A stretch of 64,000 nt of DNA from Pseudoalteromonas phenolica. Its GTDB lineage: Bacteria > Pseudomonadota > Gammaproteobacteria > Enterobacterales > Alteromonadaceae. Positions 1 through 64,000 of the stretch are shown piece by piece. How positions within the stretch are numbered: the first letter of the stretch is position 1; each line of letters begins with the position of its first letter. Both the position numbers and the translations under genes were made by a program. The stretch covers positions 1-64,000 of the forward strand of contig NZ_PNEC01000004.1 of assembly GCF_005886345.1 (NCBI RefSeq). Reading direction: 5' to 3'. The notes beneath the pieces were generated by a model. It was not told where the DNA came from and made no database searches. It was given only the letters and a program-made list of their open reading frames with translations.

Positions 1-2
1 TG

Positions 3-20
3 CAAGACCTGACCCCGTTA
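3..20 (+). repeat. Dispersed CAAGACCTGACCC repeat, copy 1
   Basis: The 18-base string CAAGACCTGACCCCGTTA recurs at 158-175 with a single C-to-T change. The two direct copies bracket a stretch with no gene. Strings of this kind are dispersed in marine gammaproteobacterial genomes; a link to REP-associated transposases is only an inference, since no transposase is visible here. Confidence 0.5.
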
Positions 21-157
21 TTTTCTTATTTTGACTTAATATTTTTATGCTGGAAAATAAATAATTCTTATAAATACATGGAACCTGAATTGTCAAAATC
101 ATGAAAAAGGCTTACTAATCAAAATCGTTAACCTTTGTGATATTGCACAATGCAATA

Positions 158-175
158 CAAGACCTGACCCTGTTA
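158..175 (+). repeat. Dispersed CAAGACCTGACCC repeat, copy 2
   Basis: This is the second copy of the 18-base repeat at 3-20, differing at one base. It overlaps the stop codon of the minus-strand membrane protein gene that ends at 173, so insertion or recombination here may have set the end of that gene. Confidence 0.5.
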
Positions 176-514
176 GTTTTTATTTCTTCGTATTTTGAAA
201 AAAACCAAGCCGAACGCGGGTCCGTAGAAACCAGCTACTAATGCAAGAAGAATTAGCTGCCCAGTAACAGTACCTTCATATGATGAACTAGAATAAATAA
301 AGTATGGTATGGCTTGGTAAATAGACAATGAAGCAAGTGAAGTAATGCCAAACCATAAATTATCTTTTAGATCGAAAAGTAAATATAAAACAACAAAGAA
401 GCAATATGCCAATAGCATAGAAACATCACCATATCCATAAATTATGGTCAGTTTAGCTCGATCTAATAATAGATAAAGAAACAACACTTGGTAAATTCTA
501 ATAATATAAATCAT
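173..514 (-). CDS. Small multi-pass membrane protein, possible immunity protein
   Basis: This 113-residue protein is almost entirely hydrophobic, with about four predicted membrane segments (near residues 5-18, 32-48, 52-72 and 84-106) and a short basic tail ending RRNKN. I do not recognise a family. It lies directly downstream, on the same strand, of the C-terminal remnant of an Rhs-type toxin, which is where immunity genes normally sit; small multi-pass proteins often protect against membrane-acting toxins. That role is inference from position only. The stop codon coincides with a dispersed repeat. Confidence 0.5.
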   Translation of the reverse strand: MIYIIRIYQVLFLYLLLDRAKLTIIYGYGDVSMLLAYCFFVVLYLLFDLKDNLWFGITSLASLSIYQAIPYFIYSSSSYEGTVTGQLILLALVAGFYGPAFGLVFFKIRRNKN

Positions 515-634
515 TTATAACTTCCTAATGAATTCTTCGCGGAACATGCTAACTCACAAATATAATGTGCAGTAGAGACATTCCAAGTAGCCGATGCAAA
601 ATTTACTGTAAACTCAACAGGGGCTGGAACTAAA

Positions 635-1476
635 TTAGTTTCGCTCACACACAGCTCCGATTATCTTCGTTGTCCCATCTAAAGTTGTATGAACAACTGT
701 TTTTAGTTCGCTTGGAATTTCTCGCCCAAGAAATAAACTCATTGTACACACAGTAACTGCGCCAACTGGACATGCACTAACTGGACGCCCCCAAACATGC
801 TCTTGAATTGCTCCATTAAGAGTTTGTTCTATTTTACTATTCCCTCTTAACACCATCGTAGTTTGTTTACCGTCTACACCTTTCTTAACAAACTTATTTG
901 CATTTTTTCTAAATTCTCCAACCTCGTCCTCTGATTATTAAACAAATTCGCCATTGCCGCTGTCATGGCAGCATTGCCAAATTTACCACCAGTTGCTTTC
1001 GAGATCGTTCCGCCTAATATACTCGCAACTATAGCTTCGGCAGGATTATATCCACCAACATCAAAACCACCGATACCTTCAAAGTGAGGAGTTAAACCTT
1101 TTGTTAAACCAGCACTAAAGAACCCATGCCCAAACTTTCCACCTTGGACTTTTGATATCACTCCACCAGCTAATGCATGAGAGACAATATGGCGGAACCC
1201 ATTTTTAACCCCAGCATCAAAAAAACCACCTGTGGTTTTAGTAAATTGTCCACCTATTTTCTGAAATACTTGTGCTGACGCATAGGAAATCGCTGCTGAT
1301 GTAAGTGCTGCTTTTGCGCTTCCTGTTACAGCGTATGTTTGTGCACCATTATAAATCGCAAGACATGCAGCAGCACCTTGGCAGGCTATTCCTATGCCAA
1401 TTTGTACGGCAGCATTTAGTAAAGGGACTTTTGCTATTGCCCTTAACACACTAGTGTATAAGCATTTTTTGTACAT
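635..1476 (-). pseudogene. C-terminal remnant of Rhs/polymorphic toxin, frameshifted
   Basis: The first part (874-1476) reads as the Gly/Ala-rich region that precedes the toxin tip in Rhs or hemagglutinin-like polymorphic toxins, with repeated GGKFG motifs and the typical AAMANLFNN end. The frame then runs into poor sequence and stops at 874. In the neighbouring frame the text continues as SEDEVGEFRKNANKF and on through the second open frame (635-856), so restoring one base near 933-938 joins both into one protein ending CERN. An in-frame stop lies just upstream of the first ATG, so the large N-terminal cage is missing. It is either a broken orphan toxin module or a sequencing error at a short T run. 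Confidence 0.65.
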
Positions 1477-1746
1477 TTCACTTAATTACACGAAAACACT
1501 ACTTATCAAATGTATTTGATCAAATTGGTGAAGATTTTCAGTTAAACGCTTGTCTACGGGCTATTTCGGCAAGTCACGCTATAACTCTGAAGTAGCCAGA
1601 CTTTTTAGTCTTTCTCATCAGTTTTTAGTAATGAACACCTGAGCTATTGATAAGGCGGTTTTCTCTTCTCTTTAAAATTATTGAGCACTTATTAATTGCT
1701 ATAGCAACGTGATTATGGGACCAATGGATGACCCCATTAATTTGCT

Positions 1747-2838
1747 TTACAGTTTTAAGCGATCAATGCGTTTTTGCATCCGGTTTGCTCGAGTAAGATT
1801 AACTTCGCTGTTTTTTAATGTTATTAAAATCTCTCTTTGTGCTGTATTGAGTGCATTGTCAGCAGAGGTTTTTATATGCGGTTGAACGCCTACACCCTCC
1901 CAGTTGGTCTTAGTAACAGGGTTAATTGAGCGGCCATTTGGAATAAACCCTTCAAAATGATTTGTCAGCTTTATTACTTCACCAGGATGCGCTCCGCCAC
2001 CTGTTACTTCGCCAATGATTGTAGCTCTGTTCAGATGTTTTAAGGTATATGCTAAATCTTCTGCAGCTGAAAACGTATCTTTGCTGGTTAAAATATACAA
2101 TGGACGCTGTTGCCCGTAATGATTGCCTGTTACATTAACCGTCGTGAAGCGCTCTTCGGTGCGGTTTTCATTTCGATAATAGATGTTACTTGTATTTGTG
2201 CGCTCATTTAATAAGTAACTCGCAATTAAGTCTACCATAGCTGGCTCGCCACCTCGGCTTTCTCTTAAATCGATTATTAGAGCATCGGTATAGCGCAATA
2301 GGTTCATTGTTGACGCAAGTTGTGGCCCGCCTTTTTCTATATCTGAAAACAGTATTAAATTAACGTAGCCAATATTAAACGGTAGCCGCTGAACTTGTTC
2401 AAATCCATAATTAAGAGAACGCATAAATGCATCTTTTTGCTTTGAAAATTGAGCCTTAGACTCAGGTGTATCTTCAGGTATTTCAAATGGGCTAAAGGTT
2501 ACATGTAAGTGCTTATCAGCGGTTATTTCAGCTAACCATTGGTTAACTGTATTTACCAATGCGTCACAGTTTTTAACTTCGTTAAGTGCTTTTTGGGCCT
2601 TAGGGCTTTGCATATGTTTTTTAAAAGCATTGGCTTTTTTAGGAAAAATATATTCACTTACCAATTTTTTATGCAGCGCATCAAGTACTTCTTTTTGCAC
2701 ATTTTCAGAAGCACAATTTAATACTAATTCATCTTGACCTTTAACTGTTTTTGCAAAGCCGTTAAAAGCCATGGAGGACAATAATAATGCAGGGAATAGT
2801 AACTTCCCTGCCGGTTTGTTGCTTTTTATGTGTTCCAT
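1747..2838 (-). CDS. Secreted S41-family peptidase
   Basis: This 363-residue protein has an N-terminal signal peptide (basic start, then LLFPALLLSSMAFNGFA) and a C-terminal peptidase S41 (tail-specific protease, IRBP-type) domain. The likely nucleophile is the serine in KDTFSAAEDLAYTL, followed by the family motifs IIGEVTGGGAHPG and NPVTKTNWEGVGVQP. No PDZ domain is obvious, as in many secreted S41 proteins of this size. A good ribosome site (AGGT, nine bases ahead) supports the start. It is the second gene of a unit with the MarR regulator 15 bases upstream, so it is probably under MarR control. The substrate is unknown. Confidence 0.85.
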   Translation of the reverse strand: MEHIKSNKPAGKLLFPALLLSSMAFNGFAKTVKGQDELVLNCASENVQKEVLDALHKKLVSEYIFPKKANAFKKHMQSPKAQKALNEVKNCDALVNTVNQWLAEITADKHLHVTFSPFEIPEDTPESKAQFSKQKDAFMRSLNYGFEQVQRLPFNIGYVNLILFSDIEKGGPQLASTMNLLRYTDALIIDLRESRGGEPAMVDLIASYLLNERTNTSNIYYRNENRTEERFTTVNVTGNHYGQQRPLYILTSKDTFSAAEDLAYTLKHLNRATIIGEVTGGGAHPGEVIKLTNHFEGFIPNGRSINPVTKTNWEGVGVQPHIKTSADNALNTAQREILITLKNSEVNLTRANRMQKRIDRLKL

Positions 2839-2853
2839 AATATTTACCTTTTT

Positions 2854-3315
2854 TTATAGCTGTTGATGTGCTTTTTTTATCCGTGAGAGAAATGATTTTT
2901 TTTCTAGGGCCTGAATTGCCTCTTCTGCCAAAACAGTTAATGGCGTCTGTAATTCATTGTCCAAAGTTTCTGCTGCAATGGCTGTTGCTTGCCAACATCT
3001 TTCGAGTTGTAACATCATTGCACTGCCTTGCTTTGAGAGGCTTATTTGCTTCTGTCGGCTATCTTTTTTGTTCACCGAAATTGTTACAAGCCCTTTTTTC
3101 GCCATTGCTTGGATTGTTTGTGTCGCTGCTGGTTGTGTAATTCCTGCTTCTTTTGCAAGTTCGCTCACTGAGATAACTTCTATTTTTGCAAGGGTGCGCA
3201 TAATAGGTGTGAACCGCGGTTTGTAGTCAAGACCAAAGTCACTATAGACTTGTTCTACTGAGCCATCTAACAGCTCTATAAGATGGCGAAGTGTGGTGCC
3301 CAATGTTCGTTTCAT
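2854..3315 (-). CDS. MarR-family transcriptional regulator
   Basis: This 153-residue protein has a winged helix-turn-helix of the MarR type: the recognition region reads ISVSELAKEAGITQPAATQ, followed by the wing containing KKDSRQKQISLSKQG. It is translated first in a two-gene unit with the S41 peptidase. Two palindromic sites lie 22 to 57 bases upstream of its start codon, which suggests autorepression and co-regulation of the peptidase. The ligand cannot be told from sequence. Confidence 0.9.
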   Translation of the reverse strand: MKRTLGTTLRHLIELLDGSVEQVYSDFGLDYKPRFTPIMRTLAKIEVISVSELAKEAGITQPAATQTIQAMAKKGLVTISVNKKDSRQKQISLSKQGSAMMLQLERCWQATAIAAETLDNELQTPLTVLAEEAIQALEKKSFLSRIKKAHQQL

Positions 3316-3335
3316 ATTGTACTGATATCATAATG

Positions 3336-3374
3336 TATAAGTGCTTATGTAAAATAATATATAAGCGCTTATGT
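3336..3374. promoter_or_regulatory. Paired MarR operator sites
   Basis: The perfect palindrome ATAAGCGCTTAT (3361-3372) and a near copy ATAAGTGCTTAT (3337-3348) lie 24 bases apart centre to centre, both followed by GTAAA. They sit just upstream of the MarR gene, in the position expected for an autoregulatory operator. Binding is inferred, not shown. Confidence 0.65.
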
Positions 3375-3656
3375 AAAGTGGTAAGTTTTAAATTGTTACA
3401 AAATATTAATGGATAATGAGTTTGATCTGGTCATAATGCCATAGTTTAAGTTTTGTGGAAGTTATAAGGTAATAAGAAAATAGGGTGTTGAGTGATAAAC
3501 AGTTTTAAAATAATACGCCTTGTTCAGGGCGTTTTTTTAGTTTTGAAACTTGTTAATCTTAAAATTGCTATAAAAGTAAGGTTGTTTATAGTTTTACTTA
3601 TTAATTCATATTAGTTTTTAGTCATTTCTTAGTCCCAAAAATCTTTTCACTCGGCT

Positions 3657-3846
3657 TCGCAGTTCAAAAATATTCCATTCATTCTTATATTAATTTGTCA
3701 GCCTTGTGCCAAGCGAATGTAATCGCTGCACTCACAGTCTTTAATTTTTGTCTGAGTTACAGTTAGATGCAGTCTCAGCAGTTTTTAAAATAATTCATTT
3801 CACCTTGCGCAAAAGTAACCTTGCTTCGCAAGATTTATTTTGCACC
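3657..3846. repeat. Mosaic intergenic repeat cluster 1
   Basis: The 590-base gap 3316-3905 has no gene apart from the MarR sites. It holds modules seen elsewhere in the window: module A (3657-3678, 22 bases, identical to 4560-4581), module C (3762-3801, about 35 of 40 bases equal to 4522-4561) and hairpin module D (3805-3846). Module D reads TTGCGCAAAA, then the stem-loop CTTGCTTCGCAAG, then TATTTTGCAC, so it folds as nested hairpins. Similar D modules occur near 14145 and 14341. The layout resembles REP/BIME elements. Confidence 0.6.
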
Positions 3847-3905
3847 ATTATACTGGTACGATGAGTTTTTTATTCTAAAACAAATAACCATAAAAAGGCT
3901 ACATC

Positions 3906-4343
3906 ATGCAGGGATTTTTTGAGAAGTTCGCAATCACCACTAAGGTAAAGGTGGTGTGGGGTGAAATGGATGCGTTGGGGCATGTGAACAATGTGTCGTA
4001 TTTCCGCTATTTTGAAACCGCGCGGATCGACTTTTTACAACAAACTGGGTTGTTATCTGTTTTATCTGAGCCGACACATAGCCCAGTGTTACGCGACACT
4101 TATGCGCAATATAAGCGCCCAGTGACTTTTCCCGATACCTTGTACATTGGTTCATACATCACCGATATTAAAGAAGATCGTTTTACTATGCGTTATGAAG
4201 CGTTTAGCGAGTCGCAACAAGCAATCTGTACAACGGGCTATGCGAATGTGGTGATGTTTAATATGAAAACCGGACAAAAGTCGCCAATTCCTGAGAATAT
4301 GCTGGCCATACTTAAGCAGTATGAGATGGATGTTGCTCAGTAG
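3906..4343 (+). CDS. 4HBT (YbgC/FadM-type) acyl-CoA thioesterase
   Basis: This 145-residue protein is a single hotdog domain. The signature EMDALGHVNNVSYFRYFE near residues 20-37 carries the Asp that serves as catalytic residue in YbgC/FadM-type thioesterases. Such enzymes hydrolyse acyl-CoA thioesters in the cytoplasm. It stands alone between two repeat clusters, with a fatty acid desaturase gene downstream on the same strand about 440 bases away; a lipid-related role for both is plausible but not shown. The exact acyl substrate is unknown. Confidence 0.88.
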   Translation: MQGFFEKFAITTKVKVVWGEMDALGHVNNVSYFRYFETARIDFLQQTGLLSVLSEPTHSPVLRDTYAQYKRPVTFPDTLYIGSYITDIKEDRFTMRYEAFSESQQAICTTGYANVVMFNMKTGQKSPIPENMLAILKQYEMDVAQ

Positions 4344-4472
4344 GTTTTGTTGGTGGAGGAAGGGGTTACTTATTGAGCTTTGCTCATTAGGTATCCTTGT
4401 TCCCATCTCTTCAGACTGAGTAGCTTCGCTTTGGATTCAGTAGATTTGAAAATAGCGCAGTTCCGATTGAGT

Positions 4473-4712
4473 AGAGAATGTACTCGCTGCGCTTGCAGTC
4501 ATAAACCCTTTGCACCTACTAGCTAGATGCAGGTTCAGCAGTTTTTAAAATAGCTCATTTCGCAGTTCAAAAATATTCCATATATTTTTGTGGTCACTAG
4601 TCGGCTTTACCAATTATTAAAATTGCTTATTTCACATTGCGCAAAGAGAATGTACTCGCTGCGCTCGCAGTCATAAACCCTTTACACCTTCAAAGTGTAT
4701 TTTGCACTATAT
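4473..4712. repeat. Mosaic intergenic repeat cluster 2
   Basis: The gap between the thioesterase and the desaturase holds module B twice (4473-4516 and 4645-4689; GAGAATGTACTCGCTGCGC then GCAGTCATAAACCC), module C (4522-4561), module A (4560-4581) and a D-like element ending TATTTTGCAC. The order differs from cluster 1, which shows that modules shuffle. Nothing else recognisable lies in 4344-4785. Confidence 0.6.
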
Positions 4713-4785
4713 TCCACCGTATTTAGTCGAGGGAATGTTGCCTTTACGATATGATCTTGGCACCAAGAAGTTAGTTATATTTTTA

Positions 4786-5778
4786 ATGTCAAAATTAACC
4801 GCGAAGCAGAACATAAAAAGCATTGTGACTGCGATTAAAGCCGAAGAGCAATCTCTTCGAGTCCGTTTTCCTATTCTTAACCAGCAAAATAGCATTGCGA
4901 TGACAATTATGTTGCTGTCACTGTTTTCACTCATTGGCGTTGGTATGCTGTATTACATTGCACTTATTCCTGCGTGGTTATGTATTATTTTAGCGGCTTT
5001 AATCACGTCTATTTCCCATGAGTTAGAACATGATCTAATTCACAAACAGTATTTTAGTAATCGACCGTTTATACATAATTTTATGATGTTGACGGTATGG
5101 CTGATGCGACCGAATACGGTTAATCCTTGGTATCGTAGACAAATTCACCTACACCATCACAAAGTGTCTGGCACTGAGCAAGATTTAGAAGAGCGCTTAG
5201 TCGGTAATGGCATTCAGTCGCCATTTTTAAGAGCAGTGGTGATTGTCGATGGATTGCTCGGTTTACTGATTAACTCCAAGCGTTTTAGCAAAGAGATTAA
5301 AGGCTTTAAGTTCCTACAGGTGTTTAATGCCGGTTTTCCGATCACCTCGGCTTACTTTGCGACCTTATATGGCGTAATTGCTTATCATGTAGTGCAATTT
5401 ATTCAGCCGTTCAAAGTGCCTCTTTGGGGAGCGGATATATTAGCAGTGGCTGAGTTTTTAATGGTAGTACTGATTGTGCCAAACATGATCCGCTCAACGT
5501 CGCTGAACTTTGTGACTTCTTCAATGCATTACTACGGTGGCGTGACTAACTTGTTAGAGCAAACGCATGTGATTAGCAGCCGCTGGTTTTTGCCTTTTCA
5601 GCTGTTCTGTTTTGATTTTGGCCGAACGCATACTATTCATCACTTTGTACCGAATCAGCCTTTTTATATTCGCCAGTTAATTAGCAAGAAAGTACAGCCG
5701 ATTATGGCTGAGCATGGTGTGCGCTTTAATGATTTGCAGAGCTTAAAGCATGCGAATCGATATTTTGAGAAAGGGTAA
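4786..5778 (+). CDS. Membrane fatty acid desaturase-family protein
   Basis: This is a membrane di-iron enzyme of the fatty acid desaturase/alkane hydroxylase superfamily, about 330 residues from the chosen start. Three histidine clusters are visible: HELEHDLIH, then HLHHHK, then RTHTIHHF near the C-terminus, spaced by hydrophobic membrane segments. The frame stays open upstream to 4702, but that part is made of intergenic repeat sequence, so the start MSKLTAKQ is preferred. The reaction is O2-dependent desaturation or hydroxylation of an acyl or alkyl chain; which one cannot be decided. No electron donor gene is adjacent. Confidence 0.85.
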   Translation: MSKLTAKQNIKSIVTAIKAEEQSLRVRFPILNQQNSIAMTIMLLSLFSLIGVGMLYYIALIPAWLCIILAALITSISHELEHDLIHKQYFSNRPFIHNFMMLTVWLMRPNTVNPWYRRQIHLHHHKVSGTEQDLEERLVGNGIQSPFLRAVVIVDGLLGLLINSKRFSKEIKGFKFLQVFNAGFPITSAYFATLYGVIAYHVVQFIQPFKVPLWGADILAVAEFLMVVLIVPNMIRSTSLNFVTSSMHYYGGVTNLLEQTHVISSRWFLPFQLFCFDFGRTHTIHHFVPNQPFYIRQLISKKVQPIMAEHGVRFNDLQSLKHANRYFEKG

Positions 5779-5848
5779 GGTTGGTTTGTTGGCGCAGGGT
5801 TACATCGCGCAGAAATGCATAGTGCTAAAAAGCTGCATTTCAGACACT

Positions 5849-5914
5849 CGTCACCCTGAATTTATTTCAGGGTCTAATTCGAGTTTATAGATCCTGACCT
5901 TCGTCAGGATGACA
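5849..5914. repeat. REP-like double hairpin
   Basis: Two hairpins sit side by side: ACCCTGAA/TTCAGGGT (5853-5873) and ATCCTGAC/GTCAGGAT (5891-5910), flanked by GTCA and TGAC. This is the widespread CCTGA-type palindrome found between genes in many proteobacteria. The gap 5779-6190 contains no gene; the rest of it is palindromic GTAGGCGCCTAC-type sequence and a third repeat cluster. Confidence 0.6.
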
Positions 5915-6058
5915 GGTTTTGTATTTGCGTAAGGGTCAAAAAGCGCGACATAAAGTAGGCGCCTACAGTGGGGGTAAAGGTTTAGCTTGTAGGCGCTGGT
6001 TGACCCCGCGCAAAAGTAAATCAGCTTCACTGGTGTTGGCTGTATCAATTTTTATAGT

Positions 6059-6187
6059 TGCTTATTTCAGCTTGCGCAAAATAACCTTGCTTAGATTGAG
6101 AAGAGCTCAACGGTTGCTAAACTTGCTTGTTTCACCTTGCGCAAAGAGAATGTGCTCGCTTCGCTCTCTGTCATTAACCCTCTGCAC
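6059..6187. repeat. Mosaic intergenic repeat cluster 3
   Basis: This stretch contains two D-type starts (CTTGCGCAAAATAACCTTGC near 6071 and CACCTTGCGCAAAGAGAATG near 6133) and a B module (6145-6187) similar to those at 4473 and 4645. It ends where the minus-strand gene at 6191 stops, so the element may also act as the 3' end of that transcript. Confidence 0.55.
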
Positions 6188-6190
6188 GAT

Positions 6191-6505
6191 TTAATGCACG
6201 ATGATTGGTAGGTCATTTACCACTAAAGATTGGCCGTTTTGTTTGGCGCGGATAAAGCTTGAGATTAAAACATCATTAGACAAAGTGTTTATGTCGGCAA
6301 CTTCTTCAACCATACAGAAAGAAATAGAATCCCAGCCTAAATTTTTAATGAAAGTTTCATGCTTATTGATGTTGTCTTGATAGTTTTCATCTGTGGTTAG
6401 TAAGCCTATTGAATGTTTATTACCAAGTTTGTATTTACTGTTGTTGGCAGTTGCACATTTAGCATATCCGCTTAAGACATAAATTGTATTTTCGTTTTGA
6501 TCCAT
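6191..6505 (-). CDS. Hypothetical protein
   Basis: This 104-residue soluble protein has no motif that I recognise. It contains a short Cys-containing N-terminal part (SGYAKCATANN) and an acidic, mixed alpha/beta-like remainder. It has no signal peptide or membrane segment. It stands alone, bounded by repeat cluster 3 downstream and a 270-base gap upstream, and may be an accessory gene. The ATG start has no strong ribosome site. Confidence 0.5.
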   Translation of the reverse strand: MDQNENTIYVLSGYAKCATANNSKYKLGNKHSIGLLTTDENYQDNINKHETFIKNLGWDSISFCMVEEVADINTLSNDVLISSFIRAKQNGQSLVVNDLPIIVH

Positions 6506-6740
6506 TGTGATGTCATGCCTAAGTGAGTTTTCGGGTTTGTTGTGTATGCATTTTTTAAACCAAGCTAGGTAGCTTCTTTATATCTCCCTGTATTCCTTGA
6601 AAATAGGAGGCTTTTTAAATAAGTGAGAAGTTAGTTGAACTCTAAACGTCAATTTATTGTGATGTTAAATACAAGACGGCCTCACTTTTAATTTTGGGGT
6701 GAAGTGTAGTGTGGCGCATTTAAATTGGTCTCACTTGTAA

Positions 6741-6762
6741 TTTATACAAGTACTTGTATAAA
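6741..6762. promoter_or_regulatory. Perfect 22-bp palindromic operator
   Basis: The 22 bases centred on ACAAGTACTTGT form a perfect palindrome with AT-rich arms. It ends 11 bases before the ATG of the MarR-family gene, so binding would block initiation. This fits autorepression by that regulator, whose family binds 16-20 bp palindromes. Confidence 0.7.
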
Positions 6763-6773
6763 TGTGATTGCTA

Positions 6774-7250
6774 ATGAAAGAAAAATACTTTGAAAGCTTG
6801 GGAAATGAATATTTAGCCCACTTCTCACGTCGGTTATCAGATCTGATCATTGAGCAGGCCAGTGTGATTTTGCAAGAAGCGCAACTCGTTACACCTACAA
6901 CCGCTATCTCTAGCATACTATTTTTAGCCAATGAGAAAGACGTGACGGTTGCTGCTTTGGCTGATGCGTTAGGTGTTAGCCACCAAATGGCAACGCAGCG
7001 CATAAACGCTTTAGAGAAATTAAAGTTATTGCAGCGTGTAGAAGATCAAGAAGATAAGCGGGCGAAGAAAATCGTTTTAACAGAGCTAGGGAAGCAAGAA
7101 GCCGCTTTGCTTACACCGCTTACTCAACAGTTAAAAAGTGCCTTTGACAGTTTAGAAGCTGAACTGGATTGCAGTTTAACCAAAGTGATCCGCAGCGCAG
7201 AGCTTGCGCTTGTTGCAAACCCCTTAAAATCCCGGTTAGCAGGCGAGTAG
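6774..7250 (+). CDS. MarR-family transcriptional regulator
   Basis: This protein of about 158 residues has a winged helix-turn-helix: VTVAALADALGVSHQMATQRINALEKLKL, then a wing with DKRAKK, and long flanking helices for dimerisation. The ATG at 6774 is preferred over an in-frame TTG at 6768. A perfect palindrome lies immediately upstream. The downstream lipoprotein protease starts 52 bases after the stop on the same strand and is probably co-regulated. The ligand is unknown. Confidence 0.88.
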   Translation: MKEKYFESLGNEYLAHFSRRLSDLIIEQASVILQEAQLVTPTTAISSILFLANEKDVTVAALADALGVSHQMATQRINALEKLKLLQRVEDQEDKRAKKIVLTELGKQEAALLTPLTQQLKSAFDSLEAELDCSLTKVIRSAELALVANPLKSRLAGE

Positions 7251-7302
7251 CTTAAGTATTGGTTACATATAAATGTACGATAAAATCTAATAAGGCGGCA
7301 GC

Positions 7303-8535
7303 ATGATACCCAACATTATTCAGAGAATTAAAACTACAGTACTGGTTTGTTTATTTTCAATGCTTACATTAGGTTGTATTAGTAAAAGCATTGTTAACTT
7401 ACAAACAGGCAACCCTTTTGCTGAGCACACATGGTCAAATAAAGCCGATAAAATTGAGGTACCTTTTACTTGGTATGATGGACACATCATTATTGAGACT
7501 TCGATAAATGGTCAGGCTGGTTTGAAATTAGCTTTGGACTCAGGTGCATCGGCGACAGTGCTATTTGAGACCCTAAGAAGCAAAAGTATGTCACTAAACG
7601 TTGATACCACTCTCGATTTACCTGGAAGTACAGTGAACTTAATCAATGATGCAAAGGTATCAGTATCAGGTATCACCATTGAAAATCTGACGATTGTACA
7701 TGTCCCCTTAGAGCAGTCGCCCTTGTTTAACAGTTTTGAAGAGGCTTATTTTGATGGTGCAATTGGTTACGATGTACTTAAGCAGTATGTGACAAAAATA
7801 GACTATCAAAATCAAAAAGTGATTTTTTATAAAAAGCATGACCTCGAAAAACTGTCGAGTGATTTGCTAGTTTTACCAATCATGATCAAAGGCAATATTC
7901 CTTATATTGAGGCGTCACTGAAAAATAATGATGATCAAAAAGAGAGTCAGTTTTTTGTGCTAGATACAGGTGCTCCAGATTATATTTATATTAATAGTCA
8001 GTTGGTGGAGAATGTAAGTTTTCCGGAAAAGCATTTCTTAGGAAACATGAAGCACTTCGAAGGGGCGAGTCAAATAAAGACAGGCCGACTTCCTTATTTT
8101 GAGTTCGCCAATACAGAATTTTCAGATGTGACTTCTCATGATGTAGGGCATTTTTCAGACGACTATGGGGTGGGGCTGTTAGGCAGTGGTTTATTGCGTA
8201 AATATGATGTGATCTTTGACTATCAATCTGAAAAAATCGCATTTAGGAAAGCAAAAAAAACAACGTTAACAACACCGATAGATCGCAGTGGCTTAAACAT
8301 GGAGCCTCATATTCACGGTGGTGTGGTGATTGATGTTGCTAGTCGCTCAGGCGCGAGCAAATTATCATTATTACCGGGTGATATTATTACTCATATTAAC
8401 CGTAGTGCCGTTACAGAACATAATTTTGATCAGCTACGAGCTTTATTCTCCAGCGAGTTGGTTAAGTTGCCAATATGCTGGCAGCGCGCGGGTTCAAAGC
8501 AGTGTGGTGAGCTGGTGCTCTCTTCAAGGTTGTAA
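7303..8535 (+). CDS. Lipoprotein with two retropepsin-like domains and PDZ
   Basis: This 410-residue protein begins with a lipoprotein signal (LTLGC, Cys at about residue 25). Two aspartyl-protease-like halves follow: LALDSGASATVLF near residue 80 and FVLDTGAPDYIYI near residue 215, each carrying the D-(S/T)-G motif of the retropepsin-like Asp_protease_2 family. A C-terminal PDZ-like domain (about 325-405) contains the GDIITHINRSAV ligand-loop text. The combination suggests a periplasmic, membrane-tethered peptidase. It follows a MarR regulator gene and ends at a strong terminator. Confidence 0.8.
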   Translation: MIPNIIQRIKTTVLVCLFSMLTLGCISKSIVNLQTGNPFAEHTWSNKADKIEVPFTWYDGHIIIETSINGQAGLKLALDSGASATVLFETLRSKSMSLNVDTTLDLPGSTVNLINDAKVSVSGITIENLTIVHVPLEQSPLFNSFEEAYFDGAIGYDVLKQYVTKIDYQNQKVIFYKKHDLEKLSSDLLVLPIMIKGNIPYIEASLKNNDDQKESQFFVLDTGAPDYIYINSQLVENVSFPEKHFLGNMKHFEGASQIKTGRLPYFEFANTEFSDVTSHDVGHFSDDYGVGLLGSGLLRKYDVIFDYQSEKIAFRKAKKTTLTTPIDRSGLNMEPHIHGGVVIDVASRSGASKLSLLPGDIITHINRSAVTEHNFDQLRALFSSELVKLPICWQRAGSKQCGELVLSSRL

Positions 8536-8565
8536 GTAATTTAAGTCTATTCAGTAAGTTCATCT

Positions 8566-8614
8566 AAAAAGCCGAGTTGTATTTTTAAAAATATTTTAAA
8601 ACCTCGGCTTTTAA
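8566..8614. terminator. Bidirectional terminator
   Basis: AAAAGCCGAG (from 8567) pairs with CTCGGCTTTT (8603-8612), flanked by A and T runs. It separates the convergent protease and two-helix membrane protein genes and can serve both. Confidence 0.8.
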
Positions 8615-8632
8615 TAAAGAGGTGCAGCTGCT

Positions 8633-8839
8633 TTACCAGTGGCGTTTATAACTTCTGCGCGAACTAAAGCGTTTTCGGCCAGTGAAATCTGCTTCATTAA
8701 AAAAGCCAATCATTGTAAATAAGGCCACCCATAGTACCCATAAATAATCAGGCGCAGTAAATAAATTAATAAGTGTTAGAACAATAAGCATAGGTAAATG
8801 TCTTAAGCTGTATTCAACAAAATGTTTGATGATGTTCAT
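8633..8839 (-). CDS. Small two-helix membrane protein (2TM-like)
   Basis: This is a 68-residue protein with two membrane helices (about residues 13-28 and 32-48) and a basic Arg/Ser-rich tail (RKRFSSRRSYKRHW). It resembles the short 2TM domain proteins. The start MNIIKHFVEY is chosen because AAAGGA lies seven bases ahead; the longer frame upstream to 8905 lacks support. The function is unknown. Confidence 0.65.
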   Translation of the reverse strand: MNIIKHFVEYSLRHLPMLIVLTLINLFTAPDYLWVLWVALFTMIGFFNEADFTGRKRFSSRRSYKRHW

Positions 8840-9065
8840 GGTGCTGTCCTTTAATGAGCTGATGTGATTATTGTGGCAAATAAGGTGCGAGAGAGCAGTT
8901 GCCAATTGTCATCAATTCATGCTGACAATTGTCACATCTATAAAAGAGAGCACTGTACGTTGCTTATCATTGTGCTAGATAAAGGTGATGTGTTGATAAT
9001 TTGAGCATCTATGGTTAATGTTGTCTTGCTCATTGGAGCAAATAAACTAAATAAGGAAATCAAAA

Positions 9066-9215
9066 ATGAAACTTAATCTAAACAAGAAGAAGCTGAAAAC
9101 GTTATCAAAAGACTCGGTTCGCATTCCATCTGATGCAACTAAGCAAGTTGCTGGTGGTTGGGTATCTCGTGATGTTTGGTGCTCTTACCAAAATTGTACT
9201 ACACGTTTATGCTAA
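9066..9215 (+). CDS. Short GG-leader peptide, RiPP precursor-like
   Basis: This 49-residue peptide has a Lys-rich leader (MKLNLNKKKLKTLS) followed by a KQVAGG break and the core WVSRDVWCSYQNCTTRLC with three Cys and two Trp. The ribosome site AAGGAA lies well placed upstream. The leader matches those at 38416 and 38767 (MKL, Lys pairs, LK-x-L(S/T), then GG or GAG). Double-glycine leaders are typical of peptides exported by C39-peptidase ABC transporters and of some lanthipeptide precursors. No modifying enzyme or transporter is nearby, so maturation would need genes elsewhere. A strong terminator follows, so it is monocistronic. Confidence 0.7.
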   Translation: MKLNLNKKKLKTLSKDSVRIPSDATKQVAGGWVSRDVWCSYQNCTTRLC

Positions 9216-9238
9216 ATTAGAAGTGGAAGAATAAGTTT

Positions 9239-9272
9239 CAAAGTGAACTTAACTTTAAGTTCACTTTGTTTG
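9239..9272 (+). terminator. Terminator of the GG-leader peptide gene
   Basis: CAAAGTGAACTTAA pairs with TTAAGTTCACTTTG (9255-9268), followed by TT. The 12-14 bp stem starts 24 bases after the stop codon of the peptide gene. Confidence 0.8.
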
Positions 9273-9324
9273 TAGCTGAGTCTCTAAATATTCATAAATA
9301 TTAAAGCTTTCTTTTAAGTTACTA

Positions 9325-9504
9325 TTACTTTTTTCGAGCTTTCCAAGTGCCACCATATTGATACGTTTCAGTATGCAGTTTCTTAATTTGTAGCAAGCAT
9401 GGTCCGCAAACAAATTGCCACGCCACATTACCATCAAATCGGCACCGATACATTACACTTTTAGCTTGTTGGCATTGCCCACAAAGTTTATGGCGGATAC
9501 GCAT
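9325..9504 (-). CDS. 59-residue zinc-knuckle protein
   Basis: This short protein carries two CxxC pairs, CGQC near residue 8 and CGPC near residue 33, a spacing typical of a small zinc ribbon. It also has a basic C-terminus (YQYGGTWKARKK). It is likely a cytoplasmic nucleic-acid or protein-binding ribbon; the function is unknown. A decayed copy of its first codons (MRVRHKLC) lies at 10424-10466, next to a decayed copy of the parvulin start, so the two genes were once neighbours. Confidence 0.7.
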   Translation of the reverse strand: MRIRHKLCGQCQQAKSVMYRCRFDGNVAWQFVCGPCLLQIKKLHTETYQYGGTWKARKK

Positions 9505-9753
9505 AATAGTTAGATCTTAATTTATGCTTCAATACGATGCTGTCGATAATCAGATCAAAACCTACCTTAATCAGTATAGAATAGTTGGACCTGATTTAGT
9601 TAAATTGCTATATTCTCGAACGTTAACAGTCGCTGCATATTTTATAAAAATATTTAGGGGGCAGTTATCAAATATCAACATAGGGCTACGTTTTAAATGT
9701 GGTTATATCTAAGTGCATCACCTACAAATACAAACATTAAGACTATGGAACGT

Positions 9754-10299
9754 ATGAAAAAAATCTTTTTTTTGATTAGCCTACTTACATTCTCAGTGAC
9801 TTCTCATGCTGAATATGACCGTTATTGGCTAGAATTGAGCACTAGTTTAGTGGAAGGAAGTACATTTAAACTCAAAGCTAGAGATGGTAATACGGGGTGG
9901 TCTCTTATTCATTCTAGGTATACAGAAGATAAATTTTTGGGTCCTGCAGACTATAACAGAGCAACTTTAAAAAAACTTGATACTGAGTATAGAGTGTATG
10001 GTGTATCAAAGTTTATCTCTGCACCTTTTAATTGGGGTTATGCTGAAGTAGGTCTTGGTTTGGGTTATGGCAATGGGTCATGGTCAGAAAACTGCACGGA
10101 TTATGAAAAAAGTTGGTTTGGTACCTCTCAAAAATGTGACTTAAAAGAAGGTGGAACTTTTGGTTTCCCTTTTCATGCTTCAGCCACAGTGGGTAGATAT
10201 ATTGGTATTGGTGTGAATGTAGACGTATTTTTATCGTTGGAAAGAGGTACGGTTTCTCAGTTTGGCATTGTGATTCCTTTTGGGCTATTTACTAAGTAA
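9754..10299 (+). CDS. Secreted beta-rich protein, possible small outer-membrane barrel
   Basis: This protein of about 181 residues has a clear signal peptide (MKKIFFLISLLTFSVTSHA) and then alternating aromatic/Gly-rich strands such as WGYAEVGLGLGYGNGSW and a C-terminal strand ending VIPFGLFTK. The pattern suggests a small beta-barrel or a periplasmic beta protein. Two Cys (in SENCTDYE and SQKCDLK) could form a disulfide. The frame extends upstream to 9697 but the MKK start fits the signal peptide. It has no recognisable family, and no operon partner is within 400 bases. Confidence 0.6.
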   Translation: MKKIFFLISLLTFSVTSHAEYDRYWLELSTSLVEGSTFKLKARDGNTGWSLIHSRYTEDKFLGPADYNRATLKKLDTEYRVYGVSKFISAPFNWGYAEVGLGLGYGNGSWSENCTDYEKSWFGTSQKCDLKEGGTFGFPFHASATVGRYIGIGVNVDVFLSLERGTVSQFGIVIPFGLFTK

Positions 10300-10390
10300 C
10301 ACTGAACAATCATAGGTTAGTGTGGTCATGATTTTTCGTTATAATACGTTATATTCTTAGAGTTAATTTTAAGTCGTAGATCGAGATAAT

Positions 10391-10423
10391 ATGGCCAGTA
10401 CGACGCATGTATTACACATTTTT
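10391..10423 (+). pseudogene. Relic of parvulin gene 5' end
   Basis: ATGGCCAGTACGACGCATG reads MASTTHVLHI, nearly the same as the [10 protein letters not shown] start of the intact parvulin gene at 12388. The similarity ends after about 11 codons. It joins directly to a relic of the zinc-knuckle gene on the opposite strand. The gap 10300-10710 holds nothing else that I recognise. Confidence 0.6.
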
Positions 10424-10466
10424 TTGTTTGTTGTGATTGCTTACAGAGTTTGTGGCGTACTCTCAT
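10424..10466 (-). pseudogene. Relic of zinc-knuckle gene 5' end
   Basis: Read from 10466 on the minus strand the codons give MRVRHKLCKQSQQT, against MRIRHKLCGQCQQA in the intact 59-residue gene at 9325-9504. Only the first 14 codons or so survive, and the second Cys of the first pair is lost. The abutting parvulin relic indicates a deletion that removed the 3' parts of two convergent genes. Confidence 0.6.
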
Positions 10467-10766
10467 TTATTGATTTCAAAGTTTATTTTTTAATACGAAC
10501 GTAAACCTGTGCGATCAAGGTACGAGTTAATGATGAACAGAAATTTATGGCTTGGAATTGTTTAGAGCTTAAGTATGTAACTCAAGTTTGACTACTAATA
10601 AGTGCTGAACATGTGGGTATTTAGGTTACTAACCTCATTATTTTACTATTGTTGATATCGCAAAAGCGATATCATTTCTGGAAATAAATAATCAATAATA
10701 AGGAAGTTTTGTGCGATACCTTTCAATTTTATTACTTTTTTACCCTTTGTTACTTACTCTAAAACT

Positions 10767-11981
10767 ATGTTCCCTGAGGGAAACTTATTTTTAAAAGAAA
10801 GTAAATGTACGCCTAAAGAAAATCAAAATGATATCGTTCTTGAGCAATTTTATCTAAACATACCTAAGCTCTATAACGAGCAAGCGATTATAGAAAATTT
10901 AAAAAGTACTTTGGTTTACAAAGGGAACAAAGTAGCAAAAAATTATGAACAAGGAATAAGAGTTAAAAGTTTTGAAGTTAAATATTCACCTAAACAAATG
11001 TTTCCAAGTTCAGCCAGTTTAACGCTTGAAGAAGTTGAATCTTGTACTTCTACTGCTCTATTGACCCAAGCAACCATAGATAAACTCATAGTTACCTCTA
11101 GTAACCGAGATGAAATTTTTCCTGAAGCACCTGAATTTCTGAAAGTTACTGACAATTTAATAACTAAAGACAGTGCATTGGGTTCAAAGCTAGGGTCTAG
11201 TTATAGTGAGATGCAACAGCGCTATGGTCGATTTACTGTATATATTCCTATTAACGAGACCTATTTTTTAACGTTGTTAGGCCGTAAACATGCTTTCCTA
11301 TTTAAGAATGACACATTTATTGGATATCAATATTCTAACAATTTAATTCCTACCTCATTAGGGAATATGTTGGAGTTTGTAGGTACGCCGGATGCTATGG
11401 TTAATAGCGGAGCAACATATAGTTTAAATAATTTTGCTCGCCTAACCGAAAAAGATATTAAAGACCTTGAAAGCACATTTAAAGTGTTTGATTTTACTAA
11501 ATTGTCTTACTCAAATAGTGGCGCTACTCATTCATTGGATGGTTTAACAATAGGGGATTGGCCAAAAAATCTTGGTGTACCAAGTAACAACCCATGTTAT
11601 CAATTTGATAGCGATTTAGGTGAGTTTATTAAGAATAACAAAAGTAAAATGACTAAATTGGTTGATAAAAATAGGAAGGCTAGCTATCTGACAGGGTGTA
11701 TGCAGCAACTTAGTTTAGGTAGTTATGAAGTTAACTTATTAGAGCAATGGACACTTTCTAGAGCAAAGCTGCTTGTTAAAGATTCAACTTTGGCCCTTTT
11801 TACGCCATGGACATTTTTCAAAATTAAGGAAGGAGATTCGCTTCACTCACTAAGGCTCTTAAATAGAAATGCTGTTGAAGTTATAGATGGAGAAACAACA
11901 GGCTTTACCTATAAGGGCTGGAAGGCCGAGTTTCTTACTTACGAAGATGCAATTTATTCAGGTAATCTAATTAAGCAGTAA
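10767..11981 (+). CDS. Unknown secreted protein with frameshifted signal peptide
   Basis: The open frame gives 404 residues with no recognised domain and a duplicated motif, NSGATYSLN and NSGATHSLD, about 40 residues apart. The ATG at 10767 has no ribosome site. Upstream, AAGGAA precedes a GTG at 10711 that encodes MRYLSILLLF, a signal-peptide start, but in another frame. The T run at 10736-10741 has six T; a seventh would give MRYLSILLLFLPFVTYSKTM and fuse both frames. So the native gene is probably 10711-11981 and is broken, phase-variable, or misread at the T run. The base composition is more AT-rich than its neighbours, suggesting an accessory gene. Confidence 0.6.
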   Translation: MFPEGNLFLKESKCTPKENQNDIVLEQFYLNIPKLYNEQAIIENLKSTLVYKGNKVAKNYEQGIRVKSFEVKYSPKQMFPSSASLTLEEVESCTSTALLTQATIDKLIVTSSNRDEIFPEAPEFLKVTDNLITKDSALGSKLGSSYSEMQQRYGRFTVYIPINETYFLTLLGRKHAFLFKNDTFIGYQYSNNLIPTSLGNMLEFVGTPDAMVNSGATYSLNNFARLTEKDIKDLESTFKVFDFTKLSYSNSGATHSLDGLTIGDWPKNLGVPSNNPCYQFDSDLGEFIKNNKSKMTKLVDKNRKASYLTGCMQQLSLGSYEVNLLEQWTLSRAKLLVKDSTLALFTPWTFFKIKEGDSLHSLRLLNRNAVEVIDGETTGFTYKGWKAEFLTYEDAIYSGNLIKQ

Positions 11982-11996
11982 GATGAGTTAGGATTT

Positions 11997-12026
11997 AAAA
12001 GGGGCATATTCAATAGTCCCTTTTTG
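11997..12026 (+). terminator. Terminator after the 404-residue protein gene
   Basis: AAAAGGGG at 11997 pairs with the TCCCTTTTT end (12017-12025) across a 12-base loop. The stem is short but followed by a T run. The remaining gap to 12387 has only an untypical open frame and no recognisable gene. Confidence 0.6.
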
Positions 12027-12387
12027 TTTTTAAATATTACTTAAACTGAAGACAGGAAAAAAAGAGAGCTTTTAGATACTGATTTCATTATCTCGACTAT
12101 TTGAATACACAGAGCACAGATACAGTATTTCAATTTAAACTCTAAAATTCTGGGTGGTGCAACAGCTATTGCTGCAGGCAATTTCATGCCAGCAACTAGT
12201 CAAGCAATACTAGTCGTGAAGTCAGAGCTTAATTTCATGGTTATATATAACAGTAGGTCTATAGAAGAAATTCTCGGCGGTTCAGTTGGCTTCTTAAAAT
12301 TTATATCGATACCTCATAATATGCTGCGTATTCATGTATTATTACCCTCATTAAAAGTGCAACAATTTAGCAGTGAGTATAGGTAGT

Positions 12388-12666
12388 ATGGCCAGTACAG
12401 CGCACGCTTTACATATTCTGGTAAAGCACAAAGAGCAAGCAGAAGACATTCTTAAACAGTTAAAAAAAGGCGCTAAGTTCCAAACCTTAGCCAAAAAACA
12501 CTCAACTTGCCCAACAGGCAAAAAAGGCGGTGACTTAGGTGAGTTCAGGCGCGGAACTATGGTGCCGCAGTTTGATAAAGTCTGCTTTTCTTGTGAAGTA
12601 TTAACGCCACAGTTGGTTAAAACTAAGTTTGGTTGGCACGTGATCAAAGTGCTTTATCGTACCTAA
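12388..12666 (+). CDS. ppiC: Parvulin-type peptidyl-prolyl isomerase
   Basis: This 92-residue single-domain rotamase matches PpiC of Escherichia coli in length. It shows the parvulin motifs [38 protein letters not shown], and the C-terminal [11 protein letters not shown]. It has no signal peptide, so it acts in the cytoplasm, speeding cis-trans isomerisation at prolyl bonds. The ATG at 12388 is preferred over an upstream GTG at 12373. A relic of its first codons sits at 10391. Confidence 0.9.
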
Positions 12667-12723
12667 TCAGTCAGCGGAGTTAAACTCCGCTAACTGATTT
12701 CATTTTCTCATCTTGATACTGAT

Positions 12724-13575
12724 TTAAGTAAGTTTACTAAGTATGAGCTTTTGCCACATGTGTTCATTGCTTGCTTTGAAGACTCCGAAGTGGCCAATTG
12801 ATTTTCTATTAAACTCACAGGGCTTAAAAATCTCTATTTTTGAATGGGCTAGGGTGAAGCGTTCTACTAAATCGTAAATGGTTTTTTTAGGTGAAAACCC
12901 GTAATCATCACTAAAACCAATCGCTTCTATTTGGCCTTTATAACTTGCGTAGAAATGCTCCCCAAGACTGTTATCTCCAAATAGGTAGTTTTTATTTAAG
13001 CTCCACTTCCTCCAATCTTTAGCGATACCTTTTGGTAGTGCATGACCAAGGCCAAACTGATCTGGTACATAGCCAATGGTTTTATATAAAAACGGAAAAA
13101 GAACACACCATGCAAATAACATCTTAGGCTGGTGGATTGTTGGATATAAATGCCAAGCGCACGTGCCTGAGCAAATCAAAATGACCTTTTTAATCTGCTT
13201 TATACGAGGACACAAGCCAATTAAATGACCGCCTGCGCTATGACCTATTAGTGTGATGTTGTGCCAATCAGTCCATTGTTTTTCGACGATTTTATCTAGA
13301 GGTGCAGTTAAGTCTATTTGCCCCCACTCTCTTAACTTTGCACGGTCATTTTTAATATTTTTTTGGCTTGATAACCCTATACCTCTTGGGTCCCAGGTTA
13401 TGACAGTAAACCCATGTTTCGTTAGGTACGTCGGCAAAGGTTCATAAAAAGATTGTTTGACGCCTAACGCTGAGTTAATCACTACGAGCTTTTTATTATT
13501 TATGTTATTTGGGTTGTATTTAACGGCAGTAAGCTTTTGATCATTAGTACAAGTAATTGTGAAATTTGTTTTCAT
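12724..13575 (-). CDS. Alpha/beta hydrolase
   Basis: This protein of about 283 residues has the alpha/beta hydrolase fold: an oxyanion-region start (LVVINSALGVKQSFYEPL), the strand ITWDPRGIGLS, and the nucleophile elbow GHSAGG. The catalytic His is probably in IGHFGVF near the C-terminus. It resembles predicted hydrolases of the COG4757 group. It is divergent from a MerR-family gene, and its promoter has the stretched 19-bp spacer typical of MerR activation, so MerR-ligand control is likely. The substrate is unknown. The longer frame to 13614 would overlap the promoter. Confidence 0.8.
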   Translation of the reverse strand: MKTNFTITCTNDQKLTAVKYNPNNINNKKLVVINSALGVKQSFYEPLPTYLTKHGFTVITWDPRGIGLSSQKNIKNDRAKLREWGQIDLTAPLDKIVEKQWTDWHNITLIGHSAGGHLIGLCPRIKQIKKVILICSGTCAWHLYPTIHQPKMLFAWCVLFPFLYKTIGYVPDQFGLGHALPKGIAKDWRKWSLNKNYLFGDNSLGEHFYASYKGQIEAIGFSDDYGFSPKKTIYDLVERFTLAHSKIEIFKPCEFNRKSIGHFGVFKASNEHMWQKLILSKLT

Positions 13576-13594
13576 ATTAGCGCCTTTATTTTTA

Positions 13595-13625
13595 TCATAA
13601 ACCGTAGAGTGCACTCCATGGTCAA
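13595..13625 (-). promoter_or_regulatory. MerR-type promoter with 19-bp spacer
   Basis: On the minus strand TTGACC (13625-13620) and TTATGA (13600-13595) are separated by exactly 19 bases, and the spacer holds the palindrome GAGTGCACTC (13607-13616). This is the classic MerR-family arrangement, in which the regulator untwists an over-long spacer. It points at the hydrolase gene. Confidence 0.75.
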
Positions 13626-13633
13626 GAGGGGTT

Positions 13634-14011
13634 ATGAGAATTAAGGCAATATGTTTAAAAACAGGTCTAAGTAAAGATACGGTTCGTTTTTATGAAAAGT
13701 TGGGGTTATTAACGAACGTAGAGAAAGGCTTAAATGGATATAAAAATTATACTGATACCCATGTTGAGCAACTAAGTTTGATCAAGCATGCAAAAGGGCT
13801 TGGCTTTACGCTTGAAGAAATCAAGCAATTGGCCGCTTTATTATTCTCAAGGCAACTGACTATGTCTGAAATGAGTAGTTTCTTAAAGCTAAAAGAACAA
13901 GAAATTGATAATAAAATTAAACAGTTGTATGAATTTAAAGTACACATCAGAGAGACGTTAGAGGGAAGTTGTGAGTATAGAGCACAGCTAAAGAAATTAT
14001 CCGGAAAGTGA
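13634..14011 (+). CDS. MerR-family transcriptional regulator
   Basis: This 125-residue protein begins with the MerR winged helix (RIKAICLKTGLSKDTVRFYEKLGLL, followed by the NGYKNYTD wing) and continues into a long dimerisation helix. The C-terminal part has one Cys (EGSCEYRAQL), so a metal-binding role like CueR or ZntR, with their paired Cys, is not supported; an organic ligand or redox signal is more likely. It is divergent from the alpha/beta hydrolase gene, with a shared 58-base control region containing the 19-bp-spacer promoter. Confidence 0.88.
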   Translation: MRIKAICLKTGLSKDTVRFYEKLGLLTNVEKGLNGYKNYTDTHVEQLSLIKHAKGLGFTLEEIKQLAALLFSRQLTMSEMSSFLKLKEQEIDNKIKQLYEFKVHIRETLEGSCEYRAQLKKLSGK

Positions 14012-14084
14012 AGGAATAAGCTCGCGATTGTAGGAATTGATTGTTTCATGAACGCAAAAGTAATGTTGAAAAATAAATTGGTGT

Positions 14085-14385
14085 TGAATTACATCCATGT
14101 AGCCTGAGAATATCTTGGCACTTTTTAAAACGGCTAAATTCACCTTGCGCAAAACTAATCTTGCTCCGCAAGGTGTATTTTGCACGATTTGGCCTCACGC
14201 TCAACGCTAGTCTTGCTGCACGCACTGTAAATGAAAAGTTTAAGAGCAGTGCTGAATTACATCCATGTAGCTACGCCCATAGGGTATCCATACCCTCACC
14301 TCCTCGCGCTGCGAAACTTCGTTTCGGTCGCTCGTCGCCCTTGCGCAAAATAACCTTGCTTCGCAACGTATATTTTGCACTTTTA
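14085..14385. repeat. Mosaic intergenic repeat cluster 4
   Basis: The gap 14012-14448 has no convincing gene. It carries two D-type hairpin modules (14145-14187 and 14341-14382, each TTGCGCAAAA ... TTGC..CGCAA ... TATTTTGCAC) and a 19-base direct repeat TGAATTACATCCATGTAGC at 14085-14103 and 14253-14271. These copies match cluster 1 (3805-3846) best. Confidence 0.6.
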
Positions 14386-14448
14386 AACCTTTCCTTCACG
14401 GGTTGCGTCTTATTGGTTAAGACAGGTGATTAAGAGAAAGGAAATACC

Positions 14449-15219
14449 ATGAATTTATTTAAACCAACTTTAGCATTAGCGCTTTGTGCACTGACTTCTG
14501 CCAGTGTATTTGCCCATAACGGTCAACGTTACACTGAAACTGTGGAGAAGACTTTCTCTGCAGATACAGACACGCAATTACAAATCGAAAATACCAACGG
14601 CAAAGTAGAAATTGAAGCATGGAGCAAGGATGAGGTACATATAACCGCAACTATCTACAGTAAAGACAAGGAAGGTAGGGAAAGGGTTGAGGTTGAGCTT
14701 TCACAAAGAGGCAATACCATTGATATCGAAACTCACTTTGCTAGGCAGTTTGGCTGGAATAATAGCGGTTATGCCAAGGTTGATTATTTCATTAATGCGC
14801 CTGCACACATTGAATTAGATGATGTGGAACTAAATAATGGTTCGCTATCTATCAAAGGAGTAACGGGAGCTGTTAACGCTTCTTTAAATAATGGCAGCCT
14901 AGTGGCGACAGGGCTTGCTGGCAACACCCGTATTGAAAGTAATAACGGCTCTGTGAAGTTATCTTATGCTGATAACCTATCTGAACTTTCTGACGTTGAG
15001 GTTGAGTCACGAAATGGTTCAATCACTGTTTATTTCCCTGATTCGATTGATGCCAGTATTAAAGCACGATCGAATAATGGCTCAATCAGCAATAATTTTG
15101 GTTTAGAGGTAGATAAAAGTCGTTCGAATCGTAAAACGCTATCAGGTGAAATTGGCTCAGGTAAAACAAAAGTAAGCCTATCGAGCAATAATGGCTCAAT
15201 TCGTATTAAAAACCTGTAA
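14449..15219 (+). CDS. DUF4097-family secreted adhesin-like protein
   Basis: This 256-residue protein has a signal peptide (ALALCALTSASVFA) and then a right-handed beta-helix-like domain marked by regularly spaced NNGS or RNGS turns (LNNGSLSIKG, LNNGSLVATG, SNNGSVKLS, SRNGSITV, SNNGSISNN, SNNGSIRIK). This pattern is typical of DUF4097 (putative auto-transporter adhesin head, GIN-like). The ribosome site AAGGAA supports the start. It is probably periplasmic; its role is unknown. It ends at a strong terminator shared with the convergent gene. Confidence 0.82.
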   Translation: MNLFKPTLALALCALTSASVFAHNGQRYTETVEKTFSADTDTQLQIENTNGKVEIEAWSKDEVHITATIYSKDKEGRERVEVELSQRGNTIDIETHFARQFGWNNSGYAKVDYFINAPAHIELDDVELNNGSLSIKGVTGAVNASLNNGSLVATGLAGNTRIESNNGSVKLSYADNLSELSDVEVESRNGSITVYFPDSIDASIKARSNNGSISNNFGLEVDKSRSNRKTLSGEIGSGKTKVSLSSNNGSIRIKNL

Positions 15220-15288
15220 TTGTTATTTAAGAAAAAATAACCCCGCATGTTCTTCGTAATTTAGAGCATGTGGGAACAGGTTAAATCA

Positions 15289-15323
15289 AAATGCCCCTTA
15301 CGCTCTGAGTGTAAGGGGCATTG
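15289..15323. terminator. Bidirectional terminator
   Basis: ATGCCCCTTAC (15291-15301) pairs perfectly with GTAAGGGGCAT (15311-15321). It lies between the convergent DUF4097 gene and the 579-residue protein gene. Confidence 0.8.
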
Positions 15324-15349
15324 TTATGAGGTTTGATTGAATACGTTAA

Positions 15350-17089
15350 TTACAGCTTTTTAATCACAATTTCAGCATCAGTCACAATGCCTTTGTCCGC
15401 GACATCTAGGTTGATCTGCATTTGTGTATTTTGGCCGATGAATCTTTCAAACTCTTCAGGCATTTCTTCACCAGCAATTTCTGCAGCTTTAATTAAGCTT
15501 TTAAAGAACTTATTACTATCAATAGAAAATGCCATAAAGCCATTTGCTTCAACTGTTTGCTCAGTCAGGCTATTAGCAAATTTTTCACCCAGTTCACCGG
15601 TATATAAAGCAAGGTGTTGACCTTTAAGTGCTAGATAAAGTGAAGCGTTGAGCTCTAAACCAGGTGGCAGGTATTCATTCATTTCAATGGCTGACCCATC
15701 TTCAGGTAAAGTCAGACTAGCAAACTGAGGCGCGAAGCTTTTCGCAATGTTAAATAGCGCTTCGACATCATCGGCAGATACTGTTAGTAGTAAATCTAAC
15801 GACTTAAAATCTGGCATGCCAGGATTTTCAGCATGCTCAATAATGTCCATGTCTAATACGCTAAGGCTCATACCTTTCAAAGAGCCAAGCATACCGGTCA
15901 TCATGGCTAATGCTGCTGGATTAGCGTCTTTACTTTGTGCTTGTGCAGCCACTAATGGCTGACAAGAAAACTCAGCTGAAGCAAAGCGTGCCCAAACAGT
16001 ATTGACCATAGGCGATATTTGCGAAGCATCTACACCGTAAGCCAGCGATACCATTGCACTACCAATGTTTTTTGTATGTGCAGGTAAGAAGCCTCGAGTT
16101 TTACTAATGGCATCAAGCACTTTGTTGTCATTCGATGCAAACACAGTTGACACTTTTACATCTGCATACTGGCTAGTAATATCGATGCTTTGTGTGCCTG
16201 AGACGATGGCTGGCCAGTTACTGGCCATATCAGAAAAGTCTTTTTGACATTCAGGGTTTCTAACCATGTTTAATGCATCTTGATTCCCAGATAAGGCTAA
16301 CAGGCTATCAAGCATTTTTGTGGTATTACTTTGTGGATCTTTTGCGGTAATCGCATCAACCAGTAAAGTTGTGTCTAGGTAACCCACAGAGTGGCCATCT
16401 AGCTGATAGTCTTGAATGTATTGCTCAATTCGGCCCGTTTGGCTAAGTGCTTTTGTAGGTTGCGTGGCAGCAAGCGCAATTTTTAAATCATTTTCAGTAT
16501 TAAATGGGGTATCAGCGGTAACCGTAACCCAGTTTCCTTTTGTAGATACCACCAGATCGAGGACTTTCTCACTGCCTTGTTCAATAACGAAACGTGTAAC
16601 AGGTAGACCTTCAAGCTGAGATGTCTCATAGCGAATCCCTGCATTGTCAGCCGCGCTTTTTACCGTTTGTAAAAAGGTGTCAACATTGGCCAGTTGTGCG
16701 CGAGCAACGGGTAAAAGACCTACAGAGTAACCAATTAATTTAAACTCATTATCGGCGCCCCAAGTGTTAGCAAAGTCAGCTGACGAGTTAAGACTGTTTG
16801 AGTAAGCTTTGAAAAGGTTGATAAAAAACAACTCATTACTTGAAGGAGAACCTTGTTCCATTACTTTAAGTAATTCATCAACTTGGTGGGTATTTTTAAA
16901 CGCAGAGGGCAATACATCTAAGTATTTCAGATATGGAAAGCCTTCTAGCTGTGACCAAAAAAATACCGTGTCAGCAGGCACGTAATCGAGCTGGGGTAAA
17001 GATGTGTATGACTCATTTTGATTAGAGACGAGGTAAGCGCCAGAGGCAACCGCTGCGCCAGTAACGGTTGCTAAAAGTAGTTTTTTCAT
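15350..17089 (-). CDS. Conserved secreted or membrane-anchored protein, unknown function
   Basis: This 579-residue protein starts with a signal peptide or anchor (KKLLLATVTGAAVASGAYLV) and is otherwise soluble with repeated alpha/beta-like segments. The layout (PADTVFFWSQLEGFPYLKYL near the start, then two similar halves with VNVFLxxV-like strands) recalls large periplasmic proteins of unknown function in marine gammaproteobacteria. No catalytic motif is visible. It is monocistronic: the HAD gene upstream ends 120 bases away and the next gene downstream is convergent. Confidence 0.65.
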   Translation of the reverse strand: MKKLLLATVTGAAVASGAYLVSNQNESYTSLPQLDYVPADTVFFWSQLEGFPYLKYLDVLPSAFKNTHQVDELLKVMEQGSPSSNELFFINLFKAYSNSLNSSADFANTWGADNEFKLIGYSVGLLPVARAQLANVDTFLQTVKSAADNAGIRYETSQLEGLPVTRFVIEQGSEKVLDLVVSTKGNWVTVTADTPFNTENDLKIALAATQPTKALSQTGRIEQYIQDYQLDGHSVGYLDTTLLVDAITAKDPQSNTTKMLDSLLALSGNQDALNMVRNPECQKDFSDMASNWPAIVSGTQSIDITSQYADVKVSTVFASNDNKVLDAISKTRGFLPAHTKNIGSAMVSLAYGVDASQISPMVNTVWARFASAEFSCQPLVAAQAQSKDANPAALAMMTGMLGSLKGMSLSVLDMDIIEHAENPGMPDFKSLDLLLTVSADDVEALFNIAKSFAPQFASLTLPEDGSAIEMNEYLPPGLELNASLYLALKGQHLALYTGELGEKFANSLTEQTVEANGFMAFSIDSNKFFKSLIKAAEIAGEEMPEEFERFIGQNTQMQINLDVADKGIVTDAEIVIKKL

Positions 17090-17208
17090 ATTCTTACTCC
17101 ATAAGAATTATTATTATCCAAGTCCTATTTAGAGTAACAGGGTTTTCAGTCACTAAGTAGTAAAAATATAAAGTTACATAGATTTTTTGCTGCTAAGATT
17201 TTCTCTTT

Positions 17209-18057
17209 TTAAAGGGAAAACCTTTCAGTTAAAAACTTTGCAACGCCATCTTCGTTATGATGACCAATCACAGCCGTAGCGGCTTGTTTATTTTCAATAT
17301 TGGCATTCTCTGGTGCGTAACATTCGTCTGCAATTTCGAACATACTTAAATCGTTGTCACCATCACCAAAACAAATGATTGATTCAATATTGAGCAATTC
17401 TTTTAATTTAGCGATTGCAGTACCTTTGGTGGCTTTTGCATGATGAACATCTATCCAGCGGTACGCCTCATGCTCTATGGCTTGCCCAGAATAAGCGATT
17501 AAATGGTTGAGTTTTTCAATGGTGTTGTGGGCAGAAATAATTTCGTCACGGGGGCCAATCATACTGATATTGGTAATTTGAAATTCGTGATTTAGTCTAG
17601 CTAAAGGCAACATGCGCGTTTTTGCTGATAACCCAAATTGCTCAAGTAATGCTTGTTCAAATTGGTTTTTATATTCGCCGTGAAAAACAATGCGTTCTCC
17701 TTGGTCGTTAAGTGCATTAACAAATGGGTGTGCAGAGTTCGATGCCATAATTTCAGTGGCTGCTAGGGTTTCATCAAGACCTAAACAATTATCAAAGCTA
17801 AAGCGCTGCTGTGTCGGACACCAAGTAACAACACCATTGGTATAAACTTGTGGCAAAGAAAAAGTATGACCTTTAATGATGTCTTCTGCAGATAAAAAAC
17901 TTCTGCCTGTGGCAATGGTATAGTGAATGCCTCTCTTGTCCATTTCGCGAAGGGTTTTAAGCGTAAATGGAGACAGTTGTGAGTGTTTGTTGAGTAAAGT
18001 TCTATCAAGATCAAATACGACGAGTTGTTTTATTTCTTGCTGGGTATGTATATTCAA
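17209..18057 (-). CDS. Cof-type HAD-IIB sugar/cofactor phosphatase
   Basis: This is a cytoplasmic HAD hydrolase of about 282 residues. Motif I is VVFDLDRTLL (the usual DxDGT has Arg for Gly here), motif II is TIATGRS, and motif IV is CFGDGDNDLSMFEIA. The large cap between motifs II and III marks the IIB (Cof/YidA/YbhA) group, which dephosphorylates small sugar phosphates or pyridoxal phosphate. No ATG is available. A TTG at 18057 with AGGATC upstream is the best start; another TTG lies at 18084. The specific substrate cannot be told. Confidence 0.82.
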   Translation of the reverse strand: MNIHTQQEIKQLVVFDLDRTLLNKHSQLSPFTLKTLREMDKRGIHYTIATGRSFLSAEDIIKGHTFSLPQVYTNGVVTWCPTQQRFSFDNCLGLDETLAATEIMASNSAHPFVNALNDQGERIVFHGEYKNQFEQALLEQFGLSAKTRMLPLARLNHEFQITNISMIGPRDEIISAHNTIEKLNHLIAYSGQAIEHEAYRWIDVHHAKATKGTAIAKLKELLNIESIICFGDGDNDLSMFEIADECYAPENANIENKQAATAVIGHHNEDGVAKFLTERFSL

Positions 18058-18226
18058 GCTGAGGATCCTAGGTTGAAATATCAAAGAACATATTCTGTGT
18101 TGATATAAGTTTCTACATGTAAAAGCCTAACATAGATCATTGCTAGGTGAATGAAGTCACTGTCTAATAGCAACAGTTAAAAGTATCTCTAAAGATTATG
18201 ACAGAGCTTTTACTTAGTTTTAGTTA

Positions 18227-19132
18227 TCAATTCATCACACTGGGTAGCTTGTCACGAATAAAATCGGCTAATGCTTTAATGTGGGCGGGAACACCGAGTC
18301 TTGATGGCATCACTAAACTTAAATTCGCTGCTTGTGTTAGATATTCAGGCAATACACGAACAAGCTCTCCGCTTTTAAGTTCTGACTTACAGACATAATT
18401 TGGCAGTGAGGTAACACCAAGCCCTGCAACGGCTGCGCGTTTGAGTGTGCTCATATCTTCAGAGCAAAGTTTGGCTATCACCGTTTGTGATGTGTTTTGG
18501 CCTTTATCATCAATGAGTCTAATGGTGTTCGCTTGATTAAACCGACCGACCTTTAAGAAGTTGAGGTGAGCCAAGTCGGTAGCATCCCTTAATGGTGTCA
18601 TTTTTTCTAACAGAGCGGGAGAGGCGAATAATGGCCAGTCGACTCGCGCAATAGAACGTTGGATCAAGCTTGAGTCGGGTAGGTCGGTGCTGTGGCCTCG
18701 AATTGCTAAGTCGACGCCTTCTGCGATCAGGTTGGTCATGCTGTTTGAAACGCGCTGCTCTATTTGTACCTGCGGATGTTGCTCGGCGAACTCAGTCAAT
18801 AACTCCCCCAGAGCATATTGAGCAACCCCCGTGGAGCAGCTGATCACAGCTTTGCCAGAGAATTCTCCTTGGGCATTCTTCATGGCAGATTCAGCCAGCT
18901 CCATGGCATCTACGAGCTTGCGAGCATATTCATAGAATTGCTGACCTTCTTGTGTCACCGCGACATGTCGAGAAGTGCGTTGCAGCAGTCTAACACCAAG
19001 GCGGGCTTCAAGCTGTGCGACATGTCTGCTCAACCGAGATTTTGGCATTTGCAGTGCGGCAGCCGCAGCCGTGTAACCTTGCTTTTCTACGACGTGCACG
19101 AAGTAGTAATAGTCATTGAGATCTAGTTTCAT
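18227..19132 (-). CDS. LysR-family transcriptional regulator
   Basis: This protein of about 302 residues has the LysR N-terminal helix-turn-helix (YTAAAAALQMPKSRLSRHVAQLEARLGVRLLQRTSR) and a periplasmic-binding-like C-terminal effector domain. The start MKLDLNDYYYF is typical of the CrgA/YhaJ-like subgroup. It is divergent from a pirin gene, a frequent pairing in which the regulator (often named PcaQ- or YhaJ-like) activates pirin under redox or electrophile stress. That effector role is inference from known neighbourhoods. Confidence 0.9.
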   Translation of the reverse strand: MKLDLNDYYYFVHVVEKQGYTAAAAALQMPKSRLSRHVAQLEARLGVRLLQRTSRHVAVTQEGQQFYEYARKLVDAMELAESAMKNAQGEFSGKAVISCSTGVAQYALGELLTEFAEQHPQVQIEQRVSNSMTNLIAEGVDLAIRGHSTDLPDSSLIQRSIARVDWPLFASPALLEKMTPLRDATDLAHLNFLKVGRFNQANTIRLIDDKGQNTSQTVIAKLCSEDMSTLKRAAVAGLGVTSLPNYVCKSELKSGELVRVLPEYLTQAANLSLVMPSRLGVPAHIKALADFIRDKLPSVMN

Positions 19133-19201
19133 GAACAACTTGAGCTGTTCTAAATATGGAACGATGAGTTCGATTATTGTCTGTTTTTGTGCCAATTCCA
19201 A

Positions 19202-19221
19202 GTTGTTATAGTTATTTCAAC
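19202..19221. promoter_or_regulatory. Candidate LysR-type binding dyad
   Basis: GTTG and CAAC flank 12 bases in GTTGTTATAGTTATTTCAAC, an interrupted dyad of the kind LysR proteins bind. It lies in the short shared control region between the LysR and pirin genes. The match is weak. Confidence 0.35.
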
Positions 19222-19248
19222 GCAAATAATTCAACAGGAAATAGCAAA

Positions 19249-20115
19249 ATGACGACTTATGAAAACAAAAATGAAACAATTGATTTCTCACCTGTGATAG
19301 GTAACCCACTTAATATTGGCGAAGGCTTTACCGGTTTAGGTTTTCGCCATAAACAATTTAACGGTGTGATGGACCCCTTGATCATGGCGGATCATTATAC
19401 GATGACAATACCGACCTTTGGCGCACATCCGCATGCTGGCATCTCAGCGGTATCTGTACTGTTTGAAGACTCTGAGGGAAAGTTCAATAACCGTGATTCG
19501 TTGGGTAATGACTTTGATATTGAAGCGGGTGATTTATATTGGCTCAATGCCGGTAGCGGCGCAATTCATGATGAAGCGCCAAGACCGGGCGCTAAAATTC
19601 ATGGATTACAGGTTTTTGTAAATCTACCTGCCAAGCTAAAACATGCTGCACCAAGTTCATTACATATAAAACGAGGAGACATGCCAACTCTTGAAGGGCT
19701 AGGTTATAGAGTTCGTTTGGTATTAGGAGAAAGTAATGGTCACTCTTCACAAGACAGTGCCGTTTGGCCTGTGACTATTTTAGATGGTTATGCTGATAAC
19801 CAAGCCCAGTTTATTCATCAAGTACAAAGTGGATTTAATACATGGTTATATGCCGTTGAGGGTGATATTGAGTATCAGTTAGGTGGTTATTGGGCAAGCT
19901 TAAAGCAAGGGTCATCAATTGCACTCACTTTTGAGCAGTTACAACAATTAACTGTGAGAGGTACAGCGTCTAAACAAAGTCACTTTGTGGTGATGTCGGG
20001 TGAGCCAATCAAAGAATCCTTTGTTCAACAAGGTCCATTTGCTATGACAACGCAACAAGAAATTGATGATGTTGTGGTTAAGTATGAAGCGGGTGAGTTG
20101 GGTAGTATTGTTTAG
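19249..20115 (+). CDS. Pirin-family cupin protein
   Basis: This protein of 288 residues has the two cupin domains of pirin. The metal-binding motif is in FGAHPHAGISAVSVLFE (His-x-His) with further ligands in NAGSGAIHDE. The LDG and IEY strands of the second cupin follow. Bacterial pirins such as YhaK or YhhW act as redox-linked metal cupins, and some have quercetinase activity. AGGAAA precedes the start. It is divergent from the LysR gene and probably controlled by it. Confidence 0.9.
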   Translation: MTTYENKNETIDFSPVIGNPLNIGEGFTGLGFRHKQFNGVMDPLIMADHYTMTIPTFGAHPHAGISAVSVLFEDSEGKFNNRDSLGNDFDIEAGDLYWLNAGSGAIHDEAPRPGAKIHGLQVFVNLPAKLKHAAPSSLHIKRGDMPTLEGLGYRVRLVLGESNGHSSQDSAVWPVTILDGYADNQAQFIHQVQSGFNTWLYAVEGDIEYQLGGYWASLKQGSSIALTFEQLQQLTVRGTASKQSHFVVMSGEPIKESFVQQGPFAMTTQQEIDDVVVKYEAGELGSIV

Positions 20116-20125
20116 CTCATTCGTT

Positions 20126-20150
20126 ACAAAGGGGAGTTTACTCCCCTTGT
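20126..20150 (+). terminator. Hairpin after the pirin gene
   Basis: ACAAAGGGGAG pairs with CTCCCCTTGT with a short loop 10 bases after the pirin stop. The T run is poor, so termination may be partial. Confidence 0.5.
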
Positions 20151-20177
20151 GCCATTACTAAACAACTGAGTATATGA

Positions 20178-20273
20178 ATTTAGAAATACCCTATACTCGG
20201 TGAGCCACCTTTGTCACAAAAAAACATAGTTTCTAGTACGAGTTTCTGAAACTGTAGGTATAGAAATGACATT
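20178..20273 (-). pseudogene. Internally deleted relic of the 68-residue secreted protein gene
   Basis: On the minus strand the stretch reads like the start and end of the intact gene at 23208-23414: PTVSETRT..NYVF near the start, then CDKGGSPSIGYF and a stop, against YVFCEKGG and SPRIVYF in the intact copy. About 80 bases between the two GG codons are missing and the frame is disturbed. The rest of the gap 20116-20472 holds only the pirin hairpin. Confidence 0.6.
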
Positions 20274-20472
20274 CACGTAAGTTATTCAAGGGCGCTTTAA
20301 ACCGTGAGAGTCTTTAATTGATATTGGCTAATGGGTCAATATTCACTAACCATCATTTAAAAGATATTTCATGCTTTTGATAAATTTTTAATAAAGGCAG
20401 TGAGTTAGAAGTGCGGTTGTTCGCCACTTCAAACTCATGATGTTTTGTCTGGTTTTTCACTAACCTTTGCCA

Positions 20473-21342
20473 CTATCGGCTCTTAATAAAAGGAATGCCA
20501 TAAAGGGCTTGGGCAAACAGAGCGAATGCCAATGTTATAAATATAAAAGCGAAGAGCACGGTAGCATTTTTCTTTCCCATAAGATTACTAAGCTTGTTGC
20601 CAAGCTTTGCTTTATCTAGCCACATGCCTATTAGGGGGAGGAGTTGCATCATGTGGGTGGCAACAAAATGTGCAGGCTTATAATCACCAGTTACTTTAGA
20701 CCAACCTAAATATGGAATAACCGAAGCTTCAAGTGTCAGTTTTTGCTTAATATAAGTGGGATCAGTTGACATAAAGCCTGCAAAAATGAGCGTCAGCACC
20801 GAGCCGGCAATTAAGCCGATAATTGCTCCATACCTGAGCCCTGAATGATCTTTATAACCATATCGCCAGATCATAATGCCAACTAAAAATGAAATTAAAA
20901 CTAGGAAAAATGCACCTATGCCCATTAATCCATACAGGGCATTTTCTATTGGAGTTTCAAAGTTGAAATGCGAGCGTCTGCCTTTTGCGGCTTGAATAAT
21001 AATATAGCTGAGCTCAAACCACAGTGACATAACAGCTGCATAAGCCACCCATTTTATACGTTTAGCTTCGCGCATTTTTGGTATTACTAATTTCATTAGC
21101 AGACTTAAAGTCAAAAAATGCAGCATCAATGAAAATGCAAACCTTAAAGGCTTATGCCAGATAGGCATACCATCAAGCATACGTAGGTCAAGTAGGTTCG
21201 CACTGAGCAATATTGGTATTGTCACCAATGTAAAAACAGTGCAAAAAACAAATAAGCTTGTTGTTTTATCAATTTTTGTATTTAAATCTAATGCTTGATT
21301 TGAGCGAATATCCTGTAATAGTGGTAATGTTAATTTAAGCAT
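20473..21342 (-). CDS. Polytopic membrane protein, unknown function
   Basis: This protein of about 289 residues has six to seven membrane helices and no recognised catalytic motif. Its start overlaps the stop of the preceding ABA4-like gene by eight bases (ATGCTTAA), so the two are translationally coupled and probably work together. A charged loop (MREAKRIKW) and a long hydrophilic loop (TPIENALYG) separate helices. The longer frame to 21366 would overlap further and is not preferred. Confidence 0.7.
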   Translation of the reverse strand: MLKLTLPLLQDIRSNQALDLNTKIDKTTSLFVFCTVFTLVTIPILLSANLLDLRMLDGMPIWHKPLRFAFSLMLHFLTLSLLMKLVIPKMREAKRIKWVAYAAVMSLWFELSYIIIQAAKGRRSHFNFETPIENALYGLMGIGAFFLVLISFLVGIMIWRYGYKDHSGLRYGAIIGLIAGSVLTLIFAGFMSTDPTYIKQKLTLEASVIPYLGWSKVTGDYKPAHFVATHMMQLLPLIGMWLDKAKLGNKLSNLMGKKNATVLFAFIFITLAFALFAQALYGIPFIKSR

Positions 21343-21796
21343 GAATAGGACCCTTTGAAGTAACAAATAACGCGCGTATAAAGATAAATAGCCCTAGTCC
21401 TAAAGGGCCTAGCATGAAGGTTGCAAATAAGATAGGTGCTTGAAAAAGTCTAGACATGCCGATATCGTCCGCTTTTCTGGCTATCCAGGCGCCAATAAAT
21501 AAATCAAATGCTAAAAAATGTAGCCACCCAGCAAGTAGTAAGCTGTCAGTTTCAAATAAGATTTGTACTGCTTTAAATGAGCTAAAGCCACCGGGCGCAT
21601 TAAAAAAGTAAATGAGCATCAGTATTGCGTAAGTAAAACTTAGCAACAGAGGAATGATGTATTGTGGAATGCTATTGAGTAATTTTAACTTTCTAGGGAA
21701 AAAAATGAGTATTACCCAGCCGAGCATGGCTAATTGTGAGCTGAATGAAAAAAGCGCTTCTACTGAAATTGCACCGTTAAATAAGTAACCTTCCAT
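21335..21796 (-). CDS. ABA4-like (DUF4281) membrane protein
   Basis: This protein of about 153 residues has four membrane helices and the family signature LLLAGWLHFLAFDLFIGAWIAR, followed by a GPLGLGLFIFIR helix. The plant homologue ABA4 is needed for neoxanthin formation; the bacterial function is unknown. It is coupled to the next membrane gene by an eight-base overlap. The AraC-type regulator with membrane helices just upstream on the same strand probably controls the pair. Confidence 0.78.
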   Translation of the reverse strand: MEGYLFNGAISVEALFSFSSQLAMLGWVILIFFPRKLKLLNSIPQYIIPLLLSFTYAILMLIYFFNAPGGFSSFKAVQILFETDSLLLAGWLHFLAFDLFIGAWIARKADDIGMSRLFQAPILFATFMLGPLGLGLFIFIRALFVTSKGPIHA

Positions 21797-21926
21797 AACT
21801 GTATCCAATTAATTGTTATAAACACCTCAACATTGAAGCCATATTTTTATAGGCAGGCGTCCGAAGCGGATAAGTTAGACGTCCAGCTAGAACGAGTCGG
21901 ACTTTAAAGTCAGCAAGTCTTTGTTT

Positions 21927-23054
21927 CTATTGAAGAGATTTTTTGAATTGAGTGGGTGTCTGACCAACAAAAAGTTTAAATACAGCATTAAATGTACTTT
22001 TAGATGAAAAACCTGAATCAAAAGCAAGGTCGAGTATTTTACTATTGCCTTGTTGCTTTAATTTCTCGAGCACTAGCTCTATGCGGTATTGATTTATGTA
22101 ATTATAAAAGTTCTTTCCTGCCTCCTGATTAAGTACTTCTGAAAGATGATGAGTACTTATGCCCAGCGCATTTGCTAAGTCATTCAAGGTTAAATTTGGA
22201 TTCAGGAAAGGTTTTTGTTCTTTCATATAATTATTGGTTAGTTCCAATAAATTTGCGCGGGTTTCGAGGTCGAGCGCGTATGAAGTTTGTTTAGTATTCT
22301 GAATTATATCAATTTTGTTTTGAGCCAGTTCTTCGCCTCTTTTCTCTGACGGTAATACTCTAAATAATGTTGGGTTTCGCCACTGTGCGATGGCAACGCT
22401 ATAAATGAACAATACTATTAAGGCATCAGCCCAATTAGAGTAAGCTTTCACATTACTATACTCGGCGAAAAGTTTTAAGCTCCAAATTGATAATGTAAAA
22501 AGCAAACAAGTCCATAGCCAGCGGAATATATCAGGGTCAAAGTTAGTAAGATTATCTTGAGCCGTGACTTGAATACGATAAATATACCAAGCACTGTAAG
22601 AGTTAAATGCGATTGCTTGAACAAACATCAGCGTGATGCCTATATTCACATTTAAAGGTGTGTCAATTTGGCCATTTAAATATTGGGTCACCATGAGATG
22701 CGAAGGTTCAGTTAGCCAGTCCAAATTAATTAAGTAGCAAAGAGCAAAGGGGATAAAGTACAAACTCGCATGCCAAGTGAGTGGTTTATCACTAAGGGCA
22801 TGACGATAATATAAGAAATTAAGTGCGCCGAACGAGGCAGGAACAAAAAGCACCCAATTTTTAAGTTGATATAAAAAAGTGTCTTGAGTCGCATTGAATG
22901 CAAAGGGAATTAAAAAGCATAATGCTAAGAGCAGGCACGTAATACCTAATAGTTTGTTAGGTGTGTTACTGGTTTTATCAATACAAAGTAGAGTCGCAAG
23001 AATTAAACCTTGGATCCCACCAATGGCAAATAATATTTGAATTAAATTATCCAC
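21927..23054 (-). CDS. Membrane-bound AraC-family regulator
   Basis: This protein of about 375 residues has seven N-terminal membrane helices (roughly residues 5-225) and a C-terminal AraC helix-turn-helix pair. The first helix-turn-helix contains LNDLANALGISTHHLSEVLN and the second contains KILDLAFDSGFSSKSTFNAVFK, followed by GQTPTQFKKS. Membrane-tethered AraC proteins sense envelope or small-molecule signals. The start is uncertain: GTG at 23054 or TTG at 23063. It lies 130 bases upstream of the ABA4-like pair, on the same strand. Confidence 0.85.
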   Translation of the reverse strand: MDNLIQILFAIGGIQGLILATLLCIDKTSNTPNKLLGITCLLLALCFLIPFAFNATQDTFLYQLKNWVLFVPASFGALNFLYYRHALSDKPLTWHASLYFIPFALCYLINLDWLTEPSHLMVTQYLNGQIDTPLNVNIGITLMFVQAIAFNSYSAWYIYRIQVTAQDNLTNFDPDIFRWLWTCLLFTLSIWSLKLFAEYSNVKAYSNWADALIVLFIYSVAIAQWRNPTLFRVLPSEKRGEELAQNKIDIIQNTKQTSYALDLETRANLLELTNNYMKEQKPFLNPNLTLNDLANALGISTHHLSEVLNQEAGKNFYNYINQYRIELVLEKLKQQGNSKILDLAFDSGFSSKSTFNAVFKLFVGQTPTQFKKSLQ

Positions 23055-23156
23055 AATGCACAAATAATCAATAAGTTTGTAGGCTATTTTTAAAATATAC
23101 CCTACAAAATCGTATTGAATAAGTAGGTTAAGCTCGTTTTAGTATATTTAGTTATT

Positions 23157-23178
23157 AAAAGGGGGAGTTCCCCCTTTA
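23157..23178 (-). terminator. Terminator of the 68-residue secreted protein gene
   Basis: AAAGGGGGA and TCCCCCTTT form a tight hairpin; on the minus strand it is followed by TTTTAAT. It lies 30 bases past the stop of the small secreted protein gene. Confidence 0.75.
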
Positions 23179-23207
23179 AAAGTGATTTCTAAGTAATATT
23201 GGAGAAA

Positions 23208-23414
23208 TTAGAAATATACAATGCGCGGTGAGCCGTCTTCATTCTCACAGCGGTAGTAAGCAGCCTGAGCAGAACGCGAGTTGTAATGTTCTTCAGACCA
23301 AGCGAGTTTTCCACCTTTTTCACAAAATACATAAGTTGCAGTGCGAGCTTCTGAAACTGGCGACATAGAAGCGACAAATAAGGTTGTTAGTGCGACTAAA
23401 GTTGTTTTAATCAT
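23208..23414 (-). CDS. Small secreted protein (68 residues)
   Basis: This protein has a signal peptide (TLVALTTLFVASMSPVSEA) and a mature part of about 45 residues with two Cys (YVFCEKGG and YYRCENED) that could form a disulfide. AAGGAA precedes the start. A deleted copy is present at 20178-20273. The function is unknown. It has its own terminator and is probably monocistronic. Confidence 0.65.
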   Translation of the reverse strand: MIKTTLVALTTLFVASMSPVSEARTATYVFCEKGGKLAWSEEHYNSRSAQAAYYRCENEDGSPRIVYF

Positions 23415-23634
23415 TTTGATTTCCTTTCATTTATTAATATAAGTTTTGAGTGCTTTTTAAGCACTCTAGGCTGACATTATAGAATGTTACTTATTTGTAA
23501 ATGTTTATTTTCTTTATTGGGTGCTTGGTTTGCTGATGAGGTATTGAAGCCTCTTGAATGTCGATGAGTTTAGAAGCTTCATTAATGAAGGGGAAGTAAG
23601 GGTGTTTGCTTAATCTAACACCCTAGTTTAATGA

Positions 23635-24501
23635 TTAGTCTACCAAGCAATAAATACGTGTAAGCAGGTCTTGCGGCGCTACTTCTCGCAGATCGTTTAA
23701 GTACTCTTCAAACGGCGGAAAGTCTTTTAATTGATATTGACTATTCGGTAAATATTCACCAAACAACCAGTCATAAGGTTTTTCAAGTTCAGGGTAATCT
23801 CCCTTAAATAGCAAAGACACAGAGTTAGAAGCGGGAATGTTCATGACTTCAAATTCATGCTCTTTTGGCAGGGCAGTTAAATCAACCGTAATACAGGCTT
23901 TTGACCTTAACTCGTCTGCTTTAACGGTTTTAGGGTCATCGTAGTAAATACCAAAAAATCGTGTTTTATCGTTGATTAAGTCTAGTTTGCCAGTCATCAT
24001 TGAAAGCTTCTCAAATGCTTGGCCTATTTGCATATAGTCACCGCTATGATCAATGGTGATTAAAGAAAGCGCGGGTATTGTTTGTTGTTCAACTTGGAAC
24101 ATGGTTTTGTATTCCTTATCTGATTTTGGATAAAGCACGGTCACTTGCTTATCAGCTCTTGCTGCACGATATTGGTTTGGTGTTTCTTGATAGTGTTTAC
24201 TAAACGCTCGGTTAAAGGCTTCAACACTGCCATAGCCAACCTGTTTTGCAATTTGCTGTTGAGACAAGTCACTACGTACTAGATATGCCGCTGCTTTTAA
24301 TAACCGCATTCTTCTTACCGTGACATTGATGGTCTCTCCAGCAAATTCACGGTATATCCGATGAAAATGATAACTAGACATACAGGCCACATCAGCAAGT
24401 GCATTGACATCCAGCTCGCCATCCACATATTCATAGATGTAGTCGATAACTCTAAGCAGGCGTTGCTCATACTGATTTTTGGTAACAAGTTTATGGTTCA
24501 T
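23635..24501 (-). CDS. AraC-family regulator with GyrI-like effector domain
   Basis: This 288-residue protein has two N-terminal AraC helix-turn-helices (LADVACMSSYHFHRIYREF and IAKQVGYGSVEAFNRAFSKHY) and a C-terminal GyrI-like domain from about residue 130, in which small hydrophobic ligands bind (as in Rob and SbmC). Such proteins typically activate multidrug efflux or stress genes. It is monocistronic, and no efflux gene is adjacent. Confidence 0.88.
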   Translation of the reverse strand: MNHKLVTKNQYEQRLLRVIDYIYEYVDGELDVNALADVACMSSYHFHRIYREFAGETINVTVRRMRLLKAAAYLVRSDLSQQQIAKQVGYGSVEAFNRAFSKHYQETPNQYRAARADKQVTVLYPKSDKEYKTMFQVEQQTIPALSLITIDHSGDYMQIGQAFEKLSMMTGKLDLINDKTRFFGIYYDDPKTVKADELRSKACITVDLTALPKEHEFEVMNIPASNSVSLLFKGDYPELEKPYDWLFGEYLPNSQYQLKDFPPFEEYLNDLREVAPQDLLTRIYCLVD

Positions 24502-24707
24502 GGTTCACTCAAAATCTAAGTTAAGGTGATTATTCAGCGACATTGATAAGGTAATGCAAAGCCGTTTGATAATGTTTGCTAACTTTTTGTATTTATTATG
24601 GGTAACATAAATTTAGGGAGTTTTAAACTAGAGATGCCTATAAAAAGGTTACTTGATTAGCAGAAATAAGGAGTAAGCATAAAAAGGGGAGAGAGAAATT
24701 AAATAAA

Positions 24708-24747
24708 CTGAACTGATTTATATCACAGCCATGATGGATCAGTTCAG
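24708..24747 (-). terminator. Terminator of the DUF6172 gene
   Basis: CTGAACTGAT (24708-24717) pairs with ATCAGTTCAG (24738-24747); on the minus strand it is followed by TTTATTTAATTT. It lies just past the stop of the minus-strand gene at 24784. Confidence 0.6.
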
Positions 24748-24783
24748 TAGGTGCGTTTTCAGCTAAGAAGTCAGTTTAGCTAT

Positions 24784-25092
24784 TTACTCGTCGTCGTAAT
24801 CAGCAAAGTCTGCTGATTCTCTAAAACCAGGCTTTGCTAGGATCTCAACATAAAATGAAGTTAAGTTCTCATCTTGTGTTTTATCAATCAGCTTATTGAT
24901 TTGTGATAAATGCACTGTCTCGGCTTCAGCTTCAGTGTTACCGAATTTACAGTCAAAGTCCCAGTAATCAACGCCCGCAGGTAGCTTTTTATTACGTTCG
25001 CGTTTTACATACTTTTTAAGCTCATGCTTAACCGCATCAACACGGCGTGCGATTTTGATTTTAGGGTGAGTTAGTTCAAATGTTTTTTTCAT
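24784..25092 (-). CDS. DUF6172-family protein
   Basis: This cytoplasmic protein of about 102 residues has a basic N-terminal half (VKHELKKYVKRERNKKLP) and the conserved text GVDYWDFDCKFG. The length and motifs fit DUF6172 proteins that are common in gammaproteobacteria. The function is unknown. It has its own terminator. The start at 25092 (MKKTFELTHP) is preferred over an upstream Met. Confidence 0.7.
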   Translation of the reverse strand: MKKTFELTHPKIKIARRVDAVKHELKKYVKRERNKKLPAGVDYWDFDCKFGNTEAEAETVHLSQINKLIDKTQDENLTSFYVEILAKPGFRESADFADYDDE

Positions 25093-25290
25093 AATTGCCT
25101 TCAAGCAAACAAGGACTCAATATGCGACTTGCTTTTTGAGTCGGGAAAGGTACTTATCAAGTATTAAATGAAGCGTCTTGATAGATACATGCATGGAAAG
25201 TATTTTACGCTATATTTTCGAGACGAGCGAGTATGGCTTAGTGACCTTTAAACAATTAATATGCTGAGTTTCTACAAATCATGCTGCTTT

Positions 25291-25542
25291 TTAAAACAAA
25301 TCGATCTCATCTGTCATGCCGTTTCTGACATTGTCTTCAGCTAAAACCATTTCTTTAAGCTCTTGGAAGCTTTCATTATCTAGCTCGGCTATGTGAATGC
25401 CTTTAAAGATTCGTTTCAATAATAAATCTTGCTCTGCACAGTAAGAGTGCGCAATACCATAAGGCGGAACACTAATAGGGTGACCTTTTGAGTTATCAGT
25501 ATTGACGACACATTGGTGACAAAAAATGCAGTTTAAAGCCAT
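25291..25542 (-). CDS. Small zinc-ribbon-like protein
   Basis: This 83-residue protein has an N-terminal CIFCHQC cluster and a further H-x-x-C (HSYCAEQD), which together could bind zinc. The C-terminal half is acidic and helical. I do not recognise a family. It sits alone between two unrelated minus-strand genes. The role is unknown. Confidence 0.55.
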   Translation of the reverse strand: MALNCIFCHQCVVNTDNSKGHPISVPPYGIAHSYCAEQDLLLKRIFKGIHIAELDNESFQELKEMVLAEDNVRNGMTDEIDLF

Positions 25543-25728
25543 ATGAACGAGTAAGAGTGATTAAAAAACAAGGATAAAACGATACGCTTCGAATGTGGAG
25601 TAAGTATGAATCTTAATGCGCTTTACAAGAGTTAACTGCCTTGATGTAATAGTTTGCAAAAAATGCATTAAGATTTTGCTGTGGGGACGAGGCACTGAGA
25701 AGTTGCAGTGCCTTTGTTTAATCCGATG

Positions 25729-26523
25729 CTAATTTAACTTTTCTTGAGCTGGCGCAGAAGCTGATGAAGTTAATTGACTTTCTAGTCGCTCAAGTTGCTC
25801 TACAAGCGCGCTTTGCGTCATTTCTAATTGGGCAATGCTACTGCCAATTTCTAATTGCTTGTTATCTCGACCTTGTGATTGAGACTTTAGCTTGTCTAAA
25901 TCTGTACTCATTGCCGTTAACTGGGTTTTGATAGATTGTGTTGCATCAACTTGCTCTTGGAGTAATGAGAGCTTTAGAGTCATATCGGCTTGGTGATCTG
26001 ATAACGACTTTAACGTTGAAGACGAATTGGCCTGTGTTTTAGTTTGCTGCTTTTGTGTATTCTCAAGAGCCGCGGTTTGATTGCGTAGCCTTTTAATCTC
26101 AGATTGGTTGCGTCGCCAAGCGGATGCCCAGAGTTTGTCCATTTGTGTCCAAAGCTCATCGGTTCGCTCTGTTATGGCATTGAGCTTAGCGCGAATTGCA
26201 CCTGCTGATTCGCCCATTTCCTCGCCAGTGGCTGATAAGGCATTCTCTAACTCAATGATGCGTTGCTCAGAGGCAAACAGCTTTGCTTGCATGGCTAAAT
26301 TTTGTTGGTGCAACATGTAACCACCTGTTGCTAAGCCTAAAATAGATATAATTCCTAACCAAAGAGCAAGGCCACTCGATTTTGCTGGTGCAGTATGAAC
26401 AGCTGTATTTTTGTCAAAAGTAGGCGGTGTTTTACTCGAAGATGTTTGTGACTGCTTAAAATCTTTTACCTGATCTAAATCGGGCATAATGCTAGGCAGC
26501 TCAGGCTCAATTCTTTTACTCAA
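25729..26523 (-). CDS. Membrane-anchored coiled-coil protein
   Basis: This 264-residue protein has a disordered N-terminal tail, one membrane helix (about residues 52-72, ALWLGIISILGLATGGYML) and a long coiled coil of heptad-like Gln/Leu/Glu repeats to the end. The architecture suggests an inner-membrane protein with a periplasmic rod, like some cell-division or envelope scaffolds. It is not recognised. It is monocistronic. Confidence 0.65.
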   Translation of the reverse strand: MSKRIEPELPSIMPDLDQVKDFKQSQTSSSKTPPTFDKNTAVHTAPAKSSGLALWLGIISILGLATGGYMLHQQNLAMQAKLFASEQRIIELENALSATGEEMGESAGAIRAKLNAITERTDELWTQMDKLWASAWRRNQSEIKRLRNQTAALENTQKQQTKTQANSSSTLKSLSDHQADMTLKLSLLQEQVDATQSIKTQLTAMSTDLDKLKSQSQGRDNKQLEIGSSIAQLEMTQSALVEQLERLESQLTSSASAPAQEKLN

Positions 26524-26783
26524 AGCATGTACCTTTGGTTTAGGGCTTTACAACGGAGTCAAGAAGCTTACTGCAAAATGAGATAGGATGGAATCTAGAT
26601 GTTTATTATCCTGCTTTATTGATTTGATTCTTAATAAAAGGTATCTAATTTCTTAGTTTTAAAACTGTTTAGTCATACTTAGAGTATCTTGCTGGCTTAG
26701 ATAGGACGGTGTTTTAAGTGCATTTCTAAATGGGTATGATATTTTAAAATTTTACTGATGTTTTTTAGAAGTAAGTATCTGTA

Positions 26784-27836
26784 ATGTATATAGTTATTTT
26801 TCTGATAATAATGTTTATCGTCTTCTACCTGTTCAGGCTACATAGCCTCAAAGCAAAACTTGATGATCCTATCTATGTCGCTGCGTCACTTGTTATATAT
26901 GTTATTGAACAAGATATAGAAATTGAAGTGAAGTACCGATATTTTATACTTGAACAGTTTTTAACCTTTTTAAACTTATCAACAAAAGATTTAAAAGAAG
27001 TTTATTCGGCATCATATGTACTCATAAAAAAGAGAAATGCGTATGAAAGTTATGCTGAAAAAATAAAGGCAACAGTGCAATCTTTGACTTTTGAGCAGCG
27101 CAAGTCACTGGATAAATTATTCGTTAGATGCTCAATTTTTAATGAGGCTTTAACGGCAACTCAAACAGAGCGTTTGAACGCAGTAAGATTATTATTAACT
27201 CAATGTGTAGAGCCTTCTCAAAAAATCTTGGAACAACCTGAGTGGTGTCAGAACACAAAACTTTTAGACGGCTTAAAAGCTGAAATAGTTTTTTTATTTA
27301 AACAAGAATTAAGTACGCAAGGAGCAACTACTTCAATTAATTTACCAAACTTTCCTAGAATTGTTGAAGAACAGGCTACCACAGAGGAAGCTTTATTAAA
27401 CATAGATGGTTTATATGATTACTATCGGCAAGTTGGAGACGTGACTGAACAAGCGAATTTAGCATTTTATGAAGTGAGCTATTTTTATTGGATGCGTTTG
27501 TGGCTTTGGCACCCTGATGAAGAAGAGAGTATATCTTTTCCTTGGTATGACACGCTAGCAAGTATGATGTTTTTTATTTCATGGTTGAGATTTGGCTTTG
27601 AATTAGAAAACTTTATTGATCACAGGCAAGGTTGGTCCTTAGAAGCTCATGTCTCAAATGGAGTGGTTTTTATCAGACAGCTTGATGATGAAGGAGAAGA
27701 ACTAACCAATATTTCAACTCCTTATATTAATTTGCTACAAAGCATAAATGAAGTAGAGCAAAGAGTGCAGAGGGTAGCCTATTTGCTTTTCCAAAAAGGT
27801 GAATCAACTCCCTTTTATTATTGGAATGGCGATTAA
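26784..27836 (+). CDS. Unknown membrane-anchored protein
   Basis: This 350-residue protein has an N-terminal membrane helix (IVIFLIIMFIVFYLFRL) followed by a largely helical, Glu-rich cytoplasmic region. I see no recognised domain or catalytic motif. The stop lies 20 bases ahead of the peptide deformylase start, so they may be cotranscribed. The composition is more AT-rich than typical genes in this window, which hints at an accessory origin. Confidence 0.6.
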   Translation: MYIVIFLIIMFIVFYLFRLHSLKAKLDDPIYVAASLVIYVIEQDIEIEVKYRYFILEQFLTFLNLSTKDLKEVYSASYVLIKKRNAYESYAEKIKATVQSLTFEQRKSLDKLFVRCSIFNEALTATQTERLNAVRLLLTQCVEPSQKILEQPEWCQNTKLLDGLKAEIVFLFKQELSTQGATTSINLPNFPRIVEEQATTEEALLNIDGLYDYYRQVGDVTEQANLAFYEVSYFYWMRLWLWHPDEEESISFPWYDTLASMMFFISWLRFGFELENFIDHRQGWSLEAHVSNGVVFIRQLDDEGEELTNISTPYINLLQSINEVEQRVQRVAYLLFQKGESTPFYYWNGD

Positions 27837-27856
27837 CTTTAGAAAAGAGAAGTTTT

Positions 27857-28405
27857 ATGGAGTTAACAGAAAAGACTTATAAACCAAATATTGCTCAAGT
27901 GGGTCAGCCAGTATTACGTCAGAAGGCGAAAGTTGTTGAAGACATTCTCGCAGAAGATTGCCAACAGCTTATAAAACAAATGATGTCGACAGTAGAGCAA
28001 GCGGGTGGGGTGGGGATCGCAGCTCCACAAATATTTCAAAGTTTACGGGTGTTTATAATGTGCTCTAAACCAAATGTACGATACCCGAATGCGCCTTATA
28101 TGGAACCAACAGCCATCATTAACCCTGAAATTATGCATATGAGTACAGCTGTAGAAAAAGATTGGGAGGGCTGTTTGAGTGTGCCAAGCATGAGAGGTTT
28201 AGTACCGAGGCATAAAACAATTAAGGTGCGGTACCTTGATCAACAAGCGAATGAACACGAGGTGGAGTTTACAGACTTTGTTGCGCGTATTTTCCAACAT
28301 GAGCTGGATCATTTAGATGGCTTAACTTTTATAGATAGGCTTGAGTCAACTCACGATTTAGTCAGTGAAAGTTATTGGTATCAGCGATATGCAGCAAAGG
28401 GGTGA
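27857..28405 (+). CDS. def: Peptide deformylase (paralogue)
   Basis: This protein of about 182 residues has the three deformylase motifs: GGVGIAAPQ, EGCLSVP and QHELDHLDG, whose Cys and two His bind the catalytic metal. It removes the N-formyl group from nascent proteins. The housekeeping def gene usually precedes fmt, but no fmt is present here, so this is probably the second copy found in many gammaproteobacteria. The start MELTEK is preferred, with GAGAAG upstream. Confidence 0.9.
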   Translation: MELTEKTYKPNIAQVGQPVLRQKAKVVEDILAEDCQQLIKQMMSTVEQAGGVGIAAPQIFQSLRVFIMCSKPNVRYPNAPYMEPTAIINPEIMHMSTAVEKDWEGCLSVPSMRGLVPRHKTIKVRYLDQQANEHEVEFTDFVARIFQHELDHLDGLTFIDRLESTHDLVSESYWYQRYAAKG

Positions 28406-28633
28406 TAAAAGAAACTATTTTTCTGAGCGAGTACAGTTAAGGAAACCGTGACTTGTCACCCATGCTAGCGCACCTGTAGTATAAAATTTGTAACGCTCAC
28501 TCTCAAACTTTGACATTCTTTTACAACTCGCTTGAAGATGTTTTCAAGCAATTTCTCTATCTTAACTACATCGTAAAACAGCACATTTTTTAACTGCAAA
28601 GTACATGCTTTGTGTGAGTGGATGGAGAAAGTT

Positions 28634-29020
28634 ATGCAAATATCTCGTTATGTTTCTGAGTTCAATCAAGGTAAGACGTCATACGCTTTCGAGCAACAGC
28701 CGCAGTCAAAGGTTGAGCCTCAAGAAGCCGTCATTCATCAGACACAAGTTACCTTATCTGAGCAGGCTAGGCAGTTAAATTATTCAGCGGAAAATGTGCG
28801 TATACAACCTGTTCCTAGATTGGATGAACAGCAAAAGAAATCAGCTAAAGCGATTGCAACAAACAATATGGTATCGGGCTTTAATGATGGTAAAACGTCA
28901 GTGTCAGAGGCGTATTTGACTAAAAATAATGATGAAATGCGTCAAGCTATGGTCGAAAAAAATATGCTTGAGCATCAGGCTGCTATGGTTGACTCTTACA
29001 CTGAGCAATTATCTGTATAA
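28634..29020 (+). CDS. Hypothetical cytoplasmic protein
   Basis: This protein of about 128 residues is hydrophilic and Gln/Ser-rich, with a repeated element (SRYVSEFNQGKTSYA at the start, VSGFNDGKTSVSEAY near residue 85) that looks like an internal duplication. It has no signal peptide or membrane segment. The ribosome site GGAGA fits the 28634 start. The function is unknown. A terminator follows. Confidence 0.6.
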   Translation: MQISRYVSEFNQGKTSYAFEQQPQSKVEPQEAVIHQTQVTLSEQARQLNYSAENVRIQPVPRLDEQQKKSAKAIATNNMVSGFNDGKTSVSEAYLTKNNDEMRQAMVEKNMLEHQAAMVDSYTEQLSV

Positions 29021-29153
29021 GCGCAAAAAGTATATATTTACACCTCACATCGATATTTTAATTTTGAAGTCAGCCTTGGGTGTATTGTCGCGAAAGGGTT
29101 TACAAGTTTTGGGGCTCGATAATGTGCAGGCTAGTAAAGTAAAAGGTTTTATA

Positions 29154-29179
29154 GGGAGGCTCTCACAGTCTCCCTTTTT
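29154..29179 (+). terminator. Terminator of the hypothetical gene at 28634
   Basis: GGGAG (29154-29158) pairs with CTCCC (29170-29174) and is followed by five T. It could end the plus-strand transcript that finishes at 29020. Confidence 0.6.
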
Positions 29180-29196
29180 CATTTATTAATATTTAA

Positions 29197-29505
29197 TTAA
29201 TCTTCTGGGCCTAATAGGGTAAACGTTAAGTGTTTGCGCATATCTTTTAAAATCACGCCTTTCTTTAGCATGGCTGCGCTTAAGCGCTTCTGCCATTTTA
29301 ATAAATCAGGTTTTGCTGCTTCTAGCGATTGCTCATCTTCAAATTGAAAACACAATAAAAGCGAGCCAGGAAATAAATGATATTCAACATCGAACCAACA
29401 TTGCAGCATGCCTGGAATTTCTTCACGACCTTGCGCTTCGATCATATCTGCGATTTGTAAAACCAAGGCCTGTTGCTTTTGTTGTACTTTTGAAAGCTTT
29501 TTCAT
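29197..29505 (-). CDS. Conserved hypothetical protein
   Basis: This 102-residue protein is helical with a basic N-terminus and the central text EIPGMLQCWFDVEYHLFPGSLLLCFQFED, which suggests an alpha/beta fold. I recognise no family. It is cytoplasmic, and monocistronic on the minus strand. The role is unknown. Confidence 0.55.
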   Translation of the reverse strand: MKKLSKVQQKQQALVLQIADMIEAQGREEIPGMLQCWFDVEYHLFPGSLLLCFQFEDEQSLEAAKPDLLKWQKRLSAAMLKKGVILKDMRKHLTFTLLGPED

Positions 29506-29746
29506 AAATTAACCAAAAAGACAAAGAGTTAATACAGCAAGAGTATACCTGAGCTTGAGTGGCTAAAACAGTGAGACACAATGCGATAAGCATCACTATT
29601 TAAGCAATGTCATAACTCGAAAATATATCTCATTCCGATTCAATCTTTTCTCAAAGACAATAATTTATTACTGTGCTGCGTTGAGTAAAAGCTTTAAAAA
29701 TTATCTTCTACTTTAAGTTTTCCTTCGTATAAGAAGTTTTCGTTTT

Positions 29747-29774
29747 AACCGATGAATTGATTCAGTCGGTTTTC
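29747..29774 (+). other. Leader hairpin upstream of tcyP
   Basis: AACCGATGAA and TTCAGTCGGTT form an imperfect hairpin with a following TTT. It lies about 40 bases before the tcyP start, so it could be an attenuator or the end of an upstream transcript. The rest of the gap 29506-29813 holds nothing else that I recognise. Confidence 0.3.
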
Positions 29775-29813
29775 TGGTCTGTAAGTTAATAACAGTATTA
29801 ATAGGTTAACGCT

Positions 29814-31184
29814 ATGTCTTTCATTGCTATGGTGAGTTTGGCTGTCTTTGCAGCAATACTCTTGGCGCTATTTAAAATACAACAAAAAGAGGCGCCGCTC
29901 TCGCGGTTGGTATTAATCGGATTATCTCTTGGTAGCGTGTTTGGTTTGGCACTGCAATTCTTCTTGGGAGAAGGGCACGCTGCGATTCAAGAAACCTTAG
30001 CTTGGACCAATGTGGTCGGCAGTGGTTATGTCGGTTTGCTTAAAATGATCATCATGCCATTGGTGTTGGTGTCGATGATTGCGGCAGTTGTAAAACTCGA
30101 TAAGTCAGGGGCACTTGGCAAAATCAGTGGTATCTCCATTTCAATTCTTTTAATCACCACTATGATTGCTGCACTGATTGGTATCACCATTACGCAGCTT
30201 TTTGGTCTCACCGCAGAGGGGCTAACCGAAGGCGCGCGCGAAACCACTCGTCTTGCTGACTTAGAAACGCGAATGGAAAAAGTCAGTGATTTATTAATTC
30301 CAGAAATGCTGGTGAGCTTTATTCCAACGAATATTTTCCAAGATCTCGCATGGGACCGTTCAACATCGATTATCGCCGTGGTGATTTTTGGTATTTTAAC
30401 GGGTATTGCCGCACGCAAAGTGATGCAAGAGCGTGAAGAGTTAGAAGCGCCTATTCGTACGTTTGTAGAAACATTACAAGCTGTTGTTATGCGACTGGTA
30501 AAAATGGTGATTTCACTGACCCCTTATGGTGTAGCGGCTTTGATGGCGAAAGTTGTTGCGATGTCTAGCCTAACTGACATTCTGAATTTACTTGGTTTTA
30601 TTGTTGCGTCTTATGTCGCTATATTATTAATGTTTGTGGTGCATGGCCTGCTGGTGGGCTTGTTCGGGGTAAGCCCAAAACAATATTTTCAAAAGATTTG
30701 GCCTGTGTTGACTTTTGCTTTTACTTCTCGAAGCAGTGCTGCAACGATACCGCTTAATGTTGAAACACAAATCAACAAGTTAAATGTGCCACCTGCCATT
30801 GCTAACTTATCAGCGTCATTTGGCGCGACGATTGGTCAAAATGGTTGTGCGGGTATTTACCCTGCGATGTTAGCTGTTATGGTTGCTCCGACTGTCGGCG
30901 TTGACCCGGTGAGCTTCTCTTTTATTGTGTCATTGGTTGCTATGATAACTATTAGCTCGTTTGGTATTGCTGGCGTTGGCGGTGGTGCAACTTTCGCAGC
31001 CTTGATTGTATTGCCTGCCATGGGGCTGCCTGTGACGATAGCAGCCTTACTTATTTCTATTGAGCCGTTGATTGATATGGCGCGTACCGCGTTGAATGTA
31101 TCTGGTTCAATGACTGCGGGTACCATCACCCATCGTATTTTGGGTGATGAGGAAGAAGTATCCTTGCAAGAAGTTAAAGCATAG
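29814..31184 (+). CDS. tcyP: L-cystine:cation symporter
   Basis: This 456-residue inner-membrane protein of the dicarboxylate/amino acid:cation symporter family has about nine membrane segments. The conserved re-entrant region includes FTSRSSAATIPL and NGCAGIYPAMLAVM. The N-terminal run, with WTNVVGSGYVGLLKMIIMPLVL, resembles Escherichia coli YdjN/TcyP rather than DctA or GltP, so L-cystine uptake is the likely role. A strong terminator follows. A decayed copy of its 3' end is at 36138-36339. Confidence 0.85.
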   Translation: MSFIAMVSLAVFAAILLALFKIQQKEAPLSRLVLIGLSLGSVFGLALQFFLGEGHAAIQETLAWTNVVGSGYVGLLKMIIMPLVLVSMIAAVVKLDKSGALGKISGISISILLITTMIAALIGITITQLFGLTAEGLTEGARETTRLADLETRMEKVSDLLIPEMLVSFIPTNIFQDLAWDRSTSIIAVVIFGILTGIAARKVMQEREELEAPIRTFVETLQAVVMRLVKMVISLTPYGVAALMAKVVAMSSLTDILNLLGFIVASYVAILLMFVVHGLLVGLFGVSPKQYFQKIWPVLTFAFTSRSSAATIPLNVETQINKLNVPPAIANLSASFGATIGQNGCAGIYPAMLAVMVAPTVGVDPVSFSFIVSLVAMITISSFGIAGVGGGATFAALIVLPAMGLPVTIAALLISIEPLIDMARTALNVSGSMTAGTITHRILGDEEEVSLQEVKA

Positions 31185-31228
31185 GTGCTTTATAGAACCT
31201 ACCATTTAACATTGATTGTTAATACTTT

Positions 31229-31258
31229 CAAAATGGCCTTTCACTAAAGGCCATTTTG
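31229..31258. terminator. Bidirectional terminator after tcyP
   Basis: CAAAATGGCCTTT and AAAGGCCATTTTG form a perfect 13-bp stem with a four-base loop. It separates tcyP from the convergent hybrid regulator gene. Confidence 0.85.
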
Positions 31259-31293
31259 TTAGGCATGTTAAGTTAACCATAATCCTCGGAAAC

Positions 31294-34200
31294 TTAACTT
31301 TCTAAACATGATCTCTCAGTGTTGGTAATGGATTTATCTTCAAACTTCTTGTAGCTTTCACCAAATTCGGCTTTAAAACAAGTGCTAAAATACGTCACAT
31401 TAGCAAACCCTACCATATCAGCAACTTCAGATACTTGTAGTTGAGATCCAATGTATGTTTTCGCTTTTCTCAATCTAAATTTGCGCAAATACTCGTTAAA
31501 GTTGTGGTCTACCAATGCAGATAGTTTTCTATTTAGCTGACGTTCACCGATTGCCATGAGTTCGGCCGCATCAGTTCTTTTGAAGCCTGGATTTGTGAAG
31601 TTTTCCTCAATCACTTTTTCAAATTTTAAAATAAACTTTTCGTCTTTATTGTGAATAAATTCAGCATTTAAAACCGGTGTTTCGTTGCTCAGGCAACTAC
31701 CAAAGCGCTTTTTGAGTAAGTCACGAACAGTTAATAGATTATGTATCCGATAAAGTAGCTCAGTATTAGAAAATGGTTTAGCCATATATTCATCAATACT
31801 ACTTTGCCAACCTTTTAAACGACTGTTTAAGTCATTTTTTGCAGTAAGCATTAATATAGGGATATGGCTTGTATGTACATCGCTTTTTAGCTCTTGCGCT
31901 GTTGCATAGCCATCAATGCCAGGCATCATAACATCACACACTATCAGATCTGGAATTTGCTCTTTGGCTATTCTTAAGCCTTGCTCTCCGTTTGGCGCGT
32001 CAAAGCACAAGTAATGCTCTTGTAAAGTTGAGCGCAAATAACTGCGCAACTCAGCATTGTCTTCAATAATTAACACCGTTTTTTTATTAGAAAAACTCGT
32101 TTCATTATTTTCAGTTTGTGCAATTATATTTTGATGGGTTGAGTAATCCGCTTCTAGGATTAAAGGTGCCTGATTAGATTGTAAAGAATCATTTTGCTCT
32201 GCGTACGTCATTTGTTTCGCAGATGCTACCGGAAATGAGACTATAAATGTGCTACCAGCATTGACTTCACTTTGCAAAGTGATACTTCCGTTGTTTGCGA
32301 TTACCAATTCTTTTACAAGCGCTAGGCCAATACCGGTTCCAGGTGTTTCTGAGTGCTGTTGAGAATCACCGCGAGTAAAGTGCTCAAAGATTTTTTGCTG
32401 CTCGCTAGGTGCTATGCCTATACCTTCATCCGTTATCTTAAACTGAACCCGCTCAGCATCTGAAATGACGCTTATGGTTATACTTGAATCTGAATCTGAG
32501 TATTTGATTGCATTTGACAGTAAGTTACTGAATATTTTGTCAAAAGAGTCTCTGATAAGCGCTAAGTGGAGATCTTTAAATGGTAAAATATTTATTACTA
32601 TATTTTGTTTTCGAGCAAAACTTGAAAATGACTCTACAATTACATTCAATCTAAGTTTGACAGAAATAAAATCTCTTTTTAAATGTGCATTATTCTCTAG
32701 TGCAGCAAGTTCTAAAAGCTGCTCAACCATTCTAAGAAGCCTATTTGCATTCACTTTCATATTCTTGAATTGCTTGTTATAAGCGCTTAGTTCATTATGG
32801 CTGATTAAGTCTTCAAGCGGCGCTAATATTAAAGTTAACGGTGTTCTAAATTCATGAGAGACTTTTGCAAACAGTAATTGCTTCTGTTTTAGAAGATTAT
32901 TGATTTCATTTGTTCGCTCATTAACTAAACCTTCTAGCCTATTTGCTTTGTTAGCTAATTGCCTGAAACGGTATCTGACAAATAAGAAGCCGACAAAAAG
33001 AAATGATAATATCCCAAGTACTTTGGCCCACCAGGTTTGAAACCAAGCTGGGTGTATAATAATGGTTTGTTCAAGTTCATCAAATTCAAAGGGCAATGTT
33101 CTATTGAGTAATTTAGCTTTTAAAACATACTCTCCAGGTGGTAAGTTCATAAACTGAATTGAATGGCCTTTGTTAGATGTCTTTTGCCATGTGTTGTGAA
33201 AGCCTTCTATTTTATAGAGATATTCAAAACTGTTCGGGTGTGAATGTAATGGAGAACTTAGCGTAAACTCAATTTTATTACCTTGAGATGATAAATTTAT
33301 AGGTCTCTGCTTCAATTGAGAAGAGGTATATAGGCTGACCTCTTTATTGATCTCGTCAGAAAACATAGCACCTACCATTGGCTTTATTGAACTGAAAACC
33401 TCATTACTCAATGACTCAGAGTAACCAGCTTTAATTAGTGTTACGCCTTTTTCAGAACCAATGTAAAGTTCTCCAAGTTCAGTTGGGTGCATAGCATGAG
33501 CATTAAATGCTGCAAGAGACGCTCGATAGTCACGGTTTAACTTTCTTATCCTTCCATTGGGTGATAATTGATACAATGTATTATCAGTGGTGAACCATAT
33601 AGCACTGTATATATCTTTAGTAATAGACCAAACAGATTGCTGGGCTATATTTGAAGGTAAATCAGGATATTTATTTATTAACGGAATAACTTGGCCATTT
33701 GAAATTTCAAAAGCACCTGCAGATTCCAAGCCCACCCATACTGTGTCATTTGTGTCTATGAATAGACTGCCAACATGGCTGGAGTTCTCTGAAAAAGAAA
33801 AATGAGATTGAATCGATGCATCATTTGACAGCTTGTATAGACCACTCTTTTGAGTGCCTGCCCATATGTTATCTTTTGAGTCGATTCTTATGGCTGATAC
33901 TGATTGTTTAGCGAAGTTGATTAACTGATCATTGAACGGCTTTTGGTTTATCTTGTGGTGCGTTCGAGATTCAGTATCAAAATAACTTAGTCCAGAATAG
34001 TAACCAGCTATCCACAGTTTATCATTGCTATCAAAGGCCAAATCTAAGATATAGGTATGGGCGGTTTCTTTAAAGTGAGTAATACTATTAATTTTACTCG
34101 CGTTATAGTCGATATGAAATAATCCTTTCTCTAAAGTACCTATCCACAATCCATGCTTATTGGATTTTATACTTCGGATTAAAACGTCTTCAAAGTGCTT

Positions 34201-35433
34201 AATGAGTTCTTGGTTAAACGACTCCGGGGCACCAAAGACATTGAGACCATTATCTCCAGACCATAAGTATCCATAATTGTCTTTAAAAAGGGTATAACTA
34301 CCTTTTGAGTAGTGCACTATATCGTTATTGGTTGCAGGTTGAAGGTGTTGGATCGAATGATTTTGGTTGCTTAGTAAAAACAAACCTGAGAACGAACTTA
34401 TCCATATATTATTAAAATTATCACGTTTAATATTGGTGACAAGGCTCAGTTTGACGTCTTTTTTACTTTCGTTAGCGTATTGATAATGATAAAACCGATT
34501 TTTATCAGGGGTAAATTCTATGATGCCAGACGATATGGCAATTAAAATATTATTGTCATGATCACTGGCTACGTCTCTAATGTTTGTGTTTATATTGGTG
34601 CTAAAGTGTTCTGAGAGTTTTATTTTTTGGATATTATTTTGATCTTTTATCCAGAGAGAATCTCTTTTTGGAAATACACTCATACCATTCTCTAAGCGTA
34701 TCCCCAAGCTCGGGTTGTTGATAAATAGTTTATCGAAGTTGGCTGAGTCTAAAATGTGCCTTTCTACAATTTGATTTGATGATGTATTTATTTTTAATAC
34801 AGAGTCATCATTTCGAAAAACCCATATAAAGCCTTTTTCAGCTCGACGAACTCTCACTGCGATGGACTTTGTGGCCTCGTAATCCTTTGGATAAAGTTCT
34901 ACTTTTTCTGGGGCTTTTAGACTTTTTTCGTTAACTTTATAAACGTCTGAGCCTCCCCTAAAAACAAACCAAATATTTCCATCGTGGTCTGCACCCATAT
35001 TTCGAATATATTGAGTTGTATTAATGTCATTATTTAAAGAAACTCTTTCTAACTTCCCCTTCTCTTTAATGAAAACATTTACACCAGCTGAAGTTGCGAT
35101 CCAGATATTCCCAAACTTGTCGGTTACGATTTTTTGTATGAACTCACTCCATAGTTTATTTTCATGTTTAGGGAAGTATTCATATAAGCTCACAACTTTA
35201 ATCCCATTACTTATGAATATGCCATTGCCCCATGTAGCTATCCACATTAGACCATCTTGGTCTTGTAAATTAGTTGATATTTGCTTTGTTGGCATTTCAT
35301 CATTAAATGCAAAAGGTTCAAATATTTTGAGCTGATGACTGGTGGGGGAGCTATAAGCATTTGCTGATATTAATACAGCTACTAAGTATAAGGTTGCTAT
35401 CCAAAGCGAAAGCCATTTCAAAAAGTAAGTCAT
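31294..35433 (-). CDS. Hybrid two-component system regulator (HTCS-type)
   Basis: This 1379-residue one-protein signalling chain has an N-terminal signal/anchor, two-component propeller repeats (about 40-700, with DNIWFVF- and GLWIGTL-like blades), a Y_Y_Y domain (about 715-790), a membrane helix (about 793-815), HisKA (SHEFRTPL carries the phospho-His), HATPase, REC (aspartate in CDVMMPGIDG), and a C-terminal AraC helix-turn-helix (AELMAIGERQLNRKL and VADMVGFANVTYFSTCF). HTCS proteins of Bacteroidetes sense oligosaccharides and activate adjacent uptake loci. Here no such locus is adjacent; instead a tiny secreted peptide gene diverges 330 bases away. Confidence 0.9.
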   Translation of the reverse strand: MTYFLKWLSLWIATLYLVAVLISANAYSSPTSHQLKIFEPFAFNDEMPTKQISTNLQDQDGLMWIATWGNGIFISNGIKVVSLYEYFPKHENKLWSEFIQKIVTDKFGNIWIATSAGVNVFIKEKGKLERVSLNNDINTTQYIRNMGADHDGNIWFVFRGGSDVYKVNEKSLKAPEKVELYPKDYEATKSIAVRVRRAEKGFIWVFRNDDSVLKINTSSNQIVERHILDSANFDKLFINNPSLGIRLENGMSVFPKRDSLWIKDQNNIQKIKLSEHFSTNINTNIRDVASDHDNNILIAISSGIIEFTPDKNRFYHYQYANESKKDVKLSLVTNIKRDNFNNIWISSFSGLFLLSNQNHSIQHLQPATNNDIVHYSKGSYTLFKDNYGYLWSGDNGLNVFGAPESFNQELIKHFEDVLIRSIKSNKHGLWIGTLEKGLFHIDYNASKINSITHFKETAHTYILDLAFDSNDKLWIAGYYSGLSYFDTESRTHHKINQKPFNDQLINFAKQSVSAIRIDSKDNIWAGTQKSGLYKLSNDASIQSHFSFSENSSHVGSLFIDTNDTVWVGLESAGAFEISNGQVIPLINKYPDLPSNIAQQSVWSITKDIYSAIWFTTDNTLYQLSPNGRIRKLNRDYRASLAAFNAHAMHPTELGELYIGSEKGVTLIKAGYSESLSNEVFSSIKPMVGAMFSDEINKEVSLYTSSQLKQRPINLSSQGNKIEFTLSSPLHSHPNSFEYLYKIEGFHNTWQKTSNKGHSIQFMNLPPGEYVLKAKLLNRTLPFEFDELEQTIIIHPAWFQTWWAKVLGILSFLFVGFLFVRYRFRQLANKANRLEGLVNERTNEINNLLKQKQLLFAKVSHEFRTPLTLILAPLEDLISHNELSAYNKQFKNMKVNANRLLRMVEQLLELAALENNAHLKRDFISVKLRLNVIVESFSSFARKQNIVINILPFKDLHLALIRDSFDKIFSNLLSNAIKYSDSDSSITISVISDAERVQFKITDEGIGIAPSEQQKIFEHFTRGDSQQHSETPGTGIGLALVKELVIANNGSITLQSEVNAGSTFIVSFPVASAKQMTYAEQNDSLQSNQAPLILEADYSTHQNIIAQTENNETSFSNKKTVLIIEDNAELRSYLRSTLQEHYLCFDAPNGEQGLRIAKEQIPDLIVCDVMMPGIDGYATAQELKSDVHTSHIPILMLTAKNDLNSRLKGWQSSIDEYMAKPFSNTELLYRIHNLLTVRDLLKKRFGSCLSNETPVLNAEFIHNKDEKFILKFEKVIEENFTNPGFKRTDAAELMAIGERQLNRKLSALVDHNFNEYLRKFRLRKAKTYIGSQLQVSEVADMVGFANVTYFSTCFKAEFGESYKKFEDKSITNTERSCLES

Positions 35434-35598
35434 TATGAAAATTAATTTTTATTATTTGTACCCATAGTCTATGTTTTTTTATCCTTTGTTAACAGGGTGT
35501 TGTGTTTTTGTTTTTTGAAAAGTCTCAAAATTTGATTTATATGTCCTATTTTTTCTAACTCGTATTTGAACCTTCGTGTCACTTTTAATTGGTCATTG

Positions 35599-35628
35599 AA
35601 CAGGTTCGTTTCATGCGAACTGTTTTTT
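35599..35628 (+). terminator. Terminator-like hairpin in the peptide gene leader
   Basis: AACAGGTTCG pairs with CGAACTGTT with one bulge, followed by six T. It lies about 135 bases upstream of the small secreted peptide start and downstream of no plus-strand gene, so it could act as an attenuator in a long leader. Nothing else recognisable lies in 35434-35763. Confidence 0.4.
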
Positions 35629-35763
35629 GCATACTTGAAGATTTAATGGTGGTTCACGAGCTTTTATTATCGTTATTGATTTATGAACTGGTGAAGTATT
35701 AAAGGTTAGGAAACCGATAAGTACCATTACAAATAAAATTAAAAATTATATAGGACAATAATT

Positions 35764-35976
35764 ATGTTCAAGAAATTAACAATAGCTTCTTTAGCTGTTT
35801 TAAGTCTTTCAACTTTTGCTGCAACTGATAGCAACACTCAAGTTCTAGCTCAACAGTCTCCAGCTGTTGAAATTACAAAGCAAACATCGCTTAGTAAAGA
35901 TTGGTGGTGGGATGATGGTGAAATTTGTTGGATCGACCAAGGTGGCAACATTGACTGTTTTACTCCTCCTTTCTAA
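35764..35976 (+). CDS. Small secreted Trp/Cys-rich peptide
   Basis: This 70-residue protein has a signal peptide (FKKLTIASLAVLSLSTFA), a Gln/Thr-rich spacer, and a C-terminal part, SKDWWWDDGEICWIDQGGN then IDCFTPPF, with four Trp and two Cys spaced C-x9-C that could form a disulfide loop. It faces the large HTCS gene across an otherwise empty 330-base region. A secreted signal sensed by the HTCS, or an HTCS-controlled peptide, are both possible, but this is inference from position. The family is unknown. Confidence 0.6.
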   Translation: MFKKLTIASLAVLSLSTFAATDSNTQVLAQQSPAVEITKQTSLSKDWWWDDGEICWIDQGGNIDCFTPPF

Positions 35977-36137
35977 GGAAAAAGTTATTAATTACTAGTT
36001 TATTCAGCGAATTTTATTGTTGAATAGCTAGGATTGTTTTGAGTGTGGCCTTTTATTATAAGCATTAGGTCACACTTTAATGTTAGCTAATACAGCTCAC
36101 CTTTCACTAATCAAGTGCTGAAAGCTTTTCTATATTA

Positions 36138-36339
36138 TTCTCTTATATTGTGTCATTGGTTACGATGAGTACTATTAATTCGTTCGGTATTACCAGCAAT
36201 GGGATTGCCTGTGACGATTGCGGCTTTACTTATTTCTATTGAGCCGTTGATTGATATGGCGCGTACCGCATTGAATGTATCAGGTTCAATGACTGCGGGT
36301 ACGATCACCCATCGTATTTTGGGCGATAAAAAGCCATGA
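36138..36339 (+). pseudogene. Partial copy of the tcyP 3' end, internally deleted
   Basis: This stretch repeats tcyP from about 30930 to 31150: GTGTCATTGGTTACGATGAG, then CCTGTGACGATTGCGGC, through CATCGTATTTTGGGCGAT. About 50 bases in the middle, including the Gly-rich GVGGGATFAA codons, are missing. It ends in frame with its own tail, GDKKP and a stop at 36337-36339. No 5' part exists, so it is a relic of a second symporter gene. The rest of 35977-36556 holds no gene. Confidence 0.8.
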
Positions 36340-36556
36340 TTTAGAAACCGCTCGAGTCGTGACTCAGTAAAGTTTTTTACTCAAAATGATTTAACTTAAA
36401 TGCCGTTCATCATAGTGAGCGGCATTTTAGTCTTTGATGAATTAATGTTTTTTGTAACCCACTGTAATTATTTGTAAAGGTAGCCTGTTTTAGACTTTTT
36501 TAGGACTTTTATAACGCTACTTTCTAGGCTCTTATTCAATAAGCTGGACCTACAAT

Positions 36557-38155
36557 ATGAAATTTCAAAAGTCTTTATTAGCCCTCACCGTTTTATTAAG
36601 TTTAACCGCCTGTAGCGATGATGATGACAATGAAGTCGTTACTCCCACACCAACACCTAGTTTAGAGTAGGTTTCTCCTGAAGAAGATCGTGTTATGGTC
36701 GAGGACTTTCCTTTAGCCATGTATGTGACGTACCCCGAAGGCGAGCAAGTCGTGAGTGCCATCACCAGTATAGATGTTAACTGGCCTATGTTTGATATTC
36801 ACCAATCAGGTTTAGAGTATGGTTTTATTGATGGTGACTCAGATGAGCTATTTTATCACTCAGTTGATAATTACAGTATTAATGCAGCGAATGCGATTGA
36901 TCTAGAGCGACAAGAAGATGTGCTTTGGTATGTGCAAAGTGATGGTAATTTATATCAATACAATCGTGCTACGGATGAGGAGCAAGTATTTGAAATACTG
37001 GCTGATGCTCAATTTACTGAAGTTGCCATAGATGAAACAGGCCAAGCAGATATTTGGCTTTACGATCAAGCAAACCATCAACTGGTGCATTTTGATGCTG
37101 ATCAGCAGCAAAATAATATTTTAGCTTTGTTAGATAATTTGGCAGTGAATGGTTTAGCAATCAGTGAAGATAACTTTTTGATTTTGGCTAAAGAGAATGA
37201 ACGGGGTGTGGTACTGCATTATCAGGTTGAAGGTCATGCTCTTGAACATCAAGGCTCATGGTATTTAGAAGGCTTTGGTGCTGCTGAATTTAACGATATT
37301 GGTTTAATGCCTGATGGGCGAATAGCAGTGAGTACCACAGATAAAGAGCACAATATTTTCTTAGTGATGGATAAATCTAAACTCATTGGTGCAGGACCAA
37401 TTGAAGACAGCTTTGAGCTTGTGCTGAGCATGCAACATCCACTTGAAGATGATATTAAGCAACCGTCAGGGTTATGGTCTTTGCAAGGTAGCAGTTGGAT
37501 GATGGTAACAGACCAAGCTGAAATCTTTGCTTTGGATGAGTCATTTACTATTACTGAAAAAGTGAATATTGAGTTTGATAGTATCAACTGTAATCAAGGC
37601 TACACAGAAGCCATTGTTGGTGGTATTGATGAGTTTTTTTTACTGACAGACTCAGGCCTTGTAGGTCAATTTAATAAGCAAGATAGCAACTACAGCTTAA
37701 CGCAAGAGCATCAAATTAATGTAGAAAATGAAGCTGGAGAAAGTTACTGATACTCAGGCTTAGGTAAAGATGAAATTAGTGGTGAGTATTATCTTGTACC
37801 AGATCAAGGTGGTGATGATCAGCAAGACGTTTTAATTGTTCTTAACGCTGATTTCTCGTTAAAAGAAAAGCACCCTATTACTTTTAATGGTGAGCCTGAA
37901 GGCAGTATTTTTGAATACGATGCACAGGGGGTTCAATATGTTGATGGTCATGTTTATGTACTGTCTGAGAAGTACACTAAGTTGATTAAGTTTAATTTAG
38001 TCGGCGAAATCTTAGCTGTTTATGATTTGTCAGAAGAGGATGTGGCTGATCCAAGTGACTTTGCAATTAGAGATGGAGAAGTATTTATACTTGGCGATCA
38101 TGAAAATGACGAAGCTGTTCCACCCGTTTCTCAGTTCACTATTGAGATGTACTAA
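36557..38155 (+). pseudogene. Lipoprotein with two in-frame stops (SdiA-regulated-like propeller)
   Basis: From ATG at 36557 a single frame runs 533 codons to TAA at 38153-38155, broken only by TAG at 36668 and TGA at 37748. It begins with a lipoprotein signal (LLSLTACSDDDD, Cys near residue 19). The remainder has repeated short strands such as DWMVTDQAEIFALDES and VYVLSEKYTKLIKFN, resembling SdiA-regulated/YjiK-type beta-propellers. Codon use and length stay normal around both stops, so inactivation looks recent. The family call is tentative. Confidence 0.65.
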
Positions 38156-38351
38156 GCATTCTAAATATTAAAATGAACCAAGTTTGCCGTTATACGGTAA
38201 GCTTGGGGGGTTATTAGTCATATTAACGTTACCCTTGAACAGATAATTCTTTTACTAATTCACTTGTATTTAATATGGCCGACTTTAATCAGAGCCTAGA
38301 CATCATTTTTGCAAATGAAGAAATTTTCCATGAATTAAACTTATTTTAAAT

Positions 38352-38380
38352 TTGACATTTTATAAACGCAAAAGTAACAA
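38352..38380 (+). promoter_or_regulatory. Candidate promoter of the GG-leader peptide gene
   Basis: A perfect TTGACA at 38352-38357 is followed after 17 bases by TAACAA. It lies 36 bases before the peptide start. The -10 box is weak, so the call is tentative. Confidence 0.4.
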
Positions 38381-38415
38381 TTGGGGTGGTTTTTAAAACA
38401 ACAAGGAAAATTAAA

Positions 38416-38616
38416 ATGAAACTTCAATTAAAAAAATCAAAATTAAAGTCATTAACACCAAGCAGTAACGTACTAGCTAAAGATTTAACACCTAATGTAG
38501 CAGGTGGTTTTATTCCTACAGCACGCCGTTATTGTCAAACAGATATGAACTGTGCAAGCGAAGGATGTGATTCAATTGCACCAAACTGTGGTACACAAAC
38601 CTATACTTGTTTCTAA
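38416..38616 (+). CDS. GG-leader peptide, Cys-rich RiPP precursor-like
   Basis: This 66-residue peptide starts MKLQLKKSKLKSLT, breaks at NVAGG, and continues with a core rich in Cys, Thr and Ser: FIPTARRYCQTDMNCASEG then CDSIAPNCGTQTYTCF (five Cys). The leader matches 9066 and 38767. AAGGAA lies ahead of the start. A Cys/Thr/Ser-rich core is suitable for lanthionine or disulfide formation, but no LanB/LanM, radical SAM or C39 transporter is present in the window. The terminator following it keeps it monocistronic, and it converges with the 38767 peptide gene. Confidence 0.75.
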   Translation: MKLQLKKSKLKSLTPSSNVLAKDLTPNVAGGFIPTARRYCQTDMNCASEGCDSIAPNCGTQTYTCF

Positions 38617-38624
38617 GTATAAAA

Positions 38625-38652
38625 AAGTCAGGTCGTTGTTTTGACCTGACTT
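38625..38652 (+). terminator. Terminator of the GG-leader peptide gene
   Basis: AAGTCAGGTC and GACCTGACTT form a perfect 10-bp stem with an eight-base loop, nine bases after the stop. An A run precedes it, so it can also work for the convergent gene. Confidence 0.8.
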
Positions 38653-38766
38653 AAAGTCCATCTTATTCACTTAATTTACCCACCTTTACCGCAATAAATA
38701 ACCCAACGGCTTGGGTTCAATTAAACAGAAGTAATTTAGATAGATAAACTTAATAGCGAGCCCTGA

Positions 38767-38973
38767 TTAGCCTTTGCAATAAGCATTGCCATCAATACCG
38801 GTATAACACGCACCGATTTGCGCACTTTGACAATGTGCAGGGTGAGTATTACAAATTACCCAGCTTCTAGGATCTGGAGTGAAGTAACCAGCACCGATCT
38901 GAGCTGTTTGGTCATCGTTAAGAGATTTACCTGTTAGTTGTTTAAGTGACTGTTTTTTGATTTTAAGTTTCAT
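38767..38973 (-). CDS. GG-leader peptide, second Cys-rich precursor-like
   Basis: This 68-residue peptide starts MKLKIKKQSLKQLTGKSL, has the break QIGAG, and a core with Cys in ICNTHPAHCQSAQIGACY and at the end (AYCKG), four Cys in all. The AQIGA(G/C) motif occurs twice, so the second may be a cryptic cleavage site or an internal repeat. AAGGAAAAATCA precedes the start, as in the other two peptides. It is convergent with the 38416 gene. A cognate maturation system is not in the window. Confidence 0.7.
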   Translation of the reverse strand: MKLKIKKQSLKQLTGKSLNDDQTAQIGAGYFTPDPRSWVICNTHPAHCQSAQIGACYTGIDGNAYCKG

Positions 38974-39302
38974 TGATTTTTCCTTGTAAATAAACCGTTA
39001 AATATTAAATCCCTCTTGGTCGCTTGAAGCAAATGAAAAAAATACACGGTAATTTTATAAAAAACATGAGGCTATTTTTAATTTCGGTGTCTTTTTTGCA
39101 ATTAAAATAGCAATAAATTTGTTCTTAATTAAATAGGTTGGTTTAAAAAGTAGATAGGGTTGGTTGCCTACGTCGCTATCTAACAAAAGCCATCAGTGAA
39201 GCGTATGTGCTATTTTGTTGAGGTTTTGTCGATAAAATGAAAGGGGTACCTTATTAAGGTTTTTTCAAGTCGCTTAAATTACGTTTGCTTGTTGTAAAAG
39301 TA

Positions 39303-39324
39303 AAAAGCGACTCAGGGCCGCTTT
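39303..39324 (-). terminator. Terminator of the membrane protein gene at 39346
   Basis: AAAGCG and CGCTTT form a short stem with a nine-base loop, followed on the minus strand by TTACTTTT. It lies just past the stop of the minus-strand membrane protein gene. The gap 38974-39345 otherwise holds nothing recognised. Confidence 0.5.
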
Positions 39325-39345
39325 AAAATAATTAACTGAATAAGT

Positions 39346-40038
39346 TTATTCAGGAAACATTTCTTCTAAGGTCAGTCCTGAGAGTTTCTTAATCGAACTC
39401 AGTAGATAGTACAATGCAACGAAGAATAAAATCATGCTTGGTATGGCTATTACAGGGTAACTTAAAGCCGTCATTCGGCCTAATTCGTTATTAAATGCTT
39501 CAGTACCTGTTGGACTCACTACAATCATTTTAGCCAAGATGTAATTCATGGCTGAAGAGAAGATAAAAGAAGCGCCTAAAATATTAGAAGCCACAGTTTG
39601 TACTTTTGGTAGTTGATCTAGATTGCCTCTTTCAGAGAGTGCTTTTTCTATTCGTTCTACATCTAGCGTGTTTTGATTAAATAGCATGGTTTTTATAAGT
39701 GGGTACTTAGTGTGTTGACTTACAAAAATTGCGATTGCAATTAAGCCCGGCACCAATGCTTCTTTAATGGCAATGTATTTCACATCAAGCTCGAGTAAGC
39801 TGATCCCACCAGTTAATAGAACAGAAACAATCCCCAGTATTGAAATAAAGCTAAACTTGCCGACTTTCTTTAATTCCCAAAGACCAAAACCAAGCGGAAA
39901 TGCTAAAGCGATAGCAACACCTAAACTTGGACCTAAATACTCGTCACTGGAAAAGCGCGTCAAAATAATAACTGGAATAAAAATATTAAATAGAAGTTGG
40001 GCAAAAAAGCCCGTTGGTTTGTTTTCTTGCTGTGTCAC
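39346..40038 (-). CDS. VC0807-like polytopic membrane protein
   Basis: This protein of about 230 residues has six membrane helices. The start GTG at 40038 is chosen because AGAGG lies seven bases ahead; a longer frame reaches 40101. The sequence resembles VC0807/intracellular-septation-like membrane proteins (LLFNIFIPVIILTRFSSDEYLGP then ALAFPLGFGLWEL). The function is unknown. It is monocistronic. Confidence 0.6.
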   Translation of the reverse strand: MTQQENKPTGFFAQLLFNIFIPVIILTRFSSDEYLGPSLGVAIALAFPLGFGLWELKKVGKFSFISILGIVSVLLTGGISLLELDVKYIAIKEALVPGLIAIAIFVSQHTKYPLIKTMLFNQNTLDVERIEKALSERGNLDQLPKVQTVASNILGASFIFSSAMNYILAKMIVVSPTGTEAFNNELGRMTALSYPVIAIPSMILFFVALYYLLSSIKKLSGLTLEEMFPE

Positions 40039-40130
40039 AGAAACCTCTTTAATGTAACGGAGCGTGTATGCAGTGTACGGTAAAATACTGAGGTAAGCCA
40101 AATTGTTAGATTGGTGACATATAAAAGCGT

Positions 40131-40847
40131 TTAAGGGGGATTGTCAAAACGTTTACTTATATAAGCTTGGTTTATTTTGCTTAGAATATCTGTCTGCTTC
40201 AATTTCAATTTATGCATTTTACTAATCCCAAAGAAAGTTTCTTTATTGCGCATCTCTTCTAAAGCAATGGGAGAGACGATGAGATTGGCTTGTTCTATTT
40301 CTGCCGAAAAAGTTTTCAGCATGGCCGGGCTGACCATAATGAGGTCAATACGATCTTTAAGTAATAATGAAAAGCCGATTCTAACATTTTGAATTTCAAT
40401 TTTGTCGAGATCGACATCTTTATCAAATTTAGGAAAATATAGCGCGCCTCTTGATACCCCTATGAGCTTATTTTTAAAATCATTATAGGTATTGATCATA
40501 ATGCCATTCTTTGAAATGACTCTAAGGGCATCAGCTTTTTTAAATGGCGCAAAAAAAGCAAACTTTTGACGTTCTTCTGTGGGGTTTAATCCCGCTATAA
40601 CATCTGCTTCTCCGCTTTCTAAAAAGGCAACACATCGAGGAAAGTTCGGTGATTGAATAAATTTTATTTCTTTATTGAGTACTTTAGCTAAGGTGCGTAA
40701 AGCGTCGATATGAGTACCTGAAGGTGTTTCTCCAAGCACTTGGTAAGGAGGGTGATCATCTATGCATGCAGTCAGTACTTGAGCTGTTGCTTTTAGAGGA
40801 AGTAAACAAGCATATATGAGTAAGAACAGCACAAATTTTTTATACAT
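40131..40847 (-). CDS. Periplasmic solute-binding protein (SBP_bac_3 family)
   Basis: The mature part resembles family 3 amino-acid/ligand binding proteins: VLTACIDDHPPYQVLGE, then GEADVIAGLNPTEERQKFAFF and IGVSRGALYF. A signal peptide (KFVLFLLIYACLLPLKATA) supports the start at 40847. There is no ABC permease nearby, so it is an orphan binding protein, perhaps a sensor or chemotaxis ligand binder. The upstream Met at 40859 is possible; the longer frame to 40919 is not. Confidence 0.75.
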   Translation of the reverse strand: MYKKFVLFLLIYACLLPLKATAQVLTACIDDHPPYQVLGETPSGTHIDALRTLAKVLNKEIKFIQSPNFPRCVAFLESGEADVIAGLNPTEERQKFAFFAPFKKADALRVISKNGIMINTYNDFKNKLIGVSRGALYFPKFDKDVDLDKIEIQNVRIGFSLLLKDRIDLIMVSPAMLKTFSAEIEQANLIVSPIALEEMRNKETFFGISKMHKLKLKQTDILSKINQAYISKRFDNPP

Positions 40848-41034
40848 AAAAGCACACATAGTTTTTATAAGTTTCTTAATTTTACACAAAGATGGCGTTA
40901 AATTCCTGCAAAAAGCCAATCTAAGTACACTTTTTCTTAGTGAGCTGTGTGATAAAAAAGCTTAAGCGCTTTCATTTATCGATTTAAATAGAGCTGATAT
41001 GCTACCCGCAAATATCTTCAAAGAGTAATAATCC

Positions 41035-41283
41035 ATGATTAAAGATAATGAAGTCATTGAGACTTTGACGGAACTAGAGGCATTTTTGACCCTAGTTGAA
41101 AACGGTGGTCTAGGGCTGACAAATGTGCAAGGTGTAGCACTGGCTACAAATAATAGTGATGGGCGACCATTTGTTGCTGTGTTAGATGATAAACACCAAT
41201 TACTACTTGGTCGTTGGGTATCGCAAGAGGTATTCGAGAACGGCAAAGATATGGTGCGTTATGGGGTTAGCAAAAAGCACTGA
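41035..41283 (+). CDS. Small conserved hypothetical protein
   Basis: This 82-residue protein has an acidic N-terminal helix (NEVIETLTELEAFLTLVEN) and a beta-rich C-terminus with GRPFVAVLDDKHQLLLGRW. It has no signal peptide. I recognise no family. It is bounded by a hairpin shared with the convergent VWA gene. Confidence 0.6.
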   Translation: MIKDNEVIETLTELEAFLTLVENGGLGLTNVQGVALATNNSDGRPFVAVLDDKHQLLLGRWVSQEVFENGKDMVRYGVSKKH

Positions 41284-41293
41284 TTAATTATAA

Positions 41294-41320
41294 GTAAAGC
41301 GTGGGCTGATCACGCTTTAC
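41294..41320. terminator. Bidirectional hairpin terminator
   Basis: GTAAAGCGTG and CACGCTTTAC form a perfect 10-bp stem with a seven-base loop between the small hypothetical gene and the convergent VWA protein gene. The T run is weak. Confidence 0.55.
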
Positions 41321-41331
41321 GATGAGTTTAC

Positions 41332-42516
41332 TTACCCGAGTGCTTTAATTGCCTGCCCAATACCATCTAACGTCAGCGGATACATGCGTTTATCCATCAG
41401 CTCATAAATGATGTCGATAGAATGGTAGTAACGCCAATAATCCACAGGTTGTGGGTTTAACCAAACGACATTGTCAAAATGATTGGTAATACGTTTTAGC
41501 CACGCGCTGCCGGGCTCTTCATTCCAATGCTCAACGCTGCCACCGGGGTAGTTAATTTCATAAGGCCCCATAGTGGCATCACCGACAAAAATCACTTTGT
41601 AATCTGAGCCGAAGCGGTTGATCACTGTCATGGTGTCGAGCACATTTCGAAAGCGGCGTTCATTGTCTTGCCAAACGTGTTCATAAAGACAGTTATGAAA
41701 GTAGAAAAACTCTAAGTGCTTAAATTCACTGTGCGCTGCACTGAATAACTCTTCACAGGTGTGAATGTAATCGTCCATCGAACCGCCGATATCAAAAAAC
41801 ATCAGCACTTTTACGGCATTGTGACGCTGTGGCTGCATTCTCACATCGAGCATACCACCTTGCTTGGCAGTGGCTTCGATGGTGTGGTTTAAATCGAGTT
41901 CGTCGCTCTCGCCACTGCGGGCGAATTTACGCAGCTTTTTAAGAGCCAGCTTCATGGTGCGCGAGCTGATGTCGGCATCTTGGTCGAGGTTTTTAAACTG
42001 ACGTTTGTCCCAAACTTTCACAGCGCGACGATGGCGGTTGCCGTCTTGACCTATGCGAATACCTTCAGGGTTATAGCCATAAGCACCAAACGGCGAAGTG
42101 CCACCGGTACCAACCCATTTGTTACCGCCAGCATGACGTTTCTGTTGCTCTTTCAAACGCTCGGCAAGAGTTTCCATGAGTTTGTCTAAGCCACCGAGTG
42201 ATTTAAGCTGCGCTTTTTCTTCTTCACTAAGTTGTTTTTCAAACTCTTTTCTTAGCCAATCACTGGGCAAGTTATGCTGTTGTAATTGACTAAAAATATC
42301 GATGCTTTCAACCCCTTCAAAATACTCGGCAAAAGCGCGGTCGAATTTATCGAATTGGGTTTCGTCTTTGACTAAGCACAATTTTGCCAGCTCATAAAAG
42401 CCGTCGATGTCGGCAAACACCACTTGTTGTTTTAAAGCGTTAATTAAATCAAGTAATTCGCGCAAGCTGGCCTTTACGCGATATTTTTTTAGGGTGAAGA
42501 AAAAATCGATAAGCAT
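41332..42516 (-). CDS. CoxE-like VWA-domain protein
   Basis: This 394-residue protein is of the CoxE-like type. The VWA domain begins at about residue 225 with the metal-site text FFDIGGSMDDYIHTCEELFSAA (a Gly replaces the first Ser of the usual DxSxS). The N-terminal half is charged and helical. It is always paired with a MoxR ATPase, and here the MoxR gene lies upstream with a four-base gap. Such pairs remodel metalloenzymes or other complexes; the client here is unknown. Confidence 0.85.
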   Translation of the reverse strand: MLIDFFFTLKKYRVKASLRELLDLINALKQQVVFADIDGFYELAKLCLVKDETQFDKFDRAFAEYFEGVESIDIFSQLQQHNLPSDWLRKEFEKQLSEEEKAQLKSLGGLDKLMETLAERLKEQQKRHAGGNKWVGTGGTSPFGAYGYNPEGIRIGQDGNRHRRAVKVWDKRQFKNLDQDADISSRTMKLALKKLRKFARSGESDELDLNHTIEATAKQGGMLDVRMQPQRHNAVKVLMFFDIGGSMDDYIHTCEELFSAAHSEFKHLEFFYFHNCLYEHVWQDNERRFRNVLDTMTVINRFGSDYKVIFVGDATMGPYEINYPGGSVEHWNEEPGSAWLKRITNHFDNVVWLNPQPVDYWRYYHSIDIIYELMDKRMYPLTLDGIGQAIKALG

Positions 42517-42520
42517 GGGG

Positions 42521-43432
42521 TTAGCCGCGCTTTGCCATAAACGCCAGTTTTTCTAACAGGCTGACATCTTGCTCGTTTTTAAGCAGTGCGCCAAATAATG
42601 GCATTAATCCACCTTTATGCGTTTTATCGTGCAGCGTTTTGGCATCGATGTCTTCGGCTAGTAATAATTTCAGCCAATCGATTAATTCACTGGTCGATGG
42701 CTTTTTACGCAAGCCATTTACTTCGCGTAAGTTGAAGAACACGCTGAGTGCCGTTTGCACTAACTCTTGTTTGATATTTGGATGGTGCACATCAATGATG
42801 CTGGCCATTTCTTCAGGGGTTGGGAAGTTGATATAGTGGAAGAAACATCGGCGAAGGAAGGCATCCGGCAATTCCTTTTCATTGTTAGACGTGATAATCA
42901 CGATCGGACGCTGCTTGGCTTTAACAACTTCTTGTGTTTCATACACATAGAACTCCATTTTATCGAGCTCTAAAAGTAGGTCATTGGGGAATTCAATGTC
43001 CGCTTTGTCTATTTCATCGATCAGGAGAATTGGGCGCTGTTCAGCGGTAAACGCCTGCCAAAGTTTACCTTTCACAATGTAATTGCTGATGTCATGAACG
43101 CGATCATCGCCAAGTTGGCTATCACGTAAACGTGATACAGCGTCGTACTCATAAAGGCCTTGCTGTGCTTTGGTGGTTGATTTGATGTGCCACTGAATCA
43201 ACTCGGTATCGAGTGCTTTAGCCAATTCTTCGGCAAGCATAGTTTTACCTGTACCCGGCTCACCTTTGATTAATAATGGTTTTTCTAGCGTGATTGCCGC
43301 ATTCACTGCAAGCTTAAGAGAGTCAGATGCGATGTAGTTTTCAGTACCGGTAAATTGCACGACGTTGCCTATTTTTTCTAAGAGATCTGACCTGTAAGTC
43401 TGCCATAAGTGCTCTGTAGATAAAAGCGACAT
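42521..43432 (-). CDS. MoxR-family AAA ATPase
   Basis: This 303-residue AAA+ protein has Walker A GEPGTGKT (about residue 57), Walker B LLIDEIDKA, and the sensor text PIVIITSNNEKELPDAFLRR. MoxR proteins act as chaperones with VWA partners, and the partner gene follows directly. Together they form a two-gene unit on the minus strand. The start ATG at 43432 follows weak translation signals. No metabolic client operon is adjacent. Confidence 0.88.
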   Translation of the reverse strand: MSLLSTEHLWQTYRSDLLEKIGNVVQFTGTENYIASDSLKLAVNAAITLEKPLLIKGEPGTGKTMLAEELAKALDTELIQWHIKSTTKAQQGLYEYDAVSRLRDSQLGDDRVHDISNYIVKGKLWQAFTAEQRPILLIDEIDKADIEFPNDLLLELDKMEFYVYETQEVVKAKQRPIVIITSNNEKELPDAFLRRCFFHYINFPTPEEMASIIDVHHPNIKQELVQTALSVFFNLREVNGLRKKPSTSELIDWLKLLLAEDIDAKTLHDKTHKGGLMPLFGALLKNEQDVSLLEKLAFMAKRG

Positions 43433-43460
43433 GACTTTCGCCTAAGGAATCTTGAAGATG

Positions 43461-44441
43461 TTATGATTTATGCTGTTTTAACAGTTCACTGGGTGTAACT
43501 GTAAATTGCTTTTTGAATGCAGTAACAAAATTAGAGACATGTTTGTAGCCGCTATAATAAGCTGCTTCCCCGATGCTTTTACGCTCGATAACTAGCATGC
43601 TTCTGGCTTTTTCTAACTTCTTTTCTCTGATGAACTCTAAAACACTCATCTGAAAATGCTGCTTAAAATAACGCTGCATTGTACTTTCACTTGTTCCGAG
43701 TTTATTCGCAATTTGCTTTACTGTGAAGCCGCCTTGAATAAAAGGTAGCACTTCTTTGTCGAACTTTCTTTTCTGCTTTTCTACAAGAGATTCAATGCTA
43801 TTGACTCTGCTAGAAACATTGGATTTTAACATTGAGAGTAACTCTGTAATGCACAGAGTCGCGTGTGCTTCCAAAATAAGTTGTGATTTGAGTGAATCAT
43901 TTAATTCGATGCTACAAAGTTGCAATGCTTGCTCTTTTAATAATTCTGAGCACTTCAATTCATATACAGCATGCTTATTTTTGAATAATGAAGAAATAAA
44001 ACGTTTTTCTTGATCATTTAGGCTGCGTTGAATTAGCCACTCTTTACTAACACTTAAATTTAGCTTTTTTAGCGAATTATCAACGGTTAGAAAACGAGAA
44101 AAAGCTTGTTTTCCATTTATTACATTAATGAAGACTTTTTCCGATTTAGTTGCATCAAAATGGTATTTTTGCTCATTGATGGCGAACGATAACTTGCCGG
44201 AAAATAAGATATTAAAGCTAATTAGGTCTGTAATTTCACAGCTACTCACGGTATTACTCGATTCATAGGTATCAGCAAAGTGAAAAGATATCCCATTCGC
44301 TAGCTGTTTAAAATTTAATGCTCCTGATAGAAGAGTATCCGAACTTTGTCCACTTCCCTCTATTGATGAAAAGTCATAACCAGCTTGTAGGATTTTGTTT
44401 TTAAGCTTCTGTTTTGAATGGTTTTTATCTTTTAAATCCAT
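43461..44441 (-). CDS. PchR-like AraC-family regulator
   Basis: This protein of about 326 residues has a variable N-terminal sensor domain and a C-terminal AraC domain: FTVKQIANKLGTSESTMQRYFK and SIGEAAYYSGYKHVSNFVTAFKK, then FTVTPSELLK. It is divergent from a TonB-dependent receptor gene with a Fur box, the arrangement of PchR/YbtA-type siderophore-responsive activators. Two direct repeats 21 bases apart between the genes are probable binding sites. Ligand sensing through the N-terminal domain is inferred. Confidence 0.85.
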   Translation of the reverse strand: MDLKDKNHSKQKLKNKILQAGYDFSSIEGSGQSSDTLLSGALNFKQLANGISFHFADTYESSNTVSSCEITDLISFNILFSGKLSFAINEQKYHFDATKSEKVFINVINGKQAFSRFLTVDNSLKKLNLSVSKEWLIQRSLNDQEKRFISSLFKNKHAVYELKCSELLKEQALQLCSIELNDSLKSQLILEAHATLCITELLSMLKSNVSSRVNSIESLVEKQKRKFDKEVLPFIQGGFTVKQIANKLGTSESTMQRYFKQHFQMSVLEFIREKKLEKARSMLVIERKSIGEAAYYSGYKHVSNFVTAFKKQFTVTPSELLKQHKS

Positions 44442-44459
44442 GGCGCACATCTTATTTTT

Positions 44460-44496
44460 TGACAGTTAAGCATAACAAAATGACAGTTCTGCATAA
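44460..44496. promoter_or_regulatory. AraC-type direct-repeat binding sites
   Basis: TGACAGTTAAGCATAA (44460-44475) and TGACAGTTCTGCATAA (44481-44496) are direct repeats 21 bases apart, two helical turns, as expected for AraC-family activators. They lie upstream of the TonB receptor and next to the start of the AraC gene. Confidence 0.7.
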
Positions 44497-44536
44497 TATT
44501 CTTTAGGGAACTTTATCATGTAAACAGGTATTGTAA

Positions 44537-44551
44537 TGTGAATTATTCTCA
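44537..44551. promoter_or_regulatory. Fur box
   Basis: TGTGAATTATTCTCA matches the 7-1-7 Fur consensus TGAGAATNATTCTCA with a single mismatch. It lies 25 bases before the TonB receptor start, where it would block transcription under iron-replete conditions. Confidence 0.75.
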
Positions 44552-44575
44552 TTAAGTTTTTATTAAGGATCTTAA

Positions 44576-46684
44576 ATGTCACTCCAACGCTTTTCACAGT
44601 GTTCTTTAGCCGCAGCTGTAGCAGTTGCTTTTTCTTCTACGCCAGTAATGGCAGACTCAAATCAAGATAAAGAGATTGAACAGATTGCAGTGTGGAGTAC
44701 AGGCGTAAAAGCATCATCAATGTACCTTAATAAGGAAAATATTGCGACCAAACAAGCTGACCACTTAAGCGATTTATTGCGCACAATTCCTGGTGTCGAT
44801 GTAGGTGGAGCTCACTCATTAAACCAGCGTATTACAATTCGTAGTATGGATGACAAAGATTTAGATATTTCAATCGATGGTGCTCGTCAAAATACTTATA
44901 TGTATCATCACATGGGTAACTTACAGATCCATGCTGATATTTTGCAATCAGTTGAAATAGAAGTGGGAAGTAACTCAGTATTAAATGGTGGTTTAGGGGG
45001 CGCGGTTCGCTTTAAAACCAAGCAAGCAAGAGATCTTCTTAACAAAGAACAACAATTTGGTGGACGCGTTCAAGTCAGTGCTGGAGACAATTCAGGTAGT
45101 AACTACTCTCTGACGGGCTATGGGCTTATAAACGATAATGTTGACTTTCTTGCTTATTACAACTTTGTTGATCGTGATAACTACGAAGTGGGTGGCGGAA
45201 AAATCTTAAATGAAAAAGGCGAAGTGTTTCCTGGTACAGATGGCACTGTGAGAGGGCTTGCGGGTGAGGTTGATGATGCACTAATTAAGTTTGGTGTTGA
45301 TTTAACTGACACGCAGCGTATTCAGTTTAGTTACGAACAATATACCGATGAAGGTAACTACAGCTATCGCCCAGATATGGGGCTTGCAACGGATTTAGCC
45401 ATCACAAACGCACTAAAAGTACCATTACTGTGGCCTACAAAACTGACTCGTGACACCGCGACTGTTAATTATCAACTTAGTACAAATACGACTCAAGTTG
45501 AAGCCGCAATTTATAGCAGTACAAGCGAATTATGGCGAAACGAGATGGGGTGGGCTGAAAACCCTGCTTTTGCTAGATGGGCTGGCGTAGTGACAGGTGA
45601 AGCAACCAATTCGGGCTTCAATGTATTAGCTGAAACCTTTGTAGACGGTGCAATAAGTCAAGAGCTGACGTATGGTTTTGACTATGTAAAACATGATACT
45701 AAATACACAGCTAAAGGTGATGCTGGTTCAAATAATTCGGAAGAAGAATCAACCACCTTGTCCTTATTTGTACAAGACAGAATTGCGTTGAATGAGCAGT
45801 TTACTGTGATCCCAGGTGTACGTTATGACAACTACAGCATAGATTCAAACTTAATTGATGATGATTTTACTGACACATCATTTGCTCTAGCGTTCGAATT
45901 CCAAGCAACTAATGATTTATTATTTAAACTAAGCGGTACTGAAATATTCAAGGGCCCAGAAATTGCCGAAGTATTCACAGGTGCGGGAAGCGATGACTTA
46001 GCTAACGCTAACATTGATGCTGAAACAGGCTTGAACGTTGAGCTTTCTTTTGCTTATAGAGTTGAGGTTGGTGAGGGCGAGTTATCAATGGGTGCAACTG
46101 TATTTGATACGCAAATTAATGATTACATCTACGATTATGCAACGCCACCTGAGGGCTCAGAAGTTCGCAGTTGGAAAGATAATATTGGTGATTTATCTGT
46201 AGATGGCTATGAAGCATATATTAACTATGAGCTGAATGACCTCAGTTTTGGTATTACCTTCTCAGATGCTGAAAGTGAGTTAGATGCATTTTCACAGTAT
46301 AAAGATCTTGATAAAGCACGCCTAGATAGACAGCAAGGTAGCACAATTAGTGCACACGCTAATTATGAGTTATCTGCACTTAATCTAGCTTTAAACTGGG
46401 AAGTATTAACGGTTTCAGATGTTGACGCCGGTATTGATTTAGACGGTGCGAGTTTGGACAACAGCAAAGATGGATACACGGTACATAATATCTCTGCAAA
46501 ATGGGCACCTGAGCAGTTTGACGGTCTGACTGTGATATTTGGTGTAGATAACTTGTTTGATGAATATTACGCGTCGCAATCATCTCGCACAGGTTTATCT
46601 TTCCACCCAAGGTTTAAAGAGCTTTATTTACAAGACTATGAGCCAGGTAGAAATATTAAAGCGACAATAGCTTATTCATTCTAA
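44576..46684 (+). CDS. TonB-dependent outer-membrane receptor (iron)
   Basis: This 702-residue receptor has a signal peptide (SLAAAVAVAFSSTPVMA), a plug domain (about 50-160, with LSDLLRTIPGVDVGG and the QRITIRSMDDKDLDISIDGA strand) and a 22-strand barrel ending GRNIKATIAYSF, whose terminal Phe is typical. The upstream Fur box and adjacent AraC regulator point to ferric-siderophore or heme uptake. The ligand cannot be specified; the short plug and lack of a signalling extension suggest a simple receptor. A strong terminator follows. Confidence 0.88.
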   Translation: MSLQRFSQCSLAAAVAVAFSSTPVMADSNQDKEIEQIAVWSTGVKASSMYLNKENIATKQADHLSDLLRTIPGVDVGGAHSLNQRITIRSMDDKDLDISIDGARQNTYMYHHMGNLQIHADILQSVEIEVGSNSVLNGGLGGAVRFKTKQARDLLNKEQQFGGRVQVSAGDNSGSNYSLTGYGLINDNVDFLAYYNFVDRDNYEVGGGKILNEKGEVFPGTDGTVRGLAGEVDDALIKFGVDLTDTQRIQFSYEQYTDEGNYSYRPDMGLATDLAITNALKVPLLWPTKLTRDTATVNYQLSTNTTQVEAAIYSSTSELWRNEMGWAENPAFARWAGVVTGEATNSGFNVLAETFVDGAISQELTYGFDYVKHDTKYTAKGDAGSNNSEEESTTLSLFVQDRIALNEQFTVIPGVRYDNYSIDSNLIDDDFTDTSFALAFEFQATNDLLFKLSGTEIFKGPEIAEVFTGAGSDDLANANIDAETGLNVELSFAYRVEVGEGELSMGATVFDTQINDYIYDYATPPEGSEVRSWKDNIGDLSVDGYEAYINYELNDLSFGITFSDAESELDAFSQYKDLDKARLDRQQGSTISAHANYELSALNLALNWEVLTVSDVDAGIDLDGASLDNSKDGYTVHNISAKWAPEQFDGLTVIFGVDNLFDEYYASQSSRTGLSFHPRFKELYLQDYEPGRNIKATIAYSF

Positions 46685-46700
46685 TCGCGATTTGTTTGAA

Positions 46701-46729
46701 AAAGGCTGGCTTTGATGCCGGCCTTTTTT
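46701..46729. terminator. Terminator after the TonB receptor
   Basis: AAAGGCTGGC pairs with GCCGGCCTTT around a six-base loop, followed by TTT. It ends the receptor transcript ahead of the convergent S41 peptidase gene. Confidence 0.8.
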
Positions 46730-46794
46730 GTAAAAAACTTAAAAAATAGATGCAGCCGTGTCAATGACTACACCTATAGCCGGAAGTAATTAGT

Positions 46795-48195
46795 TTAAAG
46801 TTGTTGGGTTAATGCTTGCTTAATCAAACTAGTATCATCTAGAGCATCATGTGTGAGTGCAATATCGGGCTGTACTGGTGTCATTTGCTTTTCTCCGCTT
46901 GGTCTAGCCAATACAAATCTCGGTGCAACAGCGCTAAACTGAGTATTTTTAAGTGTCAGAAATTGAATACCGCCACTTTGTGTGCTTCTGCCACCTGTAG
47001 GTGTGCCTATTAATTTGGCAAACTGATGATCTTGGATGGTGTTAGCAAATAATACGGCTGATGAATAGGTGAGAGGCCCAGTGATCACACTCACTTTCCC
47101 TGTATATAGCAGGCTGTGATTTTTCTCCGGTTGGATCATACGAGTAAGCGAGCCAGTAACAACACTGCCAATCACTTCACCTGGGTCTCGATACTTAGCT
47201 AAGATTTTTCCTATGTAATGTGAGCCTTGCTTGTAAGGTTGTTGTGCTATGTATTTTAAAATGCCATCCATCCAATAAATATCGTCGCCTCCGGTGTTTT
47301 CAGAAATATCAATGAGTAAATGCTGAGTGTTATTTGCTTTTATCTTTTTAAATGCCTGCTCCATAAACTGAAAGTATTTTTTCGGCTCGTCCCAACCAAA
47401 GCTTTTTACTGTAAGTATGGCCTGCTGATCTTCAAGTAGTTGCAAGTTAAAGTAATGTTCAAATGGTTTTACTTTGATGCTATATGGCGCAATGTTTAAC
47501 GCGCTTAATGATAAAGTCGTCGATGTATTTTCAGTTGCCAGTGTTACTTCAAAATTATCTTGCTGGCCATACTGCATGCGATAAATCATCGGGAAACGCA
47601 GACTAAGTAGGGCTTTTCGAAAAGCTAAATTATCTCCTTCGGTACGCTTTAAAAGTGCACTTAATACTTCATTTGCAGGCGTGCCGTTGATATGTGTGAT
47701 CTGCTGCCCCTGGTAAGGGCTAGCTTCACCACCGAGTTTACTTTTAATAAATAAACGTTCCGAGTTGATGGCGATTTCAAATGGAAATAAGTGGGCACCA
47801 TTGGCTACCCATTCACGCCACTGAGTATATTTACCTGCACTGAAACTTAAATGTCCGTCGGCCATGGTTGCATTTAATTTTGCTAATTCACGCCATAGTG
47901 ATTCTCCTGTCATCGGTGTGGTAATAGAGCTTCGCAATGCTGCAATTTGCGCATAAAATGCGTCAATATCATCTATGCTATGAGTCAGATCAGGGTGAGT
48001 ACTATGCAACCAATTCACCCACTGAGCCAGGTCAGCCTGAATTTCGGCAGCTGTGTATGTTTGCGAAAAGTGGCCTAGCGCATTTGCTGCATAAGAGGCT
48101 TGGCTTGAGAGTAAAAGTAGCGAACTGGCTAACGTTGTTTTTAATTTACTGAAAAAGTTATTTTTAGTAGTAGTTTGGCGTAACTGAGTAATCAT
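46795..48195 (-). CDS. Secreted S41-family peptidase
   Basis: This 466-residue protein has a signal peptide (SKLKTTLASSLLLLSSQASYA) and a large S41 domain with a Ser in TYSSAVLFANTIQ and the GTPTGGRSTQSGG loop. It also shows the structural text PQLHLLIDISENTGGDDIYW near the middle. It is larger than the S41 protein at 1747 and only distantly related to it. It follows the TonB receptor in convergent orientation, so any shared role is speculative. Confidence 0.8.
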   Translation of the reverse strand: MITQLRQTTTKNNFFSKLKTTLASSLLLLSSQASYAANALGHFSQTYTAAEIQADLAQWVNWLHSTHPDLTHSIDDIDAFYAQIAALRSSITTPMTGESLWRELAKLNATMADGHLSFSAGKYTQWREWVANGAHLFPFEIAINSERLFIKSKLGGEASPYQGQQITHINGTPANEVLSALLKRTEGDNLAFRKALLSLRFPMIYRMQYGQQDNFEVTLATENTSTTLSLSALNIAPYSIKVKPFEHYFNLQLLEDQQAILTVKSFGWDEPKKYFQFMEQAFKKIKANNTQHLLIDISENTGGDDIYWMDGILKYIAQQPYKQGSHYIGKILAKYRDPGEVIGSVVTGSLTRMIQPEKNHSLLYTGKVSVITGPLTYSSAVLFANTIQDHQFAKLIGTPTGGRSTQSGGIQFLTLKNTQFSAVAPRFVLARPSGEKQMTPVQPDIALTHDALDDTSLIKQALTQQL

Positions 48196-48426
48196 AATAT
48201 TGTCCTGATTGATGTAATTTATACAGTCTCTAAATCAATCTCTATGCCAAATTTTAATTTGTTATTTTTCAGGTGCTTATGTTCTTTTTTGTTTTTTGAA
48301 GTACGGACGGTGGACGTAAAACGGACGGACACCGGACAGGTCATTTGTCTAAATTGAAAGTTAGCGGTTGAAGGCTTGAGTCGAGTACCTATAATGCCAA
48401 GCAAGTTATGCTGACAAAAAGAGCAA

Positions 48427-49098
48427 ATGGTGGAAGTAAAAAACTTATTAAAACAAGAACGTGTTGATTATATTTTGGCTGAACTGCAAAAGCGCTATCC
48501 AAACCCGCCAATTCCTTTAGATCATAAAGACCCATACACCTTGCTGGTGGCGGTGTTACTGTCGGCGCAATGTACCGATGAGCGTGTAAACCAAGTGACG
48601 CCGGCATTATGGGAGTTAGCTGATAACCCGTTTGATATGGCATTACAAAGTGTTGAAGACATTCAAGCTATTATTCGTCCTTGTGGTTTATCTCCGCAAA
48701 AGTCGAAAGCAATTAAACGTTTGTCTGAAATATTAGTTGAGCAACATGGCGGTGTGGTACCGCAAGATATGGCTATTTTAGAAACTCTGCCGGGCGTGGG
48801 TCACAAAACTGCAGGGGTCGTGATGGCTCAGGCATTCGGTGTTCCGTCGTTTCCAGTCGACACTCATATTCATCGTTTAGCGCAGCGTTGGGGTTTAACG
48901 AATGGTCGCAGCGTTGAGCAAACCGAAAAAGACTTAAAGCGTCTATTTCCTAAAGAGACATGGAACGACTTACATTTGCAGATCATTTATTATGCCCGCG
49001 AGCATTGCCAAGCAAGAAGTTGTCATGGTTTAGTGTGCCCAATTTGCACCACTTGTTATCCAAACCGCAAGCACCCGAAGAAAATCAAAAAGCCCTGA
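48427..49098 (+). CDS. nth: Endonuclease III
   Basis: This 223-residue DNA glycosylase/AP lyase has the helix-hairpin-helix LPGVGHKTAGVVM with the catalytic Lys, and the catalytic Asp in FPVDTHIHR. The C-terminus carries the FeS Cys set in REHCQARSCHGLVCPICTTC, with spacing different from the canonical C-x6-C-x2-C-x5-C of Escherichia coli. It excises oxidised pyrimidines. The gene is alone; the usual rnf neighbours are absent. Confidence 0.85.
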   Translation: MVEVKNLLKQERVDYILAELQKRYPNPPIPLDHKDPYTLLVAVLLSAQCTDERVNQVTPALWELADNPFDMALQSVEDIQAIIRPCGLSPQKSKAIKRLSEILVEQHGGVVPQDMAILETLPGVGHKTAGVVMAQAFGVPSFPVDTHIHRLAQRWGLTNGRSVEQTEKDLKRLFPKETWNDLHLQIIYYAREHCQARSCHGLVCPICTTCYPNRKHPKKIKKP

Positions 49099-49187
49099 TT
49101 TAATTAAAGCTTTCTTTGCACTCAGTTTCTCACCTTAATCAATTTTTGGTATGTTATATTGTATCTTTATTTTTAAGGTGAGTTGTC

Positions 49188-50381
49188 ATGTCTATTCCAG
49201 TCACAATTTTGCATGGTTTTCTTGGCTCAGGAAAAACCACACTTTTGCGCAGCCTACTGTCCCAGTCATATAAATCTCAGCAAGTGCCGGGAGTGGTTGT
49301 TAATGATATGAGTGAGTTAGATGTTGATGGTGTACTTATCATGAACACTGAAATAGTCAGTAGTGAGAGTGGCAACTTTGTAACCATTAGTGGCCACAGT
49401 GTCAGTAGTAGCAAAGGGCTCAAAGAGCTTAAAATGGCTTTAAAAACACTCAAGAATGAGGCTAGGCCACCATGGATCATTATTGAAACATCGGGGAGTA
49501 GCCATCCTTTACCCCTGATAGAGTTTTTTAAAGATAATAAGGATTTTGCGCTTAAAGGCGTGATTACATTGGTTGATGCGACTTGGCTAAAAGAGAACTA
49601 CAATTTTGGTAAAGAATTGATGCCGAGATGGCAAGATAATATGAATGCACAAAGGCGGGGGATCGAAAACATTCTGGCTGAGCAAATTCTATTTTCTAAT
49701 AATGTATTTTTAACCAAAACAGATAAATTAACCGATAAAGCGGTCACGGCCGTCGCTCAAGCTATTCACCCCATCAACCCTTATGCTGCTATTTCTAGTG
49801 CGCAATGGGGTAAGGTCGATTTAAATTATATCCAAAGTTTTGAAGATTATAATTTCCACTTAGTGTCTCAACTTACAAATGAATTACGTGCTGCGGTGAA
49901 TACGCCACTCACACTCTCAGGCAAAAAAAATCAAAAGCTGATTGCAAAAGTCTTACGTGATGATAGGCCTTTTCATCCTATGCGCTTGTGGGAAACCTGC
50001 CATAATCATATGACTCATGGGGTATTTAGAAGTAAGGGGTTCTTTTGGTTGCCGACCCGCGATGATGTGTCATTACTGTGGAGCCAAAGCAATGGCAGTG
50101 TAGGGTTAGAAGTCGTTGGTTTTTGGCGTGCGCCGATACTCAATGATGACAGTCAAAACTTTACGCAAGAACACTATGATATTCTAAAAAATAAGGTCGA
50201 TAAGATAGAAAGCCGGTTTGGAGACAGACGTTGTCGTTTAACCGTGATTGGACAAAAAGAAGAAGCGGCGGATTTTATTAAGGCACTTAAAAACTGTTTT
50301 TTAACCGATGAAGAATTGAACTTTTGGCGAAACGGCGGCACCTTCGATGATCCTTGGCCACAAAAAGTAGCGCAAGTATAA
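49188..50381 (+). CDS. COG0523 (CobW/YjiA-type) GTPase without CxCC
   Basis: This 397-residue protein has the GTPase motifs of the CobW family: Walker A GFLGSGKTT, the switch text ETSGSSHPLPL, and LTKTD (variant of NKxD). The C-terminal CobW_C domain is present (RSKGFFWLPTRDD). The metal-binding GCxCC motif that normally follows Walker A in NGCICC is replaced by SGNFVT, so metallochaperone function through that site is doubtful. It has its own 89-base upstream region, and a 10-bp hairpin (50401-50430) follows. Confidence 0.8.
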   Translation: MSIPVTILHGFLGSGKTTLLRSLLSQSYKSQQVPGVVVNDMSELDVDGVLIMNTEIVSSESGNFVTISGHSVSSSKGLKELKMALKTLKNEARPPWIIIETSGSSHPLPLIEFFKDNKDFALKGVITLVDATWLKENYNFGKELMPRWQDNMNAQRRGIENILAEQILFSNNVFLTKTDKLTDKAVTAVAQAIHPINPYAAISSAQWGKVDLNYIQSFEDYNFHLVSQLTNELRAAVNTPLTLSGKKNQKLIAKVLRDDRPFHPMRLWETCHNHMTHGVFRSKGFFWLPTRDDVSLLWSQSNGSVGLEVVGFWRAPILNDDSQNFTQEHYDILKNKVDKIESRFGDRRCRLTVIGQKEEAADFIKALKNCFLTDEELNFWRNGGTFDDPWPQKVAQV

Positions 50382-50400
50382 GAACTCTTTTTAATAAAAT

Positions 50401-50430
50401 TGCCTGTATAAAACGGTACGTATACAGGCA
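50401..50430. other. Perfect hairpin without T run
   Basis: TGCCTGTATA and TATACAGGCA form a 10-bp stem with a 10-base loop just after the GTPase gene stop. No T run follows on the plus strand, so it may be a weak terminator or a transcript-stabilising hairpin. Confidence 0.4.
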
Positions 50431-50583
50431 TACATTTCTGGTTACATTTTTAACCTAACAAAGCCTTTAATTTTATAGTGACAAATTTTTTATTAGCGTC
50501 ATTATGAATACTTCGGGCTTCCCAACAAAACCCTTCTTGTTAATTTCAGCGTCAAGCTAACTATTATTTGCGAACAATCAGTT

Positions 50584-51873
50584 ATGAGTAGTGAACTATC
50601 ATTCTTACGGGTGAAGGATTTCCCTTTACTGATGTGGATATTACTTTTTGGCTCCTTTATTACTCGGGGGAGTTTCTTTATGGTATGGCCATTTTTGGCG
50701 GTCATTCTGTACGATAAATTTGCCTTAAGTGCGACTGAGGTCGGGCTGATCCTATCGACGGCTGCTGTAGTGGCGGTATTTGTCAGCTTTATTGGCAGTA
50801 CGCTTTCTGACAAGCTGGGTCGACAAACGGTGATGTATGCTACAGGTGTACTTTATATCGTGTCTTTTTCTTTATTGGCTGAGGCTGATATTGTCACTAT
50901 GTTTGCCATTGTGATCACGCTTTGCTCTATTGCTACAGCGCTCTGGCGACCGCTGGCTTCTGCGCTCATCGGTGACATTATTGATGATAGTAAAACTCGT
51001 GAACTGGCGATGCAGAGCATGTATTTCATCGTTAATGTGGGCTGTGCAGTTGGCCCTATTGCCGGTGTTTGGTTGGGCTTAACCGGCCAGCAGTCGAGTT
51101 TTTATATCACGACCGTGGCCTTTGCATTTTTACTAGGGCTGCTAGTGTGGGGTTTTTCCTATCATAAAAAGTCACAGAAAAATACAGAGAGTCAAAGTAC
51201 ATGCTCGAAAGAGTTAGAGAATAATGAACCAGAAAAAGAAAGCATCGGCATGAAGCAAACTTTGGCTATTTTAGCCAAAGATCGCTTACTTCAGTGTTTG
51301 ATATTAGCCAATGTCATCTGTTTGTTTATCTACGGGCAAATGGACAGCTCATTGCTGCAATACCTAACTCGCGAGAATGTTCCGCAATTACTGGAGCTAG
51401 TTTCATCACTGATATTTACCAATGCAATGGTGATCATCACCTGCCAGTTTCTGTTATTGCGGATCATGGCTAAAGTTGAACTAGTACATCGTATTCAAAT
51501 TGGCTTAGTTCTGTTGATGTGCTCACAAGTGTTTATGGCACTCAATGCGCCGAGTTTTTTCTGGGGCTGGATAGGTGCAGTGGTGGTGCTGAGCTTAGCG
51601 GAGGCGATTTTATTCCCGACCATGAACGTACATATAGACCGCATTGCACCGGATAATCTAAGGGGAGCTTATTTCGGCGCGTCCGCGTTTTACGATTTTG
51701 GCTTTGCCTTTGCGCCCCTTGGTGGCGGTATTATTTTGGATCTATTTGGCGGTTTTTGTTTATTTGTATTATGTTCAGCCATGTGTGTCGTGGTAATGGG
51801 CTTGTATTATGTACTAGAAAAATTACCTCGACCAGACTTTACAGAGCCTACGAAAAGGGAGCTGCATTCTTAA
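50584..51873 (+). CDS. Major facilitator superfamily transporter
   Basis: This 429-residue inner-membrane protein has about 12 membrane helices in two halves joined by a charged cytoplasmic loop (about 195-220). The MFS motif GSTLSDKLGRQTVMY between helices two and three (loop 2-3) is present. The overall look fits drug-efflux or small-solute proteins of the DHA1 type, such as MdtH. The substrate is unknown. A strong terminator separates it from the convergent BASS transporter gene. Confidence 0.85.
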   Translation: MSSELSFLRVKDFPLLMWILLFGSFITRGSFFMVWPFLAVILYDKFALSATEVGLILSTAAVVAVFVSFIGSTLSDKLGRQTVMYATGVLYIVSFSLLAEADIVTMFAIVITLCSIATALWRPLASALIGDIIDDSKTRELAMQSMYFIVNVGCAVGPIAGVWLGLTGQQSSFYITTVAFAFLLGLLVWGFSYHKKSQKNTESQSTCSKELENNEPEKESIGMKQTLAILAKDRLLQCLILANVICLFIYGQMDSSLLQYLTRENVPQLLELVSSLIFTNAMVIITCQFLLLRIMAKVELVHRIQIGLVLLMCSQVFMALNAPSFFWGWIGAVVVLSLAEAILFPTMNVHIDRIAPDNLRGAYFGASAFYDFGFAFAPLGGGIILDLFGGFCLFVLCSAMCVVVMGLYYVLEKLPRPDFTEPTKRELHS

Positions 51874-51880
51874 CGTTTAT

Positions 51881-51913
51881 ACGGACAATGTGCATTGGCT
51901 CATTGTCCGTTTT
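51881..51913. terminator. Bidirectional terminator
   Basis: ACGGACAATG (51881-51890) pairs with CATTGTCCGT (51901-51910) and is followed by TTT. It lies between the convergent MFS and BASS genes. Confidence 0.85.
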
Positions 51914-51920
51914 CAATAAC

Positions 51921-52778
51921 TTAGCCTGTCTTTTTGGTGACAAAGTAAGTAAATAAACCTGCAGAGATAAACATAAATAAGCTATAAATACTTGGTGCAA
52001 TAGACATCGTCGTGCTTTCTAAAATGGTACTGGTGATCAGTAATGTGAGGGTGCCGTTTTGCAGTCCAACCTCAAGGGTGATGGTGCGCGACTGAGCATC
52101 GTTATGTAATAGCTTTTGACCAATCAAGTAACCTAACGACATAGTGACGATATTGAGTAAAACAGCCGCAGGTCCTGCTAGTATAATAAACTCAATGAGT
52201 TGGTCGCCTAATTTAATGCAAATGCTTAAAATCACCAGAGTCAGAACAGCAATAGAAAACCAACTTACGTAATTTTGCACACGATTCGCAAAAGCAGGCC
52301 ATTTAGCGCGTATTCCCATACCTATTAAAACTGGGAATACAGTCACTGCCAGAAGTTTGAACCAAGTGCTTATTATAGGTAATTGAAAGTTTTGAGCTTG
52401 CTCACCATAAAATGCGATTACCCAAGTGGCCAAAAACGGGATAGTAAATGGGGTGATAAAACCAATGACCGCGGTGAGTGAAACGGATAAACCAACATCG
52501 CCTTTTGCTAGGTAGCTATATAGGTTTGAGGTTGTGCCACCAGGGCATAAAGATAAAATAAATAAGCCAATGGCTAACTCGCCCGATAAGCCGGTTAAAG
52601 TGATAATGGCAATCGCGACCAATGGTAGCAATAACATTTGGCAACCAGCGCCTATTAAAAAACTCTTAGGCTGTTTGAAAACCCGAGTAAAGTCGTCTCG
52701 GGTCAAACTCATGCCGACACCAATCATAATTAAGATCAGCGCGACGGGTAAACCTATGCTGGTTAGCATTGTGGGCAT
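51921..52778 (-). CDS. Bile acid:sodium symporter family (BASS) transporter
   Basis: This 285-residue protein has nine to ten membrane helices and the BASS motifs LSLCPGGTTSNLYSYLAKGD and EVGLQNGTLTLLITST. Bacterial members such as ASBT-like or PanS transport organic anions (for example pantoate) with sodium. The substrate here is unknown. It is monocistronic; the hybrid kinase gene upstream on the same strand ends 43 bases away, so readthrough is possible. Confidence 0.85.
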   Translation of the reverse strand: MPTMLTSIGLPVALILIMIGVGMSLTRDDFTRVFKQPKSFLIGAGCQMLLLPLVAIAIITLTGLSGELAIGLFILSLCPGGTTSNLYSYLAKGDVGLSVSLTAVIGFITPFTIPFLATWVIAFYGEQAQNFQLPIISTWFKLLAVTVFPVLIGMGIRAKWPAFANRVQNYVSWFSIAVLTLVILSICIKLGDQLIEFIILAGPAAVLLNIVTMSLGYLIGQKLLHNDAQSRTITLEVGLQNGTLTLLITSTILESTTMSIAPSIYSLFMFISAGLFTYFVTKKTG

Positions 52779-52820
52779 AGATACTCCTTGTACCGTTATT
52801 GCCGGTTTTATTAATTTAAG

Positions 52821-55800
52821 CTAGCAGTTAATTGACTGCCTTAAGGCATTAAGAGATTCAATCGCCTGTTCGAAGTCAAAATTATCAATATGTGCTTCAA
52901 TAGGCGATAACTGCTCTTTTCGTAACATATTGAGTTCGACAATTGACTTTAGGTGACTCTTCGAACTGGCATCATAAGCCTGCAATGTTTCATTTAATGT
53001 ATTAAAGCGCTCAACCAAAAGCGCTTTATCTAAAGTTACCAGATCAATTTCTGTCCCAGAGCTTTCATTTTGATTACTTTCTTCAAGTGTTATCGCTTTG
53101 TTAAGTGCTCTTAAATATACCGTTAATTCATTGACTTGGTCATTATTCACAGCTTGATTGTTTTGCACTGCTTGTTCGATCTCTAACGCGTTTTGCTCAA
53201 GAAAGTGAGCACCAAGATTTGCTGCAGAGCCTTTTAATGAATGGGCCAAACGGTGAGCACATTCTGTATCACCTAGCATGAGTGCTTGGTTTAAATTAAT
53301 GGTTTCTTCAATTTGTTTATTGATGAACTTTTTCAAGATCTTCCAGTATACCTCTTCATTTCCTCCTAAGCGTTCAATACCTTGTTGGTAATCAAGCCCT
53401 TCAAATTGAAACCCCACATTACTGGGTTCTTCAGGTGAATCGGTCGGCGTCTCTTCAGTCGTTTCTGAGGGTAAAGGAAGTTCAACAGTACTTAAATGGG
53501 CTTGAATGGTGTTTATCATGGTTTGAAAGTTAATGGGCTTGGCAATATGCGCATTCATACCAGCATTAGAGCATTTATCTATATCCTCTTGCATCGCATT
53601 GGCAGTCATTGCAATGATGGGAAGTGTTGTAAATTGTTCTAGTTTGCGAATTTCTTTCGTCGCAGTTAGTCCGTCCATCACTGGCATCTGCATATCCATC
53701 AACACTAAATCAAAAGCATGTTCTGAGAGTAAATTTAAAGCTATCTGCCCATTATCAGCCACTGTGACTTTTAGGTTCGCCTGTTGCAACATTTCAGAAG
53801 CGACTTCTTGATTCGTTTCATTGTCTTCAACTAATAAAATACGCTCTTGATTAAACTGTTTTGTTTCACTGTGCGTTTGAGATGGCTTTTTATAGTTCGG
53901 TTGCTGAAGGTTAAAGCACTCTGAAAGCACATTATTTACCTGTGAAGCATCAACTGGTTTTAGCATTAAAGCATCTACAAATTGCAATGATTGTTCAAGG
54001 TGTACTTCACTACCATGAGCTGTGACTAAAATGCATTTTGGAGAGAGCTCTAAATATTTGGCTCTTATTTTATGTATTGTTTCAATGCCATCTAATTGAG
54101 GCATTTTCCAATCAATGAATAGTATTTCGATTCGCTCTGTTTCTAATATTTCAAGGGCTTCAAAACCGCTGCTAGCTCGGTGAACATTAAATTTCATAGA
54201 GCTTAAAATGTTTGCCAAAATATCACGCGCACTGTCATTATCATCTACAACTAAGACCTGTTTTCCTTCTAACATACTCGCAGGGCAGGTTACAGTTGAG
54301 GCTTTGTCACCTTGAATCTCACAGAGAATATTAAAGCTAAATTTTGAGCCTTTATTTGGGGTGCTAGAAACAGTGATTTCGCCTTGCATAAGTTCAACTA
54401 AGCGCTTAGAAATACTTAAGCCAAGGCCAGTTCCACCATATTTGCGGGTAATTGAACCATCAGCTTGTGAAAAAGCTTGAAACAGCCTTTTTTGCTGCTC
54501 AGGCGTCATACCTATGCCGCTGTCTTGCACTGCAAAGTCTAGAGCAATTTTTTGCCCATCTTTCTTAGAACTGACTGTGATTTTTATTTCGCCTTTTTCG
54601 GTAAACTTAATTGCATTACCGACAAGATTAATAAGAATCTGCCCTAATCGTAAAGGATCGCCAATCAGGTTAATTGGTGTATTTGGCTCAATATCAATGA
54701 GCAATTCGAGGTCTTTTTCTTGGATTTTAATAATGTTAATCGCAACAACATTGTCTAGTACTTCTTGGAGTGAAAACGGTACTTCTTCTAAAGACAATTT
54801 GCCGGATTCAATTTTAGAAAAGTCTAAAACATCATTGATGATGCCTAGCAAATTCTTTGCAGCCAGATCTATTTTATTAATGTAGTTATATTGCTGTTTT
54901 GTTAGTTCTGTTTTTAAAGCTAAATGGCTCATACCAATAATGGCATTCATAGGCGTACGGATTTCATGGCTCATGTTTGCCAAAAACTCTCCTTTTGCAG
55001 AGCTCATTTCATCGGCTTTGATTTTTGCTTCTATTAACTCTTGCTCCATTTGTTTGCGTTCGGTTACGTCAAGTAATAACCCAACGCCGCCATCAGCAAT
55101 ATTATTAACATCGGTAAAACTGGCTTCGTATACGACGAAGCTTCTGGTGTGACCTTGTTCATCGTCAATCATAATTTCAAAGTTATGATTGCTACCGTTA
55201 GAGATTAAACGTTGGTGAGATTCTTCAAAAATACAGGCAACATGTGGAGAAAAAATATCAGAGGGCATAGCTGAGAGTACATCTGCGTCAAAAGTCCCAA
55301 AGTAGCGATGAAAAGAACTGTTTACGCCTAAAAACTCTCCCTTTTTGTCTTTGTAATACATGGGATTAGGTATTGCATCTAGAATTTTCTTATTAAGCTC
55401 TAATTGTTCACTGACACGTTTTTCAGCCTTGGCTTGCAGCTCAATATTTTGTGTCAACTGCAAACTAATAGCCAAATCGTGAATAACAGATTTAACCCAT
55501 TTATAATCAGAACTATTAATGCTTTCTAAGCACCCAAGTTCTAATAAGCCAATGCTTTGTTGTCCGACTAAGAGAGGGAAGTAATGCATCTCGTCTATGT
55601 CAAGGCGTTCACCATTTAAATCAATCGAGTATTGATGTTCACCAAAACGCAGTCTGTATGGTTTTTTTGTTTCTACGACATGAAAATGAATGCAGTCTTT
55701 ATTGTCATATTTTTTTGGGGCTGAAGCACAGTAGCCTGTACCAGCTACCCTGGTGAGAACGCTATTATTTTCTATGACATAAAGGCCCATTAAGGGGATG

Positions 55801-56816
55801 GGTAAGCGCTTTTCTAAAAACTGTAGAAGCTCTTCACCCAATGCTTTGGGATCTTTCTTCCCCCTCAAAGCCATACCAAAATCTTTCATGATGGTATTAA
55901 AGTTTAGTTGTTCAGAGATGTTCTCTAATAAGAAATTCATAGACTTAGTGAATATAGAAAGCTCACCTCTGACTGATTCATTGAGTTTGAAATTGAGGTT
56001 TTTCTCTTTTACATTTTGCACCACTTGCTTTTGAATTGTGGCAACTGGCTTGATGTATAAACTCCAGAGCAAATAGAAAGAAATAATAATATTACTCACA
56101 AGTAAGACAATCAGCACCGTATTAGTAAAGTGAACAACTTCGTACTCTTCTTTTAACTTATGCATTTGATTATTAAGGCGACTCTCAACGCTATGATAAG
56201 CTTGTTCAATTTCTGTCATGATATTGGCTTTAGCGGCAAAAAACTCATCGCTAAATAATATTTGCCTTGCTAACGCAAAATCGGGGTCACCTTTAATATT
56301 CCAATTGCCAAATTCATCTTGCCTCAAACCTTTCATTGCGTTAAAAGCACGATTTTCTAGATTCACTAGGGCATCAGATTTAGCTAAAGCATTACGTAAT
56401 CTTGCAAGCTCTATTGGTTTGATCCCGGTATTTTCAAGTCGCTCAATAATACTTATGCCTTTGATGGTTTTATCTATTTGAGGGAGGGGCACATTGGGAG
56501 CTGATAATTTATCCCAGTAGTCGAGAGTGTATTCAGCAGGAAGGGGCACTTTGCCTTGACGTAATAGCAAAACATAATCAAATAAATCTAACCATCGTTT
56601 ATTTCTAGTGTTTGCGTAGCTTCGAGCAAATTGAGAGAGCTTATCTGAACTGGTTTTCAACTCATTGGCGAGGTTGTTTAGTTTAAAAAGCTGCTCTTTT
56701 AATAAAGTGATCTCGGATAACTTACTTTGGGAGGTGTAGGTTGTTAAGCCCATACCTAGCCCAGAAAGCAGCATTATTGTAAATGTAATGATGAATGTGG
56801 TTCTTAAGTTAAGCAT
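52821..56816 (-). CDS. Hybrid sensor kinase with two REC and HPt domains
   Basis: This 1331-residue inner-membrane kinase has two membrane helices flanking a periplasmic sensor (about 25-235), HAMP, GAF and PAS domains, HisKA ([16 protein letters not shown]), HATPase, two REC domains (DWKMPQLDG and DMQMPVMDG carry the phosphoacceptor Asp) and a C-terminal HPt ([13 protein letters not shown]). It is a full BarA/ArcB-like phosphorelay in one chain. It diverges across 81 bases from an HD-GYP response regulator and a REC protein gene, which are probably its outputs. The stimulus is unknown. Confidence 0.9.
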
Positions 56817-56897
56817 TATTCAATAAATTTATTTGCTGTAATTTAAAGGATAGACCTATATTTATTTTTATGTTTAAAAAATAAACAGTGCTTATTT

Positions 56898-57974
56898 ATG
56901 GAGAATGCAACAGTTCTTGTAGTTGATGACGTCAGCGAAAATTTATCTTTTATTAGTGAGGTCATTGGTGATGAATACAGGGTGTTGGCTGCTAAAAGTG
57001 GTTCTGTAGCACTGGCCATTTTAGAGCGTAATGAAGTAGATATTATTCTATTAGATGTTGTAATGCCTGAAATGGACGGTTATGAGGTAATTACAGAATT
57101 AAAAATTAACCCTAAAAGTAAAGATATACCTGTAATTTTTCTTACTGCAAAGTCTTCTGTGGAGGACGAAAAAAAAGGCTTCTCGCTAGGTGCGTCAGAT
57201 TATATTTCAAAGCCAATCAGCCCTCCAATTTTGATGGCAAGGCTAAAAACGCATCTTCTAAATAAGCGCTCAAAAGACTTCTTAAAGAGTAAAAATTTAT
57301 ACTTAGAAGAAGAAGTTCAAAAGCGCGCTGCGCAAATGTCCGAATTGCAGGATGTGACCATTCAAGCAATGGCGAGTTTAGCTGAAACGAGAGATGAAGA
57401 AACTGGCTTTCATATTAAGCGTACGCAATTGTACGTAAAGCGATTAGCTGAGGAGTTAGCAAAGCTTCCTAAATATAAAAAAGTGCTCACAAAAGAGCGG
57501 ATCAATATTTTTTATAAGTCAGCACCTTTACATGATATTGGCAAAGTTGGCATACCAGATAGCATTTTACTTAAACCAGGTAAGTTGACTGAGAATGAGT
57601 TTGAAGTAATGAAAAGTCATGCAGTGCTAGGATATAGCGCCATAAATCAGGCCGAGCAAAAAGCTGGCACAGCGCATGATTTTCTAGAAGTTGCGAAAGA
57701 GATTGCTTTATACCACCATGAAAAATGGGATGGCAGCGGCTATCCTAAGGGAATTAGCGGCGAGAAGATCCCTGTAAGTGCTCGGTTAATGGCTATTGCT
57801 GATGTTTATGATGCACTTATTTCTAAACGAGTTTATAAACAAGCAATGTCTCATGAGCAAGCTATTGAAATTATCAAAGAGGGCAAAGGCAAGCATTTCG
57901 ATCCTTTGCTTATTGATTTATTTCTTGAAATTGAAAACGAATTTTTTGCTATTTCTGAAAAGTATCGAGATTAA
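56898..57974 (+). CDS. HD-GYP response regulator (RpfG-like)
   Basis: This 358-residue protein has an N-terminal REC domain (Asp in LLDVVMPEMDG) and a C-terminal HD-GYP phosphodiesterase domain with HDIGKVGIPD and HHEKWDGSGYPKG. Intact HD and GYP motifs indicate cyclic-di-GMP hydrolysis to GMP. It is divergent from the hybrid kinase gene and is followed at 22 bases by a REC protein gene, so a phosphorelay that lowers c-di-GMP is likely. Confidence 0.9.
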   Translation: MENATVLVVDDVSENLSFISEVIGDEYRVLAAKSGSVALAILERNEVDIILLDVVMPEMDGYEVITELKINPKSKDIPVIFLTAKSSVEDEKKGFSLGASDYISKPISPPILMARLKTHLLNKRSKDFLKSKNLYLEEEVQKRAAQMSELQDVTIQAMASLAETRDEETGFHIKRTQLYVKRLAEELAKLPKYKKVLTKERINIFYKSAPLHDIGKVGIPDSILLKPGKLTENEFEVMKSHAVLGYSAINQAEQKAGTAHDFLEVAKEIALYHHEKWDGSGYPKGISGEKIPVSARLMAIADVYDALISKRVYKQAMSHEQAIEIIKEGKGKHFDPLLIDLFLEIENEFFAISEKYRD

Positions 57975-57996
57975 TGATAAGGCTTAGGAGCTAGGT

Positions 57997-59118
57997 ATGC
58001 AAAGTAAAGTGCTTGTAATTGATGACGATGATGTAAACCATGACATTGTGAGCTCAATGCTCGGCCAGCACTATGATATCACTCCAGCTTTAGGAGGTAA
58101 GCAAGGGCTTGAATTGTTGTCTCAAGGAGAGTACGACGCCATTTTACTGGATGTGGTTATGCCTGAAGTAAATGGTTATGAGGTGTGTGAACAGCTACGA
58201 AATCAGCTTAATTGTCGCACGCCAGTGTTGTTTGTTTCTGCCAAAAGTTCTACTGAAGATATCTTACAAGGGTTTCGCGCTGGTGGAGATGATTACATTA
58301 CCAAACCTTTTGATGCAGATGAGTTAAAGTTTCGTATAGATAGATTAATGAGTCTAAATGATGAAATAGCTTCATTAAAAGAGAGTTGTCAAAATGCAGA
58401 AGAAGTGACACTGGCAGCGATTACCAGCTGTAGTGAGTTGGGCGTTGCGCTTGAATTTATAGAAAAAAGCTATCAGTGCAAAACAATGACGGCGTTAGCC
58501 AATGAAGTCATTAGTTCATCCAAGCAATTAGGTTTAGAGGTATCAACTCAAATAGGGATATTGAATAGTTTTAAAAATTACAGCAGTTCAGAGTTAGTTA
58601 ACCCGCTAGAAAATGAATTGTTAACTCGAGCAAGAAGTTCTAAAACAGTAATTAATATAGATAAAAGAAGTTTTTTTAATAGTGAGCGGTGTTCGTTGTT
58701 AGTTAAAAATATGCCATGCGATGATTCTGAAAAGTATGGCCGCTTTAATGACATTTTAGCCTTAATAGTAAGAGGGGCTGATGCAAGATTGTCATCTTTA
58801 GAAACTAATATCCAAATGATGCAGCAAAGAAACAAAGGGATCAAAGAGCTGAGCGAAATTGCCCAAAAAGACTTGTCTAATATCGAACAAACTCACAAAG
58901 CTTATACTCAATCGATTCAAGATTTAATTGAAGACCTATTGTTCGAGATCGAAGCAGCGAGTTTAGGTTTTGGTTTGAGTCAGCAACAAGAAGCTGAACT
59001 ACTTTCCTTGCTTAGTAAGTCTAGAGAGCGGGTATTGGAAGTTAATGAACATACAGAAGATATGACAGCCGTATTTGGTGATTTTTTCTATAAATTAGAC
59101 ACTTTAGTAGAAGATTAA
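57997..59118 (+). CDS. Response regulator with helical output
   Basis: This 373-residue protein has an N-terminal REC domain (Asp in LLDVVMPEVNG) and a C-terminal region of unknown type that is largely helical and coiled-coil-like, with two Cys (CQNAEEV and NSERCSLLV). It has no HTH, GGDEF or EAL. It follows the HD-GYP gene in the same direction with a short gap, so they are probably cotranscribed. It may act as a protein-interaction output or phosphate sink of the hybrid kinase. Confidence 0.8.
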   Translation: MQSKVLVIDDDDVNHDIVSSMLGQHYDITPALGGKQGLELLSQGEYDAILLDVVMPEVNGYEVCEQLRNQLNCRTPVLFVSAKSSTEDILQGFRAGGDDYITKPFDADELKFRIDRLMSLNDEIASLKESCQNAEEVTLAAITSCSELGVALEFIEKSYQCKTMTALANEVISSSKQLGLEVSTQIGILNSFKNYSSSELVNPLENELLTRARSSKTVINIDKRSFFNSERCSLLVKNMPCDDSEKYGRFNDILALIVRGADARLSSLETNIQMMQQRNKGIKELSEIAQKDLSNIEQTHKAYTQSIQDLIEDLLFEIEAASLGFGLSQQQEAELLSLLSKSRERVLEVNEHTEDMTAVFGDFFYKLDTLVED

Positions 59119-59202
59119 TTATTAAGTGATAAAGTTGGTTGAGAGCTTGTTAGCAATTACCTACAATACGCCCAGTTTTTACACTGTATTTAAGAAAAGA
59201 TT

Positions 59203-59451
59203 ATGACTGATAAGACAGATTTACCAGCAATTCCAGATCACCTTTCAATTAATCCTCGTAGCAAGTTCTACAATGAAGAGATTTTACAGCACGATATCGG
59301 TGTGCGTTTTAAAGGTAAAGAGCGTAACGACGTTGAAGAGTATTGCATCAGCGAAGGCTGGATCAAAACAGCTGCACCTAAGGCGCTAGACCGTTTCGGT
59401 CAGCCAATGCTGATCAAATCAAAAGGTGAAGTAGAAGTATTCTTCCGCTAA
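59203..59451 (+). CDS. DUF3297-family protein
   Basis: This 82-residue cytoplasmic protein matches DUF3297 in length and text: LPAIPDHLSINPRSKFYNEE near the start, then VRFKGKERNDVEEYCISEGW. DUF3297 proteins are common glutathione-peroxidase-neighbour or stress-linked small proteins of gammaproteobacteria; the function is unknown. A strong terminator follows directly. Confidence 0.8.
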   Translation: MTDKTDLPAIPDHLSINPRSKFYNEEILQHDIGVRFKGKERNDVEEYCISEGWIKTAAPKALDRFGQPMLIKSKGEVEVFFR

Positions 59452-59459
59452 TCACTTTG

Positions 59460-59486
59460 AGGAGTAAGCGCCTGCTTACTCCTTTG
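59460..59486 (+). terminator. Terminator of the DUF3297 gene
   Basis: AGGAGTAAGC and GCTTACTCCT form a perfect 10-bp stem with a four-base loop, followed by TTGATTT, nine bases after the stop codon. Confidence 0.85.
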
Positions 59487-59557
59487 ATTTATAAAGCTAC
59501 TTTATAAATGGCTTTGCTAAAATAAGCCAAATTCCCTCTCAACTTGAAACTTCAATT

Positions 59558-60001
59558 TTATTTAGACTGCTTCATTAAAAAGTCAGCCACTGCTTGATAG
59601 GCAGGCAACGATGTTGGATCAATCACACCATTCGCAGCAATAGGGTGTGATTCTAAGCGAACAATGACCATCTCGGCTGTTGAATCTATATAAATTGTTT
59701 GTCCGTGCACACCACGTGCAGCGAATGCGCCATTCTTATTGTGAAAATGCCACTGTAACTCCCCCAAAATTTGCTGCCAAGTCATTCGCTTATTACTGTT
59801 ACTTGGCTTAAATGTCAGTTCATCAATGCCTTGTAATAAGGCGTATTTTAGCGGCGAGTAGGCGTAAGGGTTACGTGCTATGCTGGCGCTTGGCAGCAAT
59901 TCACGCATATGACAAACCGACCAGCGTAGTTTTGGAAAACTGAAAAAATTAGAGTCAGGTAAAGTGACGCGTTTATCAATAGGAGGTGGAAAGCCAACCA
60001 T
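59558..60001 (-). pseudogene. Serine hydrolase with internal deletion
   Basis: The N-terminal part (MVGFPPPIDKRVTL, then LRWSVCHMRELLPSASIARN) matches the start of class C beta-lactamase-like or 6-aminohexanoate-dimer hydrolase-type serine hydrolases. The C-terminal part (FAARGVHGQTIYIDSTAEMV) matches the end of the same family. The middle, with the catalytic SxxK and YxN motifs, is absent, so about 200 residues have been lost while the frame stays open. The product cannot be catalytic. The frame is open further upstream to 60154, but no homology is seen there. Confidence 0.6.
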
Positions 60002-60252
60002 CAATTGCAATGCATTGGCATCAGATTGAGCGTCAATTAATAAATGTTTAGATGGCTTAGATGCGTGCGTAATGGTTGATATGGGTGATAAAATAATGAT
60101 GCGGCAGTGAGATATAATTTCATGACAAAACCCTTTCAGAACACCTCTAAACATTATTTAGTTTAGTCAATCTTAACAATATTTAGATAACTAAGTTTAA
60201 TAAAAAAGTAGTCAGCAAAGCATATCCTATGTCTATACTGACTTTTTGGTAA

Positions 60253-60444
60253 TTAGTAATATTGGTGTGAGTCGCAGTGACATTGTGGGTCGGCATTCAA
60301 CTCTGAAATACCCAGTGTTTGATGTGTTGAAGTTTGCTCATCCCATACCGTTACTTGTTGCTTTTGAGCATCAATGGCAACCACTTCTACTGGATGATTG
60401 TTATATTCTACCCATTCACCGCGCTTTAATTCATTTGCTTGCAT
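60253..60444 (-). CDS. Small hypothetical protein
   Basis: This 63-residue protein starts MQANELKRGEWVEYNNHPVE, a beta-rich text resembling the KOW-like entry strand of EF-P-type folds, and ends in a His/Cys-rich tail (DPQCHCDSHQYY) that might bind a metal. AGGTTAG precedes the start. The function is unknown. It is probably monocistronic. Confidence 0.5.
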   Translation of the reverse strand: MQANELKRGEWVEYNNHPVEVVAIDAQKQQVTVWDEQTSTHQTLGISELNADPQCHCDSHQYY

Positions 60445-60600
60445 AACTAACCTACCTTAACTATTTCTCATAATTGATTACGAATTAAACAGTCGTAGAG
60501 TTTACTTTTTCTAAAAAATTAAATGTACAATCAAAAAATTGTAAATAAAAATGGTTTGCGTTAGCATTTGGTTTGTTCGTTTGTCTATTGGTACATAAAT

Positions 60601-60981
60601 ATGAAAAAAGAAAGGCCAATGAATCTGGCCATAAATACGATTGCTTTACCTGCTACAGCGTATGCATCTATTTTACATAGAGTAAGCGGGGTGATTGTCT
60701 GGGTTGCGATGATAGTAGCTATTGTTATTAGTTACTTCGCATTAAAGTCTGAAACTAACTTTAATGAAGTAAGCTCAGTGTTAGAGAGTTATTTTATTGC
60801 AAAATTTGTGGTTTGGGGGTTTTTGACAGCACTAGGCTATTACTGTGCGGGAACTGTAAAGCATATTATTCAAGATTTTGGATACTGCGAAGAACTAAAA
60901 AGCGGCAAGGTGATTTCATTGGTAGCAATCGCAGTTGGGATTTTGCTTAGCTTATTGGCTATATGGTGGATCTGGTTATGA
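60601..60981 (+). CDS. sdhC: Succinate dehydrogenase cytochrome b subunit SdhC-like, heme ligand absent
   Basis: This 126-residue protein has three membrane helices and aligns well with Escherichia coli SdhC: RPMNLAINTIALPATAYASILHRVSGV keeps the quinone-site Ser and Arg. The heme b ligand His84 of E. coli (in ALAYHVVVGIRH) is Tyr here (ALGYYCAGTVKH). The following HIIQDFGYCEE is conserved. It is coupled by a four-base ATGA overlap to an SdhD-like gene. No sdhA or sdhB follows, so this is an orphan anchor pair. Confidence 0.85.
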   Translation: MKKERPMNLAINTIALPATAYASILHRVSGVIVWVAMIVAIVISYFALKSETNFNEVSSVLESYFIAKFVVWGFLTALGYYCAGTVKHIIQDFGYCEELKSGKVISLVAIAVGILLSLLAIWWIWL

Positions 60982-61310
60982 TGAATATACTTAAGTCAGG
61001 TTCAAACCAGTGGGTTTTTCAACGTTTAAGCAATGCTTGCATTGTTGCGTATAGCGCATGTTTAATTTGCTTATTGTGTACTGTAGATTTGAGTAGCTTC
61101 TCCGCAGTTTCTAACTTGTTTCATAGTACATGGTTTAAAGTGATTACCTCTTTGTGTGTTATATTTTTTGCTTTTAACAGTGTACTAGCAGGTTGGCAAA
61201 TTGCAGGAGATTATGTAAAACAAAAAACGCTCAATAAACTGTTTAATATGATATGTATGACTGCAAGTGCAGTCTCAGTTGTCATTATTCTCGCAACACT
61301 CTGGGGTTAA
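60978..61310 (+). CDS. sdhD: Succinate dehydrogenase anchor subunit SdhD-like, heme ligand absent
   Basis: This protein of about 110 residues has three membrane helices and aligns to Escherichia coli SdhD. The region IHAWIGMWQVLTDYVK of E. coli, with heme ligand His71, reads FNSVLAGWQIAGDYVK here, so the His is Asn. The quinone-site Asp82 and Tyr83 (GDYVK) are kept. With the Tyr in the partner SdhC, both heme ligands of the normal complex are missing. The gene ends the pair; the next gene is on the other strand. Either decay or a heme-free membrane anchor explains it. Confidence 0.75.
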   Translation: MMNILKSGSNQWVFQRLSNACIVAYSACLICLLCTVDLSSFSAVSNLFHSTWFKVITSLCVIFFAFNSVLAGWQIAGDYVKQKTLNKLFNMICMTASAVSVVIILATLWG

Positions 61311-61352
61311 TTAGACCGTATTGTTTACTTAACCTGAGCTCCGTTATTTAGC

Positions 61353-61688
61353 TCAATACTGCTCTTCTTCTAGTGGGAAGAGCAGATCTAAAGCTGGCAA
61401 TATTGTACTAGCAAATAATAACGACACAGAGCATGCCCAAAAGTAGTTCAATTCAGTATGTGTTTTTACAATCCAAGATACACTCATGCATAACCAAAAT
61501 ATATTAAATAACATTACATTTAACTTAGGTTTGAGTGGTTTGGCGCAATAAATACAGTTTAAAGGTTCTCGGTTTAATAATGGAAGCCTTTGCGATATAC
61601 CCAATGATTTATTACAACAAGGGCACTTCCTTGAGAGTAGTTCTCTAAACATATCATTACACATCAATTGCAAATAGTTATCATTCAA
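61353..61688 (-). CDS. Zinc-ribbon membrane protein
   Basis: This 111-residue protein has an N-terminal zinc ribbon (KCPCCNKSL then NCIYCAKPL) and two C-terminal membrane helices (LFNIFWLCMSVSWIV and WACSVSLLFASTILPALDLL). It resembles small zinc-ribbon membrane proteins whose role is unknown. It lies between the sdhCD-like pair and an acyltransferase gene, convergent with the former. Confidence 0.6.
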   Translation of the reverse strand: MNDNYLQLMCNDMFRELLSRKCPCCNKSLGISQRLPLLNREPLNCIYCAKPLKPKLNVMLFNIFWLCMSVSWIVKTHTELNYFWACSVSLLFASTILPALDLLFPLEEEQY

Positions 61689-61732
61689 TAATATTGATTT
61701 CTTGTTTAAAGTGAAAGCTAAAAATCAATTTT

Positions 61733-62926
61733 TTATTGATTGCGCATGCCTTTTTCTGGTTCACTTTTAAAATTATTCATAAATATATTTTTGAGAAACT
61801 TAATACTTTCAATGAGCAATAGTGATATGGCAACTGTAGAAGTACAAATAATGAACAATTTAAATGTCAATGGCATAGTTAATTCTGCCACAGCCACTTG
61901 TAGCCAAACAACCAGAGGTAAATGCACTAAGTAAAGCCCATAAGAGGTGTCTGCGAGTTTTTGTGTGAATGCATTGGGTTTGTTTGCAATCTTCTTGAAT
62001 AAACCAATAAACAGCATACATGAGGTCCACATCATGACAGCATAACTGATTACAAAGGCGACTTTTATTTGTAGATAGTACTCGTGCATATATTGCATTT
62101 GATAACGAGAGAGCATAACTGCAGCGATACAGCTGCATAACCAAACACCTAGTTTAAAAGCGCTCAGCTTCGTAAAATCTGCAAGTGTTTTATGGTGATT
62201 GAATAATACCCAGCCAAAGATGAAGAAACCGCTATATAAACATAGCACTGGCCATTGTGGTGTCAGGCTTTTATCTGGGGTATCGACCCCCCAGTGCTGC
62301 ATATTCCAAAGGCAACAAGCAGCCAGAGGAATGACAAGCAAGTACAAACCTTTGCTGGTAAGTGTATGCACAAGAATAAAGCGTATTCTGCCAGCTAAAT
62401 TGGGCGAAAATTGCGAAAGTTTGGTATGGAGAAAGTAGAGTAATAACGTCAGTATAGTGGCCAGTGTGAGGTAATATAAAAACCACAAATGTGTGCCGAC
62501 AAATAAACTCATCGATAGGCCATTAAAGTCGCTAAAACTTGTCACCAAAGCCATGATTATATTCGCGTCACCTTGCATACTTTCAGCACCCATTATCCAG
62601 CCTGACACCAGCAGTGGCCTAAGCAATATCCAGCCTAGTAAAAACGGCAGCACAATTCGTGTAAATCGTGATGTTAAAAACCCTTTTATGCCGACTTTTT
62701 GAAGTGTCATACAAGAGAAAAAGCCGGCAATTAAAAAGAAAACCTCTAGACGAAACGCGTGACTAATAAACACAAACACCGACACCCAGTCACTGGTTGA
62801 AATATCCATCACCGCCCAGCCGATGAAGATAGGTAAAAACGAAAGGCTAGCATGATAGACAATGCCCAGTAATAAAGCGTACGCACGAACTGCGTCTAAA
62901 TAGTGCAATCGGGTTGTGGTCGTCAT
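61733..62926 (-). CDS. Acyltransferase family 3 (OPG/MdoC-like) membrane protein
   Basis: This protein of about 397 residues has ten membrane helices. The start MTTTTRLHYLDAVRAYALLLGIVYH and the catalytic His in that text fit acyltransferase 3 family proteins, as does the short R-x-x-R-loop (TSRFTRIVLPFLLGW). Members such as MdoC succinylate or acylate glucans at the periplasmic side. The substrate is unknown. The gene is upstream of nothing on this strand; the CIA30 protein gene upstream ends 58 bases away and may be cotranscribed with it. Confidence 0.8.
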   Translation of the reverse strand: MTTTTRLHYLDAVRAYALLLGIVYHASLSFLPIFIGWAVMDISTSDWVSVFVFISHAFRLEVFFLIAGFFSCMTLQKVGIKGFLTSRFTRIVLPFLLGWILLRPLLVSGWIMGAESMQGDANIIMALVTSFSDFNGLSMSLFVGTHLWFLYYLTLATILTLLLYFLHTKLSQFSPNLAGRIRFILVHTLTSKGLYLLVIPLAACCLWNMQHWGVDTPDKSLTPQWPVLCLYSGFFIFGWVLFNHHKTLADFTKLSAFKLGVWLCSCIAAVMLSRYQMQYMHEYYLQIKVAFVISYAVMMWTSCMLFIGLFKKIANKPNAFTQKLADTSYGLYLVHLPLVVWLQVAVAELTMPLTFKLFIICTSTVAISLLLIESIKFLKNIFMNNFKSEPEKGMRNQ

Positions 62927-62984
62927 TGTTATATCTCTCAAATTGAGGGGAGAGGCCTGCATTTAGGCCTTATGAAACACGGAA

Positions 62985-63569
62985 CTAATAAAAGCCAATT
63001 TCATCAATTTGATAATCGAATTTGGCTTGTTGCAGGCTAAACGCCACAATACTTAAGCTATTTAGGGTTTTAGGGTCTAGTGGTGTTTGTGCCGACCATG
63101 CGCGTTTCATGTCTTTGAAAGGCAATTTGACGGTATGAAATTGTCCATCTGCTTTGATCATGACCGGAAGTGCATGATAGTCGTAGTTATCAATCGCACT
63201 GCTATTGGCTGACACCGACAACATGCCTTGGTTGATTTTAACTTTTAAAACTATGCCCTGATATTGGCTGGCATCGAGCTGTTTGCCAAATTCGTTCAGT
63301 GGCAGTACCGAGCTTGCCCAGCCCGGTTGACCTCTAGGCGGCACAATATCGCCCTTTGCTGAAAGTAGGCCATTGTTGACGCTAATCTGGGTTTTGGTTT
63401 TACCGCCGGCGCTGGTGTCGTCAATAAAGAGTCTTTCAAAGCCCATATTGTTTTGTGAGGGCGAATTAAAATCATCGACCAGTGTTTGCGACTCTCCCGC
63501 CCAAGTGGCATGTGAAAAGCTAATTAGCAGGGTAAGTTTTACGATTTCTATAAAGTGTTTAAATGTCAT
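62985..63569 (-). CDS. CIA30-domain secreted protein
   Basis: This protein of about 194 residues has a signal peptide (IEIVKLTLLISFSHATWA) and a CIA30 (NADH:ubiquinone oxidoreductase intermediate-associated protein 30) jelly-roll domain, with VDDFNSPS at the start and a MIKADGQFHTVKLPFKDM strand pair. Bacterial members are secreted or periplasmic and of unknown role. It heads a minus-strand unit with the acyltransferase and is divergent from an ECF sigma gene. A promoter-like arm lies 66 bases upstream. Confidence 0.75.
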   Translation of the reverse strand: MTFKHFIEIVKLTLLISFSHATWAGESQTLVDDFNSPSQNNMGFERLFIDDTSAGGKTKTQISVNNGLLSAKGDIVPPRGQPGWASSVLPLNEFGKQLDASQYQGIVLKVKINQGMLSVSANSSAIDNYDYHALPVMIKADGQFHTVKLPFKDMKRAWSAQTPLDPKTLNSLSIVAFSLQQAKFDYQIDEIGFY

Positions 63570-63634
63570 GTTAGTGTGCTCTATGTTGATTATCGACTGC
63601 AAAAAGCCTGCGGCGTTTTTGCTTGGTTTAATCA

Positions 63635-63665
63635 ATAAGTGCCGGGTGGTTCGAAAAGGTGACAA
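63635..63665 (-). promoter_or_regulatory. ECF-type promoter arm towards CIA30
   Basis: On the minus strand this 31-base arm reads TTGTCACCTTTT, ten variable bases, then GGCACTTAT. The same two boxes with the same spacing occur in the opposite direction at 63697-63727. It lies 66 bases ahead of the CIA30 start, in the right place to be its promoter. Confidence 0.55.
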
Positions 63666-63696
63666 AATAAATCACAAAAAATTTTTTTAATTTTTG

Positions 63697-63727
63697 TTGT
63701 CACCTTTTCTGGAGAGCTGGCACTTAT
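63697..63727 (+). promoter_or_regulatory. ECF-type promoter arm towards the sigma factor
   Basis: TTGTCACCTTTT, ten variable bases and GGCACTTAT mirror the arm at 63635-63665 exactly in layout. It ends 31 bases before the ECF sigma start. A TGTCACC box is typical of ECF-recognised -35 elements, so autoregulation is likely. Confidence 0.55.
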
Positions 63728-63758
63728 AAAAAGAAGATGATAAAAACAGGCTTGAGGC

Positions 63759-64000
63759 ATGTTCGATACAGCAAAACAACATAAAACACTTGATGATGCA
63801 GCTTTGGTGATGGCCGCGCTTGGCGGTAATAAAAACGCTTTTTGCAAAATAGTAGCGCGCTACCAAACACTACTTTGTTCATTGGCCTATTCAGCCGTGG
63901 GCGATATCAAATACAGTGAAGACCTAGCGCAAGATGCATTTGTTGAGGCGTGGAGAAAGCTCGATACATTGCACGACCCAAATAAACTCAAGGCTTGGCT
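63759..64000 (+). CDS. ECF sigma factor (partial, cut by window end)
   Basis: The first 80 residues are visible: an N-terminal sigma-70 region 2 with GGNKNAFCKIVARYQTLLC and the region 2.2 text SEDLAQDAFVEAWRKL. This is the ECF (SigW-like) layout without region 1. The end lies beyond the window, so the anti-sigma partner cannot be seen. It is divergent from the CIA30 gene across two mirrored promoter-like arms, suggesting it drives both its own and the CIA30/acyltransferase transcription. Confidence 0.85.
   Translation, partial: MFDTAKQHKTLDDAALVMAALGGNKNAFCKIVARYQTLLCSLAYSAVGDIKYSEDLAQDAFVEAWRKLDTLHDPNKLKAW

Follow-up and report, generated by a model that had tools for sequence, protein, structure and literature searches.

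Putative class I lanthipeptide precursors scattered through the genome of Pseudoalteromonas phenolica are probably matured in trans by a single LanB/LanC pair

The window analysed here is a stretch of 64,000 nucleotides at positions 1 to 64,000 of contig NZ_PNEC01000004.1 (C100) of Pseudoalteromonas phenolica. An earlier sequence-only reading had pointed to a convergent pair of Cys-rich peptide genes in this window that share a leader with a distant third copy. Both open reading frames are present and face each other, and the third copy is a gene about 29 kb away that is recognised by the same leader profile. The features are:

38416..38616, + strand: putative precursor gene 1, with a leader at 38416-38508 ending in VAGG, a core at 38509-38613 and a stop codon at 38614-38616
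38767..38973, - strand: putative precursor gene 2, with a leader at 38973-38887 ending in GAG, a core at 38886-38770 and a stop codon at 38769-38767
9066..9215, + strand: third putative precursor gene of the window, with a leader at 9066-9158 ending in VAGG and a core at 9159-9212
38625..38652, - strand: hairpin of 10 pairs with a T run, between the convergent genes 1 and 2, terminator-like for gene 2

Gene 1 is predicted to encode MKLQLKKSKLKSLTPSSNVLAKDLTPNVAGG followed by a 35-residue core with five Cys, and gene 2 MKLKIKKQSLKQLTGKSLNDDQTAQIGAG followed by a 39-residue core with four Cys. The third gene is predicted to encode MKLNLNKKKLKTLSKDSVRIPSDATKQVAGG followed by WVSRDVWCSYQNCTTRLC, a core of 18 amino acids with three Cys that is close to VVSRNVWCSYQNCTSRLC in another genome (G023). 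Using a profile of the leader, to which all three genes contributed as seeds, gene 1 scored 53.4 bits, gene 2 44.9 bits and the third copy 58.8 bits. Neither peptide of the pair matched a Pfam or NCBIfam family at E ≤ 10. A pattern scan found four terminator-like sites compared to a mean of 0.5 in shuffled sequences; promoter-like sites numbered two, below the shuffles' mean of 3.8, and we claim no promoter.

The genome to which the window belongs (G000) is 4.57 Mb in 164 contigs. With single peptides as queries, searches of this genome listed 6 places for one member of the pair and 15 for the other (E ≤ 10), and the two members found each other weakly (E 0.58 and 0.59). A leader profile of 31 positions built from 15 leaders of the same genome found 21 places at E ≤ 1e-3, comprised of the 15 seeds and six non-seeds. 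The consensus of this leader is MKLxLNKKxLKxLS...TPxVAGG. Alignment of 18 copies (153 pairs) showed that the leaders have a mean identity of 0.49 versus 0.26 when shuffled and the cores 0.27 versus 0.25, which agrees with the earlier description of a conserved leader joined to a varying core. A Shine-Dalgarno-like AAGGA is found at -12 to -8 upstream of the pooled family genes (98 non-redundant upstream regions of 107). No common upstream motif stood out beyond this ribosome-binding site, which lends no support to a single regulon controlled through a shared DNA box.

The window and its contig (193,720 bases, with three leaders) contain no match to LanB, LanC or C39 peptidase, as the sequence-only reading had noted for maturation genes in the window. 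LanB and LanC are encoded on contig C96 and C39 peptidases on C96 and C108. The first 16,000 bases of C96 (C96:1-16000, L043) contain, in one direction, genes for an HlyD-type adaptor, an ABC exporter with a C39 peptidase domain, LanC and a full LanB, as well as leader genes at 640-783 (+) and 6108-6269 (-). The LanB is 1059 aa long and carries the glutamylation domain (PF04738, E 5e-131) and the elimination domain (PF14028, E 9e-63) in one protein; the LanC is a stand-alone protein of 402 aa (PF05147, E 1e-46). These are the sole LanB match and the sole LanC-domain match of the genome. A LanM was rejected as maturase in this genome, the only LanC domain being that of the 402-aa LanC. Nine relatives (G027, G033, G036, G041, G044, G047, G053, G060 and G078) have a LanC-domain match in a frame of 890-931 aa that is possibly a LanM-type class II synthetase.

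The catalytic motifs of the C96 proteins are kept in alignments with relatives of solved structure. Alignment with NisC showed that the LanC has GLAHG, WCYG and CHG, which we take to be the zinc-ligand motifs. Alignment of the LanB with NisB showed RPTPFG, FFIRYxDPxxHxRLR, YEREVERYGG and HNNR, which we take to be the active-site motifs, and alignment of the C39 domain with PCAT-type transporters showed the Cys of ECG, presumably the C39 cysteine. There is a second C39-peptidase ABC exporter with an HlyD-like partner at C108:54708-60955 (L049 9700-15955), located between two leader genes and away from LanB. Thus, the exporter of the precursors need not be the one on C96.

We then examined how the leader and LanB are distributed using a slightly larger leader profile (A3) made from 18 leaders of the P. 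phenolica genome. Leader matches at E ≤ 1e-3 occurred in 47 of 99 Pseudoalteromonas genomes, and LanB (PF04738) occurred in 47 of the 99, the identical set. False positives of the profile are rare since it finds nothing at this threshold in 52 of the 99 genomes of the genus. The sequence-only reading had proposed a leader-profile scan of the genus and held that a leader limited to this strain would speak against it; the scan places the leader in 46 other genomes. LanC is found in 46 genomes of the genus and, among the 47 that bear LanB, is absent from G032 alone; this genome has LanB and a single leader, with no LanC match at E ≤ 1e-5. In a sample of the order (295 genomes), the leader (E ≤ 1e-4) and LanB (E ≤ 1e-20) are found in the same four genomes (G000, G049, G351 and G194), two of which, G351 and G194, lie outside the genus. 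Of the 47 genomes of the genus that bear LanB, 45 have just one strong match to it (over 370 bits), whereas there are two in G039 and two in G089; further weak matches of 27-31 bits occur in G041 and G023. The chance of identical sets, unweighted, is about 10^-28.7 for the genus and 10^-8.5 for the order, and because LanB presence follows relatedness, fewer independent events than genomes lie behind this identity. The leader profile used sequences from the P. phenolica genome only. Together with the location of LanB, LanC and the exporter on another contig, the exact co-occurrence supports maturation in trans, as had been suggested from the window.

This effect of relatedness shows in a gene that flanks the pair in the window. 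It is present in 45 of the 99 genomes of the genus and, the P. phenolica gene aside, is 66-89% identical in 27 LanB-positive genomes and 44% identical in the LanB-positive G017; in every LanB-negative genome that carries it (16 genomes) the identity is 42-52%.

Another type of enzyme for modified peptides, a radical SAM or YcaO protein, could modify the precursors, with LanB present for other reasons. This possibility arises from a comparison of 16 precursors of the P. phenolica genome with curated leader models, in which two match TIGR04149, a leader family modified by radical SAM enzymes (best E 4.4e-5), and three match Bacteroid_pep of Pfam (best E 0.0024). The same scan yields the class I models NF038158 (four matches, best E 0.084) and NF038153 (two matches, best E 0.29), suggesting that leaders of such shape look alike, and the presence of the leader tracks LanB exactly. 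We regard the involvement of such an enzyme as highly improbable. The curated class I leader models fail to recognise the family, giving weak matches only to few of the 16 members, and this failure weighs little because those models were made with other bacteria in mind.

The composition of the cores was determined from 215 loci and the window, which yielded 148 distinct genes. This pool was used instead of an earlier one of 107 genes that had no Cys-less core and was biased to the best-scoring loci. Eight profile hits were excluded from the 148-gene pool: six without a Met near the expected start (one gene in three loci and another in two), one with a core of fewer than five residues and one in which the end of the leader was not reached. 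Ser or Thr followed by Cys was found in 130 of the 148 cores, including those of all three window genes. At least two Cys were present in 127 cores and no Cys in 18. Cys accounts for 10.7% of core residues versus 0.2% of leader residues. Small open reading frames in any of the six frames of the stretches used served as controls (n = 3089); they are unproven as genes and may include a few family members. Their Cys content was 4.7%, with at least two Cys in 32% compared to 86% of the family.

Conservation within cores was examined in 39 related pairs from 51 genes, chosen from 88. Cys was kept in 298 of 302 cells (98.7%) and Ser/Thr as a class in 424 of 492 (86%), values that are somewhat flattered since BLOSUM62 favours Cys-Cys and Ser-Thr pairing; exchanges between Ser and Thr make up 66 of the 134 Ser/Thr changes. 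Other residues were kept in 858 of 1652 cells (52%), with Gly at 144/194, Pro at 108/155, Trp at 26/35 and the rest at 580/1268. Thioether rings predict that Ser/Thr are guarded jointly with Cys, a pattern not predicted by disulfides.

These data bear on the idea that the genes encode unmodified double-glycine peptides of the class II bacteriocin or microcin type, in which the leader would serve C39 exporters only and the Cys would form disulfides outside the cell. The cores are Cys-rich and the genome has two C39 exporters, each with leader genes close by, as this idea would have it. It does not account for the occurrence of leader and LanB in exactly the same genomes or for the retention of Ser/Thr alongside Cys, which disulfides do not demand, and we consider it quite improbable.

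Based on these results, the pair very probably encodes class I lanthipeptide precursors (LanA) that belong to a dispersed repertoire served in trans by one promiscuous LanB/LanC pair, that of C96, and a C39 exporter. According to this model, which is drawn from gene content and sequence comparison, the single LanB dehydratase and the LanC cyclase would recognise the shared leader in trans. LanB would dehydrate Ser and Thr of the core using glutamyl-tRNA and LanC would add Cys thiols to form (methyl)lanthionine rings. The C39-peptidase ABC transporter, with its HlyD-type adaptor, would cut after the double glycine (GG, GA or AG) and export the core. The precursors, about twenty here and between 1 and 73 in each of the 47 LanB-bearing genomes, would be scattered small genes gained and lost singly, so that one machine could make a repertoire of different peptides. 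The products are most likely secreted antagonistic or signalling peptides, and we favour a mixed secreted repertoire.

Eighteen leader peptides near lanB (in L179, L182, L183, L189, L202, L203 and L210, from P. luteoviolacea, P. aurantia and others) have the family leader and Cys-less cores that hold, for example, DSSDTSVTVPSGP or TNTDTITQTVKNPN. These cores cannot form thioethers because they have no Cys. They may be dehydrated linear peptides or regulatory decoys.

The dispersal of the leader genes is seen in G060, a closed genome of two replicons, where 64 leaders occupy 43 sites separated by more than 10 kb and the leader nearest lanB is 30.8 kb away. In P. phenolica the single LanB compares with 21 leader places on 14 contigs. 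Thirteen of 36 LanB loci from named records had no leader of at least 22 bits in the stretch around them, which extended up to 10 kb on each side and was shorter in some. Genome-wide counts were obtained for 15 of these 36 records: P. phenolica 22, P. luteoviolacea MMG020 69, P. luteoviolacea DSM 6061 35, P. aurantia 25, P. rubra S2676 43, P. amylolytica 9, P. caenipelagi 16, P. byunsanensis 10, P. flavipulchra ATCC BAA-314 19, P. piscicida 8, P. peptidolytica 10, P. denitrificans 44, Pseudoalteromonas sp. NBT06-2 3 and two Colwellia MAGs with 3 each. Across the LanB-bearing genomes of the genus the median is 20 leaders and the total at least 1205, the counts in five genomes being lower bounds. 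The number of leaders rises with genome size (Spearman 0.79).

In G084 and G009, the two closest relatives, a counterpart of gene 2 with most of its core conserved lies next to the flank gene; gene 1 has no counterpart at this site in either. Among 30 stretches around the flank gene, covering 1.5 kb on each side and including the window, 26 contain no leader. One locus (L157) has a weak leader match on the opposite side of the flank gene. Spread as a mobile cassette finds no support in the region between the flanks, which aligns to relatives only across part of the gene at 38767-38973. In the 65 related gene pairs listed, core dN was never above dS where both rates were computed, as in L092/L093 (core dN 0.02, dS 0.76), and positive selection on single cores is not supported. 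A few cores change faster than their own leader, including those of L059/L060 (core dN 0.29, leader 0) and L080/L081.

The sequence-only reading had held that cores under purifying selection as ordinary structural proteins would count against a diversifying precursor family. Purifying selection does predominate among related genes, and the cores are short peptides patterned in Cys, Ser and Thr rather than structural proteins. The selection on related cores would therefore fit a family that diversifies by the birth and death of separately kept products, not by hypervariation within each gene.

Some or most of the scattered copies could instead be decaying or silent duplicates of the LanB-adjacent precursors that have no present product. 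Among the 21 copies, one on C104 has an in-frame TAA between leader and core and one on C92 has no in-frame start codon, and both look damaged; the many flank-gene stretches of relatives that lack a leader point the same way. By contrast, frames are intact, a ribosome-binding site is present, none of the 65 pairs listed has a core dN above dS where both were computed, and the cores of paralogues are unrelated to each other and not degraded copies. We consider it quite improbable that silent duplicates explain the dispersed repertoire.

Class I lanthipeptides have been reported from this genus. They include pseudorosins A-C of P. flavipulchra S16, with the enzyme PsfB (PMC12819058), and PciA of P. 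citrea DSM 8771 (PMC9993889), both presented there as products of gene clusters. A class I region with LanB, LanC and a C39 peptidase is described from antiSMASH analysis of P. viridis (PMC11015633) and RiPP-like regions from Pseudoalteromonas isolates (PMC10456417). Pseudorosins and PciA thus share their genus and enzyme class with the system described here. Over the best segment, the LanB of P. flavipulchra ATCC BAA-314 shares 64% identity with that of C96; family leader genes lie near it, and the genome as a whole has 19 leader matches. Class I lanthipeptides of the genus are already known; what the present data add is the probable use of class I enzymes in a one-enzyme, many-scattered-substrates way. 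Among the literature matches listed, titles and the starts of abstracts mention no genome-scattered class I precursors in Pseudoalteromonas; subscription papers fall mostly outside that scope.

The closest likeness is to the prochlorosins and synechococsins, for which published reports describe one promiscuous synthetase (ProcM, SyncM), a shared leader, diverse cores and many precursors far from the enzyme, numbering 29 in Prochlorococcus MIT9313 and 79 or more in some Synechococcus (PMC12328550, PMC7268733, PMC10783134). As in those systems, there is a single modifying enzyme, here LanB, and many putative precursors mostly away from it. The arrangement is best known from ocean cyanobacteria, whose enzyme type differs: prochlorosins depend on a class II LanM and a Nif11-type leader, whereas here there are separate class I LanB and LanC proteins and a short Lys-rich leader in Gammaproteobacteria. 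A Pfam scan of the 16 P. phenolica members gave no match to the Nif11 family at E ≤ 10. A GG leader and a C39-peptidase exporter are common to this system and double-glycine class II bacteriocins and microcins. The GG leaders of Bacteroidetes (NF038158, NF038153, TIGR04149; PF14406) are likewise short with a double-glycine end and give weak matches to few of the 16; unlike these leaders, the pair matches no such model and neither do most of the 16.

We lean towards a broader reading, in which about half of the sampled Pseudoalteromonas species would run a dispersed class I repertoire. As many as 73 precursors, mostly unlinked, would be modified in trans by one LanB/LanC pair; each would be gained or lost alone, with its core under selection once useful. 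The prochlorosin strategy would then have arisen a second time, independently, in a different class of enzyme and a different bacterial group, and would have been overlooked because mining looks only near enzymes. If this is true, the 99 sampled species include 47 that together encode about 1200 class I precursors, many of them outside recognised clusters. It would also provide naturally promiscuous class I dehydratase/cyclase pairs and hundreds of ready-made substrates for engineering, and the question of why one bacterium keeps dozens of lanthipeptides would become testable in fast-growing marine bacteria. Genetic tools for such bacteria are described in PMC12819058.

Neighbouring genes were surveyed as open reading frames of at least 90 aa in 35 stretches, grouped by similarity. 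Thirty-four groups recur in at least three stretches, several because the stretches are mutual counterparts. No immunity-like gene was found among the representatives of the 8 of 34 groups scanned, which include LysR, LacI, globin/flavohaemoprotein and beta-lactamase-type proteins, among others. Some copies may have a bacteriocin role, since the scan covered 8 of 34 groups and proteins of at least 90 aa. A 416-aa protein with no Pfam match is encoded at L055:5525-6772 (-) and has relatives in L087, L094, L095 and L103, five leader-bearing stretches in all.

Other features were observed in the window. A small frame at 35764-35976 (+) encodes a peptide of 70 aa whose N-terminus resembles a signal peptide and whose C-terminal end has two Cys; its matches, to YhcN and DUF4971, are weak only. 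A long frame at 36695-38155 (+), adjoining the pair, is broken by an in-frame TGA at 37748-37750 and resumes in the same frame to 38155, and is possibly a damaged gene. The C-terminal end (...HRILGD) of a carrier-like protein encoded at 29814-31184 recurs at 36199-36339, in what looks like a partial duplication judging by the sequence, and the two copies flank a large open reading frame at 31294-35433.
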